NCBI RefSeq assembly: GCF_009939295.1
Contig: NZ_WVIC01000007.1
Span: 1 to 64,000, forward strand
Origin: Petrachloros mirabilis ULC683
Lineage (GTDB): Bacteria; Cyanobacteriota; Cyanobacteriia; Thermosynechococcales; Thermosynechococcaceae
Direction: 5' to 3'
Length of the DNA stretch: 64,000 nucleotides
Both the position numbers and the translations under genes were made by a program. The notes beneath the pieces are model-generated. The model saw only the letters and a list, made by a program, of their open reading frames with translations. It made no database searches and was not told the origin of the DNA. Positions within the stretch are counted from its first letter, which is position 1; each line of letters begins with the position of its first letter. Below, piece after piece: positions 1 through 64,000 of the stretch.

Positions 1-47
1 TTCCACGATGATTCTCGAAAAATAGTGATTCTTTTAAGCCTGAGTAG

Positions 48-695
48 TTACAAAATGACCTGCATGGTAATGTCCGGCTTCACATTCCGGGCACCCAACA
101 AAAAGCTATTCAAGTTGCGCAGAACAGGGGTAACTGGCTTTGCCGCCACAAACCCGAGCTTGCCTTTTTTAGAAGTCAACGCCGCCACCTGTCCTGAAAT
201 AAACTGAGCTTCATCTACATCGCCAAAATAACTGCCAATATTTGGAGGTGTTTTACCCTCTTCGTAAAGCGCTCCATAGTGGAAAAATTGAACCTCAGGA
301 TACTCTTGGGCAATCCTGAGAATATGGGGGTCAAAATAGCCAAAAGAGGTCGGAAATAAAACCGTTGCACCATCCTCTTCAATCATGTTTCGCATAGCTT
401 CTTGGGCTTCCGTTGTTTCCGGGACATTTGCCTGTTCAACAACTTTCACCCCAGGAAGCTGCCCTATAGCAGCAGCACCCTCAGCATGGGCTTGGTTAAA
501 CCCATAGTCATCTTTAGCCCCAACGTAGAGAAACCCGACAGTCAAAGATTCAGTGCTTGAACCAGACTCTGCTCCGCCCTCCGAGGATGAGCTACAGCTA
601 GAGAGCTTTGTGGTCACCCCAAAAGCGGCCAGCCCCAAAAGCCCTTGCAAAACTTGACGTCGTGGCAGATACAATGTTTTTTTCGTGCGCATCAA
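48..695 (-). pseudogene. Truncated BMP-family ABC transporter substrate-binding lipoprotein
   Basis: The 215-residue product starts with a twin-arginine-like RRQ signal segment and a Ser/Cys-rich lipobox region (about residues 25-38). The N-terminal lobe of a BMP/Med-type periplasmic binding protein follows (VGFLYVGAKDDYGFNQAHAEG near residue 53). Such proteins are normally about 340-370 residues and bind nucleosides or similar solutes for an ABC importer. Here the reading frame stops after PDITMQVIL, where the second lobe should begin. The remaining ~47 bases to the window edge do not continue the family in any frame. I infer a break by rearrangement or insertion rather than a simple frameshift. 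No permease or ATPase gene lies on the visible side. Confidence 0.6.
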
Positions 696-726
696 GAAAG
701 CTCTCCTTCAAAGTAGACAAAGGGTG

Positions 727-780
727 TATCCCAGTTTTGCAAGTTGTCCCTCATCCCTCAGCCCCTTCTCCCAAAAAGGG
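727..780. repeat. Left part of a dispersed repeat related to 1331-1395
   Basis: This stretch and 1331-1395 share a direct repeat built on GGGTGYATCCCAGTTTTGCAA followed by a CTCATCCC..CCCCTT segment. A family 2 element is inserted at its right edge (781-956). The outer repeat appears to resume after 967 with GGGAGAAGGGGCTGGGGGA, the mirror image of CAGCCCCTTCTCCC at 759-772. It is probably the older host element. Confidence 0.5.
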
Positions 781-956
781 CTACCGTGTACACACAAGTC
801 TTGAAAAGACTCAAAATCTTTGCGCTCGCCCCCCTAGCCCCCCAAGTTTGGGGGGAATATAGTCCCAATTTTTGTTGATCTCCCCCCAAACTTGGGGGGT
901 CGGGGGGGCTAATGCAGGGTGGAATGGGTTTACCTAGAGATGTGTGTACACCGTAG
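781..956. mobile_element. Family 2 MITE-like element, 11-bp duplication CCCAAAAAGGG
   Basis: The 176-bp element has terminal inverted repeats CTACCGTGTACACACA (left) and CTACGGTGTACACACA (right, reverse complement). It is flanked by an exact 11-bp direct repeat CCCAAAAAGGG at 770-780 and 957-967. The core holds two C-tract/G-tract hairpins, the first being CCCCCCAAGTTTGGGGGG. There is no coding capacity, so any transposase must act in trans. Confidence 0.8.
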
Positions 957-1330
957 CCCAAAAAGGGAGAAGGGGCTGGGGGATTAAAATAGACTTGTAA
1001 TTAGAGTTTTCCAAATGTTAATCCTCAGATAAATTTGATTTTTCATAGATAAACTATGGGCTAATTAAAGTTATCTGATGAAGCTTAGGACAAGAATATC
1101 AGAAAATCATCAATAAAAAGTTCGATAAGGTTCGGAAAAAGTTCCTCGAAAGGCACTTCTACACTTGCGATGATAAGTAAGGCTTATCGCCATCGCCAGA
1201 ACGGTTAGGCCGTGATCTTCAGCCTTGGAGCAATGGCTATACCGCCACTTCCCTGTCCCAGTTTTGACACTGGAAGAGGCTGATGTCCCGGGCATAATGG
1301 CCATCGCTATATATACGACGATGGGTTCAG

Positions 1331-1434
1331 GGGTGCATCCCAGTTTTGCAACATGTCTCTCATCCCCCAACCCCTTAGCCCACAAGGGGAGAAAGAGAGC
1401 CGGATTCAAAGTCCCTCGCCCCCCTAGCCATTGA
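1331..1434. repeat. Dispersed C-rich repeat at the 3' end of the WD40 gene
   Basis: This is the second copy of the repeat at 727-780, continuing into a CTCGCCCCCCTAGCC tract like those in the MITE cores. It ends one base before the stop codon of the WD40 gene at 1435. The interval 957-1330 between the two repeats has no ORF I can support. Confidence 0.45.
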
Positions 1435-4400
1435 TTAGAGCAAAACTCTTTCCTCTATTAGGTCGGGGCATATTTCCAGCGCCCCTAACTGCTTGAGATT
1501 GGCTTTCTGCACAGTTGTTAGACCCCTAACATCCTCAATAATGGTTTCTTCATAGGGTCGGCGTTGATGCAAAACTCCTGTACATTCCTCGGTTTTCAAG
1601 TTCCACAGCCGAATGGTTTCATCTTGGCTGCAACTGATCAAAGTTTTCCCATCAGCACTGTAGGTGACAGAACGAACCCATCGCGTATGACCCGACAGCA
1701 CACTGAGACACTCAAGAGTCTGACAATCCCACACTTTGACAACATTGTCTGCTCCGCAACTGGCAAAAGTTTGCCCATCTGGGGCAAAAAGAACCGATAG
1801 TGCAGGGCCATGATGTCCAGAAAAGGCAGTGTAACTTTTCTCGCTTGAATTGAGCGCCCACACCTTTAGATAGCCATCGGCACTGCCACTCACCAATGTT
1901 TGTCGGTCAACGCTAATATCACAGCACCGAATCCATTGAGATGGATCGCTCAATGTTTGCAGACACTGAGCTGTATTGACATCCCAAATTTTGAGCGTTC
2001 CATCTTGGCTGCCGCTGATCAGCAAGTCACCATTCTGACTCTGTGCCAACGCCCAAACTCCTCCTGTATGGCCAGCGCAGGTGCGTCGGCAGGTTCCATT
2101 GCGCAGATTCCAGAACCTAAGGGTTCCATCAAGGCTGCAACTGTAGAGGGTTAAGCAGTCTGGACTGAAACAAATCGAAAAAATAGGACCAGAATGTCCG
2201 TGCAGTGTCTTGATCAAACGACCTGTTGCCACCTCCCATAGCTTGATGGAGCGATCTTCGCTGCCACTGGCTAGAGTCAGTCCATCAGGGCTAAAGGCAA
2301 TCGCCCAAACCCAACTGGTGTGGCTCTTCAAAGATCGCAGCAACTGCCTACTGCCAATATCCCAAAGACCAATGGTTCCATCTTGGTTGCCACTTGCCAA
2401 ACAAGGGCTTGTAGGATGACTGGCAACACACCATACGCCATTACTGTGGCCTTGCAGGGTTTTAAGGCAGCGATCAGATTGACTATCCCATAACCGTACC
2501 GATTGATCTTCACTGCCGCTCGCCAGGAGACTTCCATCTGGACTAAAGGCAACGGCAGAAATCCAGCTTCCATGCCCGCGCAGCACTTGTCGGCATATTC
2601 CTTGCTCGACTTGCCAGAGTCGAATCGTGCGGTCATCACTGCCACTGGCCAGGGTTTTGCCGTCTGGACTAAAGGCGACAGACCGCACAAGGGCTAAGTG
2701 TCCCTTGATAGATTGCAGCAGAGTATAAGACCGAATGTCCCATAGGTGAATGGTGCGATCGCCGCTGCCACAGGCCAACAAATTTCCCTGGGGACTGAAG
2801 GCGATTGACCAAATGGGCTGATTCTGAGCAGACAGGACGCCCACGTTTTTACCCGACTCCGGATTCCAGAGGCGAATCGTGCCATCCACACTGCCACTGG
2901 CCAGCAGGTGATCTAATCGACCCGGAACCCATGCCGCAAATGCCACAGAGCGAACTTCATCTCCATGCCCAGGGAGAGCGTAGCGCAATTGACCCGTCTC
3001 AACCTCCCAGATGCGAACCAGTCGATCTTCGCTTCCGGTTGCCAGCCAACGACCGCTGGGACTAAAGGCAACTGAGAACACCCGATCTGTGTACCCCGTA
3101 AAGTGCTGAATACACTCCCCAGTGTGGACATCCCATAGGTAAACACCTCGATTGGCACAGCTTGCAACATAGCGACCGTCTGGGCTAAAGGCAACTGACC
3201 AAATCCACCCTTCATCCACTCGACCTGAAAATAATAGTTTTCCTTCAGCAACCCGCCAAATATGTAGTTCATGATTGACATCCCCTGTGGCCAAATATTC
3301 ACCGTCTGGACTAAAGGCAACCGTTAAAATTTGGCCACAGGCTTGCTTGAAAACAGAATGGGAAAGATCAGCAGATTGAAAGTTACAACGATGCAAATTT
3401 ACCGATGTTAAGTGAGCCTGCCAAACCGTTAGGTACGAGAAATCCCAACCTTCCCAGCAATTTGATAACTGGGCGAGAAAGTTAAGAATGTTACCCGCGA
3501 CATAACTAGTAATCGAGGCAGGTTGATGCCGAAGCATCGCCAAAACAACCTGAAAAGAATGGACTAGACCCGGCTGCCCCAATCGACACAGCAGTCGATC
3601 TAGCAAGGGTTGCAAAATATATTGACGCTGTATTTCTCGAATGTAATCTTTGGCCTGAGCCTTCATGAGTGCATGTGTTTTGAGCAAACCAAGATCCAAG
3701 TATTTAATCTGAGTTGATACAGATAATACATCAGATTCTATATGACTTTGTAAACTTAAAAAGGTGTTAACAGTCTCCTCAATTAACTGTTCAGTCATAA
3801 ATTCCATGACAACAGGCTGGAGCGTGAAGCGAGGACTATCTTTTTCCTTCAACGCAGGCATTTTTTCGATTAAAGATCGCCGCTCTAAAGCTTCAAGTGC
3901 CTCAAATGCATTACCAGGAGATTGAGGTAAAATCAGTTGAGATTGTAGCTCAGCTAGAGTAACCGGCTCACGCTCAATAGCCAACCAATACATCACCTGC
4001 TGCTCAAGGTCTGAAAGGCGACAAATTTGGCTCGATAAAAGTTCCCGAATATCTCCGAATACGGCTGACCCAGTCTGGAGTGTATCTAGAAAAGCTCGAA
4101 GGTACCCCCCAAAGAAGTCATGAATTGCAGAGGCGACAATTTTGAGTGCCAGGGGGTTGCCAGCGTAGCACCTGCAAAGGTTCTTCCATTCGGAAGTAGA
4201 GCCATAAAAGTTTCCCTTTGCCTTTAAGACTGCTTGTACACAGTTTTCCGGTAGTCCTGTCAGGGAAAGTGCGCGAATCGGCAAACCAATCCCTGCTTCT
4301 GCTACAAACCCCTTAGGCTTTTCACGACTGGTTATCAGGACTGTGCTGCGATGAGGAACTTCACCCATTCGTTTTAGGAACTGGCCATAACCGTCGTACC

Positions 4401-5133
4401 CCAATTGATAGTCTCCTGAGTAACCGCCAGGTTGCAAGACAGTCTCAACATTATCTAGGACAATTAAGCAACGATGATCTCGCAAATAATTTAAGAGAAA
4501 TAAAAGATGTTCATTAAGTGAGGAAAAATTGGTACTGACTTTTCCAGGGGCTAAAAACTGGAGAATATCAGTCAACAAACTTTCCAGGGGAGGTGCATTA
4601 TGCAAAGAACGCCAGATGATGGAGCTAAACCGAGATTCAAGACGCTGAGCCAATTTGACAGACAGACAGGTCTTGCCGATGCCACCCATGCCAAAAATAC
4701 CGATCAGACGGCAACGATCTTGCTCAATCCAATCCTCTAGGGTCTCAAGCTCTACCTGACGGCCATGAAAAGAAGCCACGTCTACGGCTTCTCCCCAATC
4801 TACACTCGACGAGTTTTGGGTGTAGGTTGGGTCTGTATCATCCTCCTTGGTTGGAGCCTTTAGAGCTTCTTTTGCCTTACGAGCCAGGATGTACTGAACA
4901 TTATTTTTGGTTATTTTCTCACCAAATGCTTGGCTCAGAGACTGCCAAAGCTGAGAGCCAGTTTGTTTGACATACCCGACCTCATACCCAACAGAGTGCG
5001 CAATCTCTTGGTAAGAACGATCCGCCCAAACCTGTTCCAGCACCTCCAATTGAAGTCTGCTTAATCTTTTTTCACCCAAAGTCTGCTCGACAAACCCAAT
5101 TGCTGCTTCAATATCCATTGGAAAATTCAACAA
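1435..5133 (-). CDS. STAND NTPase: N-terminal HTH, NB-ARC and 14 WD40 repeats
   Basis: The 1232-residue protein has three parts. Residues 1-90 form a helix-turn-helix-type domain (SYQEIAHSVGYEVGYVKQ near 40-57) typical of cyanobacterial vMAP-associated N-termini. Residues 115-400 are an NB-ARC NTPase with Walker A GIFGMGGIGKT at 145-155, Walker B CLIVLDNVE at 222-230 and a GNPLAL motif. From about residue 600, 14 WD40 units follow (IRLWDV and GHxxxVxSVAFSPDG cores), enough for two seven-bladed propellers. STAND proteins of this type are signalling or defence switches in which a repeat domain senses a ligand and the NTPase oligomerises. No separate effector gene is adjacent. A second start at residue 6 (5118) is possible. 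The ligand is unknown. Confidence 0.9.
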   Translation of the reverse strand: MLNFPMDIEAAIGFVEQTLGEKRLSRLQLEVLEQVWADRSYQEIAHSVGYEVGYVKQTGSQLWQSLSQAFGEKITKNNVQYILARKAKEALKAPTKEDDTDPTYTQNSSSVDWGEAVDVASFHGRQVELETLEDWIEQDRCRLIGIFGMGGIGKTCLSVKLAQRLESRFSSIIWRSLHNAPPLESLLTDILQFLAPGKVSTNFSSLNEHLLFLLNYLRDHRCLIVLDNVETVLQPGGYSGDYQLGYDGYGQFLKRMGEVPHRSTVLITSREKPKGFVAEAGIGLPIRALSLTGLPENCVQAVLKAKGNFYGSTSEWKNLCRCYAGNPLALKIVASAIHDFFGGYLRAFLDTLQTGSAVFGDIRELLSSQICRLSDLEQQVMYWLAIEREPVTLAELQSQLILPQSPGNAFEALEALERRSLIEKMPALKEKDSPRFTLQPVVMEFMTEQLIEETVNTFLSLQSHIESDVLSVSTQIKYLDLGLLKTHALMKAQAKDYIREIQRQYILQPLLDRLLCRLGQPGLVHSFQVVLAMLRHQPASITSYVAGNILNFLAQLSNCWEGWDFSYLTVWQAHLTSVNLHRCNFQSADLSHSVFKQACGQILTVAFSPDGEYLATGDVNHELHIWRVAEGKLLFSGRVDEGWIWSVAFSPDGRYVASCANRGVYLWDVHTGECIQHFTGYTDRVFSVAFSPSGRWLATGSEDRLVRIWEVETGQLRYALPGHGDEVRSVAFAAWVPGRLDHLLASGSVDGTIRLWNPESGKNVGVLSAQNQPIWSIAFSPQGNLLACGSGDRTIHLWDIRSYTLLQSIKGHLALVRSVAFSPDGKTLASGSDDRTIRLWQVEQGICRQVLRGHGSWISAVAFSPDGSLLASGSEDQSVRLWDSQSDRCLKTLQGHSNGVWCVASHPTSPCLASGNQDGTIGLWDIGSRQLLRSLKSHTSWVWAIAFSPDGLTLASGSEDRSIKLWEVATGRLIKTLHGHSGPIFSICFSPDCLTLYSCSLDGTLRFWNLRNGTCRRTCAGHTGGVWALAQSQNGDLLISGSQDGTLKIWDVNTAQCLQTLSDPSQWIRCCDISVDRQTLVSGSADGYLKVWALNSSEKSYTAFSGHHGPALSVLFAPDGQTFASCGADNVVKVWDCQTLECLSVLSGHTRWVRSVTYSADGKTLISCSQDETIRLWNLKTEECTGVLHQRRPYEETIIEDVRGLTTVQKANLKQLGALEICPDLIEERVLL

Positions 5134-5401
5134 GTGCTTGGCTCGTTGTTCTCTGGTTAAGGCAACTTAAAGTAAACCTCTATCCTAGTGATCTTCAAAA
5201 GTTAGCTTTGTCGTCTTGGACACATTTCGTCCCTTGGGCAATAAAAGTTTTTGGTTTGTGTTCCTAGCATCCCCCCAGCGTAATCCGCTCAGACAAAGAC
5301 GAGACGCGGCTCAACGAGGGATTGGGCACCTAATAGGCTGTGGCTCAGCTCAGTGCTTTGATCACGAGGGAACAGAAGTGAGTTCTCTTCATACAGAGAC
5401 C

Positions 5402-5432
5402 ATCGAACTTTTCCAACTTAGATCGAACTTTT
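5402..5432. promoter_or_regulatory. Direct repeat ATCGAACTTTT x2 upstream of the porin gene
   Basis: The 11-mer ATCGAACTTTT occurs at 5402-5412 and 5422-5432, a 20-bp centre spacing (about two helical turns), some 100 bp upstream of the porin start. Paired same-face sites suggest an activator or repressor operator, possibly iron-responsive given the downstream gene; this is inference. The rest of 5134-5530 shows no supportable gene. Confidence 0.3.
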
Positions 5433-5530
5433 ATCTATCTTTTATGGCTATACGGCTCAACTTTTTTCTGGTAAAAGTAAATATCTGAAAAGGTTGATTT
5501 TTAAGCCTTAGATGTGAGGAAATCTATATT

Positions 5531-7297
5531 ATGTCATTCTGTAAATTGAATTCCGTTTTAATTTCTTCAATTTTATTTCTACCCATTCTTTTTCCATTAA
5601 CTGCTCAGGCGAGCGATCCTAAAGATCCATTTGATAGTTTCAGTGCTGGGAGTCAGCCAAGCTTTTCTAGTTACCATTTATCTCCTATACTTGATATTGA
5701 TGAAGTCGAGTCTTTTGATCAAGTCACATCTGTATCGCAACTCTCAGATGTACAGCCTACTGACTGGGCTTTTCAGGCTTTACAATCTCTGGTTGAGCGC
5801 TATGGCTGCATTGCTGGATATCCAGATGGCACATTTCGGGGCAGTCGAGGGGCGACGCGGTATGAACTGGCGGCAGCATTAAATGCCTGTCTCGATCAGA
5901 TTAGCGATCGCTTTGCTACTCAAGAAGACTTACAGACTATTCGAGCACTCCAAGAAGAATTTGCAACAGAGCTAGCAACCCTACGGGGTCGGGTCGATGC
6001 GCTGGAGGCGCGCACAGCAACTCTGGAAGCCCAGCAGTTTTCAACTACCACAAAATTAACTGGACTCGCCGCTTTTTCAATTGCTGGGGCGACTGGAAAT
6101 AATATAAGAGCCAATGGGGTAGATGGAATTTTACCCTTTAGAGCCATTGGTGAGCCTGATCGAGATGGTGCCAATCAACCTAGATTTCGTACTGTAACGG
6201 ATGACCCTAATATTACGTTTACTGGGTTAGTATGGCTGGATTTGAATACGTCATTTAGTGGTAGAGATCTGCTGAGAGTAGAGTTGGCAGCAGGAAATGG
6301 GAGTGCCCCCTCAAATGCCTTTGTCTCTGCGGGTCTTTTCAACACATCAGGGGTTAACTTTCTCAATCAAACCTCTGGTCCCAATGATGGTGTTGCTGAA
6401 TTTGTCTTGCGAGAATTATCCTATACTTTTCCAGTCGGTAGGACTTTACAGGTCGTAGCAGGGCCACGGTTGAACTTCTATCGCTATTTTGACAATAATC
6501 GCTTTACCTTTTTTCTAAATGGGGCGAATACATTTAATTCAATCAACAGTCCGTTGTTAAATGCTAGTAAGCGGGGTGCTGGTGTCGTCCTCCTTTATAC
6601 TCCTCTCGAAAATCTATCATTTCATCTCGGTTACTTGAGTCAAAGCAATGAATTTTTACCAGATTTCTTGCAGTCAGCTCCGAATTTGAATGAAGGTCTA
6701 TTTGGAGGTACAAATACAATTAATGCTGAGGTGGTCTACAGTCCAACAAGTAATGTCAACTTGCGTGCCTATTATGCACGCTCGAATATACAAAGAACAT
6801 TTGGTGGGCTAATTGGGGGGACGGCAGGACTGCCGCTGTGGGGTCTAGCTGATGATGGATTCGGCGGCGATCTAAACAATGCAACTGCTAATACTTTTGG
6901 GTTTAATTTTGATTGGTTAATAACATCTAAGTTTGGACTCTTTGGTCGGTACTATTATGCAAATACTAACCTGAAGCCTGTCGATCTCACCCGTCCTAGA
7001 GGAGATGTCAACAATCAATCCATTCAATTTGGTGTAGCCTTTCTTGATCTAGGTCGAGAAGGGGCACAGGGCACTATTTCGTTTGTAATTCCATCCGATG
7101 TGCTCAAAGGGGAGCGCTTTTTGATTTCAGGGGGGGGTGATGGCGGTATGCAAAAAGATATTGAGGTTAATTATCATTTCCCTGTCAATGACAATATTGG
7201 CATTGATGCCACTGTAATTACTATACTGAATGCGAATAACTTCAGCAACAATGATCCTGTTTTTGTGGGAACTCTCCGAACTACGTTTAGATTCTAG
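5531..7297 (+). CDS. SLH-domain OprB-type outer-membrane (iron uptake) porin
   Basis: The 588-residue protein begins with a Sec signal peptide ending near LTAQA. An SLH domain covers about residues 68-125 (QLSDVQPTDWAFQALQSLVERYGCIAGYPDG), followed by a coiled coil at about 130-175 (LATLRGRVDALEARTATLEAQQ). A C-terminal OprB-type beta barrel ends in FRTTFRF-like aromatic residues (TLRTTFRF) as expected of an outer-membrane protein. This is the architecture of cyanobacterial SomA/SomB and iron-uptake porins; the SLH domain anchors the barrel to peptidoglycan-linked polymer. The gene is noticeably more AT-rich than its neighbours. Substrate is not shown by sequence. Confidence 0.92.
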   Translation: MSFCKLNSVLISSILFLPILFPLTAQASDPKDPFDSFSAGSQPSFSSYHLSPILDIDEVESFDQVTSVSQLSDVQPTDWAFQALQSLVERYGCIAGYPDGTFRGSRGATRYELAAALNACLDQISDRFATQEDLQTIRALQEEFATELATLRGRVDALEARTATLEAQQFSTTTKLTGLAAFSIAGATGNNIRANGVDGILPFRAIGEPDRDGANQPRFRTVTDDPNITFTGLVWLDLNTSFSGRDLLRVELAAGNGSAPSNAFVSAGLFNTSGVNFLNQTSGPNDGVAEFVLRELSYTFPVGRTLQVVAGPRLNFYRYFDNNRFTFFLNGANTFNSINSPLLNASKRGAGVVLLYTPLENLSFHLGYLSQSNEFLPDFLQSAPNLNEGLFGGTNTINAEVVYSPTSNVNLRAYYARSNIQRTFGGLIGGTAGLPLWGLADDGFGGDLNNATANTFGFNFDWLITSKFGLFGRYYYANTNLKPVDLTRPRGDVNNQSIQFGVAFLDLGREGAQGTISFVIPSDVLKGERFLISGGGDGGMQKDIEVNYHFPVNDNIGIDATVITILNANNFSNNDPVFVGTLRTTFRF

Positions 7298-7426
7298 AAA
7301 TTATCCATTTGTGCGTTCACAATATTGCTGAGTTGACTGTCTATCTCACGTAACTTTCTGGTTTGGGTGGAGACTTTTTGTCGTTGCTCTCTAGGAAGCC
7401 ATGGCTTGAGGCTTGAGTTTGGCTTA

Positions 7427-7578
7427 GGGCTTGTTTGAGAAGTTGCTTAGACCTTGCACTCGCCCCCCTAGCCCCCCAATTCTGGGGGGAAATGATCAGA
7501 GCTTTTGGCTTTCTCCCCCCAATTTTGGGGGGTCGGGGGGGCTAATGCAGGGATGAATGAGGCTTTTCAAACGGCCTC
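7427..7578. mobile_element. Family 1 MITE abutting the lepA stop codon (TTA duplication)
   Basis: The 152-bp element runs from GGGCTTGTTTGAGAAG (a variant of GAGGCAGTTTGAGAAG) to ..AAACGGCCTC. It is flanked by TTA at 7424-7426 and TTA at 7579-7581. The right-hand TTA is the lepA stop codon (TAA on the minus strand). The core has C6/G6 hairpins (CCCCCCAATTCTGGGGGG and CCCCCCAATTTTGGGGGG). It is closely related to the copies at 15390 and 47864. Confidence 0.8.
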
Positions 7579-9390
7579 TTATTCATCCTTAAGTCTGAGC
7601 ACTGCCATGAAGGCTTCCTGGGGAACATCCACCCGCCCCACAGATTTCATGCGTTTTTTCCCGGCTTTTTGCTTATCGAGGAGCTTACGCTTTCGGGAAA
7701 TATCACCGCCATAGCATTTGGCCAGCACATCTTTACGCAGGGCGGGAATGCTCTCGCTAGCAATCACTTTGCTGCCAATGGAGGCCTGGATGGGGATTTT
7801 GAACTGGTGGCGAGGAATCAGCTCCCGAAGCTTACTCACTAAGGCTCTGCCCGTGTAATAGGCTTTGTCGCGATGCACAATGGTTGCTAGAGAATCAACT
7901 GGATCGGTGTTAATCAAAATATCAAGCTTGACTAGGGGATTTTCCCGGTACTCAATCAGTTGATATTCCATGCTGGCATAGCCGCGCGATCGCGACTTCA
8001 TCTGATCAAAAAAGTCCGTCACCACCTCAGCCAGAGGCAGCTCATACACCAGAGTTGTGCGTCCTGGAGTCAAGTAGCGCATATCCTTAAACACCCCACG
8101 ACGGCTCTGCCCTAGCTCCATCAATGTCCCCACAAACTCCTCAGGGGTGATCATATCCACCTGCACATAGGGCTCTTCGATCTTTTCACGGTGTTGGGGA
8201 TCCGGCAGTGTACTGGGGTTATCAATTTTCAAGACCTCACCTTTTACCGTAGTCACCCGATAGACCACAGAGGGTGCCGTAATAATGAGATCTAAGTTAT
8301 ATTCACGCTCCAGCCGCTCCTGAACAATTTCCATGTGCAGCAACCCCAGAAAGCCACACCGAAACCCAAAGCCCATGGCACTAGAAGTTTCAGGCTCATA
8401 CTGAAGAGCAGCATCATTCAAGCTCAGACGCTCCAGGGCATCCCGCAGATCTGGAAACTGATCGGCATCGGTGGGAAACATGCCACAGAAGACCATGGGT
8501 TTGGCCTCCACATAACCAGGTAACGGCTGCTGTGCAGGCTTGGCCGCCAGCGTGATGGTGTCACCCACTCGGGCATCCGTTACCGCCTTAATTGCCGCTG
8601 CAAAATAGCCCACTTCTCCAGCGTGGAGTTCTTCAACCTGAACCTGGGTGGGTGACAGTATCCCCAACTCATCAATTTCGTATTCCTTGCCTGAGGCCAT
8701 CAGTCGCACCCGATCTCCCTGGCGCACTGTGCCATCCATAACCCGGAAATAGACAATCACACCCCGGTACAGGTCATAGTAGCTGTCAAAAATCAGGGCT
8801 CTCAAGGGTTGATCAACGGTGTCCTGAGGCGGAGGCACCAGATGGACAATCGCCTCCAAAATGTCTGGAACGCCAATGCCAGCCTTCGCAGAAGCCAGAA
8901 TTGCGCCACTGCAATCTAAACCCACAATTTCCTCAATTTCTTCCTTGACGCGCTCTGGTTCCGCCCCAGGCAGATCAATTTTATTCAGCACTGGAATAAT
9001 TTCTAAATCATGCTCTAGAGCCAAATAGACATTGGCGAGGGTCTGAGCTTCAACCCCCTGGGAGGCATCCACCACCAGCAAAGCGCCCTCACAGGCGGCC
9101 AAAGAGCGCGACACTTCATAGGAAAAGTCCACATGCCCTGGGGTGTCAATCAAATTCAGCACGTAGGACTGGCCATCCTGAGCGGTATAGTTCATCCGGG
9201 CTGCTTGCAGCTTAATCGTAATACCGCGCTCTCGCTCTAGATCCATGTTGTCTAGGAACTGCTCTTTCATATCCCGATCGGTAACTGTGCCCGTGGTGTG
9301 GAGCAAGCGATCGGCCAGGGTTGATTTGCCGTGATCAATGTGGGCAATGATGGAAAAGTTGCGAATGCGGGAGACGGGCACGTCGGTCAT
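7579..9390 (-). CDS. lepA: Elongation factor 4 (LepA)
   Basis: The 603-residue translational GTPase shows G1 AHIDHGKST near residue 16, G2 with RERGIT, G3 DTPGH and G4 NKID. Domains II, III and V follow, plus the LepA-specific C-terminal domain ending [20 protein letters not shown]. LepA is ribosome-associated and acts on stalled or mistranslocated ribosomes. Full family length. The ATG at 9390 gives the canonical [19 protein letters not shown]-terminus. Its stop codon coincides with a 3-bp MITE target duplication, so transcription downstream runs into the element. Confidence 0.97.
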
Positions 9391-9499
9391 ACAACAGCCT
9401 GGGAATGAGAGAGCAGTAATCTTCTTATTGCGATTGTAAACGTTTGTGATATCTACTCGGTGCCCCCCGCGCCAATGGCAGTATTTTGCTCAGTTCAAC

Positions 9500-9650
9500 G
9501 TGAGTTCGACAGCTCTCGTCTGCCCTCACCCCAACCCCTCTCCCAATGTTGGGAGAGGGGCTAAAACCTTGAATTTGTGCTCTGTTCCCCCTCTCCCAAC
9601 ATTGGGAGAGGGGGCTAGGGGGTGAAGGCGGATAAGTCCTCGAACTCACG
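9500..9650. mobile_element. Family 3 MITE, copy 1 (inverted relative to 14943-15094)
   Basis: Ends are CGTGAGTTCGA and its inverse TCGAACTCACG, flanked by a 9-bp direct repeat TCAGTTCAA immediately outside both ends. Inside are two hairpins of the type CTCTCCCAATGTTGGGAGAG. Compared with the reverse complement of 14943-15094, I count only about two internal differences, so the two copies are recent. There is no ORF. Confidence 0.85.
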
Positions 9651-9671
9651 TCAGTTCAACAAAAGCCTTGA

Positions 9672-9804
9672 GAAGCTGCCTTTTAAAGTCTTGCTCTACA
9701 TTCGCCCCCAATTCCTTCTGGGGGGCTTTGATCACGCTTAAGTCCCCCAGAAGGGAGGACTTAGGGGGCGGGTGCAACGCGTTAGAAACTTTTCAAACCG
9801 CCTC
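9672..9804. mobile_element. Family 1 MITE, degenerate left end
   Basis: It starts GAAGCTGCCTTTTAAAGTC and ends AAACTTTTCAAACCGCCTC, with the subtype core CTTTGATCACGCTTAAGTCCC also seen at 22506, 36057, 50969, 52793 and 54159. The flanks TGA and AAA do not match, suggesting an older copy. Confidence 0.7.
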
Positions 9805-9866
9805 AAAGTCAAAAGGTCAAGCTCCCATGTCTGGGGCGGGTATCTATATAGCTGCAAAGATTATTT

Positions 9867-9904
9867 GGCATTTAAAATCCGGGCAAGCCCGGATTTTAAA
9901 TGCC
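9867..9904. terminator. Perfect 18-bp hairpin with 2-nt loop downstream of petJ
   Basis: The arms GGCATTTAAAATCCGGGC and its exact complement are separated by AA. The hairpin lies 56 bp beyond the petJ stop codon on the petJ transcript side. There is no long T-tract on either side, so it may be a 3'-end stabilising hairpin rather than a classical terminator. The position favours a role in petJ transcript ending. Confidence 0.5.
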
Positions 9905-9960
9905 GCACCTATGCCACCCAACCCACAAGGGGATTGGGTGTGAAAAATCATGAGACGAAA

Positions 9961-10311
9961 TTAGCCAGCCCAGCCTTTCGCAGCTTGATCAAGCACATAG
10001 GCAGCTACATCTGCAATTTCGCTGTCAGACAACCGACCGCCAAAAGCAGGCATGGCGTTTTTGCCATTTTTGACCTGGTTTTGGATGGCGTCAGCGGAAT
10101 ACATCCCGAACTGCTCTAAAGCATCTTTCTTGAGGGTTTTATTGGCCATGACAACATTGTTGCCACCCATGTGACAGGCAGCGCAATTGGCACTAAAAAC
10201 CTTGGCTCCATTGGCAATGTCTGCTGCAAAGGCAGGCTGCATCGCAAACGTAACAACGGTAATGGCCAGCATCAAAATCGACAACAGCTTTTTCAAAGGG
10301 GTCTCCTCCAT
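9961..10311 (-). CDS. petJ: Cytochrome c6 (soluble electron carrier)
   Basis: From the ATG at 10311 the product is 116 residues: a Sec signal peptide cleaved near AFA/ADIANG, then a class I c-type cytochrome. The covalent haem site is CAACH, and the axial Met lies in [10 protein letters not shown]. It carries electrons in the thylakoid lumen from cytochrome b6f to photosystem I (or to the terminal oxidase). The frame stays open upstream to 10347, but [12 protein letters not shown] gives a normal signal peptide with basic residues in front. It lies 226 bp downstream of psbV on the same strand, a common arrangement in cyanobacteria. Confidence 0.95.
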
Positions 10312-10536
10312 GGGTAAAATCGGCAAGGTGTATTGGCATCTACTCATGACGAATAAACAAGAGGTTTATTCTCTATGGGCAGGGCATCCTAAAGGATAAC
10401 GCCGCAAGCAAAGGCTGCGTTGGAAGTTAGCCCCCTAGCTATGCCCGATGATTAATACATCCTCAATAACTATTGTAAAGGCTCTATGAATCTAGAAATC
10501 AAGCTAAATCGAGATGATTTTTTGAGGCTGCCTAAT

Positions 10537-11028
10537 TTAGAAGTAGATCTTACCGCCGCCCCAGCGATCACCTAACACCTTAGGTTGCACCAGAACATGT
10601 CCGGCAATCGATTCAATGTCATCCTCAGATAGATTTCTCATTTTCGGGAAAATATCAGCACTCTTGAGGCTGGGATGTAGCTCAGCAATGGATTCAAAAC
10701 CATCGTAGGTTGTGGGATCTTTAATGTAATCAACCATTCCTTCCAAGTTATCTCGACTAGGATTGGCCAGAGATAAGGTCTTGGGCGACAAGTCTAGGGT
10801 GGGATTTTGCTTGGTAACACCGCGCACATGGCACTGGGCACAGGCGTAGTTGAAGAGCTTCTGACCCTTCTCAAGCTGAGCGCGGGATAAAATCACCGTG
10901 TCTCCTGCTTCATTGAGGTTTACGGTGCGGGTTGCTTCATCCAGTTCGGCAGCCAAGGCTGGGCCCATCCAAAATTGGAACATGAAGAATACAGCGGCCA
11001 CCACCAGCCCAACGGATCTATTCAACAT
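10537..11028 (-). CDS. psbV: Photosystem II cytochrome c550 (PsbV)
   Basis: The 163-residue precursor has a signal peptide ending GPALA and a mature protein beginning AELDEATRTVNL. The haem motif is CAQCH, and PsbV-specific segments include LDLSPKTLSLANPSRDNLEGMVDYIKDP. It is an extrinsic lumenal subunit that stabilises the manganese cluster of photosystem II. The C-terminus GGGKIYF matches the family. It sits upstream of petJ, and accD lies upstream on the same strand. Confidence 0.97.
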   Translation of the reverse strand: MLNRSVGLVVAAVFFMFQFWMGPALAAELDEATRTVNLNEAGDTVILSRAQLEKGQKLFNYACAQCHVRGVTKQNPTLDLSPKTLSLANPSRDNLEGMVDYIKDPTTYDGFESIAELHPSLKSADIFPKMRNLSEDDIESIAGHVLVQPKVLGDRWGGGKIYF

Positions 11029-11341
11029 AGTTCTCCTTTCAAGTTTGCTTCGTAATCAGGCTCTCAACACAGTTGATGCATAAATCATCTGCAAGGGTCA
11101 ACTTCAGTTGCTCCTGTTGCCTTGGTCGCAGCGATCCATGCAGCATTATCTGAATCATCTGGAAACGAACCGAGGGCAGGGAACACCCCATTGCACCAAT
11201 GAGAAATTGCTCCGCTAGGCTCGTGTGCAGAGATGCTTGGCATTCTCATAAACGGAACCCACGCATCAAACCATACTGATTCACCTAATATCATGCCATT
11301 GAGGGGTACGTTTCCCAAGCCGTTTTTGGCAGAGCCATGGC

Positions 11342-12259
11342 TTAAGAGAGTGTGGCGGGTCGAGCCCCGAGGTTGCCTTTGAAAACATCTGAAGCGTTGG
11401 GCATGGGCTGATGGAGCTTAATCAAACGCCCTAGGGTAGCTTTGAGCTGAGTGCGCGGCACCACGGCATCTATAAAACCATGGCTGAGCAAGTATTCGGC
11501 AGTTTGAAAATTGTCTGGCAGCTTTTCTCGTAGGGTTTGCTCAACGACTCGTCGCCCAGCAAACCCAATGGTGGCTTTGGGTTCGGCCAAAATAATATCC
11601 CCGAGCATGGCAAAACTGGCGGTGACGCCTCCGGTTGTGGGGTGGGTGAGGATAGGAATATACAGCAGGTGTTGATCGCGGTGACGCTCAAGTGCGGCAG
11701 AGGTTTTGGCCATTTGCATGAGACTGAGCATGCCTTCTTGCATGCGCGCACCGCCCGAGGCACAGACAATTACTAAAGGCAGTTGATTTTCGGTCGCATG
11801 TTCGATCAAGCGGGTGAGTTTTTCGCCTACGACTGATCCCATGCTGCCACCCATGAATCGAAAGTCCATGACGCCTAAGGCTAGGCGTAACCCTTCGATG
11901 TTGCCTGTCCCGGTTTTGACGGCGTCCTGAAGACCTGTTTTTTCCTGATAGTCGCGCAGCCGATCGCTATAGGATTTGCGATCTTTAAATTGCAATGGGT
12001 CACAGGAGACTAAGGTTTCGTCCATGGGAACCCAGGTTCCAGGGTCAATGAGCTGGCGAATACGCTCATCGCTGTAGATGCGGAGATGATGGCTGCACTC
12101 TGGGCATACCATGGCATTGGCTCGTAAATCCTTGGTATAGGCAAGAACACCACAGGACTCACATTTTGTCCAAAGCCCGTCAGCAATTTCCCGCTCTTGC
12201 TGCACTTGGCTGATAGGGCTTGATTTTTTGCGGTTGTCAAACCAGTCAAATAGAGACAT
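11342..12259 (-). CDS. accD: Acetyl-CoA carboxylase carboxyltransferase subunit beta
   Basis: The 305-residue protein has an N-terminal C4 zinc finger (Cys33, Cys36, Cys52, Cys55) and the carboxyltransferase crotonase-like fold ([56 protein letters not shown]). With AccA it transfers carboxyl from biotin to acetyl-CoA, the first step of fatty-acid synthesis. Full length for the family. The 312 bp between accD and psbV hold only one unconvincing small ORF. Confidence 0.97.
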
Positions 12260-12989
12260 GAAGGGACTGTTCCTCTCTGTCAGTGACGCTGCCCTCTAGC
12301 ATGGCACTTTTTGTTAAGTCTTTGTGAACTTTAACGACCTAAAGTTAAGCACAGAAAAACAGGGTCAAGCTTGGGCAGCACATCTATCATGCCATACCGA
12401 TTGGGGGGTTCAGCCCTTTGATGAGCTTGAGGAGCCATGTTTCCACCCTCTGAGGGATGAAGTGACTCCAGTCCCGCTTAGACAATAGGAGAGGATAGGT
12501 TTCGTAACGGCTCAAGGCTGTTCGATCCCAAAAAGACTTGGGTATTCTAAACGTAGTACTGATAAAGTGTTCGCGCTTCTCGCACAAGGCCATGAAGTTC
12601 TCAACCTCTACTCTCCGCTGGTTTCCTCTCTGGCAGTTTTTAAACCAGCCTCTGTTTCATCCTGAGATTAGGCTGGTTCTCAGCCCAAAGCGATTTTGGC
12701 AAGTGTATCGGGTCGCTTATCTCCATCGCTGTTGGGAGCAAGAGTGCAAATCTAAGCGCCATCCGCATCCGTAAAAGTCTGGTATTTCCTGCTGGGTAGG
12801 ACTGGGTACGACTTGAGTTACGCTTTTCGTGCTTGCCAACAGAGAATGAGGTCGCTGCTTTTGAACCCCTGACTCCGGTAAGGGGTTTTTTCAAGGGCAG
12901 ACGAGGGGATCCAAACCTTGATACCTTAGGGATGGTACAATCGTGACCATACCCCGAAAACCCGACCGAGTTACCGGACTTACACGTTA
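12260..12989. other. Intergenic region without a supported gene
   Basis: The 730 bp between the divergent accD and sir genes contain short ORFs on both strands (for example 12387-12593 minus and 12538-12774 plus) that match nothing I recognise and have no clear ribosome-binding sites. A terminator-like hairpin is at 12864-12891. The sir promoter should lie in 12890-12985. It may hold a decayed gene or an unannotated transcript ending at the hairpin. Confidence 0.5.
12864..12891 (+). terminator. Rho-independent-like terminator
   Basis: The 7-bp stem AACCCCT / AGGGGTT has a 10-nt loop and is followed by a T-run (GGGGTTTTTTC). It reads on the plus strand, yet no plus-strand gene is recognised upstream, hinting at a short or non-coding transcript in 12400-12860. 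Confidence 0.5.
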
Positions 12990-14936
12990 ATGGTTAATTC
13001 TTTGCCCAAGGCCCCGATCAAACGCTCTAAGCTCGAAGGACTCAAAGAGCGGAGTCAATATTTGCGAGAGCCCCTGAAGCTAGAGTTAGGGCAGGATACC
13101 ACGCATTTCAGCGAAGAAGCCGTGCAGATCCTTAAGTTCCATGGCTCTTATCAACAGGACAACCGGGATAATCGGATCAAAGGCCAGGAAAAAGACTATC
13201 AGTTGATGTTGCGAACCCGCAGCCCTGGTGGGTTTATTCCCCCGCAACTATACCTGACTTTAGATCGCTTGGCGGATACCTATGGGAACCACACACTGCG
13301 GGTAACGACGCGCCAAGGTTTTCAGGTGCACGGTATTTTGAAGCGTAACCTTAAGGCTGCGATCGCAGCTATCGTCAAGAGCATGGGCTCGACCCTAGGC
13401 GCTTGTGGCGACCTCAATCGCAACATCATGGCACCGCCTGCGCCCTTTGCCAATCGTCCCGAGTATGGCTACGCCTATGAATATGCCAACCGACTGGCCG
13501 ATCTGCTCACCCCCCAAACCGGGGCTTATTACGAAATTTGGCTGGACGGCGAAAAATTTCTGTCCGCCGAAGAGCATCCTGAGGTCAAAGTCGCCCGGCA
13601 GCGGAACACCAACGGCACCAATCTAGAGGATCCCGAAGAGCCAATTTACGGAGAGCACTACATGCCCCGTAAATTCAAAATGGCCGTTACGGTGCCCGGT
13701 GACAACTCGGTAGACTTATTTACCCAAGATGTCAGCTTGGTGGTGATCGCAGACGAACATCAAAACCTGGAAGGATTTAATGTTTACGTGGGCGGCGGCC
13801 TGGGCCGCACTCACAATAAAGAAGAAACTTTTGCTCGCACTGCCGACCCCCTAGGCTTTGTGACCAAAGCTGATGTCTACGATTTGGTCAAAGCAATTGT
13901 AGCCACTCAGCGCGACTACGGCGATCGCACCCAACGTCGTCACGCTCGGATGAAATACCTCATTCACGACTGGGGCATCGATCAGTTCCGCCAGACCGTA
14001 GAGCGCTACTTTGGAAAATCGATAGCACCGCTGCGCTCCTTGCCAGCATTTCGCTACCAAGACTTTTTGGGATGGCATGAGCAGGGCGACGGCCAGTGGT
14101 TTTTGGGTCTGTCCATCGACAATGGCCGCATTTTAGACACCGACGGGCTCCAACTCAAACAAGCCCTGCGTCAGATTGTGGAAGCCTATCAGCTCCCCAT
14201 GCGGCTGACCCCCCACCAAAACTTGATTCTTTACAACATTCAGCCCGAGCATAAACAGGCCATTCACCAGCTTCTAGAGGGTGCTGGCGTAAAACCTGTG
14301 GAGGATGTAGATCCCCTCTTTCGCTATGCCATGGCCTGTCCGGCCTTACCCACCTGTGGTCTGGCCATCACCGAGTCAGAGCGGGCTATTCCCAGTGTGT
14401 TGCAACGCCTGCGCCTGCTTTTAGAGCGCTTGGGGCTAGGGCAGGAACATTTTGTGGTGCGGATGACCGGTTGCCCAAACGGCTGTGCGCGTCCCTACAT
14501 GGCGGAAGTTGGCTTTGTCGGCATTACTCCCGAAACCTATCAACTCTGGCTGGGCGGCAGCCCCCACCAAACCCGTTTAGCCTCGGTGTATTTGCACAAG
14601 TTGCCCATTGCCGAGTTAGAGTCCACCTTAGAGCCGCTTTTCGTTTACTTTCAACAAGCCCGTCGTCAAGATATTGACTCTGAAAGCTTCGGGGATTTCT
14701 GCCATCGAGTCGGTCATGAAGCCCTTCAGCAATTTGCCGCAACCTATACCCCCGACCGCTCTCAAGCAAAGTCCAAAGATAAAGGTCGAATACGCTATCG
14801 GGTTAATCTGCGCGAGCCAGTCTACACCCGTCTCAAAGAAACGGCGCAATTTCAAGGTCGCCCCCTGGCAGAGATAGCCTCGGATGCCATTGAAACCTAT
14901 CTCAGTCAATTGCCAGGGCAGCCCCCACAAAACTAA
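12990..14936 (+). CDS. sir: Ferredoxin-dependent sulfite reductase
   Basis: The 648-residue assimilatory sulfite reductase reduces sulfite to sulfide with six electrons from ferredoxin. The sirohaem/[4Fe-4S] cysteines are at 450 and 456 (CPALPTC) and 495 and 499 (CPNGC, within [21 protein letters not shown]). The N-terminal substrate and sirohaem region [22 protein letters not shown] and [14 protein letters not shown] is present. Family-typical length; the N-terminus [22 protein letters not shown] is the usual cyanobacterial start. The stop codon TAA is the first part of a 9-bp duplication made by a family 3 MITE. Confidence 0.96.
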
Positions 14937-14942
14937 AATCAA

Positions 14943-15094
14943 CGTGAGTTCGAGGACTTATCCGCCCTCACCCCCTAGCCCCCTCTCCCAACATTGGGAG
15001 AGGGGGAACAGAGCACAAATTCAAGGTTTTAGCCCCTCTCCCAACATTGGGAGAGGGGTTGGGGTGAGGGCAGACAAGAGCTGTCGAACTCACG
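14943..15094. mobile_element. Family 3 MITE, copy 2, inserted at the sir stop codon
   Basis: Ends are CGTGAGTTCGA and TCGAACTCACG. The direct repeat TAAAATCAA occurs at 14934-14942 and 15096-15104, and its first three bases are the sir stop codon. The interior is a near-perfect reverse complement of 9500-9650. Confidence 0.85.
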
Positions 15095-15134
15095 TTAAAA
15101 TCAAGAAAACTTGTCCTGTCATGAACCTGTTGTC

Positions 15135-15389
15135 ATGCCCCCTCGTTGGCCCCGAAAACCCGATCGCCAAGACCCTGCCTACCGACGCTTGGCTGACCGC
15201 ATCAACTTTGCGGTTCATGTGGCTTTATTCGGCGCATTGAACTCTGGGTTTTGGTTCGTCCGCCTCTTGCAAGCTGAATCATGGCCTTGGACAGTATGGC
15301 TCAGCGGTGGATGGCTATCGTTGCTGGTGCTCCATGGCCTGTATGTCTTTGTGATTGCTCGCTACGATCAAGATTCCACCCCCGCATGA
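15135..15389 (+). CDS. Small two-transmembrane (2TM-domain) protein
   Basis: From ATG 15135 the product is 84 residues: a basic N-terminus (MPPRWPRKPDRQDPAYRRLADRI as scattered basic residues) and two hydrophobic helices (about 25-45 and 55-76) joined by a WPWTVWL turn. This resembles the 2TM domain family found alone or attached to kinases; no catalytic residues are seen. The frame is open upstream to 15111, but that part overlaps MITE flank. The TGA stop is itself the 3-bp target duplication of the next MITE. Confidence 0.7.
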   Translation: MPPRWPRKPDRQDPAYRRLADRINFAVHVALFGALNSGFWFVRLLQAESWPWTVWLSGGWLSLLVLHGLYVFVIARYDQDSTPA

Positions 15390-15539
15390 GAGGCAGTTTG
15401 AGAAGTTGCTTAGACCTTGCACTTGCCCCCCTAGCCCCCCAAAATTGGGGGGAAATGAGCAGAGTTTTTGGCTTTCTCCCCCCAATTTTGGGGGGTCGGG
15501 GGCTAATGCAGGGATGAATGAGGCTTTTCAGACGGCCTC
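15390..15539. mobile_element. Family 1 MITE on the stop codon of the 2TM gene
   Basis: Left end GAGGCAGTTTGAGAAG, right end TTTTCAGACGGCCTC. Exact TGA duplication at 15387-15389 (the stop codon) and 15540-15542. The empty site reconstructs as CCCGCATGAGAGCGG. It shares a GAGCAGAGTTTTTGGC core with the copy at 47864-48038. Confidence 0.85.
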
Positions 15540-15622
15540 TGAGAGCGGTCTGCTGAATGGCTCGATTAGGCGATTTCTCAGACCTTCTATATTCCAGGCC
15601 ATTGAATTTGAGAGGTAACCCC

Positions 15623-15931
15623 ATGAGTAATGCGACGTCCTCCCAGGCAATTGAAGACCTCGCCGCAGATATTGGCAAAAATATTTATATTGATGTTGCC
15701 AAATGGCATTTATACTTGGCCGATGCTCACTTGCATACCCTGCTCGCCGAGCGGTTTATGCCCATGCTCACTGCTGGTTCGGTGAGTGAAGCCCAAGTCT
15801 CAGAAGTGCTGGCAGATATTCCAGTGAAATTGGGTGGGGGACGCTTAGAGTTGCCCTTGGCTGAACTGCTGCCAATGCAGTGCCAGGTTTCCCTCATCGA
15901 CATTCTCGAAGAACATCAACGCGATTTGTAG
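15623..15931 (+). CDS. DUF3181 family protein
   Basis: The 102-residue cyanobacterial protein (IEDLAADIGKNIYIDVAKWHLYLADAHLHTLLAERFMPML..) matches what I know as DUF3181, of unknown function. Soluble, no signal peptide. AGAGG 8 nt before ATG 15623 supports this start over the longer open frame from 15557, which lies just behind a MITE. The next gene starts 71 bp downstream on the same strand. Confidence 0.8.
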   Translation: MSNATSSQAIEDLAADIGKNIYIDVAKWHLYLADAHLHTLLAERFMPMLTAGSVSEAQVSEVLADIPVKLGGGRLELPLAELLPMQCQVSLIDILEEHQRDL

Positions 15932-16002
15932 CGGGAGTCTTGCCAGCGTGAATGATTAAATCCTGCATCGTGATGTGGCACAAACTAGGTTGAGGGGCTC
16001 CA

Positions 16003-17604
16003 TTGGCCAAACATTCCCTGAGGCGAGAAGTTCGTCATGGCAAGGTGGTTTACGTTGAGGCTGCCTCGCATCGCCAGTCTCGACGCCGCCACCCACGGCG
16101 TCGGCCAGTTTTCCCACATGTTCCATGGGGGCTGCCAGGGCTAGGTAGCCTCGCCATTGCTGGCTCAGCGCTGGTGACTGGGGGGCTGATTTGGTTGAGT
16201 TGGCAGGTGATGGTAAACCCCGATGTAGACTTTTGGCTGATGCAGTTTCTGCCCATGTCATCTGCCCCAGAGACCAATGAGAACTATCGGCCCCAAACCC
16301 TAGCCCAAATTCAAGATCGGCTGCGCGGGCAAAACCTCTCCCCCAGTTTGCCCATTGAGTTGACGACAGTGGCTAGGTCATCTGTCTTTGTCAGGGATGT
16401 TCCTGATGTTTTGATTCCCATTGCTCAGCCACCTGCCCCCAATTGCCAAGCCAATTGCCAGCCATTGCTGGAGTTGCAAACCTACCGAGCCTTGCAACTC
16501 CCGATGCTGCTGCGGTTGCTCAGCGCTCAACACTTTTACCGACTGCTGGAGCGACGGCAGGTTCGCGGCCCCACGGCACTGGATTTGGCTGTGTTAACGG
16601 AGGGAGCTGGGTTGCTGTCTCGATCGGAACGACCCCTGCCGCTGAGCCGAATTCAGCGGTTAGAGCCTGCCCCTAAGCCTGGGCTGTGGCTGCTTTTGAG
16701 TGGGTTGTCAACGGATCGGCATACCACGGCCACCTATGGTCAGGTGCTCTATTTTCCCCCTCGATCTTCACGCTTTCGGGTCATGTTGAACTGGGTCAGT
16801 CCCAGGGGTGAATTTCCTCGCTGGCAGGCTGTTACGGGCAACGAAGCCCTGGAGTTGGTGGTGAACCAATCCGTTGGGCTAGAGCCTGACTTTGCAGTGT
16901 ACCAACTCCAGCAAACCTCCAGTGGGGCAGAGCAACTCCAGCGGATTTCTTTGGCTAACCCTGCGATCGCAGATGCCCAGTATGAAGCTGGGGTACGACT
17001 AGCCCAGCAGAGGTTGTGGAGTCCTGCCCTGGCCCAACTCAAGGCCCTGGGGCAGAGCCAGTCCTGGCCTCCCCAAGCCCAGGCTCAATTCGCCCTGATC
17101 CAGCTCCATGCCCAAGTCACTCACACTCAGGCAGAGCAAGCTTACACCGACATTGTGGAGCGAATTGTGGCTTACTTAATCAATGGGTCTTGGTCCGCGG
17201 CCACTGATGTGCTCACGTCCGCCAGTGGAGCTCGCCCGGGTGTGCGGCAAATGCTCCTGGCTGACTCGGGTCGCTTGCAAAGTCGGGTTGAGGCGGCTCT
17301 GGCCTTTAATCCCCAGCAGACTGATGCTATTGCTTGGGGAGCGATGCTCATGCACATGCAGCGCTCTCCAGCCGCAGCCCTGACCTGGGCGCGACAGAAA
17401 ACCGCAGGCAATGGGGCAGCTTTGCAGCGGATTCAAACCCTGCTCCGAGACTTAGAAACTCCTGGTGTCACTGAGTTGCCGACCGTGGAAGAGCCCCTGC
17501 CTACCCCTACCCCTGCTGCGATTTCAGAGGCTGCCTTTAAGGTCTTCCTATACTCTGCATTCGCCCCCCAACCCCCCATTCTGGGGGGCTTTGATCCCAC
17601 TTAA
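16003..17604 (+). CDS. Single-pass membrane protein of unknown function, C-terminus supplied by a MITE
   Basis: The 533-residue product starts at TTG 16003, the first start after an in-frame stop at 15991. A very basic N-terminus (RRRHPRRRP) precedes one membrane helix at about 48-70, then a large Pro/Gln/Leu-rich, helical, extracytoplasmic domain. I do not recognise the family; the C-terminal third has a loose TPR-like look. Residues 509-533 (from EAAFKVFLYSAFAPQPPILGG on) are translated from a family 1 MITE beginning at 17527, which also provides the TAA stop. The ancestral C-terminus was therefore replaced or shortened. Confidence 0.75.
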   Translation: MAKHSLRREVRHGKVVYVEAASHRQSRRRHPRRRPVFPHVPWGLPGLGSLAIAGSALVTGGLIWLSWQVMVNPDVDFWLMQFLPMSSAPETNENYRPQTLAQIQDRLRGQNLSPSLPIELTTVARSSVFVRDVPDVLIPIAQPPAPNCQANCQPLLELQTYRALQLPMLLRLLSAQHFYRLLERRQVRGPTALDLAVLTEGAGLLSRSERPLPLSRIQRLEPAPKPGLWLLLSGLSTDRHTTATYGQVLYFPPRSSRFRVMLNWVSPRGEFPRWQAVTGNEALELVVNQSVGLEPDFAVYQLQQTSSGAEQLQRISLANPAIADAQYEAGVRLAQQRLWSPALAQLKALGQSQSWPPQAQAQFALIQLHAQVTHTQAEQAYTDIVERIVAYLINGSWSAATDVLTSASGARPGVRQMLLADSGRLQSRVEAALAFNPQQTDAIAWGAMLMHMQRSPAAALTWARQKTAGNGAALQRIQTLLRDLETPGVTELPTVEEPLPTPTPAAISEAAFKVFLYSAFAPQPPILGGFDPT

Positions 17605-17640
17605 GTCCCCCAAATGGGATTTAGGGGGCTAGACAGGGTA
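17527..17640. mobile_element. Family 1 MITE fragment inside the 3' end of the preceding ORF
   Basis: It starts GAGGCTGCCTTTAAGGTC after TCA and continues CCCCATTCTGGGGGGCTTTGATC. It loses the usual right end and runs into a GGGGGCTAGACAGG segment seen inside family 2 copies. It overlaps the coding sequence by 78 bp. Confidence 0.7.
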
Positions 17641-17648
17641 GATACTGG

Positions 17649-17817
17649 TTGACTGACAAAACTTCAATTTGGGGGGTTCTGACTATCTCACAGTCCCCCA
17701 GAATGGGGGATGTAGGGGGCGAATGCAGGGTGAAATCGTTTTTCTCAGACTTGTGTTTACACCGAAGCCCCTTGGGAGAGGGGTTGGGGGTGAGAGCGTA
17801 CAACTTTTGTCAGTCAA
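17649..17817. mobile_element. Composite repeat with 13-bp terminal inverted repeats
   Basis: TTGACTGACAAAA at 17649-17661 and its exact inverse at 17805-17817 bound about 170 bp. Inside is a family 2 element that keeps only its right end (TGTTTACACCGAAG near 17754-17767), followed by a CTTGGGAGAGGGGTTGGGGG segment of the family 3 type. It looks like one MITE nested in another with a deletion. Confidence 0.55.
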
Positions 17818-18005
17818 TCAGGGGTGGATAATACAACCGAAGACTTGTGCATACCTAAACCCACAATGAAATGGAGAAACCCCTAGTCTGATGTTGAAAT
17901 TGGCTGGGATTGGCTATTTTTATTTGCTCTATAAACCAGCGATTCCTTCGGTGATAATTGTGGAGCCAGAAAAGGTCTGACATGCATCTTTTGCTGTGCC
18001 TGTGG

Positions 18006-19334
18006 TCAAAGCACCCGCAAGATACTGGGAATGTGGTTAATAGCATCTAGGTGACGAATATCCGTGAGCGCTTGGTGGAAATCCCCTTCGCGCACATCGT
18101 GGGTCACCACCACAATTTCGGCCAAGCCATCTTGAAATCCGGTTTGCACCACAGACTCTAAACTGACACCTCGGCTGCCGAAACAGGTGCCCAGATGGCC
18201 AATGACACCGGGGTGATCCTGGGTGAGGAAGCGCGCATAAAATCGAGTCACCAGCGCATCCATGGGGGCAATCTGGGCGTAGTGGTGATGGGAGCAGGCC
18301 AACAGCGGATGGATGATATTGGTTTCAGGAGTATTGGCGGTTAACCCGGACTTAAGCAGCGCCACAATGTTAATTAAGTCAGAGACCACAGCGCTAGCGG
18401 TAGGACCAGCCCCCGCCCCAGGGCCCAAAAACATCACCTGCCCTAGGGGGTCAGCCTCAATCAATATGGCGTTGTAGACATCATTGACGCTGGCTAGGGG
18501 GTGCAATTTGGGCACCAAGGTGGGATGAACGCGTACCTCCAATTGAGCCGGGGGGGCATCCCCCACTGTGTGCCCTGTGGGCACCTGAGCCACAGCCAGG
18601 AGTTTAATCACAAACCCCAGCTTCTCAGCGTAGGTAATATCTGCGGCGCTCACCTGGCGAATGCCTTCACGATGCACCTGATCGAGCTTAATGCGTCCCC
18701 CAAAGGCCAGGGATGCCAGAATCGCAATCTTATCCCCAGCATCTAGGCCATCGACATCGGCGGTGGGATCAGCCTCGGCATAGCCCAGTGCTTGAGCTTC
18801 TTGCAGGATTTCGGCAAAGTCGCGGCCAGACTGCTGCATCTGGGTGAGGATGTAGTTGGTGGTGCCGTTGAGAATCCCGGTGACGCTGCGGATGCGGTTA
18901 CCGCCTAGGGACTGTTTTAGGGGTTGAATCACAGGAATGCCACCTGCGACAGCGGCTTCCAGCATCACGTAAACCCCAGCCTCATTGGCGGCTGTAAAAA
19001 TCTCATCGCCGTAGCGGGCAATCACGGCCTTGTTGGCCGTCACCACATGTTTGCCCTGGGCAATGGCGGTCAAGATCAGCGATCGCGCCGGTTCTAGGCC
19101 GCCAATTACCTCTACCACCACATCCAGATCTGGATCGGTGACGATAGCCTCCAAATTGGTGGTCAAAATTTCAGATGGAACGTCGATGGTGCGCGGCTTA
19201 TCGATAAATTTTACCCCCACCCGATGCAGAGACATTTCATGCAGCAGGGGATGACGACCCTGGGGGGCTTGCATGATTTGTGCCACGCCGGTTCCGACAG
19301 TTCCTAATCCGAGTAAACCAACCTTAAAAGCCAC
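18006..19334 (-). CDS. hom: Homoserine dehydrogenase
   Basis: The 442-residue enzyme has the N-terminal Rossmann motif GLLGLGTVGTG, the catalytic domain with TANKAVIARYG and GILNGTTNYILTQM, the signature ADPTADVDGLDAGDKIAILASLAFG, and a C-terminal ACT domain (HPGVIGHLGTCFGSRGVSLESVVQTG). It reduces aspartate semialdehyde to homoserine for threonine and methionine synthesis, and the ACT domain implies threonine feedback. The shared start with VGLLGLGTVG at 19334 is clear. A family 5 MITE sits 13 bp upstream of the start codon, likely within or next to its promoter. Confidence 0.96.
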   Translation of the reverse strand: MAFKVGLLGLGTVGTGVAQIMQAPQGRHPLLHEMSLHRVGVKFIDKPRTIDVPSEILTTNLEAIVTDPDLDVVVEVIGGLEPARSLILTAIAQGKHVVTANKAVIARYGDEIFTAANEAGVYVMLEAAVAGGIPVIQPLKQSLGGNRIRSVTGILNGTTNYILTQMQQSGRDFAEILQEAQALGYAEADPTADVDGLDAGDKIAILASLAFGGRIKLDQVHREGIRQVSAADITYAEKLGFVIKLLAVAQVPTGHTVGDAPPAQLEVRVHPTLVPKLHPLASVNDVYNAILIEADPLGQVMFLGPGAGAGPTASAVVSDLINIVALLKSGLTANTPETNIIHPLLACSHHHYAQIAPMDALVTRFYARFLTQDHPGVIGHLGTCFGSRGVSLESVVQTGFQDGLAEIVVVTHDVREGDFHQALTDIRHLDAINHIPSILRVL

Positions 19335-19347
19335 GTTCCTTCACCCG

Positions 19348-19456
19348 CTAGTGGTCTGTCAACTTTGATGTGATGGGTACCTGAGTGCCGGAAAGTTGAA
19401 TGGGGTTAAATTTTGAGGGTCTATGACCCGTCAAAATTTTCCTGACGGAACACTAG
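19348..19456. mobile_element. Family 5 MITE (CTAGTG ends) upstream of hom
   Basis: Ends are CTAGTGGTCTGTCA and CTAGTGTTCCGTCA (reverse complement), two mismatches in 14 bp. An internal palindrome is AAATTTTGAGGGTC / GACCCGTCAAAATTT. About 109 bp, no ORF. The CTAG-type ends resemble those of IS630-type elements, which is inference. It separates the divergent hom and pcrA genes. Confidence 0.65.
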
Positions 19457-19578
19457 GTCACATCCTTCATTGTGACACTTTGACGCAACCTTCCACGCCA
19501 GTCCCCAGACGAGACGCCTGATCAGGTGCCCTGTGATACCTTGAAAAGAATTGCCCCTTCCTTGATTAAAGGACTCTC

Positions 19579-21915
19579 GTGACGGACTTCCTCAGCCATC
19601 TCAACCCTTCTCAGCGCCGCGCCGTCGAACATGTCTATGGGCCACTTCTAGTGGTTGCCGGAGCAGGGTCTGGCAAAACTCGGGCGTTAACCTATCGCAT
19701 TTCTAATCTGGTTTTAAGCCATCGGATTAATCCTGAACATATCTTGGCAGTGACTTTTACGAACAAGGCTGCTCGGGAAATGAAGGAGCGGATTGAGACG
19801 CTGTTTGCAGAAAGATTGGCTCTATCAGAAAAAAGCAAAGCCCTAGGGCTACTGCCTCCCCATGAGCAGACTAAGCTGCGATCGCGCGTCTACAAAACCG
19901 TCACCAAGCACCTGTGGATTGGCACCTTTCATAGCCTTTGCGCTCGAATTCTCCGATTTGACATCCATAAATTTGCCGATGAAAAAGGCCGTCGCTGGGA
20001 GCGCAATTTTTCAATTTTTGACGAGTCAGATGTTCAGAGCCTCATCAAAAATATTGTCGTCAATCAGCTCAACCTAGACGACCGCAAATTTCAACCCCGC
20101 TCCGTGCGCTACGCCATCAGCACCGCCAAAAACCAGGGCTTATCTGCCCAAGATCTTGAAGCCGAGCAGCCTGACTTTCGAGGCCGGGTCATTGCCAATG
20201 TCTATAGCCTCTACCAAGATGCCCTAGCGGCCAATAATGCCCTTGACTTTGACGACCTGATTCGGGTTCTGGTCTTGCTGCTGCAAACCAATCCTGAAGT
20301 TTTAAATTATTGGAACCGTCAATTTCACCACATCCTAGTAGATGAATATCAAGACACCAACCGCACCCAATACGACCTGATCAAACTGCTGGCCACCAAT
20401 AACCAATCCCCCGAGCACTTTCGAGACTGGCACTCTCGCTCAGTGTTTGTGGTCGGAGATGCTGATCAATCGATCTATTCCTTTCGATCTGCGGATTTCA
20501 CCATTTTGATGGGTTTTCAGGACGACTTTGGCGATGGTCTCGCTGACACTGAGACCCAAACCATGGTCAAGCTAGAGGAAAACTACCGCTCCACTGCCAA
20601 TATCCTCCAGGCCGCCAATACCCTGATTGAGCACAACACCGAACGCATTGACAAAGTTCTCAAACCCACCCGAGGCGAGGGTGAAAGCATCTACTGCCAC
20701 CGCGCTGATGACGAACTCCAAGAAGCTGCTTTCGTCGTCGATCAAATTCGTACCCTAGAGCGCCAGCATCCGGAGATCACCTGGGGTGACTTTGCCATTC
20801 TCTATCGCACCAATGCCCAATCTCGCGCCTTTGAAGACAGCCTGGTACGCTGGGGGGTGCCCTATACCGTGGTGGGGGGGCTGAAGTTTTATGACCGCAA
20901 AGAAATCAAAGATGTGCTGGCCTATCTGCGGCTGATTGTGAACCCTGCCGATACCGTTAGCCTCCAGCGAATTATCAACACCCCCCGTCGAGGTATTGGC
21001 AAAACCACCCTAGATCGGCTCATGACTGCTGCCCAAGAGCTTGACATTCCGCTCTGGGAACTCTTGAAAGAAGACGCAGCAGTAAAGACCTTGGCTGGGC
21101 GTAGTGCCAAAGCCATTCTCCAATTTGCACACATGATCCAGCGCTGGCAGCTGCAAGCGGCCACAGCATCGGCCACCGATATTTTGCAGGGCGTTTTGAC
21201 AGACTCTGGTTATACCCAAGATTTGCAAAATCAAGAGACTGATGAAGCCGAAGATCGGTTGCAAAACGTTCAGGAACTGTTTAATGCGGCCAAGCAATTT
21301 GCGGATGAAAATAGCGATGAGTCGCTAGCAGCCTTTCTCTCTAGTACCGCCCTGGCCTCTGACTTGGATGACTTGAACGGCAAAGACGTGGTGTCGCTGA
21401 TGACGCTCCACTCTGCCAAAGGGTTGGAATTTCCGGTGGTCTTTTTGGTGGGTCTAGAGCAAGGGCTGTTCCCCAACTTCCGGGCACTCAATGACCCAGC
21501 AGCCCTAGAAGAAGAGCGCCGCCTGTGCTATGTGGGCATTACCCGTGCCCAAGAGCGATTGTTTATCTCTTATGCACGGGAGCGGCGTCTTTATGGCAAC
21601 CGTGAACCTGCCGTTCCTTCAGGATTCCTCTCAGAACTGCCATCAGAGTTGCTCCAAGCCAATTATCGCCTGGGCAAAACTGGCAAATCCTTGAAGTCTA
21701 AGGCCAAAAGCAGTAAAACCCGATCCAATCAACCGTCATCTCCTCAGGGCTGGAAGGTTGGCGACCGGCTTTATCACGAAACCTATGGGGTGGGCGAAGT
21801 CGTCAATATCTTTGGTGAGGGTGACAAGATGTGCCTGGCCGCCAAATTTCCGGGCATGGTCAAGAAAATTATTAACCCCAGGCTCACCCCACTTCAGAAA
21901 ATTGATCAAAATTAG
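19579..21915 (+). CDS. pcrA: UvrD/Rep-family DNA helicase (PcrA)
   Basis: The 778-residue superfamily 1A 3'-5' helicase starts at GTG 19579. Motif I is VVAGAGSGKT, Ia FTNKAAREMKERI, II VDEYQDTNRTQ, III VVGDADQSIYSFRSAD, IV EENYRSTANIL, V TLHSAKGLEFPVVFLVGLEQGLFP and VI RRLCYVGITRAQERL. The C-terminal region after about 700 contains the PcrA-type Tudor-like segment GWKVGDRLYHETYGVGEVVNIFGEG that contacts RNA polymerase. It acts in repair and in removing RecA or stalled polymerase. The nearest upstream feature is the family 5 MITE. Confidence 0.96.
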   Translation: MTDFLSHLNPSQRRAVEHVYGPLLVVAGAGSGKTRALTYRISNLVLSHRINPEHILAVTFTNKAAREMKERIETLFAERLALSEKSKALGLLPPHEQTKLRSRVYKTVTKHLWIGTFHSLCARILRFDIHKFADEKGRRWERNFSIFDESDVQSLIKNIVVNQLNLDDRKFQPRSVRYAISTAKNQGLSAQDLEAEQPDFRGRVIANVYSLYQDALAANNALDFDDLIRVLVLLLQTNPEVLNYWNRQFHHILVDEYQDTNRTQYDLIKLLATNNQSPEHFRDWHSRSVFVVGDADQSIYSFRSADFTILMGFQDDFGDGLADTETQTMVKLEENYRSTANILQAANTLIEHNTERIDKVLKPTRGEGESIYCHRADDELQEAAFVVDQIRTLERQHPEITWGDFAILYRTNAQSRAFEDSLVRWGVPYTVVGGLKFYDRKEIKDVLAYLRLIVNPADTVSLQRIINTPRRGIGKTTLDRLMTAAQELDIPLWELLKEDAAVKTLAGRSAKAILQFAHMIQRWQLQAATASATDILQGVLTDSGYTQDLQNQETDEAEDRLQNVQELFNAAKQFADENSDESLAAFLSSTALASDLDDLNGKDVVSLMTLHSAKGLEFPVVFLVGLEQGLFPNFRALNDPAALEEERRLCYVGITRAQERLFISYARERRLYGNREPAVPSGFLSELPSELLQANYRLGKTGKSLKSKAKSSKTRSNQPSSPQGWKVGDRLYHETYGVGEVVNIFGEGDKMCLAAKFPGMVKKIINPRLTPLQKIDQN

Positions 21916-21999
21916 TGCCATGGAGATCAATCTTGGGGATGATTCAGCCAACTCCAAACAGCTTAAGTCTGAATCACTGAGCATCTTTGACCGCTAGAC

Positions 22000-22398
22000 C
22001 TAAGAGGCTTTCGGGGATGATAGGTTTGCGGCATTGTTGAGGGTGACTTCCCAGGGATGCTCCAGAGAATTGGGGCTTTGGTCTAGGCCGTCATTGCGCT
22101 CTTCTATGCGCTGCTGTGCGTCTGGCGAGAGATGCTCTGAAATATCACTGATTTGCAGTCGATTACAGGGGATCGTATCAGACAAAATGGCGCTGGCCAT
22201 CATGCCCGTATGAATTTCTAGCTGGGCTTGGGGATCAGATTCAAAGACAAGTTGCTGACCTGGAAAGACCACCCGCTCAAAATACCAATTTGGAATATTG
22301 GTGACCCGCGCCACTTGAATCTTGCTGGTGGCATTGACATAGCAGCAAACAATAAAATCTGAATGACTAGATGGTAGGGGATCAAAAACTTGAGCCAT
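22000..22398 (-). CDS. DUF1830 domain-containing protein
   Basis: The 132-residue cyanobacterial protein has a conserved N-terminal half (DFIVCCYVNATSKIQVARVTNIPNWYFERVVFPGQQLVFE) that fits DUF1830, of unknown function. No signal peptide or membrane helix. It is convergent with pcrA. The C-terminal tail (EERNDGLDQSPNSLEHPWEV) is less typical. Confidence 0.8.
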   Translation of the reverse strand: MAQVFDPLPSSHSDFIVCCYVNATSKIQVARVTNIPNWYFERVVFPGQQLVFESDPQAQLEIHTGMMASAILSDTIPCNRLQISDISEHLSPDAQQRIEERNDGLDQSPNSLEHPWEVTLNNAANLSSPKAS

Positions 22399-22505
22399 GA
22401 TAAAAGAAACTTCTTATGGTATTATTCTATGCTTTCTATGAGGCTAGCATTCGCCGATCCCTGTTGCTGTAAAGGGGACTACCAAGCAATCACTTTGTTA
22501 ACTCA

Positions 22506-22643
22506 GAGGCTGCCTTTTAAAGCCTTTCCATGATCATTTGCCCCCCAACCCCCCATTCTGGATGGTTTTGATCACGCTTAAGTCCCCTAGTATGGGGGTT
22601 TAGGGGGAGGGTGCGAGGTCTAAGCAACTTCTCAAAATGCCTC
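22506..22643. mobile_element. Family 1 MITE
   Basis: Left end GAGGCTGCCTTTTAAAGCC, right end AACTTCTCAAAATGCCTC. Flanks are TCA and TGA, so a duplication is not exact. The core is the GGTTTTGATCACGCTTAAGTCC subtype. The remaining 22644-22867 stretch up to the radical SAM gene has no gene. Confidence 0.7.
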
Positions 22644-22867
22644 TGAGATCTAGGGTTGACTCTTTCTATCGATCCCGAGGGAACTTAAAGATAGCCCCAG
22701 GGGGAGAGTTGGGGTGAAATTGCTGCTGAGCAGACTTTTGGGGCTGATACTGAAGGGCGGCAGATGCCCTTTATCTAAAAATGGCTCTATCATGAGAGTA
22801 ACTGTAAAGATAAGTTCACAGAACTTAGCATTGCGTTTTTTCCAGCAGCCCGCTCTAAACAACAGCT

Positions 22868-24442
22868 ATGGATCCTCGGATTCTCTACGTCAGGCTTCCC
22901 TGTAACCCCATTTTTCCGATTGGGGTGGTTTACCTTGCGGATTATGTCCACAAGCAGTTCCCAGAGATAGAGCAGCGGATTTTTGATTTGGGAACGGTTC
23001 CCCCTCTAGATTTTCGGGTGGCACTGGATCGCTGCATTGATCAGTTTCAACCCACGTTGCTGGTGTTCTCCTGGCGGGATATTCAAATCTATGCCCCAGT
23101 GGGGGGTCGAGGGGGCAACCCACTTCAAAATGCTTTTGAGTTTTACTATGGGGCTAATCCCTGGGTGCGCTTCAAGGGAGCCTTAGGCGGCCTGAAGGTG
23201 ACCACGGCCTATTACACAGAGTTGTGGCGCAACTTGGGTTTGATTCGCCAGGGGCTAAAGCGCGCCCGTCGATATTGCCCCCAAGTGCGTGCTGTTGTGG
23301 GGGGAGGCGCAGTCAGTGTTTTTTATGAGCAGCTAGGCCGTAGCTTGCCCCAGGGCACCATTGTTTCGGTTGGCGAAGGAGAGGCGCTCCTTGAGAAGCT
23401 GTTGCGGGGACACCCCTTTCAAGACGAGCGCTGTTATGTGGTTGGCGAAGCGCCTCCGCGCGATCGCATGATTCACGAATGGCCGATGGAAATCGATAAA
23501 ACAGCTTGTGACTACGACTATATCGACCAAATTTGGCCTGAATTTGCATATTATTTACAAGCCGAAGATTTTTATGTGGGAGTGCAAACCAAGCGAGGCT
23601 GCCCCCATAACTGCTGCTACTGTGTTTATACCGTCATCGAAGGAAAGAAAGTACGGGTAAACCCTGCCGATGAAGTGGTTGCGGAAATGCAGCAACTCTA
23701 CGATCGCGGCGTTCGCAACTTCTGGTTTACCGACGCTCAATTTATCCCAGCGCGGCGCTATATTCCCGATGCCGTGGAGTTGCTGCAAAAGATTTTGGCA
23801 GCGGGTATGGACGACATTCACTGGGCGGCCTACATCCGAGCCGACAATCTCACCCCGGAGCTGTGCGAGCTGATGGTACAAACGGGGATGAACTACTTTG
23901 AAATTGGAATTACCAGTGGTTCCCAAGAGCTAGTCCGCAAGATGCGCATGGGGTATAACCTACGCACGGTGTTAGAAAATTGCCGAGATCTAAAGGCAGC
24001 GGGCTTCCAAGATTTGGTGTCGGTCAACTACTCGTTTAATGTCATTGACGAGCGCCCCGAAACCATTCGCCAGACAGTGGCCTATCACCGGGAGCTAGAG
24101 CGAATCTTTGGTGTTGAGAAGGTTGACCCGGCCATTTTCTTCATTGGCCTCCAACCCCATACCCATTTAGAAGACTATGCCTTTGAGCATGGAATTCTGA
24201 AACCGGGCTACAATCCCATGAGTATCATGCCCTGGACGGCCAAGAAGCTCTTGTGGAATCCTGAGCCCATGGGCTCGGTCTTTGGAGAAGTTTGCTTGCG
24301 GGCTTGGCAGCGCAACCCCAATGACTTTGGCCGAGAAGTGATGGCTATTTTAGAAGAACGCTTTGGGAGAGCTAACTTGGCAGAAGCACTGTCGGCTCCT
24401 ATCGTAAAGGCTGTGCCCCAATTGGCGAGGGTGGCACCCTAA
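22868..24442 (+). CDS. B12-binding-type radical SAM protein
   Basis: The 524-residue protein has an N-terminal cobalamin-binding-like domain (IGVVYLADYVHKQFPEI; VVGGGAVSVFYEQLG) and a radical SAM core with the cluster motif CPHNCCYC (Cys245, Cys249, Cys252). GITSGSQELVRKMRMGYN follows, a SAM-binding segment typical of BchE/Elp3-like enzymes. No C-terminal extra Cys cluster is evident. It resembles widely conserved cyanobacterial proteins whose substrate I cannot name. The DICT/HD gene follows 48 bp downstream on the same strand, so the two may be cotranscribed. Confidence 0.85.
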   Translation: MDPRILYVRLPCNPIFPIGVVYLADYVHKQFPEIEQRIFDLGTVPPLDFRVALDRCIDQFQPTLLVFSWRDIQIYAPVGGRGGNPLQNAFEFYYGANPWVRFKGALGGLKVTTAYYTELWRNLGLIRQGLKRARRYCPQVRAVVGGGAVSVFYEQLGRSLPQGTIVSVGEGEALLEKLLRGHPFQDERCYVVGEAPPRDRMIHEWPMEIDKTACDYDYIDQIWPEFAYYLQAEDFYVGVQTKRGCPHNCCYCVYTVIEGKKVRVNPADEVVAEMQQLYDRGVRNFWFTDAQFIPARRYIPDAVELLQKILAAGMDDIHWAAYIRADNLTPELCELMVQTGMNYFEIGITSGSQELVRKMRMGYNLRTVLENCRDLKAAGFQDLVSVNYSFNVIDERPETIRQTVAYHRELERIFGVEKVDPAIFFIGLQPHTHLEDYAFEHGILKPGYNPMSIMPWTAKKLLWNPEPMGSVFGEVCLRAWQRNPNDFGREVMAILEERFGRANLAEALSAPIVKAVPQLARVAP

Positions 24443-24490
24443 AGCCACTCAAGTTTTACCCTCTGGTGATCTGTGTAACCCCTACCCCTG

Positions 24491-25906
24491 ATGCTCAACG
24501 GTTCTATTCTGCAAAAATTGGCGACAGCCCACCGTCAGCCTTCCTCTACTTCTGCTCTGAGTTTGGGCGTGTATTACAAAAACACCCTGGTGTCGCTGTG
24601 TCATGCTCTGGAAGATTGTATTCTCACCTGTGAGAGCCAACCCCTTGTGCTGACTGCATTTCAGCGAGGAAAGTGGTATCTCCAAGAAGCTGATCGCTAT
24701 GGTGAGTTGGCGCAACAGGGGGGACAAATCGTCATTTTGGCTGCCCCGGATGCAGGGTTTGCTGAACACCCAACTAGCCAACACTCGAATGTGTCCCTGG
24801 TCTCCCTAGCAGATGAAGATCCGGTGGCTCAAGAGTGGCACCTGGTCATTTGGTCGCCAACTTACGCAGCCATGGTGCTGTGTCAAGAACTTTCTGACCA
24901 AGACTATGGGGTGGACGGTCGTCCTCAGTGCGATCGCGAGCGCAAGTTTTATGGGTTTTGGACCTTTGAAAGCACTCTGGTTCAAGAGGTAGTGACGCTG
25001 CTGGTGGATCATATTCACGGCTACCAACCCAACCTGGCTCAAGCCTTAAAGACCCAGGCTGAGTCGATCGCGACTGTCCGTCAAACCACGGTCTCTCCTC
25101 CCCTAGAGCCGGTGGTGTCCCGGGTGGTGGACTATTTGCAGACTAACCACGAAGACCTAAGTGGCACCGATGGACAAGGGATTTTAGGCCACAATCTGGT
25201 CTCCAATGAAGTGCAGGCATTTTTGCGCATGGCGCAAATTCTCGATCTTGCTGACGCCGAGAACCCCAACAGTGCCGCCGAAGTGGCAGCACTCGGTGAG
25301 ATGCTGGGTCAACTGCTGGAGTTGCCCGCCTGGCAACTGAAGCGCTTGCGCTTGGCGGGGTTACTGCATCGCTTAGGGGGGCTATCGGGCAGCCCTAGAC
25401 CGTTCATGCCCACGCGCCCATCTCCCACTGAAGCTCCTGCTTACCCCTTCAGTTGTGCTTTAGTGCCAGGTGCCCAGGCACTCCGAACCATGTCTCGCCT
25501 GCGAGCCGTAGCGCAAATCATTAATCATCAGTTGGAGTGGTGGAATGGCTCCGGTTACCCAGCAGGTTTAGCCGCCGATGATATTCCCTTGGAATCGAGA
25601 ATTTTAGGGTTGATTGTCTATGTTCAGTCGGAGGTGCGCTCCCTGCAACCCCCTGAAGACTCCAGAGACCTAGAGGTTTGGCAACAGCAGTTACAAGCCT
25701 GCTTGCAGCAGTGTCAGCAAACTGCTGGAGAGCGCTGGGATCCAAAATTGGTTGAAATGCTGACGCTGGTGGTGACAGGGCTGCTTCAGGGAATCACATT
25801 GCCAATGCTCAGCCCGAAGCTGTCAAATAGCTTGTGGTTGCTTGATTCGGTGGCTGACTCAGAATCTACGCAAGCCTTACTCAATCGCCCTGCGCCGATT
25901 TCCTGA
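24491..25906 (+). CDS. DICT sensory domain plus degenerate HD-GYP protein
   Basis: The 471-residue protein has a DICT domain at about residues 10-180 (LSLGVYYKNTLVSLCHALEDCILTC; HLVIWSPTYAAMVLCQELS; FYGFWTFESTLVQEVV), usually found in light or redox signalling proteins. The C-terminal half resembles an HD-GYP phosphodiesterase: LRLAGLLHRLGG and later NHQLEWWNGSGYPAGLAADDIPLESRILGL. The HD pair is replaced by HR (LLHRLGG), which should remove a metal ligand, so catalysis is doubtful. It probably acts as a signalling or scaffold protein. It follows the radical SAM gene closely. Confidence 0.8.
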   Translation: MLNGSILQKLATAHRQPSSTSALSLGVYYKNTLVSLCHALEDCILTCESQPLVLTAFQRGKWYLQEADRYGELAQQGGQIVILAAPDAGFAEHPTSQHSNVSLVSLADEDPVAQEWHLVIWSPTYAAMVLCQELSDQDYGVDGRPQCDRERKFYGFWTFESTLVQEVVTLLVDHIHGYQPNLAQALKTQAESIATVRQTTVSPPLEPVVSRVVDYLQTNHEDLSGTDGQGILGHNLVSNEVQAFLRMAQILDLADAENPNSAAEVAALGEMLGQLLELPAWQLKRLRLAGLLHRLGGLSGSPRPFMPTRPSPTEAPAYPFSCALVPGAQALRTMSRLRAVAQIINHQLEWWNGSGYPAGLAADDIPLESRILGLIVYVQSEVRSLQPPEDSRDLEVWQQQLQACLQQCQQTAGERWDPKLVEMLTLVVTGLLQGITLPMLSPKLSNSLWLLDSVADSESTQALLNRPAPIS

Positions 25907-25923
25907 TCAGGATTGAATGAGGT

Positions 25924-26553
25924 TTATGACCCCACTCTCCCGACAATGAGAAAAAGTCCGGTTGCTATCAGGATGCTGCCTGCGATCGCACCCATTATGC
26001 GCCTGATCCGCCAATTAAACAAAAGGCTGGCTCGATCGGCCATCCAGGCATAGACAAGCTTGACACCTCCCACAGCAACCATGGCAGTGGCAATGATAAT
26101 GCCAGCATCGAGGTAAGACAACGTTTCCATATTTACAAAGGCTGGCAAAAAGCCCAGATAAAATAGCATCGCTTTTTGGTCGCCCAAAGTAATCGCGAGT
26201 CCTGCCAAAAAGCTCGATTGCCAAGCCGTTTTCTGATGAGCCGACCCCACTGTCATCTTTGTGGCGCTGGCGCGGAGCCATCCAATCCCTAGCCAGATCA
26301 AGTAAGCACCCCCCAAAGGCCGAATCCAAGAGGCCAGAGGCCCCAAGTGCTCCAACAGGAGCGACCATCCCCCCAGTGCCATCCCAATAAAAATGACATC
26401 TCCCATGACGATGCCAAGGGCGGTAAACACCCCATGACCCAACCCCAAGGTGGCTGAGCGAGTAGAAACCACGAAGACGCTGACACTGGGGATAGCAGCC
26501 AGCATCACCAACGCAGTAAATAAAGCGAGCGTGCTACCCCAAGTCATGGCCAA
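25924..26553 (-). CDS. LysE/RhtB-family amino-acid exporter
   Basis: The 209-residue membrane protein has about six hydrophobic helices and the family pattern PSVSVFVVSTRSATLGLGHGVFTALGIVMGD near the N-terminus, with GGAYLIWLGIGWLRA in the middle. LysE/RhtB proteins export amino acids or small peptides across the inner membrane. It begins 43 bp after the end of the ATP-grasp ligase gene on the same strand, suggesting a shared transcript and a product-export role. Substrate is unknown. Confidence 0.88.
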   Translation of the reverse strand: MAMTWGSTLALFTALVMLAAIPSVSVFVVSTRSATLGLGHGVFTALGIVMGDVIFIGMALGGWSLLLEHLGPLASWIRPLGGAYLIWLGIGWLRASATKMTVGSAHQKTAWQSSFLAGLAITLGDQKAMLFYLGFLPAFVNMETLSYLDAGIIIATAMVAVGGVKLVYAWMADRASLLFNWRIRRIMGAIAGSILIATGLFLIVGRVGS

Positions 26554-26596
26554 ACCGCAGGATGTGTTTTTGAAGTGTATTGCTCAGGTCGTGGGG

Positions 26597-28207
26597 TCAA
26601 GCGAACCCAATCGGAACATTGTCCCAAGAAATCGGCTGGGTCGCCTGTGCTTGGCCTGAACAAGCTTGCCAAGTCGATTGGGTTTCAGTATCTAAAGACT
26701 CGCGTGCCTGGGCAAAAATCTCCTCAGCCTGCTCGGGTGAGTTGCCAATACTGGTCAGCCCCAACTTGCCGAACTCAGACAGGCAGCCCATCAAGTGAAA
26801 TACCGTGCCAGTTTCGCTGCCAGTGTCAAAATGCAAATGATGGTGGGCAATAATATCCATCAGATCTGTGGGCAACAACCCTTGATAATGTTCCCGCTGA
26901 AGGTTATCAGAAGCCACATAAAATTTAGGCAGCCCCTGCTGACTATAGAAGCAGCCATCACTGAGGTCATAGACACCATTCGTCAGCAGCTTTAGAGTCA
27001 TGAAGGGATGGGTAGTTCCGCCCTTGCGGAGATTGATCTCAATGGCGTTGACTTGCCAAGGCTCTGATGAACCAGGGGGGGGTGGAACGATCACAAAGTC
27101 AACGCCAAAACGCTCTAAGACCCCTTTTTGTGCCAAGTTTTCCCCGATTTTTAGCCCCAACTCCTGTAATTGGATCCGATAGTCTTCATGGGCGGGGAAT
27201 CGGCAACCCAAATAAATTTGACCACTGGGCCCCCCCAAGATTTGATCGTGGGTTGAGAGAATTTCAACTTCCCCAGTAGGATTCACTCGCCCTTGGACGC
27301 TGGGCGATTGTTTGCCTTCGCCTTCAATAAAGGCTTCGACAATAACACCTAGCAATGGAATTCGTTGACTAAAGTGAGTCCAAGATTCAGTGGCAGACTC
27401 GAATTTGAGGTTAGGCAACTGCTGAGCCACAAATGCCCTTCGCTCCTCAAGGGATGCACCCGAGCCCAAAGGAGCATCTCTTAAACTCAAAAGGGCGTTG
27501 CCCTCCCCAGAAAAACCCTCATTCAACTTCACCACCATACGCTGGAGCGATGGCTGGCGCTGCCAGAGCTGCGCGGCTTCTCGTACCAGACCAGAAACTT
27601 CCCGCACCAGGGGGCTACCGTCAGGATGGGGAATGCCGCATTCGGCAAAGATTTGGCGACTGCCGCTCTTGGTTCCCCAGTATAAAAGTTCAGGATCTGC
27701 GGCCAGCAACGGAATATTTAAGGCTACGGATAAGTCCCGCTCTAGGTCGGTGGAGTTAAAACACACCATATAAGCGCAGTCAGGACGCAGGGAGTGTCGA
27801 ATTCTTTGCAACAGCCGAGGCCGCTCTAATATTTTCTGGCTCAAGGGTTTGAGGGACTGATCGTAGATGGGCAGCAGCATCAGTCGATCGCGGGCATGGG
27901 AGAAGGGAATCCCAGGCAGCAGTTGTAGATAGTAATCAATGACAATGGGAGGAAGGGGCTGCGAGGTTATATAGATAAGGCGGGTGCGGGGATTGCGGAG
28001 CCGCATCAGTGCAAAGAGCAGTCGCTCTTCATAGTGCAGAAAGCCATCGATTTTTTGCAACTCTTGCTGATCAACGCTAAAAGACGGAATGACCAAAATA
28101 TCGGCATCTCCCTCTCCGGGTTCGTTGATGGCGGGCCAGCGATAACGCAGTTGATTCTGGAGCTGCCGAAAGTGATGAATTCGCTCAGAAAGTCCAAGCT
28201 CTGCCAT
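26597..28207 (-). CDS. PGM1-related ATP-grasp peptide ligase
   Basis: The 536-residue protein resembles proteins related to the pheganomycin peptide ligase PGM1. The N-terminal region (ADILVIPSFSVDQQELQKIDGFLHYEERLLF..) precedes an ATP-grasp fold with RMVVKLNEGFSGEGNALL (phosphate and lysine motif), VEAFIEGEGKQSPSVQGRV and the metal-binding WQVNAIEINLRKGGTTHPFM. ATP-grasp ligases form amide bonds through acyl phosphate intermediates. Substrates cannot be read from the sequence. The next gene downstream is a LysE-type exporter, a pairing that suggests synthesis and export of a short peptide. Confidence 0.82.
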   Translation of the reverse strand: MAELGLSERIHHFRQLQNQLRYRWPAINEPGEGDADILVIPSFSVDQQELQKIDGFLHYEERLLFALMRLRNPRTRLIYITSQPLPPIVIDYYLQLLPGIPFSHARDRLMLLPIYDQSLKPLSQKILERPRLLQRIRHSLRPDCAYMVCFNSTDLERDLSVALNIPLLAADPELLYWGTKSGSRQIFAECGIPHPDGSPLVREVSGLVREAAQLWQRQPSLQRMVVKLNEGFSGEGNALLSLRDAPLGSGASLEERRAFVAQQLPNLKFESATESWTHFSQRIPLLGVIVEAFIEGEGKQSPSVQGRVNPTGEVEILSTHDQILGGPSGQIYLGCRFPAHEDYRIQLQELGLKIGENLAQKGVLERFGVDFVIVPPPPGSSEPWQVNAIEINLRKGGTTHPFMTLKLLTNGVYDLSDGCFYSQQGLPKFYVASDNLQREHYQGLLPTDLMDIIAHHHLHFDTGSETGTVFHLMGCLSEFGKLGLTSIGNSPEQAEEIFAQARESLDTETQSTWQACSGQAQATQPISWDNVPIGFA

Positions 28208-28528
28208 GATTTTTGAAATTTAGTCCCAGTAACGCGATTTTAGCCTTTGTGGTCATCGATAGCGCGAGGGTTGATCCCGAATTGATACTCTCAAGAAATA
28301 AAAATAGAGCCCACTGGAGATCTCAAGCGATCCCCAAGCGGGGGTTCCTCCGCAAAATTGCTGACCTCTAGGCGCTGAAGCCCCCACAGTTACGTACTTT
28401 CCACAATTGACGTTTCAGAGAGCCATCTGCCACTTTAGAGATACAGAAGACCACCTGGCAAACCTCTCGCAGACAGTTGGTTCGGCTGTTTTATCGCCAC
28501 CTTGGCCTTCAGTGGCCAACTGACTACT

Positions 28529-28735
28529 ATGACTGATCCGACTTCCCCGCCACTGAACTTTTCGCTACAACCCGTCACTTCTGAAGGCAATACGCTTGAG
28601 CAGATTCGCGTTCTCGTCACCCACCCATTTTTTACGGGACAGTGTCCTCAATGTCACCACAAGATTCAGTTGATCCATCGAGCCATTGGGCATTCCCATT
28701 GTCTGGCCTGTGGTTGGTCAGATGAACCCAGCTAA
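28529..28735 (+). CDS. Small zinc-ribbon protein
   Basis: From ATG 28529 the product is 68 residues with two Cys pairs, CPQCHHK and CLACGW, about 20 residues apart: a C-X2-C..C-X2-C zinc ribbon. The N-terminal part has no recognised domain. An upstream TTG at 28502 would add nine residues. The family is not known to me. A family 2 MITE starts 5 bp past the stop. Confidence 0.6.
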   Translation: MTDPTSPPLNFSLQPVTSEGNTLEQIRVLVTHPFFTGQCPQCHHKIQLIHRAIGHSHCLACGWSDEPS

Positions 28736-28739
28736 GCTC

Positions 28740-28927
28740 CTACGGTGTACACACATTTCTATGTCAAACCCAAAATGCTGCATTCGCCCCCCTAGCCCCC
28801 CCTCGCGCAGCGTGCCCGAAGGGCGTAATTTTTGAGGGAACCAGATTGTCAAAGTCCCCCAGAATGGGGGATTTAGGGGGCTAGACAGGCTGGATAATGC
28901 AACTGAAAACTTGTCTGTACAGGATAG
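28740..28927. mobile_element. Family 2 MITE with nested small dispersed repeat
   Basis: Left end CTACGGTGTACACACA; right end degenerate (TTGTCTGTACAGGATAG). Flanks GCTAAGCTC and GTTAGGCTC agree at 7 of 9 positions, so the copy is older. The small dispersed repeat at 28802-28829 interrupts the first C-tract hairpin. Confidence 0.7.
28802..28829 (-). repeat. 28-bp small dispersed repeat (SDR) nested in a MITE
   Basis: Read on the minus strand it is TTACGCCC-TTC-GGG then CACGC-TGC-GCGAGG, two adjacent mini-hairpins. This is the only copy whose two triloops differ (TTC and TGC). Confidence 0.75.
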
Positions 28928-28951
28928 GTTAGGCTCAGAGTCAAGGGAATG

Positions 28952-29764
28952 TCAATCTTGTAACTCTAGAATGACGGGGGCATGATCACTGGGCTTGGCC
29001 AACTGCCGAGGGGTGGTGTCAATGGTGCAGGCGATGGCTTTGGACACTAAAGGGAGACTCAGATAATGATGATCAATGCGCCAGCCCAAATTACGCCGAA
29101 ATGAGGCGGCGCGGTAGTCCCACCAAGTGTAGTGTCCGGTTTCGGGGGTGAAGTGACGAAAGATGTCGGTGAAGCCTAGGGCGCACATGGACTGCAAGGC
29201 GGCTCGCTCTGCCTCCGATGCCATAATGTGGTTTGCTTTTCCTTCTGGATCGTGGATATCACCATCCTCAGGGGCAATATTAAAGTCTCCGCAGACCACG
29301 ATGCCCTGGGGGGACTGTTTAAGCAGGATTTTGAGGTATTGGTGGAGTGCCTGAAACCATCGTAGTTTGTAGTTATATTTGTCACTGCCTACTGCTGAGC
29401 CGTTAGGCACATAGAGGTTCACAATCCGAATCCCCGATGAGGTAAGGCCGGATATGACTCGCTTTTGGTCATCTAAGGCCAGGGCTTCTGCGGTGAGGGG
29501 AAGATCTGCTCCTAGAATGGGGAAAAATCCATTTTGAACTTCACCTAGGGGTTCTGGAGTGATTAAGGCCACGCCGTTGTAGGCTTTTTGTCCATAGATG
29601 TAGAGGTGATAGCCCAATTCGGTGAACTGCGATCGCGGAAAATCTGCGTCAACCACTTTGGTTTCTTGGAGGCATAAGGCATCCACTGGATTTGCATCTA
29701 GCCAGTCGAGGACATGGGGCAACCGCATCCGAATTGAGTTGACATTCCAGGTGGCAATTTTCAT
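28952..29764 (-). CDS. xthA: Exodeoxyribonuclease III / AP endonuclease
   Basis: The 270-residue EEP-superfamily nuclease starts MKIATWNVNSIRMRLPHVLDWL. Active-site segments are LCLQETKVVD (metal-binding Glu), YVPNGSAVG, GDFNIAPEDGD and the C-terminal SDHAPVILEL (catalytic Asp-His). It cleaves DNA at abasic sites and degrades 3' ends in base-excision repair. Full length. It is the last gene of a same-strand run that begins with the LuxR regulator at 30792. Confidence 0.95.
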   Translation of the reverse strand: MKIATWNVNSIRMRLPHVLDWLDANPVDALCLQETKVVDADFPRSQFTELGYHLYIYGQKAYNGVALITPEPLGEVQNGFFPILGADLPLTAEALALDDQKRVISGLTSSGIRIVNLYVPNGSAVGSDKYNYKLRWFQALHQYLKILLKQSPQGIVVCGDFNIAPEDGDIHDPEGKANHIMASEAERAALQSMCALGFTDIFRHFTPETGHYTWWDYRAASFRRNLGWRIDHHYLSLPLVSKAIACTIDTTPRQLAKPSDHAPVILELQD

Positions 29765-29783
29765 TTCACCGAGTCAAACGATA

Positions 29784-29811
29784 GCCCAGCAGAGTGAATG
29801 ATCTGCTGGGC
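29784..29811. terminator. 10-bp stem hairpin between two minus-strand genes
   Basis: GCCCAGCAGA and its exact complement are separated by 8 nt. It lies downstream of the 29840-30145 gene and upstream of xthA. There is no strong T-tract, so it may attenuate rather than end transcription. A second palindrome, TGAAGGTTTAACCTTCA, is at 29833-29849. Confidence 0.45.
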
Positions 29812-29839
29812 GGCAACCTTAAGACTAAAGATTGAAGGT

Positions 29840-30145
29840 TTAACCTTCAGACTGCATTGAGCCTAGCACCGACTGTAGTTGATCACGACGAAGCACTTGG
29901 GCTCTAGAATGATTTCCAAATCGGACGAGACTAGGCAACCCGTCTTTCTGAATGCGTTCTTTTAGCCAGGATGCAATGCCTTGGTGCCCACCTGCGGGCA
30001 TTTCAGCTTGAAACAGACCATACATGAGAACCAGTAACCCACCGGAACGCAGGGGGGCATCTTGTTCGATGAGTTGGTGTAAATCTTCTGACCTTGAACG
30101 AGACTTAGATTGATCCGAACGTGGATTTTTCCGAGGTTGACGCAT
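29840..30145 (-). CDS. Small protein of unknown function
   Basis: The 101-residue product is basic and Ser/Arg-rich at the start (MRQPRKNPRSDQSKSRSRSEDL), then ordered (LLVLMYGLFQAEMPAGGHQGIASWLKERIQKDG; VLRRDQLQSVLGSM). No signal peptide or membrane helix. AGGA stands 5 nt before the ATG. I do not recognise the family. It is 36 bp downstream of another small gene, in a run with the PedR-like regulator and xthA. Confidence 0.55.
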   Translation of the reverse strand: MRQPRKNPRSDQSKSRSRSEDLHQLIEQDAPLRSGGLLVLMYGLFQAEMPAGGHQGIASWLKERIQKDGLPSLVRFGNHSRAQVLRRDQLQSVLGSMQSEG

Positions 30146-30181
30146 AAAGTTCCTAAAAAGGTTAAAGGGATAAAGTGGCGG

Positions 30182-30478
30182 TTAGCAGATTGTAGTGCTC
30201 CAAGGTTGCCACGCCCCATATCGGCAACGATAATACTCTAGAATTTGTTCTACTTGGGACTGACCTGCAAAGTGATCACCTTGGGGGTACCGAATCCAAA
30301 GGCCACCAATTTGGCTTTGATTATAGTCAAACTGAGAAGATTGTGGGGGCAAAAGTCCGGCTTCTACACCGGCAACTTGTTGTAAGTGTGCCATAACTTC
30401 TCGATAAACCGCCAAGGGTAGATGAGAAGAGACTAGGGTTAAGTTTGGCTGTCGGGTTACCCCGTAATCTAAAGACAT
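30182..30478 (-). CDS. Small protein of unknown function, cyanobacterial type
   Basis: The 98-residue product has an ordered appearance (LPLAVYREVMAHLQQVAGVEAGLLPPQSSQFDYNQSQIGGLWIRYP and a C-terminal REVEQILEYYRCRYGAW-like helix). No membrane segment. It starts 35 bp after the PedR-like gene on the same strand, so cotranscription is likely. Function unknown. Confidence 0.6.
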   Translation of the reverse strand: MSLDYGVTRQPNLTLVSSHLPLAVYREVMAHLQQVAGVEAGLLPPQSSQFDYNQSQIGGLWIRYPQGDHFAGQSQVEQILEYYRCRYGAWQPWSTTIC

Positions 30479-30513
30479 AGAAATCAGAGACTTACCAAAT
30501 AACCAGGGGCATC

Positions 30514-30792
30514 TTAAGGATTACCAATGGATTGATGTTCCTCAGGAGTTGGAAGCGTGCAGCAGTTCACATTGTCCAGGCAAACCTTGCCCCACTGTAA
30601 AGCCCAACGAACCAGAGCGACCCGATTATCGGTGCCGGTTTTGGTCAAAATATTGCTGATGTGATTGTCTACGGTTCGTTTGCTGATTTCCAAACGTTTG
30701 GAAATTTCTTCGTTTTTGAGGCCCGCAGCAATCAGCTCAATGACCTGAAGTTCGCGATCTGAGAGGGGATGATGCCCGTACGAATCTGCCAT
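30514..30792 (-). CDS. pedR: Small LuxR-type regulator, PedR-like
   Basis: The 92-residue protein is almost entirely a LuxR/GerE helix-turn-helix (LSDRELQVIELIAAGLKNEEISKRLEISKRTVDNHISNILTKTGTDNRVALVRWAL) with a short Cys-containing tail (KVCLDNVNCC). Size, lack of receiver domain and the conserved cysteines fit PedR (Synechocystis Ssl0564), which adjusts photosynthesis genes to electron-transport redox state via thioredoxin. The symbol is given by resemblance only. It heads a same-strand run of two small genes and xthA; prfC lies upstream. Confidence 0.72.
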   Translation of the reverse strand: MADSYGHHPLSDRELQVIELIAAGLKNEEISKRLEISKRTVDNHISNILTKTGTDNRVALVRWALQWGKVCLDNVNCCTLPTPEEHQSIGNP

Positions 30793-30905
30793 TGGTTATG
30801 CCTAACCCTGTAGATCTACTTATCATCTGCCTAAATTGTATAACAATCACCAATAATCCGCTCACTTCATCCACCGTGGCAAAGGGATGCAGCGGTAGGG
30901 TTGGG

Positions 30906-32534
30906 TTAGAGATTGGCGGGTTCTGCTCCAGAGACAACGGGTGCGATCGCACTCAACTTCAGGTCAGGGTGATCGCCTTGAACCTGAGCCACGTTCCACT
31001 CATTCTTGAACAGTAAGACAGGCCGATCCCAACTGTCTTTGACGGTGACGGCACTGAATAGGCGACCCACTTTTTCGATGGCTGGCCAGCCGCCCGTCAC
31101 CCACCGCGCCACAGAGTAGGGCAGCATTTCCAGTCGGGTTTCCACCCCATATTCATTTTGGAGGCGGAACTGCACCACCTCAAATTGGAGCTGACCCACC
31201 GCCGCCAAAATCGGATCGCGCTTCGACTCATCGGCAGAATACATGATCTGCACCGCCCCCTCTTCGCGCAGTTCCGAGACGCCCTTTTGGAACTGCTTAA
31301 ACTTAGAAGGGTTAGGATTTTTTAGGTAGGCAAACAGCTCTGGCGAAAAACAGGGAATCCCCTCATACTCCAAGTGCTTACCCTGAAAAATAGTGTCGCC
31401 AATGGCAAACACACCAGGATTATTGAGGCCAATCACATCGCCGGGATAGGCCAGATCTAGCGATTCGCGGCCCTGGGCAAAGAGTTTTTGAGGCCGAGAC
31501 AGGCGCACCGACTTGCCCGTACGGGCATGGCTGACGGTCATGTCTTTTTCAAATTTGCCGGAGCAGACCCGAATAAAAGCCACGCGATCGCGGTGCTTTG
31601 GATCCATATTGGCCTGTAGCTTAAACACAAATCCAGAAAAATCCTCATGGGTGGGCGGAATTTCGCCTTGACTGCTGGGATAGGCAATGGGCTTGAGGGC
31701 ATAGTCCATAAACGCAGATAGGAACAGTTCCACCCCAAAATTGGTCATGGCACTGCCAAAAAAGATCGGCGTCATTTTGCCCTGATGCACCAGTTCTAGA
31801 TCTAGCTCTGAGCCTACGCCTTCTAACAGCTCTAGCTCTTCTTTGAGTTGAAAATACAGCTCCCGATCAAGCCGAGACTCTAAGCTCGGATCCCCAAGCT
31901 CCAAAACAGTGTCAAGGGCCTCACGCTTGCCATGCTCACTGCGCTCAAATAGGTGAATTTGCTGCAACCGGCGATCAAACACCCCCTGAAACCGATCCCC
32001 CATGCCAATAGGCCAGTTCACCGCATAGGTTTGCAGCCCGAGTTCCTGCTCAATTTCGTCCATTAGCTCCAGGGGATCTCGTCCCGGACGATCCAGCTTG
32101 TTGATGAACGTAAAGATGGGGAGCGATCGCAGCTTACACACTTCAAACAGCTTGCGCGTTTGCGGCTCTAGACCCTTAGCTGCATCCACCAGCATCACCG
32201 CATTATCCGCCGCCGCCAAGGTGCGGTAGGTATCCTCACTAAAATCTTGGTGTCCTGGCGTATCCAACAAATTAATCTGGCAGTTTTGATAAGCAAACTG
32301 CAACACCGTAGAGGTGATAGAAATTCCCCGCTGTTGCTCCATCGCCATCCAGTCTGAAGTGACATGGCGCTGTGCCCGCCGTGCCTTCACCGCTCCTGCT
32401 TCGTGGATAGCACCACCGTAGAGCAGGAGCTTTTCCGTGAGCGTGGTTTTCCCCGCATCTGGGTGAGAGATGATCGCAAAATTGCGACGTCGCTCCACCT
32501 CAGCGGCAATTTCAATTTCTAACTCAGTGGGCAT
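30906..32534 (-). CDS. prfC: Peptide chain release factor 3
   Basis: The 542-residue translational GTPase has G1 [14 protein letters not shown], switch [11 protein letters not shown]3 [11 protein letters not shown] and G4 [10 protein letters not shown], followed by the RF3-specific C-terminal domain ([19 protein letters not shown]). It removes RF1/RF2 from the ribosome after peptide release. Full length; the ATG at 32534 gives the usual [25 protein letters not shown] start. Confidence 0.96.
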
Positions 32535-32618
32535 GGACTCTAATTAGCAGCAGTACCCACCATTCTAAAGAGTCAGCGGCAGTCGTGAGCAAATTTACTG
32601 CCGCTGACCACTTGGAGG

Positions 32619-32942
32619 CTATCCAGCTGGTTCTAGATCTTTGGGAAGACAGATAGACACCTTTTCCCAGCCCACCACAAAGAGTCCATCAGCATCATAG
32701 ATTGGTTTGTCCCAGAAGCTCATGAATTCATCCGGGCTGCAACCGTTCGTCAAATTAGAGGGACCCAAGGGTCTCGGGCGAGTTGAGCCGCGTCGAATCT
32801 GGAGCGATTGTGGAGCCTCAGGTAAGAACGAAGAAGGTGCAGCTCGTAATGAAAGTGCCAGGCTGGGAAGTGCTGCAGAGGCTAGGGCAACGGTGGCCAG
32901 CGACAAAGCTTGTAAGGGGCGTTTGAGAGTTAGAATAGTCAT
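32619..32942 (-). CDS. Small secreted protein of unknown function
   Basis: Starting at ATG 32942 the product is about 107 residues with a signal peptide (MTILTLKRPLQALSLATVALASAALPSLA). The short mature part contains one Cys pair (NGCSPDEFMSFWDKPIYDADGLFVVGWEKVSICLP), possibly disulfide-linked. The longer frame to 33032 would bury the signal peptide, so 32942 is preferred. Family not recognised. Confidence 0.55.
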   Translation of the reverse strand: MTILTLKRPLQALSLATVALASAALPSLALSLRAAPSSFLPEAPQSLQIRRGSTRPRPLGPSNLTNGCSPDEFMSFWDKPIYDADGLFVVGWEKVSICLPKDLEPAG

Positions 32943-33054
32943 GGTTTTGAGAGTTATAGTGTGTTGACACTTTCTATGATTTCTCAAAACCCCTAAAGCT
33001 TCAGTGATCGCTTCGGACTTCATGAGTGACACTTATCATCCCAGCCAGTGTTTG

Positions 33055-33150
33055 AATCTTTTGATTTTGCTCCCAACTTGGGAGAAGGATAATCGAACCA
33101 ACGCATTTGCCTCTCCCAAGAAGGGAGAGGGGTTGGGGTGAGGGCAGACT
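33055..33150. repeat. Degenerate family 3 repeat
   Basis: CTCCCAACTTGGGAG and CCTCTCCCAAGAAGGGAGAGG hairpins, with GGTTGGGGTGAGGGCAGACT at the right, match the interior of family 3. The terminal inverted repeats are gone. It lies between the secreted-protein gene and petM. Confidence 0.5.
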
Positions 33151-33236
33151 GAATAGTTACTCTCTAACAAGAACGACTGGAGGGACTTAGCATTGGAAGC
33201 CAGGAACAGACAAGCAGTTCGCCTTCCTGACGCTCC

Positions 33237-33338
33237 CTAATCATCAGGTGCCAATCGCAGCAGCAGATAGCCTGCCCCTAGCCCCACCAGCACCAACGTA
33301 AAACTTAAAACCGCTGCATTAAAAATTTCGCCACCCAT
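33237..33338 (-). CDS. petM: Cytochrome b6f complex subunit PetM (VII)
   Basis: The 33-residue protein [29 protein letters not shown] has the one-helix form and the N-terminal GGEIFN pattern of PetM, a small stabilising subunit of the thylakoid cytochrome b6f complex. The C-terminus lacks the usual QGxE tail. AGGGAA lies 3 nt before the ATG at 33338. A longer in-frame ORF to 33425 exists, but its extra N-terminal part is not family-like. Confidence 0.85.
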
Positions 33339-33458
33339 GGGTTCCCTAATCCTGCTCACTAAAAGGCACTGTAACTTCTGTACTGGTTTAGGGGTTCCCC
33401 TGTCAACTGATTGATCTGTTGACACAATGGATCAGACTAGAGCGCTCCCCTTCCGAGA

Positions 33459-33640
33459 ATTCGACGACCCATCCGCCCCCTCTCCCTGGATTGGGCGTAG
33501 CTTGCTTCTCGAAAAGTGGGGGAACAAACCAGAAATTGAAGACTCTAGCCCCTCTCCCCTCACGCAGCGTGCCTGCAAAGCGCAAATTTGGGAGAGGCGT
33601 TGGGGTGAGGGCAAGCGAGAGCTGTCGAAGTCAGGTTCCC
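33459..33640. mobile_element. Diverged family 3 element with a nested SDR
   Basis: Ends are TTCGACGACCC-like (left) and GAGCTGTCGAAGTCAGG (right), diverged from CGTGAGTTCGA. The interior has the CCCCTCTCCC / GGGAGAGGCGTTGGGGTGAGGG arms. GGGCGTAGCTTGCTTCTC at 33494-33511 recurs at 60661. The SDR at 33558-33588 splits one hairpin. Confidence 0.6.
33558..33588 (-). repeat. Diverged 28-bp small dispersed repeat (SDR)
   Basis: Minus-strand reading TTGCGCTTTGCAGG-CACGC-TGC-GTGAGG aligns with the other SDR copies. Both loop triplets are TGC, following the matching-loop rule. Confidence 0.6.
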
Positions 33641-33764
33641 TTGGGCTCAGTTGCCTACTGATCTCCAAACTGATCCCATCCACCCAGCGAGGGGATCTTT
33701 CATGTCATAATAGTTCACACAGATTTTAAGGTTGTCTGCTCAAGCCTGGACTGAAGCAAAGATT

Positions 33765-34100
33765 ATGTCTACCGAAACAGCCGATTCTTCGTCTATCGAT
33801 CGGTATGAGTGCCGCGCCTGCGGCTATGTCTACGAACCAGAAAAAGGAGATAGTCGGCATCAAGTTCCCCAAGGAACTGCATTTGCTGAGTTGCCATCTG
33901 AGTGGGTCTGTCCCGTGTGTGGGGCATCCAAACAGAAATTTAGCAATATTGGCCCGACTGGCACCCCCTCAGGCTTCAAAGAAAATCTGGGGTATGGCTT
34001 CGGTGTCAATACCCTCGCACCGGGTCAGAAAAATCTGTTAATTTTCAGCGTTTTAGGATTACTCATTCTGCTGCTGCTGAGTTTTTATGGCTTAGGATAG
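33765..34100 (+). CDS. rubA: Membrane-anchored rubredoxin (RubA)
   Basis: The 111-residue protein has a rubredoxin domain with two iron-ligand Cys pairs (YECRACGYVYEPEKGD and WVCPVCGASKQKF), a linker and a C-terminal membrane helix (LLIFSVLGLLILLLLSFYGLG). RubA is required for assembly of photosystems, notably a PSII intermediate. It precedes ycf48 and psbEFLJ as in many cyanobacteria. ATG 33765 is preferred to the ATG-free upstream extension to 33732. Confidence 0.95.
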   Translation: MSTETADSSSIDRYECRACGYVYEPEKGDSRHQVPQGTAFAELPSEWVCPVCGASKQKFSNIGPTGTPSGFKENLGYGFGVNTLAPGQKNLLIFSVLGLLILLLLSFYGLG

Positions 34101-34203
34101 CGGGCTTGGGCATCAGCTCGTGCTGTTTGCCTGTCTTTGCTGCTGTGCCTTTGCGCGTTTTGAATTGCTTCCACTCTCTTCCATCCCAGCAATAGTGAGT
34201 TTT

Positions 34204-35205
34204 ATGGGTAAATTTGCAAAACAACTGGCGATGTTGGTAGCTGTCTTTTTTCTTTGTGCAGCATGCCAATTTCTGCCCGAACTAAAGTCTAGTCCCTGGC
34301 AGACCGTTCAGTTGCCTTCTGAGGCAACGGTTCTAGATGTCAGCTTTGCCTCTAGATCTCACGGCTGGCTTGTGGGAACCCATACGACCCTCATGGAAAC
34401 CTTTGATGGGGGCAGCAACTGGGAGCCCCGCGAATTGGCCCTAGATGGAATTGACTATCGGTTGACTTCGGTGAGCTTTCAAGGAGATGAAGGCTGGATT
34501 GCCGGAGAGCCATCCATTCTTTTACATACCCTGGATGGGGGTCAATCCTGGTCTCGGGTTTCCCTCAGTGCTAAACTGCCCGGTAGTCCGCTGATGATTG
34601 TGGCCACTGGACCCCAGTCTGCGGAGTTGACCACTGATGTGGGTGCGATCTATGAAACCCAAGATGAAGGACGGCACTGGAAAGCCCTAGTGCAAGAAGC
34701 TTTTGGAGTGGCTCGAAATATCAAGCGAGCCGATGATGGGAGTTATGTGGCTGTGTCTTCTCGGGGCAGCTTCTACTCGGTATGGCATCCTGGCATGACT
34801 GCTTGGGAGCCTCATAATCGCAACAGCTCCCGTCGGATTCAAAGCATGGGATTTGATCCTCAGGGACACTTGTGGATGCTGGTTCGAGGAGGACAAGTTC
34901 AGTTCAGCTCTGGTAACGCCGACATTGAAGAGAGCTGGCTTGATCCCATCAATCCTCAAGCCTCTGTAAGTGTGGGTTTGCTAGACCTGGCCTATCGGAC
35001 GCCTTCAGAAGTCTGGGTATCCGGGGGAAGTGGCAATTTGTTGTGTAGCTTTGATGGGGGGCAAACCTGGCAAAAAGATGGCAGTGTTGCCAATGTGCCC
35101 TCAAACCTTTACAAGATTCTATTCTTTGCTCCCGATCAGGGCTTTATTACAGGCCAAGATGGAGCCTTGCTGCGCTACGTGGGCGGAGTTGCTCAGTCTG
35201 CCTAG
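34204..35205 (+). CDS. ycf48: Photosystem II assembly factor Ycf48 (HCF136)
   Basis: From ATG 34204 the product is 333 residues: a lipoprotein signal peptide with lipobox LCAAC, then a seven-bladed propeller of BNR/Asp-box-like repeats (FDGGSNWEPRE, LDGGQSWSRV, DEGRHWKAL, FDGGQTWQKDG). Ycf48 binds precursor D1 in the thylakoid lumen during early PSII assembly and repair. The frame is open to 34120, but the lipobox fixes 34204. It lies between rubA and psbE in one likely transcription unit. Confidence 0.95.
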   Translation: MGKFAKQLAMLVAVFFLCAACQFLPELKSSPWQTVQLPSEATVLDVSFASRSHGWLVGTHTTLMETFDGGSNWEPRELALDGIDYRLTSVSFQGDEGWIAGEPSILLHTLDGGQSWSRVSLSAKLPGSPLMIVATGPQSAELTTDVGAIYETQDEGRHWKALVQEAFGVARNIKRADDGSYVAVSSRGSFYSVWHPGMTAWEPHNRNSSRRIQSMGFDPQGHLWMLVRGGQVQFSSGNADIEESWLDPINPQASVSVGLLDLAYRTPSEVWVSGGSGNLLCSFDGGQTWQKDGSVANVPSNLYKILFFAPDQGFITGQDGALLRYVGGVAQSA

Positions 35206-35330
35206 CGAGGTGAGGGATGGGAGCTTTAAGTTTCCATCTATAGGTGACTCCGACCTATTACTTTACTTGTAGGAGGTCTGGCGGTTGCGTATGATGGGAG
35301 TTGCATCTGTGTTGATAGGAGGTGTTTGAC

Positions 35331-35582
35331 ATGGCCGGTACGACAGGTGAGAGACCATTTTCTGACATTATTACCAGTGTTCGCTACTGGATTATTCACA
35401 GCATCACAATCCCAGCGCTGTTCATTGCGGGCTGGTTGTTTGTCAGCACAGGGCTGGCCTACGATGTTTCTGGGACGCCCAGACCTAATGAATATTTCAG
35501 CCAGACCCGCCAAGAAGTTCCTCTGGTAACCGATCGGTTCTCCGGAAAGCAACAGATTGACCAATATGCAAACGAACCCTAG
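35331..35582 (+). CDS. psbE: Cytochrome b559 alpha subunit (PsbE)
   Basis: The 83-residue protein matches PsbE: the N-terminus [23 protein letters not shown] carries the haem-ligand His, then one transmembrane helix and a lumenal tail ([26 protein letters not shown]). With PsbF it binds the cytochrome b559 haem in PSII. AGGAGG 7 nt before ATG 35331 confirms the start. First gene of psbEFLJ. Confidence 0.98.
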
Positions 35583-35590
35583 GAATAAAA

Positions 35591-35725
35591 ATGACGAGCA
35601 ATAATCCAAATCAACCGGTTTCTTACCCCATTTTTACAGTCCGGTGGCTTTCTGTTCATGCATTGGCAGTTCCCACCATCTTCTTTTTGGGGGCGATTGC
35701 TGCAATGCAGTTTATTCAAAGATAG
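35591..35725 (+). CDS. psbF: Cytochrome b559 beta subunit (PsbF)
   Basis: The 44-residue one-helix protein [30 protein letters not shown] contains the haem-ligand His in [22 protein letters not shown]. It starts 8 bp after the psbE stop. This is one of three very short genes of this operon found by reading the sequence directly. Confidence 0.97.
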
Positions 35726-35734
35726 GAGAGATTC

Positions 35735-35851
35735 ATGGCCGAACCAAACCCTAATAAGCAGCCAGTCGAATTGAATCGAACATCATTGTTTCTGGGACTG
35801 CTGCTTATTTTCGTGCTGGCATTGCTCTTTTCAAGCTATTTCTTTAATTAA
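35735..35851 (+). CDS. psbL: Photosystem II protein L (PsbL)
   Basis: The 38-residue protein ([27 protein letters not shown]) is the standard PsbL, a one-helix subunit at the PSII dimer interface. It starts 9 bp after psbF with AGGAGAG 4 nt upstream of the ATG. Confidence 0.97.
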
Positions 35852-35936
35852 TTTGAGGATAGTCGCAGACTATCGCTAAACAGCAAGGTAAATTTCTTTC
35901 AATATCTATGCGTCATTGAACTAGGAGGAACAACCT

Positions 35937-36056
35937 GTGTCAGAAAGTGGACGAATCCCTTTGTGGATTGTAGCGACAGTCGCCGGGACGGGTGTCATTG
36001 TCATTGTGGGGCTTTTCTTTTATGGTGCCTATGCGGGTCTAGGTTCAGCTGTGTAA
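35937..36056 (+). CDS. psbJ: Photosystem II protein J (PsbJ), GTG start
   Basis: The 39-residue protein ([30 protein letters not shown]) matches PsbJ, which shapes the plastoquinone-exchange region of PSII. The start is GTG 35937, 8 nt after AGGAGGAA. The 85-bp gap after psbL is larger than the other spacings. The TAA stop is the left copy of a MITE target duplication. Confidence 0.96.
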
Positions 36057-36192
36057 GAGGCTGTCTTTAAAGTCTTGCTCTACATTCGCCCCCCAAACCC
36101 CCATTTTGAGGGGCTTTGATCACTCTTAAGTCCCCCAGAATGGGAGATTTGGGGGGCGGGTGCAAGGGGTTAGAAACTTTTCAAACCGCCTC
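36057..36192. mobile_element. Family 1 MITE between psbJ and its terminator
   Basis: Left end GAGGCTGTCTTTAAAGTC, right end TTTTCAAACCGCCTC. Exact TAA duplication at 36054-36056 (the psbJ stop) and 36193-36195. The reconstructed empty site GTGTAAGCTTGG leaves psbJ unchanged. Confidence 0.88.
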
Positions 36193-36256
36193 TAAGCTTG
36201 GTTTGGCCTATTGAGTTCTGGGTTCTGAGTCACTAGCCTGAAGCCAGGGATAAGTC

Positions 36257-36288
36257 GCCGCCTGCGTTTTGTAGTGCGGCGCTTTTTA
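36257..36288 (+). terminator. Rho-independent terminator of the psbEFLJ unit
   Basis: Stem CGCCGC / GCGGCG with a 14-nt loop, followed by C and TTTTT. It now lies about 200 bp past psbJ because of the intervening MITE; without the insert the distance would be about 61 bp. Confidence 0.75.
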
Positions 36289-36337
36289 TGGTTTGACAAG
36301 CCCTGTCGTGCAATCAAGGTTGCGGTTGCCCATTTGA

Positions 36338-36823
36338 ATGCAACATAGGATTAATCAACATATGGGTTGGAAGCATCGCCGCAGACAATTAATGCAACTA
36401 TTCACGCAAGATGAACAATACCTGAAGATGCTAAAAGCTTTGGAGGCTTTGATTGCGAAGGTGCTTTCCCTGGCTTTGATGGGAGTTATTCTGGCCTCTG
36501 TCGTGGATTTGATGATCTTGCTGATCAAAGACTTGCTTGCTCAACCCTATGGTTTGCTTGAAACGACTCTCTTGGAACTGTTTGGCTTGTTTCTCAATAT
36601 TTTGATTGCTTTGGAGTTGCTAGAGAATATCACAGCCTACTTAAGTAAGCATGGGGTTCAGGTGTCTTTAGTGGTGGCGACTGCACTGATCGCCGTTGCT
36701 CGAAAGCTGATCATTTTTGATTTCAGTACTGCGTCTTCAAATATGTTGACTGGGCTTGCGATTGCTATTTTTTCGCTGTCTGTCAGCTATTGGCTGATCA
36801 AAGCCCCGAGTCGCGAGGCTTGA
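36338..36823 (+). CDS. PsiE-family membrane protein
   Basis: The 161-residue protein has about four hydrophobic helices (LSLALMGVILASVVDLMILLIKDL; LLETTLLELFGLFLNILIALELLENI; VSLVVATALIAVARKLIIFDF; GLAIAIFSLSVSYWLI), as in the phosphate-starvation-inducible PsiE family. The inter-helix ELLENI and ARKLIIFD are family features. Function is unclear. The 5' start is ATG 36338; a second ATG at 36362 (residue 9) is possible. Confidence 0.85.
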   Translation: MQHRINQHMGWKHRRRQLMQLFTQDEQYLKMLKALEALIAKVLSLALMGVILASVVDLMILLIKDLLAQPYGLLETTLLELFGLFLNILIALELLENITAYLSKHGVQVSLVVATALIAVARKLIIFDFSTASSNMLTGLAIAIFSLSVSYWLIKAPSREA

Positions 36824-36906
36824 AAGACCTGCCAGAGGAGATGGCGGCCTTGACACCCATCAAATCGAGATTAGATGCACGGGTTCAGGGGGCTGGGCTT
36901 AAGGAA

Positions 36907-36988
36907 AAATATAGCAATTCTCAGTTGAGTGCGGTACAGCCTGGTTATGTGGGGCGTGGGGAATGCAAGTGAGAATCACTATATTTAG
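36907..36988. mobile_element. Family 4 MITE (ATATAG..TTCTCA ends)
   Basis: The ends AAATATAGCAATTCTCAGTTG and AAATATAGTGATTCTCACTTG (inverse) match at 18 of 21 positions. The short core includes GTGGGGCGTGGGG. It lies about 70 bp upstream of an hli gene and may add promoter or terminator signals. Confidence 0.65.
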
Positions 36989-37057
36989 AAATATTGCAAA
37001 AAATTGGCAGTTTAGTTACATTAGTTTACATAGGTCACATTTTGGAAGAATCACGTC

Positions 37058-37219
37058 ATGGAAAATACGCAAACTGAAAATCGCAACGCCTGGGTGTTTG
37101 GGTTTAGTCCTCAAGCGGAAATCTGGAATGGTCGCTTGGCAATGATTGGCTTCTTGGCTGTTCTGCTGACTGAGCTAATTTCTAGCCAAGGTGTTCTTCA
37201 CTTCTGGGGAATTCTGTAA
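37058..37219 (+). CDS. High-light-inducible one-helix protein (Hli/Scp)
   Basis: The 53-residue protein has the chlorophyll-binding Hli helix AEIWNGRLAMIGFLAVLLTE (ExxNGRxAMxGF). Hlips bind chlorophyll and carotenoid and protect PSII assembly and chlorophyll synthesis under stress. ATG 37058 gives MENTQTENRNAWVFGFSPQ. A clear terminator follows at 37290. No SD is obvious before the start. Confidence 0.92.
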   Translation: MENTQTENRNAWVFGFSPQAEIWNGRLAMIGFLAVLLTELISSQGVLHFWGIL

Positions 37220-37289
37220 GCTCGACTTTATCCATTTGCTGGGAGCATCCAGCCTTTGACGGAGCTTATCTAGCTGGGTATAAGTGACG

Positions 37290-37326
37290 AACCGCCACAA
37301 CTGCTTAAGGCAATGTGGCGGTTTTT
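37290..37326 (+). terminator. Rho-independent terminator of the hli gene
   Basis: Perfect 10-bp stem AACCGCCACA / TGTGGCGGTT with a 14-nt loop and a TTT tail, 70 bp past the hli stop. Confidence 0.85.
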
Positions 37327-37373
37327 GTCAGGATGATAAAGATGTTGTGCTTGCTGGGGCTCAGGGTCTTGGC

Positions 37374-38276
37374 TTAGCTCAGACGCCGTTGTAGAAGTCG
37401 TTGAATGCTGAGGAGTGCGATCGCATCAAAGCCCACCAAAATTGCCAAAACTGCTCCCAGCGGTACCTGACCCCAGGGGGCTTGCAGGACTACGCTGGCG
37501 AAACCCCAGTCGGGGTGTAAGTAAAGGTACCGAATCGGTTCAATGGCAAAGGTGAGAGGATTCAGGCTAGCCACCCACTGCAACCAATCTGGCATAAAGC
37601 TAAGGGGCACAAGGGCAGTGCTGGCAAACAAGAGGGGCAAATTAGTGACAAAAATTACAGCAATTAGCTCAATATGTCCCGGCAACGCAAAAGATAGCCC
37701 CAGGCTGAGTGCCGTCACCCCCAACACCAAGAGCAGCACAATCAGACCCACAATGGCTAGTCCCAGCGGGTTGGGTAAGCCTGCCCCCAGGGTATAGCTC
37801 ATCCCCATAATTGCCAGGGTTTGAATCAAGCTCATGGTGGTAATAAAAATGGCTGAGGCCAATACAATCGAAAATCGTGAGGCCAGGGGCGCAACGAGCA
37901 GCCGATTCAGAAAGCCAAACTCCCGGTCAAACATCACGGGCAGCCCTGCATTGAGTGCACCGCTGAAGGCCGTGAAGACAATAATGCCCGCGCTCAAAAA
38001 TTGGCCATAGTTTTGAGTGCTACCAAACAAGCCTGCCGGTACATTTTGAAACAGCGCCCCAAACAAAATCAGCCACATGAGCGGTTGGATCACCCCTGCC
38101 ACCAGCGTGGAGGGCCGACGTTGCAGTTGGATAAAGAGCCGTCGGGTCAACGCCAGAGTCTCTTGCCAAAATTCGGCTGAAAAAAGTCCAGGTGGGGTGA
38201 GGTTAGCAGGGGATACTGAGGAACGCAGAGAGGTTGCATTGCCCTCAGAAGCTGATGGAACGGGTGTTGTGGTCAT
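37374..38276 (-). CDS. ABC-2 type transporter permease (DrrB-like)
   Basis: The 300-residue membrane protein has six predicted helices and the DrrB-type segment RPSTLVAGVIQPLMWLILFGALFQN near the start. MFDREFGFLNRLLVAPL in the middle is the conserved cytoplasmic loop, and FASTALVPLSFMPDWLQWVASLNPLTFAIEPIRYL near the end is typical. It forms the membrane channel for the ATPase encoded just upstream (54 bp gap). Cyanobacterial members often export lipids or drugs; substrate unknown. Confidence 0.9.
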   Translation of the reverse strand: MTTTPVPSASEGNATSLRSSVSPANLTPPGLFSAEFWQETLALTRRLFIQLQRRPSTLVAGVIQPLMWLILFGALFQNVPAGLFGSTQNYGQFLSAGIIVFTAFSGALNAGLPVMFDREFGFLNRLLVAPLASRFSIVLASAIFITTMSLIQTLAIMGMSYTLGAGLPNPLGLAIVGLIVLLLVLGVTALSLGLSFALPGHIELIAVIFVTNLPLLFASTALVPLSFMPDWLQWVASLNPLTFAIEPIRYLYLHPDWGFASVVLQAPWGQVPLGAVLAILVGFDAIALLSIQRLLQRRLS

Positions 38277-38330
38277 TAGATGATTCAGTCTCCTCTACTG
38301 AAGGCGGTCACTGAAGCAGACAGGTATCTC

Positions 38331-39356
38331 CTATCGCATATTTTGCTTGCGGGCTGCTTTGGGGTCGCGGTTGCCCGCTGCGGCCATTTCGGCATCTAAC
38401 AGGGTACGCCCAGTGGCGGCCAAGTACACATCATCTAGACTAGGGCGAGCCTGGGCAATTCCAAAAATTGGGAATCCGGCTTCTTGAAGTCTTTGTTGGA
38501 GGGTGCTGAGGGCATCGCTTTGAGGTTGAACCACCAAGTTCAAGGAGTTGCCCTGGGCAGTGTTGATGATGACGTCTTGGACAAAGGGCAGGGTGGCCGC
38601 CATCTGCTGAGCTTGCTGAGCTTCTTCGGGGGAGGTAAATTCACGAATCCGCAAGGTGATGCGATCGCCCCCTACCTGGTCTTTGAGTTGAGCGGGGGTG
38701 CCCTCGGCAATCACTCGCCCTTGGTCAATAATGGCCACCCGATCTGCTAGGGCATCTACTTCTTCGAGATAGTGGCTAGTGAGCAAAATGGTGGTGCCGC
38801 GATGGCGCAGGTGCCGCAGAAAATCCCAAATCACCACCCGACTCTCAATATCGAGTCCTACCGTAGGCTCATCTAGAACCAGCACTTCTGGCTGATGTAA
38901 CAGCCCTGCTGCCAAGTCTAGACGCTTGCGAATACCGCCGGAATAATTCCCCGTCTTTTGATCAATCCATGGCACCAGACCCAAAAGCTGGATGATTTCC
39001 TTAATCCGAGCCGGAATCGTTTTTCGAGGTAAATGATAGAGGGCTGCTTGAAGCTGCAACAGCTCTCGTCCCGTCAACACCTTGTCTAGAGCCACCTCCT
39101 GAGCCACATACCCTAAGAGTTGGCGGGTTGTTTTGGGATGAGTCAGTACAGAAACACCCAGCACCTCCAAGGTGCCTGAATCAGGGCTAGCTAAACCGCA
39201 CAAGCAGCGTAGCGTGGTCGTCTTCCCTGCGCCATTTGGCCCCAGCAAACCCAGAATTTGTCCGGACTCAACCTGCAAGGACACCGCTCGGAGAGCCTCA
39301 ACCGAGCCATAGCACTTTTTTAGATTTTTAATCAATACGGCGGGCGGCGTTGACAT
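38331..39356 (-). CDS. ABC transporter ATPase (DrrA-like, daunorubicin-resistance family)
   Basis: The 341-residue ATPase has Walker A GPNGAGKTTT, signature YSGGIRKRLDLA, Walker B VLVLDEPTVGLD and switch His in LLTSHYLEEV. The C-terminal DUF4162-type extension runs from about residue 230 to 320. With the downstream permease it forms an export half-system. MSTPPAVLIKNLKKCYG is the clear start. Confidence 0.93.
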   Translation of the reverse strand: MSTPPAVLIKNLKKCYGSVEALRAVSLQVESGQILGLLGPNGAGKTTTLRCLCGLASPDSGTLEVLGVSVLTHPKTTRQLLGYVAQEVALDKVLTGRELLQLQAALYHLPRKTIPARIKEIIQLLGLVPWIDQKTGNYSGGIRKRLDLAAGLLHQPEVLVLDEPTVGLDIESRVVIWDFLRHLRHRGTTILLTSHYLEEVDALADRVAIIDQGRVIAEGTPAQLKDQVGGDRITLRIREFTSPEEAQQAQQMAATLPFVQDVIINTAQGNSLNLVVQPQSDALSTLQQRLQEAGFPIFGIAQARPSLDDVYLAATGRTLLDAEMAAAGNRDPKAARKQNMR

Positions 39357-39432
39357 AGAAACTTCACAAATCTCAATCAGAGCCTACCCCCATTGTAATC
39401 AACCCGGTGCGCCTCGACCCTTGCCCCCCACT

Positions 39433-39852
39433 TTAAGGCTCAATTTGAATGGAGATAATTTTGTCCCCTTGACGAACCGCATTCACCACTGCCATATCTT
39501 GAGTCTGGCCAAAGGTGGTGTGAACCCCATCTAGGTGAGGCTGAGGACTATGACAAATAAAGAACTGACTGCCTCCGGTATCTCGTCCCCGATGGGCCAT
39601 CGAAAGCGTCCCGGCCTCATGCTTATTAGCATTAATTTCACATTTGATGGTGTAGCCAGGGCCGCCTGCCCCTGTCCCGTTGGGACACCCCCCTTGAATC
39701 ATGAAATTCGGGATAACCCGATGAAAGGTGAGGCCATCGTAGAAATTGTTTTGGGCAAGGTCTACAAAATTCTGAACGGTCTTCGGGGCATCTTGGTCAA
39801 ACAGATCTACCCGAATCACACCTTTTTCCGTGTTAATAATGGCACAGGTCAT
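39433..39852 (-). CDS. Cyclophilin-type peptidyl-prolyl isomerase
   Basis: From ATG 39852 the product is 139 residues, a minimal cytoplasmic cyclophilin: [31 protein letters not shown] holds the catalytic Arg and FHRV motif, and [23 protein letters not shown] the substrate pocket. It speeds proline cis-trans isomerisation. No signal peptide. [19 protein letters not shown] is the usual start, so the longer frame to 39873 is not used. Confidence 0.94.
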
Positions 39853-40111
39853 CGCTTTTCCTCTAGTCAACACCCTCCATTTTGACCGATGCTGGCGTCA
39901 GATTAACCTCAATGCTCCCATGCTCTGTATTTTTGCTGAATCCCACTAAAGGCAGGCGTGTGTAGAATCGTTTAATGTTAGTATTGTGTCGAGATGTAAC
40001 AAAAACATCTATTGCAATTAACTTTGCCAATTCACTGAATGTGTTCATTGCAGCTTACAGTCGAAAGACGGCTGCCTTCAGTGAAATCAAAATCAAGAGA
40101 GGACGAATTTA

Positions 40112-40708
40112 ATGGCTTACGAACTCCCACCCCTGCCCTACGACTACAACGCGCTAGACCCCTACATTTCTGCCAAGACGCTAGAATTCCACCACGACAA
40201 GCATCACGCTGCCTATGTCAGCAAATATAATGATGCGGTCAAAGACACCCCCTTGGACGATAAACCCATTGAAGAGGTGATCAAAAGTATTTTCAACGAC
40301 GCCTCCAAGACTGGGCTGTTCAACAATGCCGCTCAAGCCTGGAATCATTCGTTTTACTGGAACTGCATGAAGCCCAATGGTGGTGGTCAGCCCAGTGGTG
40401 CCTTGGCAGATAAAATCAATGCCGATTTTGGCAGCTTTGATGCCTTTGTCAGTGCGTTTAAAGAAGCTGGTGCAACTCAGTTCGGGAGCGGCTGGGCCTG
40501 GTTGGTTGTGGATGGTGGCACCTTGAAGGTGACCAAAACCCTCAACGCTGAGAATCCCTTGGTCTTTGGTCAAACTCCCCTACTGACCATGGATGTTTGG
40601 GAACATGCTTACTACCTAGATTTCCAAAACAAGCGGCCTGACTACATTGATACCTTCATCAAGCAGCTCATTAACTGGGACTTCGTTGCCCAGCAATTGC
40701 CTGCCTAG
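40112..40708 (+). CDS. sodB: Iron superoxide dismutase
   Basis: The 198-residue enzyme has the Fe ligands in KTLEFHHDKHHAAYV (His), NNAAQAWNHSFYW (His) and LLTMDVWEHAYYLDFQNKRPDY (Asp, His). AQFGSGWAWL is present and the Gln/Gly pattern fits the iron form. It removes superoxide in the cytoplasm. The start MAYELPPLPYDYNALDPYIS is standard; GAGAGGA lies 8 nt upstream. Confidence 0.96.
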   Translation: MAYELPPLPYDYNALDPYISAKTLEFHHDKHHAAYVSKYNDAVKDTPLDDKPIEEVIKSIFNDASKTGLFNNAAQAWNHSFYWNCMKPNGGGQPSGALADKINADFGSFDAFVSAFKEAGATQFGSGWAWLVVDGGTLKVTKTLNAENPLVFGQTPLLTMDVWEHAYYLDFQNKRPDYIDTFIKQLINWDFVAQQLPA

Positions 40709-40720
40709 CACTGTGGATTT

Positions 40721-40749
40721 TCTCTAGACTGGAGAATCCAGTCTAGAGA
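40721..40749 (+). terminator. 13-bp perfect hairpin after sodB
   Basis: TCTCTAGACTGGA and its exact complement are separated by GAA, 12 bp past the sodB stop. No T-tract follows, so it may act as a transcript-end stabiliser. ACTAGCCTGGA direct repeats follow at 40749-40771. Confidence 0.6.
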
Positions 40750-40785
40750 CTAGCCTGGAACTAGCCTGGAAGAACCTGGAATCTA

Positions 40786-40895
40786 ATATAGCGGTTTACA
40801 GATCAATGGAGTACATGGGGTGCAGGGGGCAGTGCCCCCTGCGTGGGGGTTCCACCCCCACACCCCGTACCTCACTCAGATGAGAACCGCCATAT
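40786..40895. mobile_element. Family 4 MITE with nested G/C hairpins
   Basis: Ends ATATAGCGGTTTACAG and ATATGGCGGTTCTCATC (inverse). Core hairpins CAGGGGGCAGTGCCCCCTG and GTGGGGGTTCCACCCCCAC lie inside a third arm pair GGGGTG / CACCCC. About 110 bp. Confidence 0.7.
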
Positions 40896-40973
40896 CACAT
40901 AGATTGAAGTCCGACCTCTATTTGATTGGGTCGTATTCGCAATCTCTCACCCCAACCCCTCTCCCAGCTTGGG

Positions 40974-41174
40974 CTACTGTGTACACACAAGTCTGAGAAA
41001 AACGATTTCACCCTGCATTCGCCCCCTACATCCCCCATTCTGGGGGACTGTGAGATATTCAGAACCCCCCAAATTACGCCCTTCGGGCACGCTTCGCGAG
41101 GGGGGGCAGGGGGGCGAGTGTAAGGATGTTAGAGGCTTTTTAATCATCTTCTTAAATTTGTGTGTACACTGCAG
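40974..41174. mobile_element. Family 2 MITE with exact 11-bp duplication CCCAGCTTGGG
   Basis: Ends CTACTGTGTACACACA and CTGCAGTGTACACACA (inverse). Duplications at 40963-40973 and 41175-41185. An SDR is nested at 41074-41101. The empty site exists at 46235-46245 in the inverted outer copy. Confidence 0.9.
41074..41101 (+). repeat. 28-bp small dispersed repeat (SDR)
   Basis: TTACGCCC-TTC-GGG followed by CACGC-TTC-GCGAGG; both loops are TTC. Inserted in the second G/C hairpin of the family 2 element. Confidence 0.8.
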
Positions 41175-41230
41175 CCCAGCTTGGGAGCGAGGCTAAGACA
41201 TGGGTTGGGTTTCCCTTCTCCCCTTTTGGC

Positions 41231-41404
41231 CTACGGTGTACACACATCTCTAGTTCTCCGTGTTCAACACTGCATTAGCCCCCCCAACCCCCCAAAATTG
41301 GGGGGAGAAATCCGAAAGTTAGAACTAGTTCCCCCCAGAATTGGGGGGCTAGGGGGGCGAGTGCAAAGATTTTGAATTTTTCAAGACTTATGTATACACG
41401 GTAG
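41231..41404. mobile_element. Family 2 MITE with near-exact 11-bp duplication
   Basis: Ends CTACGGTGTACACACA and CTACCGTGTATACATA (inverse). Flanks CCCCTTTTGGC (41220-41230) and CCCCATTTGGC (41405-41415), one mismatch. This copy lacks the SDR and shows the unbroken CCCCCCAGAATTGGGGGG hairpin. Confidence 0.85.
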
Positions 41405-41457
41405 CCCCATTTGGCAGAAGGGGCTAGGGGATGAGGGCAAGTCTTCTTAGGTCTATT

Positions 41458-41490
41458 AGGTTGAGGTCATGCCTCAACCTTTTTGCTTTT
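41458..41490 (+). terminator. 9-bp hairpin followed by a T-rich tract
   Basis: AGGTTGAGG / CCTCAACCT with a 5-nt loop, then TTTTTGCTTTT. It forms the right end of the compound repeat, so it may be a repeat-borne terminator rather than that of a gene. Confidence 0.55.
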
Positions 41491-41527
41491 TAGAGCTTAG
41501 TCCAGTGATTCTTGAGAGCCGGATGGG

Positions 41528-41731
41528 TTAACGCAGTCCCAGCCACGTAAAGAAATCTTGGTGTGTGAAAAGCTCTAGTAAGAGCAGCCCGATAAACCCG
41601 ACCATGGCAAAGCGACCGTTGATTTGCTCAGCATAGGCCGTCCACCCAAAGCCTGGTGTGGGACAGGCTCCATCTTGATGAGGCGCAGAGGGCTGAGGCA
41701 TTGTGTTGGGGGCAGTGGAGTCCGAAGCCAT
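41528..41731 (-). CDS. High-light-inducible protein (Hli), longer form
   Basis: From ATG 41731 the product is 67 residues with a proline-rich N-terminus and the Hli helix AEQINGRFAMVGFIGLLLLE (ExxNGRFAMxGF). It probably binds chlorophyll in a PSII or photosystem assembly complex. The start at 41758 would overlap sdhB by 17 bp; 41731 leaves a 10-bp gap. The gene sits directly behind sdhB and may share its transcript. Confidence 0.88.
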   Translation of the reverse strand: MASDSTAPNTMPQPSAPHQDGACPTPGFGWTAYAEQINGRFAMVGFIGLLLLELFTHQDFFTWLGLR

Positions 41732-41741
41732 GGCTGTACAC

Positions 41742-42764
41742 TTAAGAATCTGACTCATGCATCTTAACGGAATTGATCAGCGATCGCACCTCGTTAGTTC
41801 CGGGTGACGGCTGGAACGAAACTGGAAACTTTCGGCGCATCACCATTGCCAGCCCCAGGGGCAAGAGACTCCACAAGCCCCTCCAGTCTCGGAGTCCATT
41901 GCCTAAGACTCTCAGGCCAAACTTTCGTTCATCAATCCAGCCCCCCTGCTGCACCAAATCTACGAGCACCTTACGGTGGCGCACAGCTCGGCTAGGTTGG
42001 ATCGTCTCCTGAGCCAGAATATGGGACTTAATGCGATTAATCTGGTCGAGAGGAGCCACATCCATCGGGCAAACCGTATTGCAATTGAAACAGCGAGTAC
42101 AACCCCAAACACCAGCCGTGCCTTGCTGATATTCAGACAGTCGCTCTGCCCTAGCGGTATCACGACTATCTGCTAAAGTTCGATAGCCCTTTGCTAAGGC
42201 ATGAGGTCCGACAAAATCTCCACTGACTTCTAGAGCATTACAATCTGAATAGCAAGCCCCACACATAATGCAATTGCCAGTTTGATCCAGTTGGGCTCGA
42301 TCGGCTGGCACCTGCAAAAACTCTCGCTCAGGAACCTGCCGACCTGCGGTGCTGATATAGGGCTGAACGGTCTCCAGATTATGCCAAAAGCTACCCATAT
42401 CAACGACTAAATCTTTGATCACAGGCATATTTCCCAGGGGAGCAAGGGTGATTTCTGGTGTGCTAGTCGCTGACGAAGGTGACTCAGCAGATCTCAGTTG
42501 AGCATTCATCTTCGCAGACCGCTCTAGCTCTTGGCCAACATTCTGCTTACAGGCTAGGGCAGCTCGGCCATTAATCCGGATTGCACAGCTTCCACAAATG
42601 GTATTGCGGCAATTCTTGCGGAAAGATAAACTGCCATCCAGCGTCCACTTGATCTGGTTTAAACAGTCCAAAATTGTGATACTGGGTTCAACCTCAAGAG
42701 TATAGGACTGAACTCTGGGTCGCTCCTGATGCTGTTGCCGAATTAGGTTTACTAAAATTTGCAT
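41742..42764 (-). CDS. sdhB: Succinate dehydrogenase / fumarate reductase iron-sulfur subunit
   Basis: The 340-residue protein has an N-terminal [2Fe-2S] ferredoxin domain (CRNTICGSCAIRINGRAALAC) and C-terminal cluster motifs CIMCGACYSDC and CFNCNTVCPMDV. It passes electrons from the flavoprotein subunit to quinone in the membrane. sdhA is not next to it, as is usual in cyanobacteria. The C-terminal tail beyond about residue 280 is longer than in bacterial SdhB. Confidence 0.92.
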   Translation of the reverse strand: MQILVNLIRQQHQERPRVQSYTLEVEPSITILDCLNQIKWTLDGSLSFRKNCRNTICGSCAIRINGRAALACKQNVGQELERSAKMNAQLRSAESPSSATSTPEITLAPLGNMPVIKDLVVDMGSFWHNLETVQPYISTAGRQVPEREFLQVPADRAQLDQTGNCIMCGACYSDCNALEVSGDFVGPHALAKGYRTLADSRDTARAERLSEYQQGTAGVWGCTRCFNCNTVCPMDVAPLDQINRIKSHILAQETIQPSRAVRHRKVLVDLVQQGGWIDERKFGLRVLGNGLRDWRGLWSLLPLGLAMVMRRKFPVSFQPSPGTNEVRSLINSVKMHESDS

Positions 42765-43653
42765 CGCCGTTGAATCCCTTAAGATAGATTTTGGTGCCTT
42801 GAACGAGAAACGCCGGAAGCTGCCTGTCTATAAACCATGGCTTTCCTCATTGGATTGACAGGATTTATTTTCCTCGACGGGTCAGCCGATAAACACAGCA
42901 ACCCACCGCTTCTATCATCGAGACGAGAGTTGAAGTCAATAACAGGGCTGCGCAAAATCATCGTCATTAGAGCCTAGAGTCTTGTTGGACAAGATCTAGA
43001 TTCTGGGCTTAGAACTCTTGATGCCTAATGCTTGTGAAGATTTTTGCTCACTGCTATTGTAAGATACCTGCGACGGTGCGCACTGAAGATTTTCCGCCTT
43101 GAGGCTGCCTCGATTACGAAAGAATGGCTCGATCATCAATTTTGCATTTATCTGAATGGGCGGGGAAATGCTCTCCATCCTCGACAATCGCAGCGTTTAG
43201 TGACCCGGGTGATCTCTGACTTCGCTGCCTTGACAAGAGCTTGAGATCCTAAGCACCCAAAACATGACATAATTCGGCAAGCTTGGTCATCTTTTTATGA
43301 TCCATCTTGTCCAGGCGCTGTCTTTGTAGGTTTCTCTTAGGCCAGAGAGCAGTGTTGAAGATCTACGGATAAGGCGTTGGAACAACTGTGGGTTCCTGAT
43401 TCTACCAATGGTTTAACCTCTACACCAGAACTCAGGCTGACTGGATTCAAAAAAAATACCTACAAATCGTAATTTTTTGATCTAAATTGAGTAAGCTAGA
43501 ATAAAATCTAGAGTAGTTTCGATTCGACTTTGATAGACGACAAAACTAGACAAAGGATCGAAACTGTCAGATGATCGATGATTGAAACAGTCATTGATCG
43601 TGATTCAACCCCACTTGTCTATTCGTTCGTAAACTTAAAGGACGTTTTCATAG
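42765..43653. promoter_or_regulatory. 889-bp region between divergent sdhB and cyabrB
   Basis: No credible gene is seen; short ORFs at 42779-42967 (minus), 42996-43187 (minus) and 43044-43244 (plus) lack family matches and SDs. The part nearest cyabrB is AT-rich and carries the inverted pair GTTTCGAT (43516-43523) and ATCGAAAC (43557-43564). It probably contains the cyabrB promoter and an operator. Confidence 0.4.
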
Positions 43654-44043
43654 ATGGCAACTGAAACTGAAACTACCCCGTTGATCGGGAAGCCCCTTCT
43701 TCAAAAGGTGAAGGAACTTCGCCACCTGCCCCGGCGAGAAACAGCGAAGCGCTGTGGCTACTTCACGATCACTAAAAATAATCAGACTCGGGTCAATATC
43801 GGCGAGTTTCTGAACGCTATCATTGAAGCCCGGGGCATTCCTCTCAGTCCTGAAGGAACCAAGGATGGTCGAGGTCGTGAGCCGACCTACCGAGTCAGCG
43901 TTCACAAAAATGGCCAAATCGTCATTGGGTCTACTTATACCCAAGAGATGGGTCTGAAGCCTGGTGATGAGTTTGAAATCAAATTGGGTTACAAGCACAT
44001 TCACCTGATTCAGGTTGGTGAAGATCAAAAAGAAGAAGGCTAA
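43654..44043 (+). CDS. AbrB-type transcriptional regulator (cyAbrB)
   Basis: The 129-residue protein is of the cyanobacterial AbrB group (Sll0359/Sll0822 type). The N-terminal conserved region LLQKVKELRHLPRRETAKRCGYFTI is followed by a C-terminal swapped-hairpin DNA-binding domain (YRVSVHKNGQIVIGSTYTQEMGLKPGDEFEIKLG). cyAbrBs bind DNA broadly and control nitrogen and carbon genes. An IS200/IS605-like remnant begins exactly at its TAA stop, before the terminator at 44345. Confidence 0.92.
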   Translation: MATETETTPLIGKPLLQKVKELRHLPRRETAKRCGYFTITKNNQTRVNIGEFLNAIIEARGIPLSPEGTKDGRGREPTYRVSVHKNGQIVIGSTYTQEMGLKPGDEFEIKLGYKHIHLIQVGEDQKEEG

Positions 44044-44295
44044 ATCAAGATGCGGTGGGTTGACCAGTGAATTTGTGCTGGGTTTCAAGCCCTGCCCTTC
44101 AGGGCAAAAGTGTAATATGCTTTACTAGCGGCTGGTCAAGCCGACTTTAATGGGCAGGCGCTAAGCAATGTAAGACCCCAATACGGGGCGGCTGCTTGTC
44201 TGTCTACTCAGCAGGAGTCCGCCTAGTGCGGGCAGAATAGGAATCACCGTGCTTTTAGGTCGGTGAGGATGTCAATCCACTGCATCTTGATTTAT
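44041..44295. mobile_element. IS200/IS605-like remnant with omega-RNA-like right end
   Basis: The 255-bp region is bounded by an inverted repeat of about 25 bp with two mismatches (TAAATCAAGATGCRGTGGRTTGAC), starting at the cyabrB stop. Inside, the left part has the hairpin GCCCTGCCCTTCAGGGC. The right part ends in the stem CACCG..CGGTG followed by AGGATGTCAA, the ending I know from IS200/IS605 tnpB right ends and their omega RNAs. No tnpA or tnpB is present. The element lies between a gene and its terminator. Confidence 0.6.
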
Positions 44296-44344
44296 GCAAT
44301 CTGCCGGCCACGGGAGATTGAGGCTCTGGGCAGTTGCTAAAAAG

Positions 44345-44377
44345 CTGATGTTCTTTGTGTGAGAGCATCAGTTTTTT
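44345..44377 (+). terminator. Rho-independent terminator of cyabrB
   Basis: CTGATGTTCT pairs with AGAGCATCAG at 9 of 10 positions, followed by TTTTTT. It is about 300 bp past the gene because of the intervening element. Confidence 0.75.
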
Positions 44378-44475
44378 GATGCCAAATCACGGGTTAGAAT
44401 AAGACGACGGTAGTCTTGAGCGTTCACCGGACGTTGCTTGCCTGACGGCTCTCGCTCCTGGTTTTTCTGGTTGTC

Positions 44476-44703
44476 TTGACAGATTACGTTATGATTGTTG
44501 CTCTTTTATATCTTGTCTTGAGCGGAGCCTATCTCTTGGTTGCGCCGCTGCTAATCTATCTCTATCTGCAAAAGCGCTGGTATGTAGCCAGCTCTATCGA
44601 GCGAGCCTTTATGTATTTCCTGGTATTTTTCTTCTTCCCGGGGTTATTGCTGCTTACCCCATTTTTGAACTTCCGTCCTCAGCGGCGAACTTTAGAGTTT
44701 TAG
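44476..44703 (+). CDS. ndhL: NAD(P)H-quinone oxidoreductase subunit L (NdhL)
   Basis: The 75-residue protein has two membrane helices and the NdhL pattern [46 protein letters not shown]. NdhL belongs to the thylakoid NDH-1 complex used in cyclic electron flow and CO2 uptake. The start is TTG 44476 or ATG 44491 (70 residues). The order ndhL - DUF3007 - trpA is one I know from other cyanobacteria. Confidence 0.93.
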
Positions 44704-44727
44704 ATTTTATCCGGAGAATAATCCATC

Positions 44728-45075
44728 ATGCGCAGAATTGATGTCCTGGCCATTGGCTTGGGCGTGTTTCTGTTTGGCGGCGGGGTTTATATGGCTCTGC
44801 GTGTTGTCGGAGTGGAAGCTCTTAACGCGGGTCTCTGGAGCCAGGTGGTGTTGGTGCTAGGGCTGTTGGGATGGCTGGTGACCTATTTGACCCGGGTGGC
44901 AACCCATAAGATGACGTATTTCCAGCAGCTTGAGGACTACGAAACTGCTGTTTTGCAAAAACGCCTAGATGAAATGACGCCGGAAGAGCTAGCGACCCTA
45001 CAAGATGAGTTGGCAGATGAGCCTGCTGCTGCTACAGAACCCATGCCGTCTGAGGGGGCACCCACTGAAGACTAG
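44728..45075 (+). CDS. DUF3007 family membrane protein
   Basis: The 115-residue protein has two helices (VLAIGLGVFLFGGGVYMALRV; VLVLGLLGWLVTYLTRV) and a cytoplasmic coiled segment (YFQQLEDYETAVLQKRLDEMTPEELATLQDEL), as in DUF3007. It lies 24 bp after ndhL. Function unknown; the neighbour suggests a role near NDH-1. The acidic Ala/Pro tail is variable. Confidence 0.85.
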   Translation: MRRIDVLAIGLGVFLFGGGVYMALRVVGVEALNAGLWSQVVLVLGLLGWLVTYLTRVATHKMTYFQQLEDYETAVLQKRLDEMTPEELATLQDELADEPAAATEPMPSEGAPTED

Positions 45076-45084
45076 GATTGTCTT

Positions 45085-45169
45085 TGGCAGTTCTCAGTTG
45101 AGTGCAGTACAGCCGGTTAGGTGGGGTGTGGGGTGTGGGGTGTGGGGAATGCAAGTGAAAACCGCTGTA
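45085..45169. mobile_element. Family 4 MITE with GGGGTGT tandem
   Basis: Ends GCAGTTCTCAGTTGAGTGC and CAGCGGTTTTCACTTGC (inverse). The core carries three tandem GGGGTGT units. It lies between DUF3007 and trpA, 20 bp before the trpA start, so it likely forms part of the trpA leader. Confidence 0.65.
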
Positions 45170-45189
45170 AGTTGTGTATCTGTTAATCT

Positions 45190-45996
45190 ATGGCGACTTC
45201 TGTTTCTGATTGTTTTGGGCGGCTGCGCGATCGCGGCCAATGTGCCCTGATTCCTTTTCTAACCGCAGGCGACCCAGATCTGGAAACCACGGCAGCAGCC
45301 TTACAAAAACTAGATGCCAGCGGGGCAGATTTGCTTGAGCTGGGCGTGCCCTATTCGGATCCCCTCGCCGATGGCCCAGTGATTCAGGCCGCAGCGACTC
45401 GGGCGCTCCAGGGAGGCACTCGCTTAGATGCAGTGATTGAGAGGGTGTCAGCCCTAACCCCTTCCTTGCAGGCACCAATCATTTTATTTACCTACTACAA
45501 CCCCATCTATCACCGGGGAGTACCCACCTTTCTCAACCAAATTGCTGCTGCTGGGGTCAAGGGGCTAGTAGTGCCCGATCTCCCCCTAGAAGAAGCTCAC
45601 GATGTCCTAGAGATTGCTCAGGATGTTGGGGTGGAGTTGACCCTGTTGGTGGCTCCCACCAGTTCGCAAGAGCGCATTGCCAAAATTGCCCAAGAGTCCC
45701 AGGGGTTCATTTATCTGGTCAGCACCACTGGCGTCACGGGGATGCGCACCCAAATCGAAGCAAGGGTTCAAGACCTGCTTCTAGAATTGCGGCAGACCAC
45801 GGATAAGCCTATTGGGGTAGGCTTTGGCATCTCTCGTCCTGAGCAGGCTCGCCAGGTTCGAGATTGGGGGGCAGATGCCGCCATTGTCGGCAGTGCCTTT
45901 GTGAAGCGGCTGGCTGAGGGCACTTCAGCACAGGGCTTAGAAGAAATTTCCCGTTTTTGCCGCGTGCTCAAGGCCGCTTTGCAGTCTGAACCCTGA
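45190..45996 (+). CDS. trpA: Tryptophan synthase alpha subunit
   Basis: The 268-residue TIM barrel has [14 protein letters not shown], the catalytic Glu in [21 protein letters not shown] and the catalytic Asp in [25 protein letters not shown] and [12 protein letters not shown] bind phosphate. It splits indole-3-glycerol phosphate to indole for TrpB. Full length. Confidence 0.97.
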
Positions 45997-46023
45997 GTCT
46001 TTGGCTTTTTCCACTCCATTGAA

Positions 46024-46302
46024 GGGGATGCGACCTCAACCTGATAGACCTGAGAAGACTCGCCCCCCTAGCCCCCCAATTCTGGGGGGAAATAGCTCTA
46101 ACTTTCGGATTTCTCCCCCCAATTTTGGGGGGTTGGGGGGTCTAATGCAGTGTTGAACACGGAGAACTAGAGATGTGTGTACACCGTAGGCCAAAAGGGG
46201 AGAGGGGGAACCCAACCCATGTCTTAGCCCCGCTCCCAAGCTGGGAGAGGGGTTGGGGCGAGGACATTGCGAGTAGAACCCCATCAAATAGGGGTCGCAC
46301 CC
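46024..46302. mobile_element. Inverted copy of the compound repeat at 40905-41485
   Basis: It contains a family 2 element (46060-46189) in inverse orientation whose one end is lost, and the unoccupied site CCCAAGCTGGG at 46235-46245. Compared with 41231-41450, about 88 bp is missing between two GCGAGT/GCAAGT-type short repeats, including one terminal repeat. Confidence 0.8.
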
Positions 46303-46393
46303 ATTGGAGGTGAGGCAGCTAGCCAGCAACGAAGAACTTCTTCTTTTCTGCATCCAGGAGATAATGGAGGCTGAATTGACTCCAAGGACTGCT

Positions 46394-47863
46394 ATGCTCG
46401 CATCCGACACGCCATGCAATTGGCACGCCGTTGCCCAGGAGTTTCAGGCCATTGTGGGCGCTTCTGGGATTCTCAATACCCCGGAAGAACTCTCCGTTTA
46501 TGAATGTGATGGACTAGCTAGCTATCGGGTGCGACCTTCACTGGTGGTGTTGCCTCGCACCACGGCAGAGGTGGCAGCGCTGGTGCAGGTGTGCGATCGC
46601 AACCACATTCCCTTTATTGCCCGGGGTTCGGGCACCGGCCTTTCGGGGGGGGCACTGCCCACAGCAGGCTCGGTGCTGATTGTCACCAGCCGCATGAACC
46701 GCATCCTGAGGGTGGATCTAGACAATCAGCAGGTGGTGGTGCAGCCCGGAGTGATCAACGCCTGGGTGACCCAAGCGGTGAGTCAGGCTGGGTTGTATTA
46801 TGCCCCCGACCCCTCCAGCCAGATTATCTGCTCCATTGGCGGCAACATTGCCGAAAACTCGGGGGGGGTTCACTGTCTCAAATATGGTGTCACCACCAAT
46901 CATGTTCTGGGCATGAAAGTGGTGCTGCCCAATGGCGAGGTGCTGGATTTTGGAGGATCGGTTCCCGAGCAGCCAGGGTATGACCTCACGGGAATTTTTG
47001 TCGGCTCTGAAGGCACACTGGGCATTGCCACCGAGATTACCCTGCGTGTCCTCAAAACCCCCGAAGCCATTGAAGTGCTGTTGGCAGATTTCACCACCGT
47101 GGAAGCCGCCGGAGCCACCGTGGCTGACATCATTGGGGCGGGCATCATCCCCGCCGGGATGGAAATTATGGACAACCTCAGCATCAATGCCGTGGAGGAT
47201 GTGGTGGCCACCCAGTGCTATCCCCGGGATGCGGCATCGGTGCTGCTGGTGGAGCTAGATGGACTGGATGTGGAAGTTGCCGTCAGCCGCGATCGCGTCC
47301 GAGCCATCTGCCAACAAAATGGAGCCCGTCAGGTCACCATTGCCACCGCCCCCGAAGATCGCCTCAAACTCTGGAAAGGCCGCAAAGCCGCCTTTGCTGC
47401 CGCCGGGAAACTCAGCCCCAACTACTTTGTCCAGGATGGTGTGATTCCCCGCACCCAGTTGGTGTCAGTCTTGCATGACATTGAAGCCCTGAGTCAAACC
47501 TATGGCTATCGCATCGCTAACGTCTTTCACGCTGGCGACGGCAACCTCCATCCCCTGATTTTGTATGATGAATCGGTTCCTGGTGCCCTAGAGAAGGTGG
47601 AAATCCTGGGGGGCGAAATCCTCAAGCTCTGTGTGCGAGCCGGGGGCAGCATTTCCGGTGAGCATGGCATTGGCGCTGACAAGCGCTGCTTCATGCCCGA
47701 TATGTTCACCGCAGCCGACCTAGAAACCATGCAATGGGTGCGCCATGTTTTTAACCCCAAAGAACTGGCCAACCCCGAAAAAATCTTTCCCACCCCGCGC
47801 ACCTGTGGCGAAGGCGCTCACACTCATCTCCATGCCGAACTGGGGGGGGCACAGTTATTTTGA
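46394..47863 (+). CDS. glcD: Glycolate oxidase/dehydrogenase subunit GlcD
   Basis: From ATG 46394 the product is 489 residues: an FAD-binding PCMH domain (PFIARGSGTGLSGGALPTAGSVLIVTSRMN; AENSGGVHCLKYGVTTNHVLGM) and a C-terminal FAD-linked oxidase domain (HAGDGNLHPLILYD; ISGEHGIGADKRCFM). It oxidises glycolate to glyoxylate in photorespiration. AAGGA 5 nt upstream supports 46394; ATG 46364 and TTG 46304 are alternatives, closer to the repeat. The TGA stop is a MITE target duplication. Confidence 0.94.
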   Translation: MLASDTPCNWHAVAQEFQAIVGASGILNTPEELSVYECDGLASYRVRPSLVVLPRTTAEVAALVQVCDRNHIPFIARGSGTGLSGGALPTAGSVLIVTSRMNRILRVDLDNQQVVVQPGVINAWVTQAVSQAGLYYAPDPSSQIICSIGGNIAENSGGVHCLKYGVTTNHVLGMKVVLPNGEVLDFGGSVPEQPGYDLTGIFVGSEGTLGIATEITLRVLKTPEAIEVLLADFTTVEAAGATVADIIGAGIIPAGMEIMDNLSINAVEDVVATQCYPRDAASVLLVELDGLDVEVAVSRDRVRAICQQNGARQVTIATAPEDRLKLWKGRKAAFAAAGKLSPNYFVQDGVIPRTQLVSVLHDIEALSQTYGYRIANVFHAGDGNLHPLILYDESVPGALEKVEILGGEILKLCVRAGGSISGEHGIGADKRCFMPDMFTAADLETMQWVRHVFNPKELANPEKIFPTPRTCGEGAHTHLHAELGGAQLF

Positions 47864-48038
47864 GAGGCTGTCTGAAAAGCCTCATTCATCCCTGCATTAG
47901 CCCCCCCGACCCCCCAAAATTGGGGGGAGAAAGCCAAAAACTCTGCTCATTTCCCCCCAGAATTACGCCCTGCGGGCACGCTGCGCGAGGGGGGCTAGGG
48001 GGGAAGTGCAAGGTCTAAGCAACTTCTCGAACAAGCTC
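47864..48038. mobile_element. Family 1 MITE on the glcD stop codon, with nested SDR
   Basis: Left end GAGGCTGTCTGAAAAGCC, right end CTTCTCGAACAAGCTC. Exact TGA duplication at 47861-47863 (the stop) and 48039-48041. The SDR at 47963-47990 is absent from the otherwise similar copies at 7427 and 15390, giving an empty-site comparison. Confidence 0.88.
47963..47990 (+). repeat. 28-bp small dispersed repeat (SDR)
   Basis: TTACGCCC-TGC-GGG followed by CACGC-TGC-GCGAGG; both triloops are TGC. Confidence 0.8.
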
Positions 48039-48170
48039 TGAGGCAGCGCTTAAAAACCTTTATTTCGTTAAGATTTACCACAAAGTTGAACAACCGATCT
48101 ATAACGGAGTGGGTAAAGACGTTCATCGTCTCGCTCTCCTGATGTCTCAATTGCTTATTTTTATCCATTT

Positions 48171-48506
48171 TTGAACGTGATACCCTCTGCATACGCCCCT
48201 TCTGCCAACATTGCCAACGGCTTCCATGCCCTTTCCGAACCTTTAAGAATCAAAATTTTAGAGATCCTCAGGCAGCAAGAATGCTGTGTAGCCCAACTCT
48301 GTAGTGCCTTAGATATTAGCCAGTCCAAGCTTTCTTTTCATCTCAAAGTACTCAAAGACGCTGAACTCGTCCACGCTCGCCATGAAGGCCGCTGGATTCA
48401 CTACAGTCTTAACCTTCCTCGCTTCGCCCTGCTACAGGACTATCTTGCCCAGTATCATGACTTCAGCCATCGAAAAACAGAGTCTTATCAACACCAATCC
48501 GCCTAA
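48171..48506 (+). CDS. ArsR/SmtB-family repressor
   Basis: The 111-residue protein starts at TTG 48171 and has an ArsR winged helix (LSEPLRIKILEILRQQECCVAQLCSALDISQSKLSFHLKVLKDAELVHARHEGRWIHYSL). Cys38, Cys39 and Cys44 sit in the alpha-3 region where ArsR binds arsenite, but the spacing CC-X4-C differs from ELCVCD. It may sense metal(loid)s or thiols. No arsB/arsC or metallothionein gene is adjacent. Its 3' end overlaps the convergent flippase gene by 4 bp. Confidence 0.88.
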   Translation: MNVIPSAYAPSANIANGFHALSEPLRIKILEILRQQECCVAQLCSALDISQSKLSFHLKVLKDAELVHARHEGRWIHYSLNLPRFALLQDYLAQYHDFSHRKTESYQHQSA

Positions 48507-49828
48507 AATGGCAATCCAGCGCCTAGGCTCAAGCGAATTGTGAAAGCCAGCCCTAAAGCAATGGCAAATATTAAAGTTGCCAAAACATCTTGGGAAAAGG
48601 TGGAGAGTTTTTCCTGGCACAGTGCATAGGAAAAGTAAGCATAGGATGGCAAATCATTAAACGCAATCGCTAAAATAGCCCCCCTTGGGCCAAATTGAAT
48701 AAATGCCCAGGGTAAAACCACAACCATGTAAGTCAGCTTTAGGGCAAAGGCAAAAACATTGTATCGAGGCTCACCAATGGCTAACAGGGTTGGGCTCATG
48801 GTGTTGGCTAAAATCAAAGGCCACAGACCCAGCGCTAATATTGGCATCATCCAGGTTGCTTCTGCGTAACGCTGGTCATAAAGCGCCTCGATTAATAGAT
48901 CTCCGGTACTCACCAATCCCACCACCAGAATGATGCTGCCTAACAATAGGAGCCATCGCTTCTGAAGAATTTTGACTTTTAACTCCGGGCGAGGGAGGTG
49001 CGCTTGGCGAGAAATAACCGGAAATATGACGCGGCTTCCCAGTTGTTGCACAACCTTACTGGGAATATCTGCCAGAGTAAAGGCAATGCTGTAAATACCC
49101 AGCATTTCCAGAGAAAAAAGTCGTCCAAGAATCAGCCGATCAGATTGTTGGGCTAAAAAAGTGAGCGCTGTGGAGATAAAAATCCAGCGGCCAAAGGTGA
49201 AGAGTTCTTTGGCCGCCTTGGCATCCCAGCTTAAGTGATTAACAATTGGACTAATGCGATGACTCCACAGGACTTTGACTAGACCTGCGGCTAAATTGCC
49301 CGCAATCAAAGCCCAAATAGACGGGCTAAAGTAGGCCCAAATTACCATCACGATGAGTGTAGTGGCTTGAGTTCCCAATTGCATTAGGGTCAAAGTGGCC
49401 AAGTCAATCTTGCGACTTAAGGTGGCTAGGGATGTAGACTGCACCCCATGGAAGATTGTGAGCAGGCCCAGGACAGGCAGCAACAAGACCAGTTCGGGTT
49501 GCTGATAAAATTTTGCAGCCGGCCAAGCCATCGCTATGCAAAGCAACCATAATCCGATCCCCCGAGCGACTTGAAGGGTCCAGGCCGTATTTAGAAAAAC
49601 CGGCTCCTCTCCACGAGGACTTTGGACAATATTGGGCTCAATACCGACATCCGAGAAAAGCTCTAGTCCCATAATTAGGGTGTGCATCAGCGCCATCAGA
49701 CCAAACAGGTCGGGGACTAACAGACGTGTCAAGATCAGGTTGCTGCCCAGTCGGAAGACTTGACTCATTCCATACCCGGCAATACTCCAGGCTGCCCCTC
49801 GGATCGCTAATGTTTGAAGTGTGGTCAT
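48503..49828 (-). CDS. Polysaccharide flippase (Wzx-like, MATE/MVF superfamily)
   Basis: The 441-residue membrane protein has 12 or more hydrophobic helices and the start TLAIRGAAWSIAGYGMSQVFRLGSNLILTRLLVPDLFGLMALM typical of oligosaccharide flippases. Conserved DRLILGRLFSLEMLGIYSIAFTLADIP lies in the middle. It moves lipid-linked sugars across the inner membrane for cell-surface polysaccharide. No glycosyltransferases are next to it. Confidence 0.9.
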   Translation of the reverse strand: MTTLQTLAIRGAAWSIAGYGMSQVFRLGSNLILTRLLVPDLFGLMALMHTLIMGLELFSDVGIEPNIVQSPRGEEPVFLNTAWTLQVARGIGLWLLCIAMAWPAAKFYQQPELVLLLPVLGLLTIFHGVQSTSLATLSRKIDLATLTLMQLGTQATTLIVMVIWAYFSPSIWALIAGNLAAGLVKVLWSHRISPIVNHLSWDAKAAKELFTFGRWIFISTALTFLAQQSDRLILGRLFSLEMLGIYSIAFTLADIPSKVVQQLGSRVIFPVISRQAHLPRPELKVKILQKRWLLLLGSIILVVGLVSTGDLLIEALYDQRYAEATWMMPILALGLWPLILANTMSPTLLAIGEPRYNVFAFALKLTYMVVVLPWAFIQFGPRGAILAIAFNDLPSYAYFSYALCQEKLSTFSQDVLATLIFAIALGLAFTIRLSLGAGLPF

Positions 49829-49997
49829 AGAGTTGTGCAGGCACAGGAGTGGCTAAATCTATCCAAGACGGTTATCACTGAGTGGAGCGAGCTGGATGGG
49901 TCATGTTTAAGAGCCGAGTAGGAAGCTTGCATATTTTACTGTGGAAGATGCTCAGATCTAGGGTGCCCTTTAGTTTGGGCACATACACCGGGGGCAA

Positions 49998-50969
49998 GTG
50001 ACCATGAATGTGAAACGATGGGTGGGACGTCAAGAATCCCAGTGGCAGCAACTCGAAGTGCTGTTGTCACGGGCTGAGTGTCAAGGACTTAAGGCACTTT
50101 CAGCCCGTGAGGTGCAACAGCTTAGCAGTCTTTATCGCTTGGTGGCTGCGGATTTGTCACGGGCACGCACCCGTCAGGTCGGGGTGGCGGTGACGGAGCA
50201 ACTGCAAGGGTTGGCAACTCGGAGCTACGCCCAAATTTATCAGGGCGGACGGCGGCAAAACTGGCAGGCTATGGTTGATTTTATCAGTTGGGGTTTTCCG
50301 GGGGCGGTGCAACAGGCGATGGGAGCAGTTGCGATCGCAACCACTATTTTCCTGCTCGGCGCAGCGGTGGGTTGGTGGTACACCTGGCGAGACCCTGCGT
50401 TTATGCAATTGGTGGTGCCCTCTGGAATCATTGAGTTGGTTCAAGACAAAGGCCAACTGTGGATGGGGTCAATTGTGGGTATGGAGCCCTTGGCCTCTAG
50501 TGCCATTATGCGAAACAACATCAGTGTCACTTTTACAACCTTTGCTGGCGGGATGCTGGGGGGACTGGGGACGCTCTTTGTGCTATGGAATAATGGCTTA
50601 CATATTGGGGCGATCGCAACCCTGGTGGGGCAGAACAACCTGGCCTACCCCTTTTGGGCTTTTGTATTTCCCCATGGTGCCTTAGAACTTCCGGCCATCT
50701 TTTTGGCGGGAGGGGCTGGGCTGCTCCTGGCTCAGGGCATCCTGTTTCCAGGACGCTATGGGCGTCTTGAGGCTCTCAAGGGCGCGGGCAATCAAGCCAT
50801 TTTACTCATGTTTGGGGTTGTCCCCATGCTGGTGATTGCGGGCATTATTGAAGGCTTTTTTTCCCCTGCCCCTCAAATTCCAGATAGCCTCAAATATCTG
50901 GTAGGGTTGTTACTGCTGTTGGGGTTGGTGCTGTACTTAAATCGGCAACCCCCTCCGCCCTCGGCTTAG
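49998..50969 (+). CDS. SpoIIM-family (stage II sporulation protein M) membrane protein
   Basis: The 323-residue protein has an N-terminal soluble helical part (LLSRAECQGLKALSAREVQQLSSLYRLVAADLSRART) and six hydrophobic helices with NNISVTFTTFAGGMLGGLGTLFVLWNNGLHIGA and FVFPHGALELPAIFLAGGAGL, as in SpoIIM/DUF95. In non-sporulating bacteria its role is unknown. GTG 49998 or ATG 50004 is the start. Its TAG stop includes the first G of a MITE; the pre-insertion codon was TAA. Confidence 0.88.
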   Translation: MTMNVKRWVGRQESQWQQLEVLLSRAECQGLKALSAREVQQLSSLYRLVAADLSRARTRQVGVAVTEQLQGLATRSYAQIYQGGRRQNWQAMVDFISWGFPGAVQQAMGAVAIATTIFLLGAAVGWWYTWRDPAFMQLVVPSGIIELVQDKGQLWMGSIVGMEPLASSAIMRNNISVTFTTFAGGMLGGLGTLFVLWNNGLHIGAIATLVGQNNLAYPFWAFVFPHGALELPAIFLAGGAGLLLAQGILFPGRYGRLEALKGAGNQAILLMFGVVPMLVIAGIIEGFFSPAPQIPDSLKYLVGLLLLLGLVLYLNRQPPPPSA

Positions 50970-51109
50970 AGGCTGTCTTTAAGGTCTTCCCATGCGCTAC
51001 ATTTGCCCCCCAACCCCCCATTCTGGGGGGCTTTGATCACACTTAAGTCCCCCAGAATGGGGGATTTAGGGGGCGGGTGCAAGGCGTTAGAAACTTTTCA
51101 AACCGGCTC
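50969..51109. mobile_element. Family 1 MITE on the spoIIM-like stop codon (TTA duplication)
   Basis: Left end GAGGCTGTCTTTAAGGTC, right end TTTTCAAACCGGCTC. Exact TTA duplication at 50966-50968 and 51110-51112. The empty site TCGGCTTAACCCC shows the ancestral stop was TAA; the inserted G makes TAG. Confidence 0.88.
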
Positions 51110-51175
51110 TTAACCCCTGCGATAAGATAGACAGTATGAGTTTGGGTTTGACATTAGCAGGAGTCTCAAAGACCA

Positions 51176-51532
51176 ATGACAGAAGCAACTCAGTCCGTCC
51201 AGCGGGGCATTTTAATGACTGACACGGCACTCAAACATGTGTTAGAGCTGCGTGAAAAGCAGGGACAAGATTTATGCCTGCGAGTGGGCGTACGTGGTGG
51301 GGGCTGCTCTGGGATGTCCTACACCATGGATTTTGAAGACCCCAACAATATTCAAGCCACCGATGAGGTCTTTGATTACGACGGCTTTAAGGTGGTCTCA
51401 GATCCTAAAAGTATGCTCTATATCTATGGGCTGGTTTTAGACTACAGCAATGCCCTGATTGGGGGGGGGTTTCAGTTCACCAATCCCAATGCCACCCAAA
51501 CCTGCGGCTGTGGCACCTCTTTCTCTGCCTAG
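51176..51532 (+). CDS. A-type iron-sulfur carrier protein (IscA/ErpA/SufA)
   Basis: The 118-residue protein has the three conserved cysteines (GGGCSGMSY and the C-terminal CGCGTSFSA) of A-type carriers. It accepts and passes Fe-S clusters to apoproteins. Start ATG 51176; the conserved part begins about residue 10 (GILMTDTALKHVLELREKQ). A terminator follows at 51562. Confidence 0.95.
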   Translation: MTEATQSVQRGILMTDTALKHVLELREKQGQDLCLRVGVRGGGCSGMSYTMDFEDPNNIQATDEVFDYDGFKVVSDPKSMLYIYGLVLDYSNALIGGGFQFTNPNATQTCGCGTSFSA

Positions 51533-51561
51533 ACTAAGCGCCTAAAGCTTGCTTAAATATT

Positions 51562-51593
51562 AGGGCTGGCAGATCTGCTAGCCCTGTTTGTTT
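51562..51593 (+). terminator. Rho-independent terminator after the A-type carrier gene
   Basis: Near-perfect palindrome AGGGCTGGCAGA / TCTGCTAGCCCT followed by GTTTGTTTT, 30 bp past the stop. Confidence 0.85.
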
Positions 51594-51634
51594 TGCTGAC
51601 TCTTTTTTAGTTTTACTCTTAAGTACTTGATTTC

Positions 51635-52057
51635 ATGACGACTCAACCAGCAGAAACGCTCTTCGATGAGGGAATCCAGCGCTACCAGGCGGGAGAACCT
51701 GTTGCCGACTTAATTCCGGTGTTTAAGGATATTTGCGATCGCGCCCCCCGCAACAGCCCTGCTTGGACCTGCTTATCTTGGTTATATCTGTTGGCCGACA
51801 AACCCACAGCGGCTTACAAAGCAGCACAAAAAGCCGTCAAATATAACCCTGAAGATCCCCAGGGACGGGTGAATTTGGCCATCGCCATGCTAGAAACCCA
51901 GCAAAAAGGGGTGAGGCCGCATATCGAGCTCGTGCAGCAAATGATGATGGTGTCTGAGCTCAGAGCTGAAATTGAGAAAAGTTTAGAAGATGGACTGGCA
52001 CGCAAACCCGACTGGCCCAGTCTGCAAAAAGTCCAAGCCTGGATTATGGAATCTTAG
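51635..52057 (+). CDS. Small TPR-type protein
   Basis: The 140-residue protein has two or three TPR-like helix pairs (PAWTCLSWLYLLADKPTAAYKAAQKAVKYNPEDPQGRVNLAIAMLE). TPRs mediate protein contacts; partner unknown. Start ATG 51635. The next gene begins 35 bp downstream on the same strand and may be cotranscribed. Confidence 0.8.
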   Translation: MTTQPAETLFDEGIQRYQAGEPVADLIPVFKDICDRAPRNSPAWTCLSWLYLLADKPTAAYKAAQKAVKYNPEDPQGRVNLAIAMLETQQKGVRPHIELVQQMMMVSELRAEIEKSLEDGLARKPDWPSLQKVQAWIMES

Positions 52058-52091
52058 GCTCAGCCCAGACATTGACACCTTTTGGGAAGCC

Positions 52092-52337
52092 ATGAAAGAG
52101 AAACTGCTCAACACCCTCAATACCCTGCTGATGATCAACACCTTTGTGGTGCTGCTGAGTTGCCTTTGGTGGATTGCCGCTCTGCTGGGTCGCAGTATGG
52201 GAATTCCCTTAGGACTGGATCTTTGGTATCAGCTTTGGGAGCCCGTGTTTACCCCTGCCTTGGGCATTCTTATGGCAGGTGCACTGATCAGTGGGCTCTT
52301 GGCGCAGATCTTGAAACGTCTGCCCAAAACTTCATAA
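52092..52337 (+). CDS. Small two-helix membrane protein of unknown function
   Basis: From ATG 52092 the product is 81 residues with two hydrophobic helices (LLMINTFVVLLSCLWWIAALLG; VFTPALGILMAGALISGLLAQIL) and a basic tail (KRLPKTS). Family not named. It follows the TPR gene closely. Confidence 0.65.
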   Translation: MKEKLLNTLNTLLMINTFVVLLSCLWWIAALLGRSMGIPLGLDLWYQLWEPVFTPALGILMAGALISGLLAQILKRLPKTS

Positions 52338-52378
52338 CTTCCGCTCAGCCCCAAAGCAGTATGCGTCTTGTGGTGGGG

Positions 52379-52675
52379 TTAAGAGAACTCCATCTGATCT
52401 CGGGAGATTTCATCATCCCAATCCTCATCTTCCCAATCGTAGTCCTCTAAAACAGGATCCATTAAAACGACCTGCTGGGCTTCATAGAGCGATAGCCATT
52501 TTCCCACTTCGCGCACAGGGATGGGCGCATCTTCGTAGCGGGCAAAAAACCAGGGGGGAGCGGTGGGCTGGGTGATTTCAGCCTTCACACGGTAAGGATC
52601 CATGTCCGGAAAGTCCGGATCTCTAGCAACGGTTAGCCAAACTTTTTGGCCAATAATATCATCGGGAGATAACAT
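52379..52675 (-). CDS. Small acidic-tailed protein of unknown function
   Basis: The 98-residue product has an ordered N-terminal part (DIIGQKVWLTVARDPDFPDMDPYRVKAEITQPTAPPWFFARYEDAPIPVREVGKWLSLYEAQQVVLMD) and a strongly acidic end (DYDWEDEDWDDEISRDQ). No signal peptide. It appears cyanobacterial but I cannot name the family. It is convergent with the two-helix gene at 52092 and divergent from the MITE at 52793. Confidence 0.65.
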   Translation of the reverse strand: MLSPDDIIGQKVWLTVARDPDFPDMDPYRVKAEITQPTAPPWFFARYEDAPIPVREVGKWLSLYEAQQVVLMDPVLEDYDWEDEDWDDEISRDQMEFS

Positions 52676-52792
52676 GGCAACTCCTCTGGGAATATCAACA
52701 TTGGAGAGGATTGACTCAACTCTGGACTGGCCTCAGTTAGGGGTACAGATTTGCAGCTCGGCCTCTCATCTAAACACAGCGCCTCTCACAGA

Positions 52793-52933
52793 GAGGCTGT
52801 CTTTAAAGTCTTCCCATGCTCTACATTCGCCCCCCAACCCCCCATTCTGGGGGGCTTTGATCACTCTTAAGTCCCCCAGAATGGGGGATTTAGGGAGCGG
52901 GTGCAAGGCGTTAGAAACTTTTCAAACCGCCTC
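52793..52933. mobile_element. Family 1 MITE
   Basis: Left end GAGGCTGTCTTTAAAGTC, right end TTTTCAAACCGCCTC. Flanks AGA and TGA agree at two of three positions. The core CTTTGATCACTCTTAAGTCC is the subtype shared with 36057. It is not on a gene end. No gene lies between here and 53134. Confidence 0.75.
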
Positions 52934-53133
52934 TGAGCGGTAGTCAGTGGCCTGCTATTTTAATTCTACAGATTTATCTCAATTTATCGGCTCTATCCGC
53001 AAGTTGAACTGGATCGTGAGATTTAATTTGCCCTGAGCATGAAATTGGGACTAGCAAATCATGAGGTCGCCCAGGATAATAAGCATGTGCCCCCTGCCGA
53101 TCATAATACCCGGATCGGTAGGGTACTCATGCA

Positions 53134-54078
53134 GTGGACTGGTTCCACGACCCCGAGCGAAAATTTTGTTCACGTGAGGAAATTGGTTTGAGCCTGACGC
53201 TTGAGACTCAGCCGCCGCAGTTGTATTGGCAGTGGCGAGACTGGAAAATTCACTATGTTCAGCAGGGAAACTCTGGCCCTTGCCTGCTACTCATTCATGG
53301 TTTTGGAGCCTCCACAGATCACTGGCGGCAGAATCTAGTGGCCTTATCTCAGCACTACCGCGTTTGGGCCATTGATCTATTGGGGTTTGGCCGCTCCCAA
53401 AAGCCAGCCGTGAACTACACTGGCGAGTTGTGGCGAGATCAACTGCAAGATTTTTGTCGGGAAGTCATTAAGTCTCCGGTGTATGTGGCCGGAAATTCCT
53501 TGGGGGGCTATGCGGCGCTCTGCTTGGCGGTTGACTGCCCTGAATGGGTCGAAGGGGTGATTTTGCTGAACTGTGCTGGGCCGTTTTCTGAGGATGAGCG
53601 TCCGACCGGTCGGCGGCAAAGCGGCTCGGCTTTGATGGGACGGTTCCTTAAACTGCCGGGAGCCACCGAGGTGCTGAGTTGGTTTTTGTTTCAAAATATG
53701 AGGCGGCGATCGCAGATTCGCAAGGTGCTGCTGCGAGTCTACAAAGATCCCAACGCCGTTACCGAGCGCCTCATTGAAGACATTCGCCGCCCTGCCTTTG
53801 ACCCAGGTGCGCTGGGGGTGTTTTCTGCGGTATTTAAATCTCCACCGGGCCGCAAGCTCGATCAACTCCTAGAGGGGTTACACCAGCCCTTACTGTTGCT
53901 TTGGGGAGTTGCAGATCCCTGGATGAGTGTCGACAAGGCCAACAAGTTTTGTCAGTACTACCCCTCAGCGACTCTAAAGCTGCTGGATGCAGGTCACTGT
54001 CCCCATGATGAATGTCCAGAGGTTGTGAATGCCACTATCCAGGATTGGGTTGATGCGGTTGATGCGGTCAAATCATAA
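53134..54078 (+). CDS. Alpha/beta hydrolase
   Basis: The 314-residue protein has LLLIHGFGASTDHWRQNL (oxyanion HG motif), YVAGNSLGGYAAL (nucleophile Ser in GNSLGG), the acid residue near LLLWGVADPWMSVDKA and the catalytic His in DAGHCPHDECPE. Similar cyanobacterial hydrolases are often chlorophyll- or pheophytin-related, but substrate cannot be assigned. The start is GTG 53134, or TTG 53188 preceded by GAGGAAAT, which would give SLTLETQPPQLYWQWRDW. Confidence 0.88.
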   Translation: MDWFHDPERKFCSREEIGLSLTLETQPPQLYWQWRDWKIHYVQQGNSGPCLLLIHGFGASTDHWRQNLVALSQHYRVWAIDLLGFGRSQKPAVNYTGELWRDQLQDFCREVIKSPVYVAGNSLGGYAALCLAVDCPEWVEGVILLNCAGPFSEDERPTGRRQSGSALMGRFLKLPGATEVLSWFLFQNMRRRSQIRKVLLRVYKDPNAVTERLIEDIRRPAFDPGALGVFSAVFKSPPGRKLDQLLEGLHQPLLLLWGVADPWMSVDKANKFCQYYPSATLKLLDAGHCPHDECPEVVNATIQDWVDAVDAVKS

Positions 54079-54158
54079 TTTTGAGGGTTCACTGGATTGG
54101 TGGGGAGTCCTGGGTCTACCTCGATAAACGCTGGCATACATGCAGCAAGACGGCTTGA

Positions 54159-54299
54159 GAGGCTGTCTTTAAAGTCTTCCCATGCGCTACATTTGCCCCC
54201 CACCCCCCCATTCTGGGGGGCTTTGATCCCGCTTAAGTCCCCCAAAATGGGGGATTAAGGGGGCGGGTGCAAGGCGTTAGAAACTTTTCAAACTGCCTC
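54159..54299. mobile_element. Family 1 MITE
   Basis: Left end GAGGCTGTCTTTAAAGTC, right end TTTTCAAACTGCCTC. Flanks TGA (54156-54158) and TGG (54300-54302) agree at two of three positions. Core subtype CTTTGATCCCGCTTAAGTCC. Located 80 bp past the hydrolase stop. Confidence 0.75.
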
Positions 54300-54412
54300 T
54301 GGGGGCAAAATTTGGCAGCTTTGCCAAGTTCAGAGTCGCCTAGATGAGAGAATAAACCCAATCGCTGCTCAAGCAGCGTTCACAGTACCCTCATATGCGT
54401 AAGGACGGAGGC

Positions 54413-54952
54413 ATGCTCAAACGAATTGCCATAATTAGCCTGTTGGTGATTACTTTCACCTTGCAGGGCTGTGTCCCGGGGGTAAGTGGTCTAAAAGCCT
54501 ATGTGGATAGCATTGATGGCTATGAGTTTCTCTATCCCAATGGATGGGTGCAGGTGGCAGTAGAAAATGGCCCTGATATTGTTTTTCATGACCTGATTGA
54601 AGAAACAGAAAACGTGAGCGTGGTGGTGAGTGATGTCCCCCCAGGCAATCAACTCACTGATCTGGGTAGCCCTTCGGAGGTGGGACAGCGCCTCGCCCAG
54701 CGGGTGATTGCCCCCCCTGGCTCCAATCGGCAAGCAGAACTGGTGACAGCCGAGTCTCGACAGGTGGGGGACAAAACTTACTACAACCTGGAATACACAG
54801 TGCAATTACCCATTGGCCAGCGCCATAACCTGGCCAGTGTGGCGGTGAGTCGGGGCAAGCTATATACCCTGAGCATTTCTGCTCCAGAATCTCGCTGGCC
54901 TCGCTTAGAGCAAACCTTTGAGAAGGTGGCGGCATCCTTCTCGGTATACTAG
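54413..54952 (+). CDS. PsbP-family PSII lipoprotein (CyanoP)
   Basis: From ATG 54413 the product is 179 residues: a lipoprotein signal with lipobox LQGC, then a PsbP fold (VDSIDGYEFLYPNGWVQV; VSVVVSDVPPGNQLTDLGSPSEVGQRL; YYNLEYTVQLPIGQRHNLASVAVSRGKLYTLSISAPE). CyanoP is a lumenal factor acting in early PSII assembly. The upstream ATG at 54395 would put MRKDGG before the signal peptide. Confidence 0.93.
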   Translation: MLKRIAIISLLVITFTLQGCVPGVSGLKAYVDSIDGYEFLYPNGWVQVAVENGPDIVFHDLIEETENVSVVVSDVPPGNQLTDLGSPSEVGQRLAQRVIAPPGSNRQAELVTAESRQVGDKTYYNLEYTVQLPIGQRHNLASVAVSRGKLYTLSISAPESRWPRLEQTFEKVAASFSVY

Positions 54953-55049
54953 ACCCGGTTCTTGGGTCTGGGTAGGCAGCAATCACCCTCTCCCCCTACA
55001 AACAGGCGGGGTAGTTGATTTTACAATTAGCTGGTGCCTGAGGGTTTTG

Positions 55050-56516
55050 TCACGCCTTGGGGTTTGAGGGAGCTGCTTTTTCAATCACACGGGGGATTTG
55101 AATCCAAATTGTAGTGCCCTGACCCACCTGACTATCGGCCTCGATTTTACCGTTCATCATCTGCAACAGCCGATAGCAAATTGCTAGACCTAGACCCGTT
55201 CCTTGATAGGGGCGGCTGATACTTTGGTCGGCTTGCCAGAACTCTCGAAAAATTTCCCTGAGGTGTTCTGGAGCGATACCAATTCCTGTGTCTTGAACAC
55301 TGATTTCCAGACAATTGGAGCCCTTTTCCATCAGGGTCACTTTGACAAAGCCACTTTCAGTAAATTTGATTGCATTCGAGAGGAGGTTGACCAGGATTTG
55401 TCGCAGTCGGCTGCTGTCGTTGACGACGATGGGGTTGATCAGATGGGTATGAGTTGTGAGGGTTATGCCTTTCTGCTCAGCTAGGGATGCGAGTTCATCT
55501 ACCGTAATGGTTAATAAGCTCATCAGGTTAAAAGACTCTAGATGCAGGGTCATCCGTCCCGCTTCAATTTTGGACAGGTCTAAGATGTCGTTGATGAGTG
55601 CCAGCAGATGCTTGCCATTGTTCAGAATCCGGGTGAGCATGTCAACTTGGGAGCCATGGAGGGGATATTGGCGCTGGCGCAGGAGCAACTGTGAAAAGCC
55701 TGTAATGGCATTGATGGGAGTGCGCAGTTCATGGGACATGGTGGCTAGAAACTGAGACTTGAGTTGGGTGGCCTCTATGAGCTTGAGATTTTGATTTTGA
55801 ATTTGTTGGCGTTGGCGGGCGAGTTCTTCGTTTTGGCGCTGGAGCATCTCGTTTTGGGCTGCAAGCTGCTCTTCTCGCTCTTCTAGGGCTTGGATGAGTT
55901 GGGCATTACTCAGGGCGATCGCAGCTTGTTCGGCAAGGGCTGCGAGTAAATCACAAGCTTCTGCACTGAAGGGGCGAGGACGGTGCCAGTTGCCCATGGC
56001 CAGGATGCCCAGGGTGCCTCCTTGAGCAGATTCAATGGGCACTTGTTGCCACGACTCTGCTATTGCTGCAGGGTCTAGATGCAGTTGGGCTCTTGCTCGT
56101 GTCCGGGGTTGTGAGGCGCTCGGTGGTAGCACCAGAATGGCCTGAGTTTCATGAATCAATGGGGCGAGCCCCTGCGCTACCTTGTCCCCCAACAGGGAGA
56201 TCAAAACAGGTGTTAACCCAAAGGAAGTGTCAGATGTCTGGGACAGGGGTGTTGACGCTGGACGGGGAGATGCTGCTGACTCAAAGATGAGTAAGGGAAT
56301 GGCCTGCTGTTCTAATGCCTGCCACAGGGCTGGCATGTTTGCTAAGGAAAAGTGGGGAAAAAGACAAATGCAATGGTAGGTCTGCGATTGAAGGGCTGCG
56401 ATCGCAGCTCCAAGCGTGATGACTTCATCCACCTGCCAAGATTGGGGCAGACGCGGCTTGAGGGTCAAATCACCTTGAGCAGCGCCAATGCTCAGCAATC
56501 GAATTGGGTCATCCAT
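55050..56516 (-). CDS. Sensor histidine kinase with GAF-like region
   Basis: The 488-residue protein has an N-terminal region (1-100) of receiver-like character without clear Asp, a GAF-like segment at about 105-210 (LGILAMGNWHRPRPFSAEACDLLAALAEQAAIALSNAQL) and a coiled coil at about 210-255. The kinase core follows: H box MSHELRTPINAITGFSQ, N box NLLSNAIKFTESG, G1 DTGIGI and G2 GTGLGL. Cytoplasmic, no membrane helix. No response regulator is adjacent. Confidence 0.92.
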   Translation of the reverse strand: MDDPIRLLSIGAAQGDLTLKPRLPQSWQVDEVITLGAAIAALQSQTYHCICLFPHFSLANMPALWQALEQQAIPLLIFESAASPRPASTPLSQTSDTSFGLTPVLISLLGDKVAQGLAPLIHETQAILVLPPSASQPRTRARAQLHLDPAAIAESWQQVPIESAQGGTLGILAMGNWHRPRPFSAEACDLLAALAEQAAIALSNAQLIQALEEREEQLAAQNEMLQRQNEELARQRQQIQNQNLKLIEATQLKSQFLATMSHELRTPINAITGFSQLLLRQRQYPLHGSQVDMLTRILNNGKHLLALINDILDLSKIEAGRMTLHLESFNLMSLLTITVDELASLAEQKGITLTTHTHLINPIVVNDSSRLRQILVNLLSNAIKFTESGFVKVTLMEKGSNCLEISVQDTGIGIAPEHLREIFREFWQADQSISRPYQGTGLGLAICYRLLQMMNGKIEADSQVGQGTTIWIQIPRVIEKAAPSNPKA

Positions 56517-56556
56517 TCGGCTCCAAAGCAGCCTAAGACTTTAATGGAAAAACAAA

Positions 56557-56829
56557 TTAAAGCTGTGTTTTGATCAACACCGATGGTGGGGTGTAAATAA
56601 AAACCCCATTCCCCACTTCTCGTGCCTCTCCTGCAATGGCACAGGTACTCCCTGCAGCATAGTCAGAGATGCGCTGAGCCAACTTAGGATCAAGTGCCGC
56701 CAAATTAAACAAAACAACGGTTCCCTGCTTGAGTTGTTCAATGGCATACTGAGCATCCTCAAAAGACTGGGGCTTGAGAAAGGCAATGTTATAACCAGAC
56801 TGACCGGAAATCGGGAGCAGATTGTTCAT
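56557..56829 (-). CDS. Short SepF-like (DUF552) protein
   Basis: The 90-residue protein is little more than the SepF core (IAFLKPQSFEDAQYAIEQLKQGTVVLFNLAALDPKLAQRISDYAAGSTCAIAGEAREVGNGVFIYTP). Full-length cyanobacterial SepF, which tethers FtsZ, is about 190 residues with an N-terminal membrane helix that is missing here. It is likely a paralog with changed or regulatory function. It lies 40 bp upstream of the kinase gene on the same strand. Confidence 0.82.
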   Translation of the reverse strand: MNNLLPISGQSGYNIAFLKPQSFEDAQYAIEQLKQGTVVLFNLAALDPKLAQRISDYAAGSTCAIAGEAREVGNGVFIYTPPSVLIKTQL

Positions 56830-57049
56830 GGGTTTTGCAGCTTTTCTGGGGTGAATGCTTCGTTAATTCAATCCCGTTATATTGCCCCTTAGCATACAAC
56901 CTACAGGCTTCAATCGCAGTGCAACGGATGCAGATGATTTTAACAATCGCAGCGAGGTTGAGGAAACAGATTCCCATCTCCGGTCATTTGGATTGAAACT
57001 GAGGTATGCGCAACTCGGCTGAGAAGAGGGATAGACCCCCCTCAAAGCC

Positions 57050-57237
57050 CTACGGTGTACACACACCTCTGAGTCGAGCCCACAATGCTGCATTCGCCCC
57101 CCTAACCCCCCAATTCTGGGGGGAATCAGATCGTCAAAGTCCCCCAGAATTACGCCCTACGGGCACGCTACGCGAGGAGGATTTAGGAGTCTAGACAGGC
57201 TGGACAACAGAACCGAGGACTTGTGTGTACACCGTAG
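57050..57237. mobile_element. Family 2 MITE with 10-bp duplication and nested SDR
   Basis: Ends CTACGGTGTACACACA both sides. CCTCAAAGCC at 57040-57049 and 57238-57247. SDR at 57150-57177. Together with 56830-57049 it fills the gap between SepF-like and DUF3370 genes; nothing else is seen there. Confidence 0.85.
57150..57177 (+). repeat. 28-bp small dispersed repeat (SDR)
   Basis: TTACGCCC-TAC-GGG followed by CACGC-TAC-GCGAGG; both triloops are TAC, unlike any other copy here. Confidence 0.8.
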
Positions 57238-57268
57238 CCTCAAAGCCGAACTAAACGCTCCTAGGAAA

Positions 57269-58633
57269 CTAATCTAGAGAGAGTCCTTGCAGCGTCAGCG
57301 CTTGGGGTGGGGTAGCATCCGGTGGATACAGAAAATCTACCTGCACCAAGTTGGCTTGATCAGGATCCAGATTGAGGATCACTAGGGGTTCTCCTTGCTG
57401 ACCCTGTTGTTGAACTAAATGCACGTATCGAGTGCGAGCAACACCCTGATCATCGCGGTAGCGCACCCGCACGGTGCCTCGGAAAAACACCCGACTGGGC
57501 AACGGTTCTAAAAACTGTAGATCGGATCTGGCTTCATCTGTTTTGAGGGGAGTTTGGAGGGTGACAGCGACCCGTTGAGGCACTTCGCTGCGGTTGTGAA
57601 GGGGGAGGTGGACTCGATAGTGAATGCCATAGTTGCCATGGGCAGCATAGGCTGTATCGGGATAACGCACCACCAAGGGGGCACTCTGAATTTGCCCGGT
57701 GCCAAAGGTGCCCCGATCTAGACCACTGAGCAGGTAGGATTTGGATTCCCCAGGAGCCGGGATAGATAGTCGCCCCTGGGGGTGATTGGCATCTTGAACC
57801 TGAGCATTCCAGGTAGAACCAATGGCGACCCCAGCAACCCGTCCGTAGATGAGTTGGCCAGCTTCGCCAGGAGGGGTGGGGGTGCGATCGCGCGGCCCCG
57901 CCAAAGAACCCGTAGCCAAAAGCTGCTGCCATTCCTCCAGGGTTGGCTCCCGCTCATTCCCCGCTGCATCTGTGGGCGCATAGCGAGCCAGACTGGCAGC
58001 ATAAACGGAGCCATTGCTGCGCAGCCGTGCCAGGGTAGAGCGCCCATTGATGGGGGGATCCAGCGTGCTAACTGGAATCGGAGCATTCATCAGCAATCGA
58101 CTTTCACCGGGTGGAATCGCAATCTGAGCCGGCCAGCCCTCCTGTCGCTGCCCCCGGAGAATGTCACTCATAACCCGACTCCCGGGTCCTGCATAAACCG
58201 TTCCTCGGGGGTTATCCACCATGGGAGGAAGTTGAATAAACGGAGCATCCGGCTGGCTCAGATAACTGGCAGCTTGGAGCACATCCACGGTCACGGTTGT
58301 CAAACCGGGATTATGAAGCACGACCCCGAGATACAGCGTTCTTAAGTCATCCGGTGTCGGGGCTCGGGCCACATGATGGGCAAACACATCAAAGCGGCCA
58401 TTGAATCGGTAGTCAAGATGCGCATCAGGAACAGCTTTCCCTTCAGTGGGAAATGTTGACAGCAGGATACCTTCCGTTTGCACCAACTCAGGGCTGTTGC
58501 TATTGAAGACAGGAACCTGATCCAGTTCGCCTGGCAGGGGGTACACCTGTTGCGGCACGGAGATGGTTTGGGGTTCTGGGGGAGGTGCTGTTGGGGTTTG
58601 AGCCAGCAGCAACGGAATCAGCAGCGAGAGCAT
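57269..58633 (-). CDS. DUF3370 family secreted protein
   Basis: The 454-residue protein starts with a short signal peptide (MLSLLIPLLLAQTPTAPPP) and matches the cyanobacterial DUF3370 pattern: LSTFPTEGKAVPDAHLDYRFNGRFDVFAHHVAR, LYLGVVLHNPG, and LMNAPIPVSTLDPPINGRSTLARLRSNGSVYAASLARY. It is probably periplasmic or outer-membrane associated; function unknown. Length is typical. Confidence 0.85.
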   Translation of the reverse strand: MLSLLIPLLLAQTPTAPPPEPQTISVPQQVYPLPGELDQVPVFNSNSPELVQTEGILLSTFPTEGKAVPDAHLDYRFNGRFDVFAHHVARAPTPDDLRTLYLGVVLHNPGLTTVTVDVLQAASYLSQPDAPFIQLPPMVDNPRGTVYAGPGSRVMSDILRGQRQEGWPAQIAIPPGESRLLMNAPIPVSTLDPPINGRSTLARLRSNGSVYAASLARYAPTDAAGNEREPTLEEWQQLLATGSLAGPRDRTPTPPGEAGQLIYGRVAGVAIGSTWNAQVQDANHPQGRLSIPAPGESKSYLLSGLDRGTFGTGQIQSAPLVVRYPDTAYAAHGNYGIHYRVHLPLHNRSEVPQRVAVTLQTPLKTDEARSDLQFLEPLPSRVFFRGTVRVRYRDDQGVARTRYVHLVQQQGQQGEPLVILNLDPDQANLVQVDFLYPPDATPPQALTLQGLSLD

Positions 58634-58947
58634 AGGGAATTATTACGCCAGTCTGAGACAGAGATTAAGACCACTTCTCAAGCCTCAGGCTAGGCCATGA
58701 GGATCGGTCATGGGGGCAGATAGGCAGTTCAGACGGCCAAAAGCAACTATCCGTTCCTACCCGCTTGCCAGTGCATTATAGAGGCCACATCCTGCATCCC
58801 ACAATGCAATTCCGATCTCCCCAACTCAGAGGATCCCGTAGCCAAGACTACTAAGCCCGAGAGATTCAGCCTTTAAGCTAATGCCGTGGGAGTTGTTCTT
58901 CCCACGCCCAACATTCCGAGCAAAGGTATGGACTCCCCTATCCTCTC

Positions 58948-59146
58948 CTATGGTGTACACACAAGTCTGGGAAAACTATTCCACCCTGCATTCGCCCCCT
59001 ACATCCCCCATTCTGGGGGACTGTGAGATATTCAGAACCCCCCAAATTACGCCCTTCGGGCACGCTTCGCGAGGGGGGGCAGGGGGGCGAGTGCAAGGAT
59101 GTTGGAGGATTGTAGTCATCCATTTGAATTTGTGTGTACACCGTAG
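58948..59146. mobile_element. Family 2 MITE with near-exact 11-bp duplication and nested SDR
   Basis: Ends CTATGGTGTACACACA and CTACGGTGTACACACA (inverse). Flanks CCTATCCTCTC (58937-58947) and CCTATCCCCTC (59147-59157). SDR at 59047-59074. It is closely related to 40974-41174. The 58634-58947 stretch shows no gene. Confidence 0.85.
59047..59074 (+). repeat. 28-bp small dispersed repeat (SDR)
   Basis: Identical to the copy at 41074-41101; both triloops TTC. Confidence 0.8.
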
Positions 59147-59211
59147 CCTATCCCCTCTGAGCACCCCAACATTGGTGTTTGCCCGACCCTACCCTAACGG
59201 AGCGCATTCCT

Positions 59212-60558
59212 ATGATGGCTGAATCACAACACCATGTGGTTATTGTCGGGGGTGGCTTCGGCGGACTCTACGCTGCCAAAGCCCTCCGCAAAGCCCCAGT
59301 CAAAGTAACCCTGATTGACCAGCGCAATTTTCATTTGTTTCAGCCCTTGCTCTACCAAGTGGCCACAGGAACGCTTTCGCCTGCGGATATCTCCTCGCCA
59401 CTGCGGGGAATTCTCAGCAAACATGCCAACACTCAAGTCCTGATGGACAAGGTTACAGAAATTGATCCTCAGCAACAGCAGATCACGCTGATACATCAAA
59501 CCCTTAGCTACGATACCCTGATTGTGGCCACCGGAGTCCGGCACCATTACTTTGGCAATGCCCACTGGCAAGACTTTGCCCCAGGTCTGAAAACCGTAGA
59601 AGATGCTTTAGAACTCAGACGCCGCATTTTCCTGGCCTTTGAGGCGGCAGAAAGGGAACCCGACCCCGTGCGGCGGCGAGCGCTGTTAACCTTCGTGATT
59701 GTAGGAGGAGGGCCAACGGGTGTTGAGTTGGCGGGTGCGATCGCAGAGCTAGCCTTCAAAACCCTTCCCCAAGACTTCCGCAACATCAATACCCAAGAAG
59801 CCCAGGTTCTGCTCTTAGAAGGCTTAGATCGAGTTCTGCCCCCCTATCCCCCCGAGCTATCGGCCAAAGCTGCGGCCTATCTCCGTCAGATGGGGGTCAC
59901 AGTTCGGACTCAGACTCGGGTGACCCATGTTGACTCCCATGGGGTAACCGTAGAATTTTCAGCAGATCAGCCCCAGGCTCAAGCCATTCCTGCTCATACC
60001 ATTCTCTGGGCAGCCGGTGTCCAAGCCTCTCCCTTAGGGCAGCAACTCGCAGAGCGTACCGGTGCCGAACTCGATCGAGTTGGCCGCGTCAAAGTGAGTC
60101 CCCATCTCAACATTCCTGGCTATGAAAACCTTTATGTGATTGGCGATCTAGCTCACGTCGCGGGTCAAAATAGCCCTCCCCTGCCCGGGGTGGCTCCCGT
60201 AGCCGTCCAAGAAGGAAAATATGTGGCCAAGCAAATTCAGGCTCGCCTACAGGGGCAAGCCCTAGCCCCATTCCAATACAAAGACGTGGGCAGCTTAGCC
60301 GTCATTGGCCAGAATGCAGCCGTGGTTGATTTCAGTGGCTTCAAATTCACGGGGATTGCAGCTTGGTTGATCTGGGTCTTTGCCCACATCTACTACCTGA
60401 TTGAATTCGATAATAAGCTGATTGTGATGTTGCAGTGGGGATGGAACTACTTCACTCGGCAGCGAGGGGCTCGTTTAATTACCCATCCTGCTGTACCGGA
60501 ACAGGTCGAGCATCCCAGTGAACGAGCAGTAGCCAAGACCCCAACCTCGGTTCCTTAA
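59212..60558 (+). CDS. Type II NAD(P)H dehydrogenase (NDH-2)
   Basis: From ATG 59212 the product is 448 residues. The FAD-binding motif is VVIVGGGFGGLYAAKAL, the NAD(P)H-binding one TFVIVGGGPTGVELAGAIAEL. YVIGDLAHV and a C-terminal hydrophobic segment (FTGIAAWLIWVFAHIYYLIEF) fit NDH-2, which passes electrons to quinone without pumping protons. The second Rossmann loop ends in LEGLDRVLP, consistent with NADH preference. GGAG precedes ATG 59212 by 9 nt; TTG 59179 is less likely. Confidence 0.92.
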   Translation: MMAESQHHVVIVGGGFGGLYAAKALRKAPVKVTLIDQRNFHLFQPLLYQVATGTLSPADISSPLRGILSKHANTQVLMDKVTEIDPQQQQITLIHQTLSYDTLIVATGVRHHYFGNAHWQDFAPGLKTVEDALELRRRIFLAFEAAEREPDPVRRRALLTFVIVGGGPTGVELAGAIAELAFKTLPQDFRNINTQEAQVLLLEGLDRVLPPYPPELSAKAAAYLRQMGVTVRTQTRVTHVDSHGVTVEFSADQPQAQAIPAHTILWAAGVQASPLGQQLAERTGAELDRVGRVKVSPHLNIPGYENLYVIGDLAHVAGQNSPPLPGVAPVAVQEGKYVAKQIQARLQGQALAPFQYKDVGSLAVIGQNAAVVDFSGFKFTGIAAWLIWVFAHIYYLIEFDNKLIVMLQWGWNYFTRQRGARLITHPAVPEQVEHPSERAVAKTPTSVP

Positions 60559-60604
60559 TCAGCGGCAATCTGCAAAGCTCTCCCCACCAATTGCCCGATC
60601 GATG

Positions 60605-60690
60605 TTTGGGTTCACACCTGAGTTCGACGAGTGATCTGCGCTAACCCCCTAGCCCCATCCTGGGCGTAGCTTGCTTCTCAAGGAGTGATC
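60605..60690. repeat. Diverged family 3 fragment with GGGCGTAGCTTGCTTCTC motif
   Basis: GAGTTCGACGAG, AACCCCCTAGCCCC and GGGCGTAGCTTGCTTCTC (60661-60678) resemble the element at 33459-33640. It is a short remnant between NDH-2 and the DUF4058 gene. Confidence 0.45.
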
Positions 60691-60831
60691 ACCCTGAGCG
60701 AGGGTTTACCCGATGCTGCTAAGACAGGGGCTAGGCGATCGCAAGCTGAGTTATACCCGTTGATGAGAACGAGACTCAGAGGAATCCACTCAAAAGCTAA
60801 AATGGGTTTAGCCCCTATTGTAGGCTCAGCG

Positions 60832-61629
60832 ATGGCATCCCCCTTTCCAGGTATGGATCCTTACTTAGAACAGGCCATCTTTTGGTCGGAATTTCACAGC
60901 CGCTTGATTGTGGCGATCGCCGATGCCCTCGCCCTTAGCCTACTGCCGCAATATTATGTGGCGGTTGAGACTCGCACCTATAGAGATGACCCCAATGAGG
61001 AATTGCTGGTGGGGATTCCAGACGCAGTTGTGTTGTCTACCCCAGGGCTATCTGCTCAGGCTAAACGTGAGATTGCTGGCGCTGGGGTGGCAACGACGGT
61101 ACGGCCTCAGTCGGTAATCTTGCCCATGCCGCTGGAGATCAAGGAGCGCTACTTAGAAATTCGAGAAGCGGGCAGTGATGCGGTGATTACGGTGGTTGAG
61201 GTATTGTCACCGACTCATAAACGCCAGGGAGGAGGCCGCAGGATTTATAGCACCAAACGACAAACGGTTTTGGGCAGTGCCTCCCACTTGGTGGAAATTG
61301 ATTTGCTGCGGGCTCATGACCCAATGGCGATGCACCCGGTCGATATAGGGGCTGCATCGACAGCTCGGTATCGCATTTTGGTGAGTCGCTCAGAGCATCG
61401 CCCTCGGGCAGATCTCTATGAATTTGTGCTGCGGGAGCCGATTCCTGAGTTTCCACTGCCCCTAAAAGAAACTGGGGAGCAGGTGATCGTTGGTCTACAA
61501 CCGCTGGTAAACGGGATTTATGAGCGCAGTGGGTACGGCATTCGGGTAGATTATCAAGCCTCTGTGCCGCCACCGGCTCTATCAGCAGAGGATCAAGCTT
61601 GGGTGAATGAGCTATTACACAGCCGCTAA
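60832..61629 (+). CDS. DUF4058 family protein
   Basis: From ATG 60832 the product is 265 residues and opens MASPFPGMDPYLEQAIFWSEFHSRLI, the DUF4058 hallmark. LPQYYVAVETRTY and VVEVLSPTHKRQGGGRRIYSTKRQTVLGSASHLVEIDLLRA resemble a Uma2/PD-(D/E)XK-like core (E..V with K). Function unknown. The open frame extends upstream to 60685, but that part comes from repeat sequence. Confidence 0.88.
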   Translation: MASPFPGMDPYLEQAIFWSEFHSRLIVAIADALALSLLPQYYVAVETRTYRDDPNEELLVGIPDAVVLSTPGLSAQAKREIAGAGVATTVRPQSVILPMPLEIKERYLEIREAGSDAVITVVEVLSPTHKRQGGGRRIYSTKRQTVLGSASHLVEIDLLRAHDPMAMHPVDIGAASTARYRILVSRSEHRPRADLYEFVLREPIPEFPLPLKETGEQVIVGLQPLVNGIYERSGYGIRVDYQASVPPPALSAEDQAWVNELLHSR

Positions 61630-61729
61630 CCCATGGTGCTGCCGTCTACTGGCTGCGGCTTCAGGCGTACTGAAGCTTAGTTTCACGTGAAATTAAGCTT
61701 CACCTGGGCACCACTAGGGCTTATCACAC

Positions 61730-62824
61730 TCAAAGGCCGGTACGCAAAGCTTGGGGGACATCTGCGAGGTTCACATCTGGGACGACGTAGGTGTTGGCCA
61801 GCAGGTGGTCGCCTTCGGCAATTTCGGGGAATCGCGCACCAGGTAAGACTTGAACTGCAAAAATTTCTTGGACTGCGGCTTCAAATTTGAGGTAAGCCAC
61901 GGTCTGGCCAGAGCGCAAATCAATCACCCAAACCCCACAAATTCGCTCTTGAAGTCGTTCCGTTAGGGGAATACCGCTAAAAACTGCGGTTTCTCGGACC
62001 TGGGACAGCCCCACAAAGGCCAAGGAGCCATAAAAATCGAGTCCTCGGGTAAAGCCTGGTAGTTGGGTGACGGTCTGTAATTGGCCGGTAGCCCCATCGA
62101 CTTGAGCTAGGCTGCCCTGGCCTGATTCCAAAATCCACAGGTGTTGATCATGCCAACGGGGGGAATGGGGCATAGATAAGTTGGCAGCGATGACAGCATT
62201 GGTGGCCACATCCATGAGAATGCCCCCATTGGCTTTGGTGGCTCGCCAGCCCCCTTGAGTATCGCTGAGACCTAAGGCGGTGACATACCGGGGCAGTCCA
62301 GCGACTAAGGAGAGGCCATTCAGATGGCAGCGGTCTTCTGGCGACAGGGCACTAATAAAGGGGGGACGCCAGCGGGGAACGAAACTATACCGAGAGTCTA
62401 GGGTACACAGACAGGAAAAACGGGTATTCACAAACCATAGGTCTTCTTTCCCCCAAGCCATTTCATGAATATCAATGTCCCCGGTGACATGAGCGGTGCG
62501 CAGGAGGTAGCAGGCGTCGTGGCGGTCGGCGGGCTCAAGTTTGGCTGTGGCCGCTGGAATATTGTGAAGTTCTAGAATTTGGAGGCCACTGCCCACGGCT
62601 ATTTTGCCTGCTGTGGCCGCAATGCCCATGGGTTTGGGCAACGCCCGAAAGTGGGTGTTGAGCTGCTCTCCATCGGCTCGAATCAGAATCAGTTTGCCGG
62701 TTTGATAGGTGGAGACTAAGAGCGAGATTCTCAACTGCTGCAATAGGGCTGGAAAGTTTTGGGTATGGACGCTGGCCAGAGGCGCATCTGGGTCAGGCGT
62801 TGGGGGATTGGGGGTAAGGTTCAT
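61730..62824 (-). CDS. TIGR03032 family protein
   Basis: From ATG 62824 the product is 364 residues. Segments ALLQQLRISLLVSTYQTGKLILI, WGKEDLWFVNTRFSCLCTLD, FVPRWRPPFISALSPEDRCHLNGLSLV and GGWRATKANGGILMDVAT fit TIGR03032, a predicted beta-propeller-like family of unknown function often near TPR or glycosyltransferase genes. The longer frame to 62890 overlaps the upstream kinase gene by 26 bp, so 62824 is preferred. Confidence 0.87.
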   Translation of the reverse strand: MNLTPNPPTPDPDAPLASVHTQNFPALLQQLRISLLVSTYQTGKLILIRADGEQLNTHFRALPKPMGIAATAGKIAVGSGLQILELHNIPAATAKLEPADRHDACYLLRTAHVTGDIDIHEMAWGKEDLWFVNTRFSCLCTLDSRYSFVPRWRPPFISALSPEDRCHLNGLSLVAGLPRYVTALGLSDTQGGWRATKANGGILMDVATNAVIAANLSMPHSPRWHDQHLWILESGQGSLAQVDGATGQLQTVTQLPGFTRGLDFYGSLAFVGLSQVRETAVFSGIPLTERLQERICGVWVIDLRSGQTVAYLKFEAAVQEIFAVQVLPGARFPEIAEGDHLLANTYVVPDVNLADVPQALRTGL

Positions 62825-62864
62825 CTGCAAAGGGATGGGCAAAGAGCAGGCAAAAAACCGAGGG

Positions 62865-64000
62865 TTAGCATTCCGGTAGACTGACGACAAAGGTGCTACC
62901 GGGGAGTGCCTGGGGGTCAGTGGATGGATCTAGGGCGGGACTAAAAACCTGCAAATCGCCCTGCATTTGAGCTAGTAGGCTTTGAGCAATGTTCAGTCCA
63001 AGACCCGTTCCGGGAATGTCGGTACGGGCTTGCACCCCTCGATACCGACGCTCAAAAATATGGGGTAAGTCTTGGCAAGGGATGCCGGGGCCAGTATCGC
63101 TAACGATGATTTGCTGTTGGTTGGGGTTTTGGGCGGGCAATCGCTGCACGGAGATCCGGATCTGCCCTTGGGCAGGCGTATATTTCAGGGCGTTGTCGAT
63201 CAGGTTGCTGAAGACTTCTCGCAAGGCCATGGGGTCAGCATTGACGGGCGGAAGTTCTGCGGGAATTTGCACTTGTAGGTGTAACTGCCGCTCTTCTAGG
63301 GTGCCTGCGATCGCACCCACAATCGGATTCAAAATTTCCAGCACCCAGCAGGGCTGGAGTTGAAGGTCTTGGCCAGTCCCCAGTCCCTGAGCGGGAGGGA
63401 GTGCCATAGGAGATATGGGGGGAAGAGACAACTGCGAGCTGGGTTTAAAAGGCGAGGTTTCGGTTTCCAGGGCGGCTTCCCCCAAATCAATCGCGCCATC
63501 AAACTGCTGTAGCAATTCTTCTAAGCGATCACTTTGCTGAACAATGCTATCTGCGATCTGGCGATTAGTATCTTCGGGGAGTAGGCGCTTGAGTAACAAT
63601 TTTCCCAGGGTGCGCAGGGTGGTGAGGGGATTGCGAAACTGATGGAGCAAATTGGCAAAAGTTTGATACTGCTGCCCCTGGAGCAGCCGCTGCTCTCCCC
63701 CAGCCATGGCCAGCCATTGAGCGCGTTGATCAAGAACGCAGGCCATGGCCAGGGTATGGGCCATTTGCTCAAGCTGATCGTGCTCCCGAGGGCTCCAGTG
63801 GCGCTGCTCTCGCGCCGCCACTAACAGCCCTAGCATCACCGAGTTGTGCATGATGGGAACGACAACCCGGCGCGGCTGCCGGAGGCTCAGCGCAGCGGAG
63901 GCTGGAGACATTGTGCTCTGGCTGGTCTCCTCTGCTGGCAGGCGAAATGAAGGCAGGGTCCACTCCGCTGACAGTTGCCAGGAGCTTGATTGCCCCCAGG
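62865..64000 (-). CDS. Sensor histidine kinase, 5' part beyond window
   Basis: The visible part has a C-terminal half of a GAF domain (VVVPIMHNSVMLGLLVAAREQRHWSPREHDQLEQMAHTLAMAC) and a kinase core: H box FANLLHQFRNPLTTLRTLGKLLLKRL, N box NLIDNALKYTP, G1 DTGPGIP and G2 GTGLGLNIAQSLLAQMQG. An internal ATG is at 63911, but the frame stays open without a stop to the window edge and continues GAF-like sequence, so the gene is partial. The H box sequence HQFRNPLT is the cyanobacterial variant of HExRNPL. Confidence 0.85.
   Translation of the reverse strand, partial: WGQSSSWQLSAEWTLPSFRLPAEETSQSTMSPASAALSLRQPRRVVVPIMHNSVMLGLLVAAREQRHWSPREHDQLEQMAHTLAMACVLDQRAQWLAMAGGEQRLLQGQQYQTFANLLHQFRNPLTTLRTLGKLLLKRLLPEDTNRQIADSIVQQSDRLEELLQQFDGAIDLGEAALETETSPFKPSSQLSLPPISPMALPPAQGLGTGQDLQLQPCWVLEILNPIVGAIAGTLEERQLHLQVQIPAELPPVNADPMALREVFSNLIDNALKYTPAQGQIRISVQRLPAQNPNQQQIIVSDTGPGIPCQDLPHIFERRYRGVQARTDIPGTGLGLNIAQSLLAQMQGDLQVFSPALDPSTDPQALPGSTFVVSLPEC

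Follow-up and report, generated by a model that had tools for sequence, protein, structure and literature searches.

MITE copies in the window and across the genome

The window (the whole 64-kb stretch of DNA analysed here) contains 14 matches to CTACGGTGTACACACA with no more than three mismatches, versus 0.15 expected. One of these matches, at 3086-3101, lies within an ORF and is probably due to chance. The elements bounded by this sequence are 174-201 bp long and include five well-paired copies, at 781-956, 40974-41174, 41231-41404, 57050-57237 and 58948-59146, together with truncated and degenerate copies (Table 1). The initial annotation had identified these ends correctly, but the true terminal repeat extends over 19 bp (CTACYGTGTACACACAAGT). 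It had also placed the source transposase outside the window, and we found no transposase-type ORF between MITE ends in the window.

Table 1. Positions of the MITE copies and of the empty site in the window.
Feature	Position	Strand	Basis
MITE 781-956 with 11-bp target duplication CCCAAAAAGGG (770-780, 957-967)	770..967	+	end matches, flanks
Truncated MITE; one end (17752-17767) and subterminal sequence retained	about 17666..17767	-	
Degenerate MITE; left end exact, right end diverged, duplication weakly visible (7/9)	28740..28927	+	
MITE 40974-41174, filled site; 11-bp duplication CCCAGCTTGGG (40963-40973, 41175-41185)	40963..41185	+	
MITE 41231-41404; 11-bp duplication CCCCTTTTGGC / CCCCATTTGGC, one mismatch	41220..41415	+	
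Partial copy keeping only the left end of the 41231-41404 MITE, inside the inverted repeated block	46063..46189	-	
Empty site; CCCAGCTTGGG present once, on the minus strand of the paralogous block, without insert	46235..46245	-	
MITE 57050-57237; clean 10-bp duplication CCTCAAAGCC, non-palindromic site	57040..57247	+	
MITE 58948-59146; 11-bp duplication CCTATCCTCTC / CCTATCCCCTC, one mismatch	58937..59157	+	

Throughout the 4.12-Mb, 79-contig genome of Petrachloros mirabilis ULC683, CTACGGTGTACACACA was found 267 times with no more than two mismatches, whereas the reversed pattern was not found at all, and the number of MITE copies is roughly a hundred or more. These elements are 124-362 bp long (mostly 173-201 bp), have inverted ends of 16-19 bp and carry no transposase gene. 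They have the characters expected of MITEs: they are short and gene-less, with terminal inverted repeats, they duplicate their target on insertion, and they share ends and duplication with autonomous ISs (L048/L069, ISSysp3 and others), found in relatives rather than in the same genome. Two larger elements with the same ends, L044:441-777 (337 bp) and L145:28-389 (362 bp), have intact duplications of 11 and 8 bp, respectively, and are possibly nested MITEs or mobile cassettes. In one relative (G043), locus L060 (C15:210029-210324) consists of one left end followed by five identical right ends in tandem, spaced by exactly 70 bp; this array is a MITE that was either amplified in tandem or targeted repeatedly. 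No plasmid records with DNA similar to the MITE were found.

Target duplications and an empty paralogous site

The 11-mers reported by the initial annotation were all recovered: CCCAAAAAGGG and CCCAGCTTGGG are doubled around 781-956 and 40974-41174, respectively, and 11-mers with one mismatch surround 41231-41404 and 58948-59146. The two outer inverted blocks (40905-41485 and 46024-46302), one of which contains the insertion at 40974-41174, form a composite intergenic repeat. In reverse complement, 46060-46310 contains CCCAGCTTGGG only once (reading CCCAAGCTGGG on the plus strand), with no insert, as expected of the empty site previously proposed in this copy. After removal of the 201-bp element and one 11-mer from the 41-kb block, 187 of the 199 aligned core positions (94%) match the 46-kb block, and the difference between the filled and empty sites is the element plus exactly 11 bp. 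This empty paralogous site dates the 40974-41174 insertion. In the 46-kb copy, the second MITE (41231-41404) has been deprived of its right half and therefore retains only its left end.

We scored the flanks of 81 distinct paired copies sampled from the genome, counting a duplication as supported if the flank-match score exceeded the cut-off. Matching flanks were obtained for 53 copies, with no clear duplication in the remaining 28. When left flanks were paired with the right flanks of other copies (200 shuffles), a mean of 2.2 and a maximum of seven pairs were supported, versus 53 for the real pairs, consistent with the earlier view of a transposable family with genuine target duplications. 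By contrast, the proposal that a fixed duplication of 11 bp defines the family could not be maintained: 10 bp (22 copies) was as frequent as 11 bp (23 copies), the other copies having duplications of 8, 9, 12 or 13 bp. Even in the window, 11 bp is not invariant, because the 57050-57237 copy has a clean 10-bp duplication. Similar 10-bp direct duplications were found elsewhere in ordinary sequence, for example CATTCAGTTG, CGCTTATTGC and GGTTTTAACT.

Palindromic targets and duplication length

The empty sites rebuilt for 51 copies were palindromic about the centre of the duplication, with 56% complementary pairs at the centre versus 25% in the background, and 22 of the 51 were at least 70% complementary (0.3% of the background). 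Palindromic sites accounted for 18 of the 23 duplications of 11 bp, but for only one of the 22 duplications of 10 bp (Fisher P=3.8e-7). Insertion thus appears to favour the centre of host palindromes, where it generates an 11-bp duplication, and otherwise generates a duplication of 10 bp. Part of the palindrome excess may reflect the filling of intergenic space by such repeats. The usual target palindrome, CCTCTCCC-N5-GGGAGAGG, has an odd loop, and symmetric joining points therefore necessarily give an odd spacing. We infer a default stagger of 10, shifted to 11 by the symmetry of the target.

The arms of the CCTCTCCC-N5-GGGAGAGG repeats, in which many of the insertions sit, would match on their own, but it is scarcely credible that the 11-bp matches are an artefact of these host repeats with no duplication made, an explanation already envisaged in the initial annotation, because 22 copies have clean 10-bp direct duplications, all but one of them at sites that are not strongly palindromic; moreover, the palindrome loops (AAAAA or AGAGC, for example) match in direct rather than inverted orientation, shuffled flank pairs drawn from the same repeats gave 2.2 supported pairs rather than 53, and the filled and empty paralogous sites differ by 11 bp in addition to the element.

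Partner IS elements in other cyanobacteria

In the P. mirabilis genome, we detected no intact transposase bounded by these ends, and for this reason we only infer that the MITEs were mobilised in trans. Several candidates were considered. The PF01609 transposases of this genome (C7:87327 and C10:97993) are not bounded by these ends. Some contigs end about 40 bp into an element and might have belonged to full-length IS copies, but the subterminal sequence there is of the MITE type. At C19:91502-91696 (L068/L159), only 69 residues from the C-terminus of an IS4-type transposase remain (NF033590, E=2.8e-10), also without these ends. In G043, the genes lying between end pairs 1.4-1.9 kb apart are unrelated and include no transposase. 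The helper of the P. mirabilis copies may have been lost, may lie in an assembly gap or may have been supplied by a transient element.

When 58 relatives were searched for the end pattern, an element of 1490 bp was found in G019 (L048:664-2153); its ends are identical to those of the MITE, it is flanked by a 10-bp duplication (CCATGCTTGG) and it contains a single long frame of 462 amino acids. This frame encodes P0001, identified as an IS4-type transposase by its match to NCBIfam NF033590 (E=9.7e-105) and related to the transposase of Tn5 (E=9.5e-34). P0001 has D77, D182 and E323, in keeping with the DDE pattern D(60-110)D(100-150)E of the IS4 family, and the YREK motif YKFRWRIERLFAQLK; Y-2-R-3-E-6-K was present in nearly all the partner IS copies. 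Homologues of P0001 with 47-83% identity were found in other cyanobacteria, within elements with the same ends. One of them, ISSysp3, is carried by plasmid pAQ7 of Picosynechococcus sp. PCC 7002 (1485 bp, ends CTACTGTGTACACACAAGT, 10-bp duplication CCCTCTAAAT), and its product is named “IS4-like element ISSysp3 family transposase” in RefSeq. An IS4-like candidate source of the kind suggested at the outset, with the same ends and duplications of about 10-12 bp, was thus found in relatives.

These partner ISs (1.4-1.7 kb) combine the 19-bp ends CTACYGTGTACACACAAGT with a Tn5-like IS4-type transposase. Most are 1478-1490 bp long, within the 1350-1550 bp of the IS50 subgroup, with a few of up to 1659 bp containing extra sequence. 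The IS50 subgroup has the end consensus CW------Y---CA-A--W- and duplications of 8-9 bp (PMC2266710); CTACYGTGTACACACAAGT fits this consensus at 7/7 conserved positions, but the partner duplications range from 9 to 12 bp and are 10-11 bp in most copies, consistent with the approximately 10 bp of the IS4 family rather than with the values for the subgroup. The MITEs and partner ISs have the terminal 19 or so bases in common, but their interiors do not match, so the MITEs did not arise simply through loss of the interior of a sampled IS. In L069, L070 and L071, the right terminal repeat encodes the C-terminus of the transposase (..L[MV]CT[PR] stop), and the end sequence is therefore constrained both as a DNA signal and as protein. 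Four IS copies, L183 and L184 (Nostocales cyanobacterium HT-58-2), L190 and L193, are flanked on both sides by palindrome arms of one kind, but the loops differ between the two flanks, a pattern resembling recombination between copies inserted into separate palindromes. The flanks of L082 are perfect inverted copies of each other.

A transposase gene in two frames

The long frame of the partner ISs has no good start codon, and is overlapped by a short upstream frame, offset by one base, that starts with M/V-[DE]NPI.IHA and ends with FGDPRLVKRG. Two-frame loci joined at AAAAGGGGG were L069-L089, L172-L198, L202, L203, L211, L248-L249 and L251-L254. The arrangement, with the start frame followed by the -1 frame, was found in 31/31 cyanobacterial loci of the named set, and in nine other loci, from Bradyrhizobium, Caulobacterales, Beijerinckia, Acetobacteraceae, Magnetospirillum, Caulobacteraceae, Sediminibacterium, Opitutaceae and Propionivibrio. 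Single-frame relatives were also identified (L209, L217, L219, L228, L240 and L245). The absence of a frameshift has been named a hallmark of the IS4 family (“IS4 family goes genomic”, PMC2266710); the cyanobacterial partner loci depart from this single-ORF organisation, whereas L209 and L217, both from Bacteroidetes, display it.

AAAAGGG does not vary among 34 distinct cyanobacterial sequences, despite the availability of AAG and CGN as synonymous codons. In ISSysp3, the site lies at AAAAAAGGGGG, a synonymous form of which would be AAGCGTGGC. Variability by frame-0 codon position was 0.47, 0.24 and 1.30 bits before the site, peaking at the third position, and 0.46, 1.38 and 0.67 bits after it, the peak being at the second frame-0 position, which is the third position of the -1 frame. 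Several Nostocales copies have a -1-frame stop codon directly before the site, and ribosomes therefore cannot arrive in the -1 frame. In L071, where the frame changes at 1529, fusion of the two frames gives a 474-aa protein, extends the Tn5 alignment to residue 18 and raises the PF14706 Tnp_DNA_bind score to 33.4 bits (cut-off 24), versus 14.4 for the -1 frame alone. We detected no stimulating RNA structure downstream of the site (mean z of 0.09 over 34 sequences). The slip is not assignable to one codon, because most copies would allow re-pairing of GGG, which is impossible in L211, a copy in which A-AAA can re-pair instead.

A conserved slippery site does not, on its own, distinguish ribosomal from transcriptional slippage. 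A-rich frame-change sites in transposases have often been ascribed to transcriptional realignment (PMC3711429), and two relatives, L201 and L204, have A7-A8 runs, but slippage of RNA polymerase on the A/G run is nonetheless unlikely, as most of the sites consist only of A4-A6 followed by G5 (A5G3 in L211), which is short for such slippage. Given these short runs, ribosomal -1 frameshifting appears to be the likeliest mechanism. We consider it quite improbable that there is no frameshift and that translation simply starts in the -1 frame downstream of AAAAGGGGG, this sequence acting as a Shine-Dalgarno sequence. AGGGGG does look like a ribosome-binding site, and the RefSeq CDS of ISSysp3, which starts downstream of the frame-change site and lacks the frame-0 N-terminus, begins at a methionine in such a position. 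However, this methionine is replaced by Ile, Leu or another residue in L069, L070, L072, L083, L172 and L252, and the CDS of Nostoc C057 is annotated from ATT. The upstream frame has its own start and is under constraint at the protein level (M/V-[DE]NPI.IHA...FGDPRL.KRG), the single-frame Bacteroidetes relatives read straight through the same region, and the end-binding domain is incomplete without the part encoded by the upstream frame.

In the published papers searched, we found no report of frameshifting in the IS4 family and no mention of ISSysp3. The unassigned DDE_Tnp_1 frame-change clusters of GeneTack could include the ISSysp3-like group.

Probable mobilisation of the MITEs in trans and its implications

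From the sequence comparisons, the MITEs are very probably a non-autonomous family moved in trans by ISSysp3-like, Tn5-related IS4-type transposases, the partner gene being encoded in two frames. The target of IS231A is GGG-N5-CCC, resembling the CCC-N5-GGG sites of the MITEs. The duplications of 10-12 bp (IS231) and 10-13 bp (IS4 subgroup) fit better than the 8-9 bp of IS50 (PMC2266710), but a helper from such another IS group with duplications of about 11 bp, for example IS231 or IS4 proper, is very improbable: IS231 ends begin with CAT and IS4 ends differ (PMC2266710), the MITE ends match IS50 at every conserved position, and complete cyanobacterial elements have identical 19-bp ends, a Tn5-like transposase and the same 10-11-bp duplications.

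Under mobilisation by ISSysp3-like transposases, the enzyme would bind the shared ends and excise the MITE, and the MITE 3' ends would be joined to target strands about one helical turn apart; a symmetric target would set the two joining points symmetrically, giving a stagger of 11. The short first frame would carry the first half of the end-binding domain and the -1 frame the rest, joined at AAAAGGGGG, and programmed -1 ribosomal frameshifting, as the most likely mechanism, would keep the transposase scarce. We also consider it likely that, in a broad clade of Tn5-like ISs spanning all the cyanobacterial copies seen, several alphaproteobacterial copies and a small number from elsewhere, production of the transposase depends entirely on a programmed -1 frame change at AAAAGGGGG, within the domain that binds the ends, and that palindrome symmetry sets the 10/11-bp spacing of strand transfer.

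The MITE family itself is ordinary; the interest lies in the putative recoding and in the putative dependence of the stagger on palindromes. An abundant class of intergenic repeats in cyanobacteria can be assigned to a defined transposase, rendering its movement testable, and a Tn5-related group departs from the family definition twice, in gene organisation and in duplication length. The choice between 10 and 11 bp provides a natural handle on target accommodation by a Tn5-like strand-transfer complex. About 35-45 residues, among them half of the end-binding domain, are missing from the annotated transposases of this group; the RefSeq-length ISSysp3 protein, which lacks this N-terminus, would therefore probably be inactive if expressed.

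Comparison with known systems

ISSysp3 resembles the window MITEs in its 19-bp ends and 10-bp target duplication, and the G019 partner in its transposase (59% identity) and two-frame arrangement, but it is autonomous and 1485 bp long, whereas the window elements carry no gene. The transposases of the partner ISs are homologous to that of IS50/Tn5 along almost their entire length (E about 1e-33 to 1e-40), and the ends of L087 (CTGCCGCTTATACACATCT), a diverged relative, resemble the Tn5 mosaic end. IS50/Tn5 differs in having an 8-9-bp duplication and one frame, versus 10-11 bp, two frames and a preference for palindromes in the partner group. Judging from its sequences, this group is a variant of IS4/IS50 with the same chemistry, fold and end signature, but with 10-11-bp duplications and a split gene. 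Like the MITEs, the REP-targeting ISs (ISPsy8, ISPa11, ISPpu9/10 and ISRm19/22) insert into repeated extragenic palindromes (PMC1525189); they are other elements in other hosts, and a duplication length varying with target symmetry, together with a MITE family, is a feature of the system described here. The MITEs of Anabaena sp. 90 are alike by description, being short, gene-less elements with terminal inverted repeats, present in many copies with no matching IS in the same genome (PMC3542288), but the MITEs studied here could be traced to a parent IS group present in other genomes.
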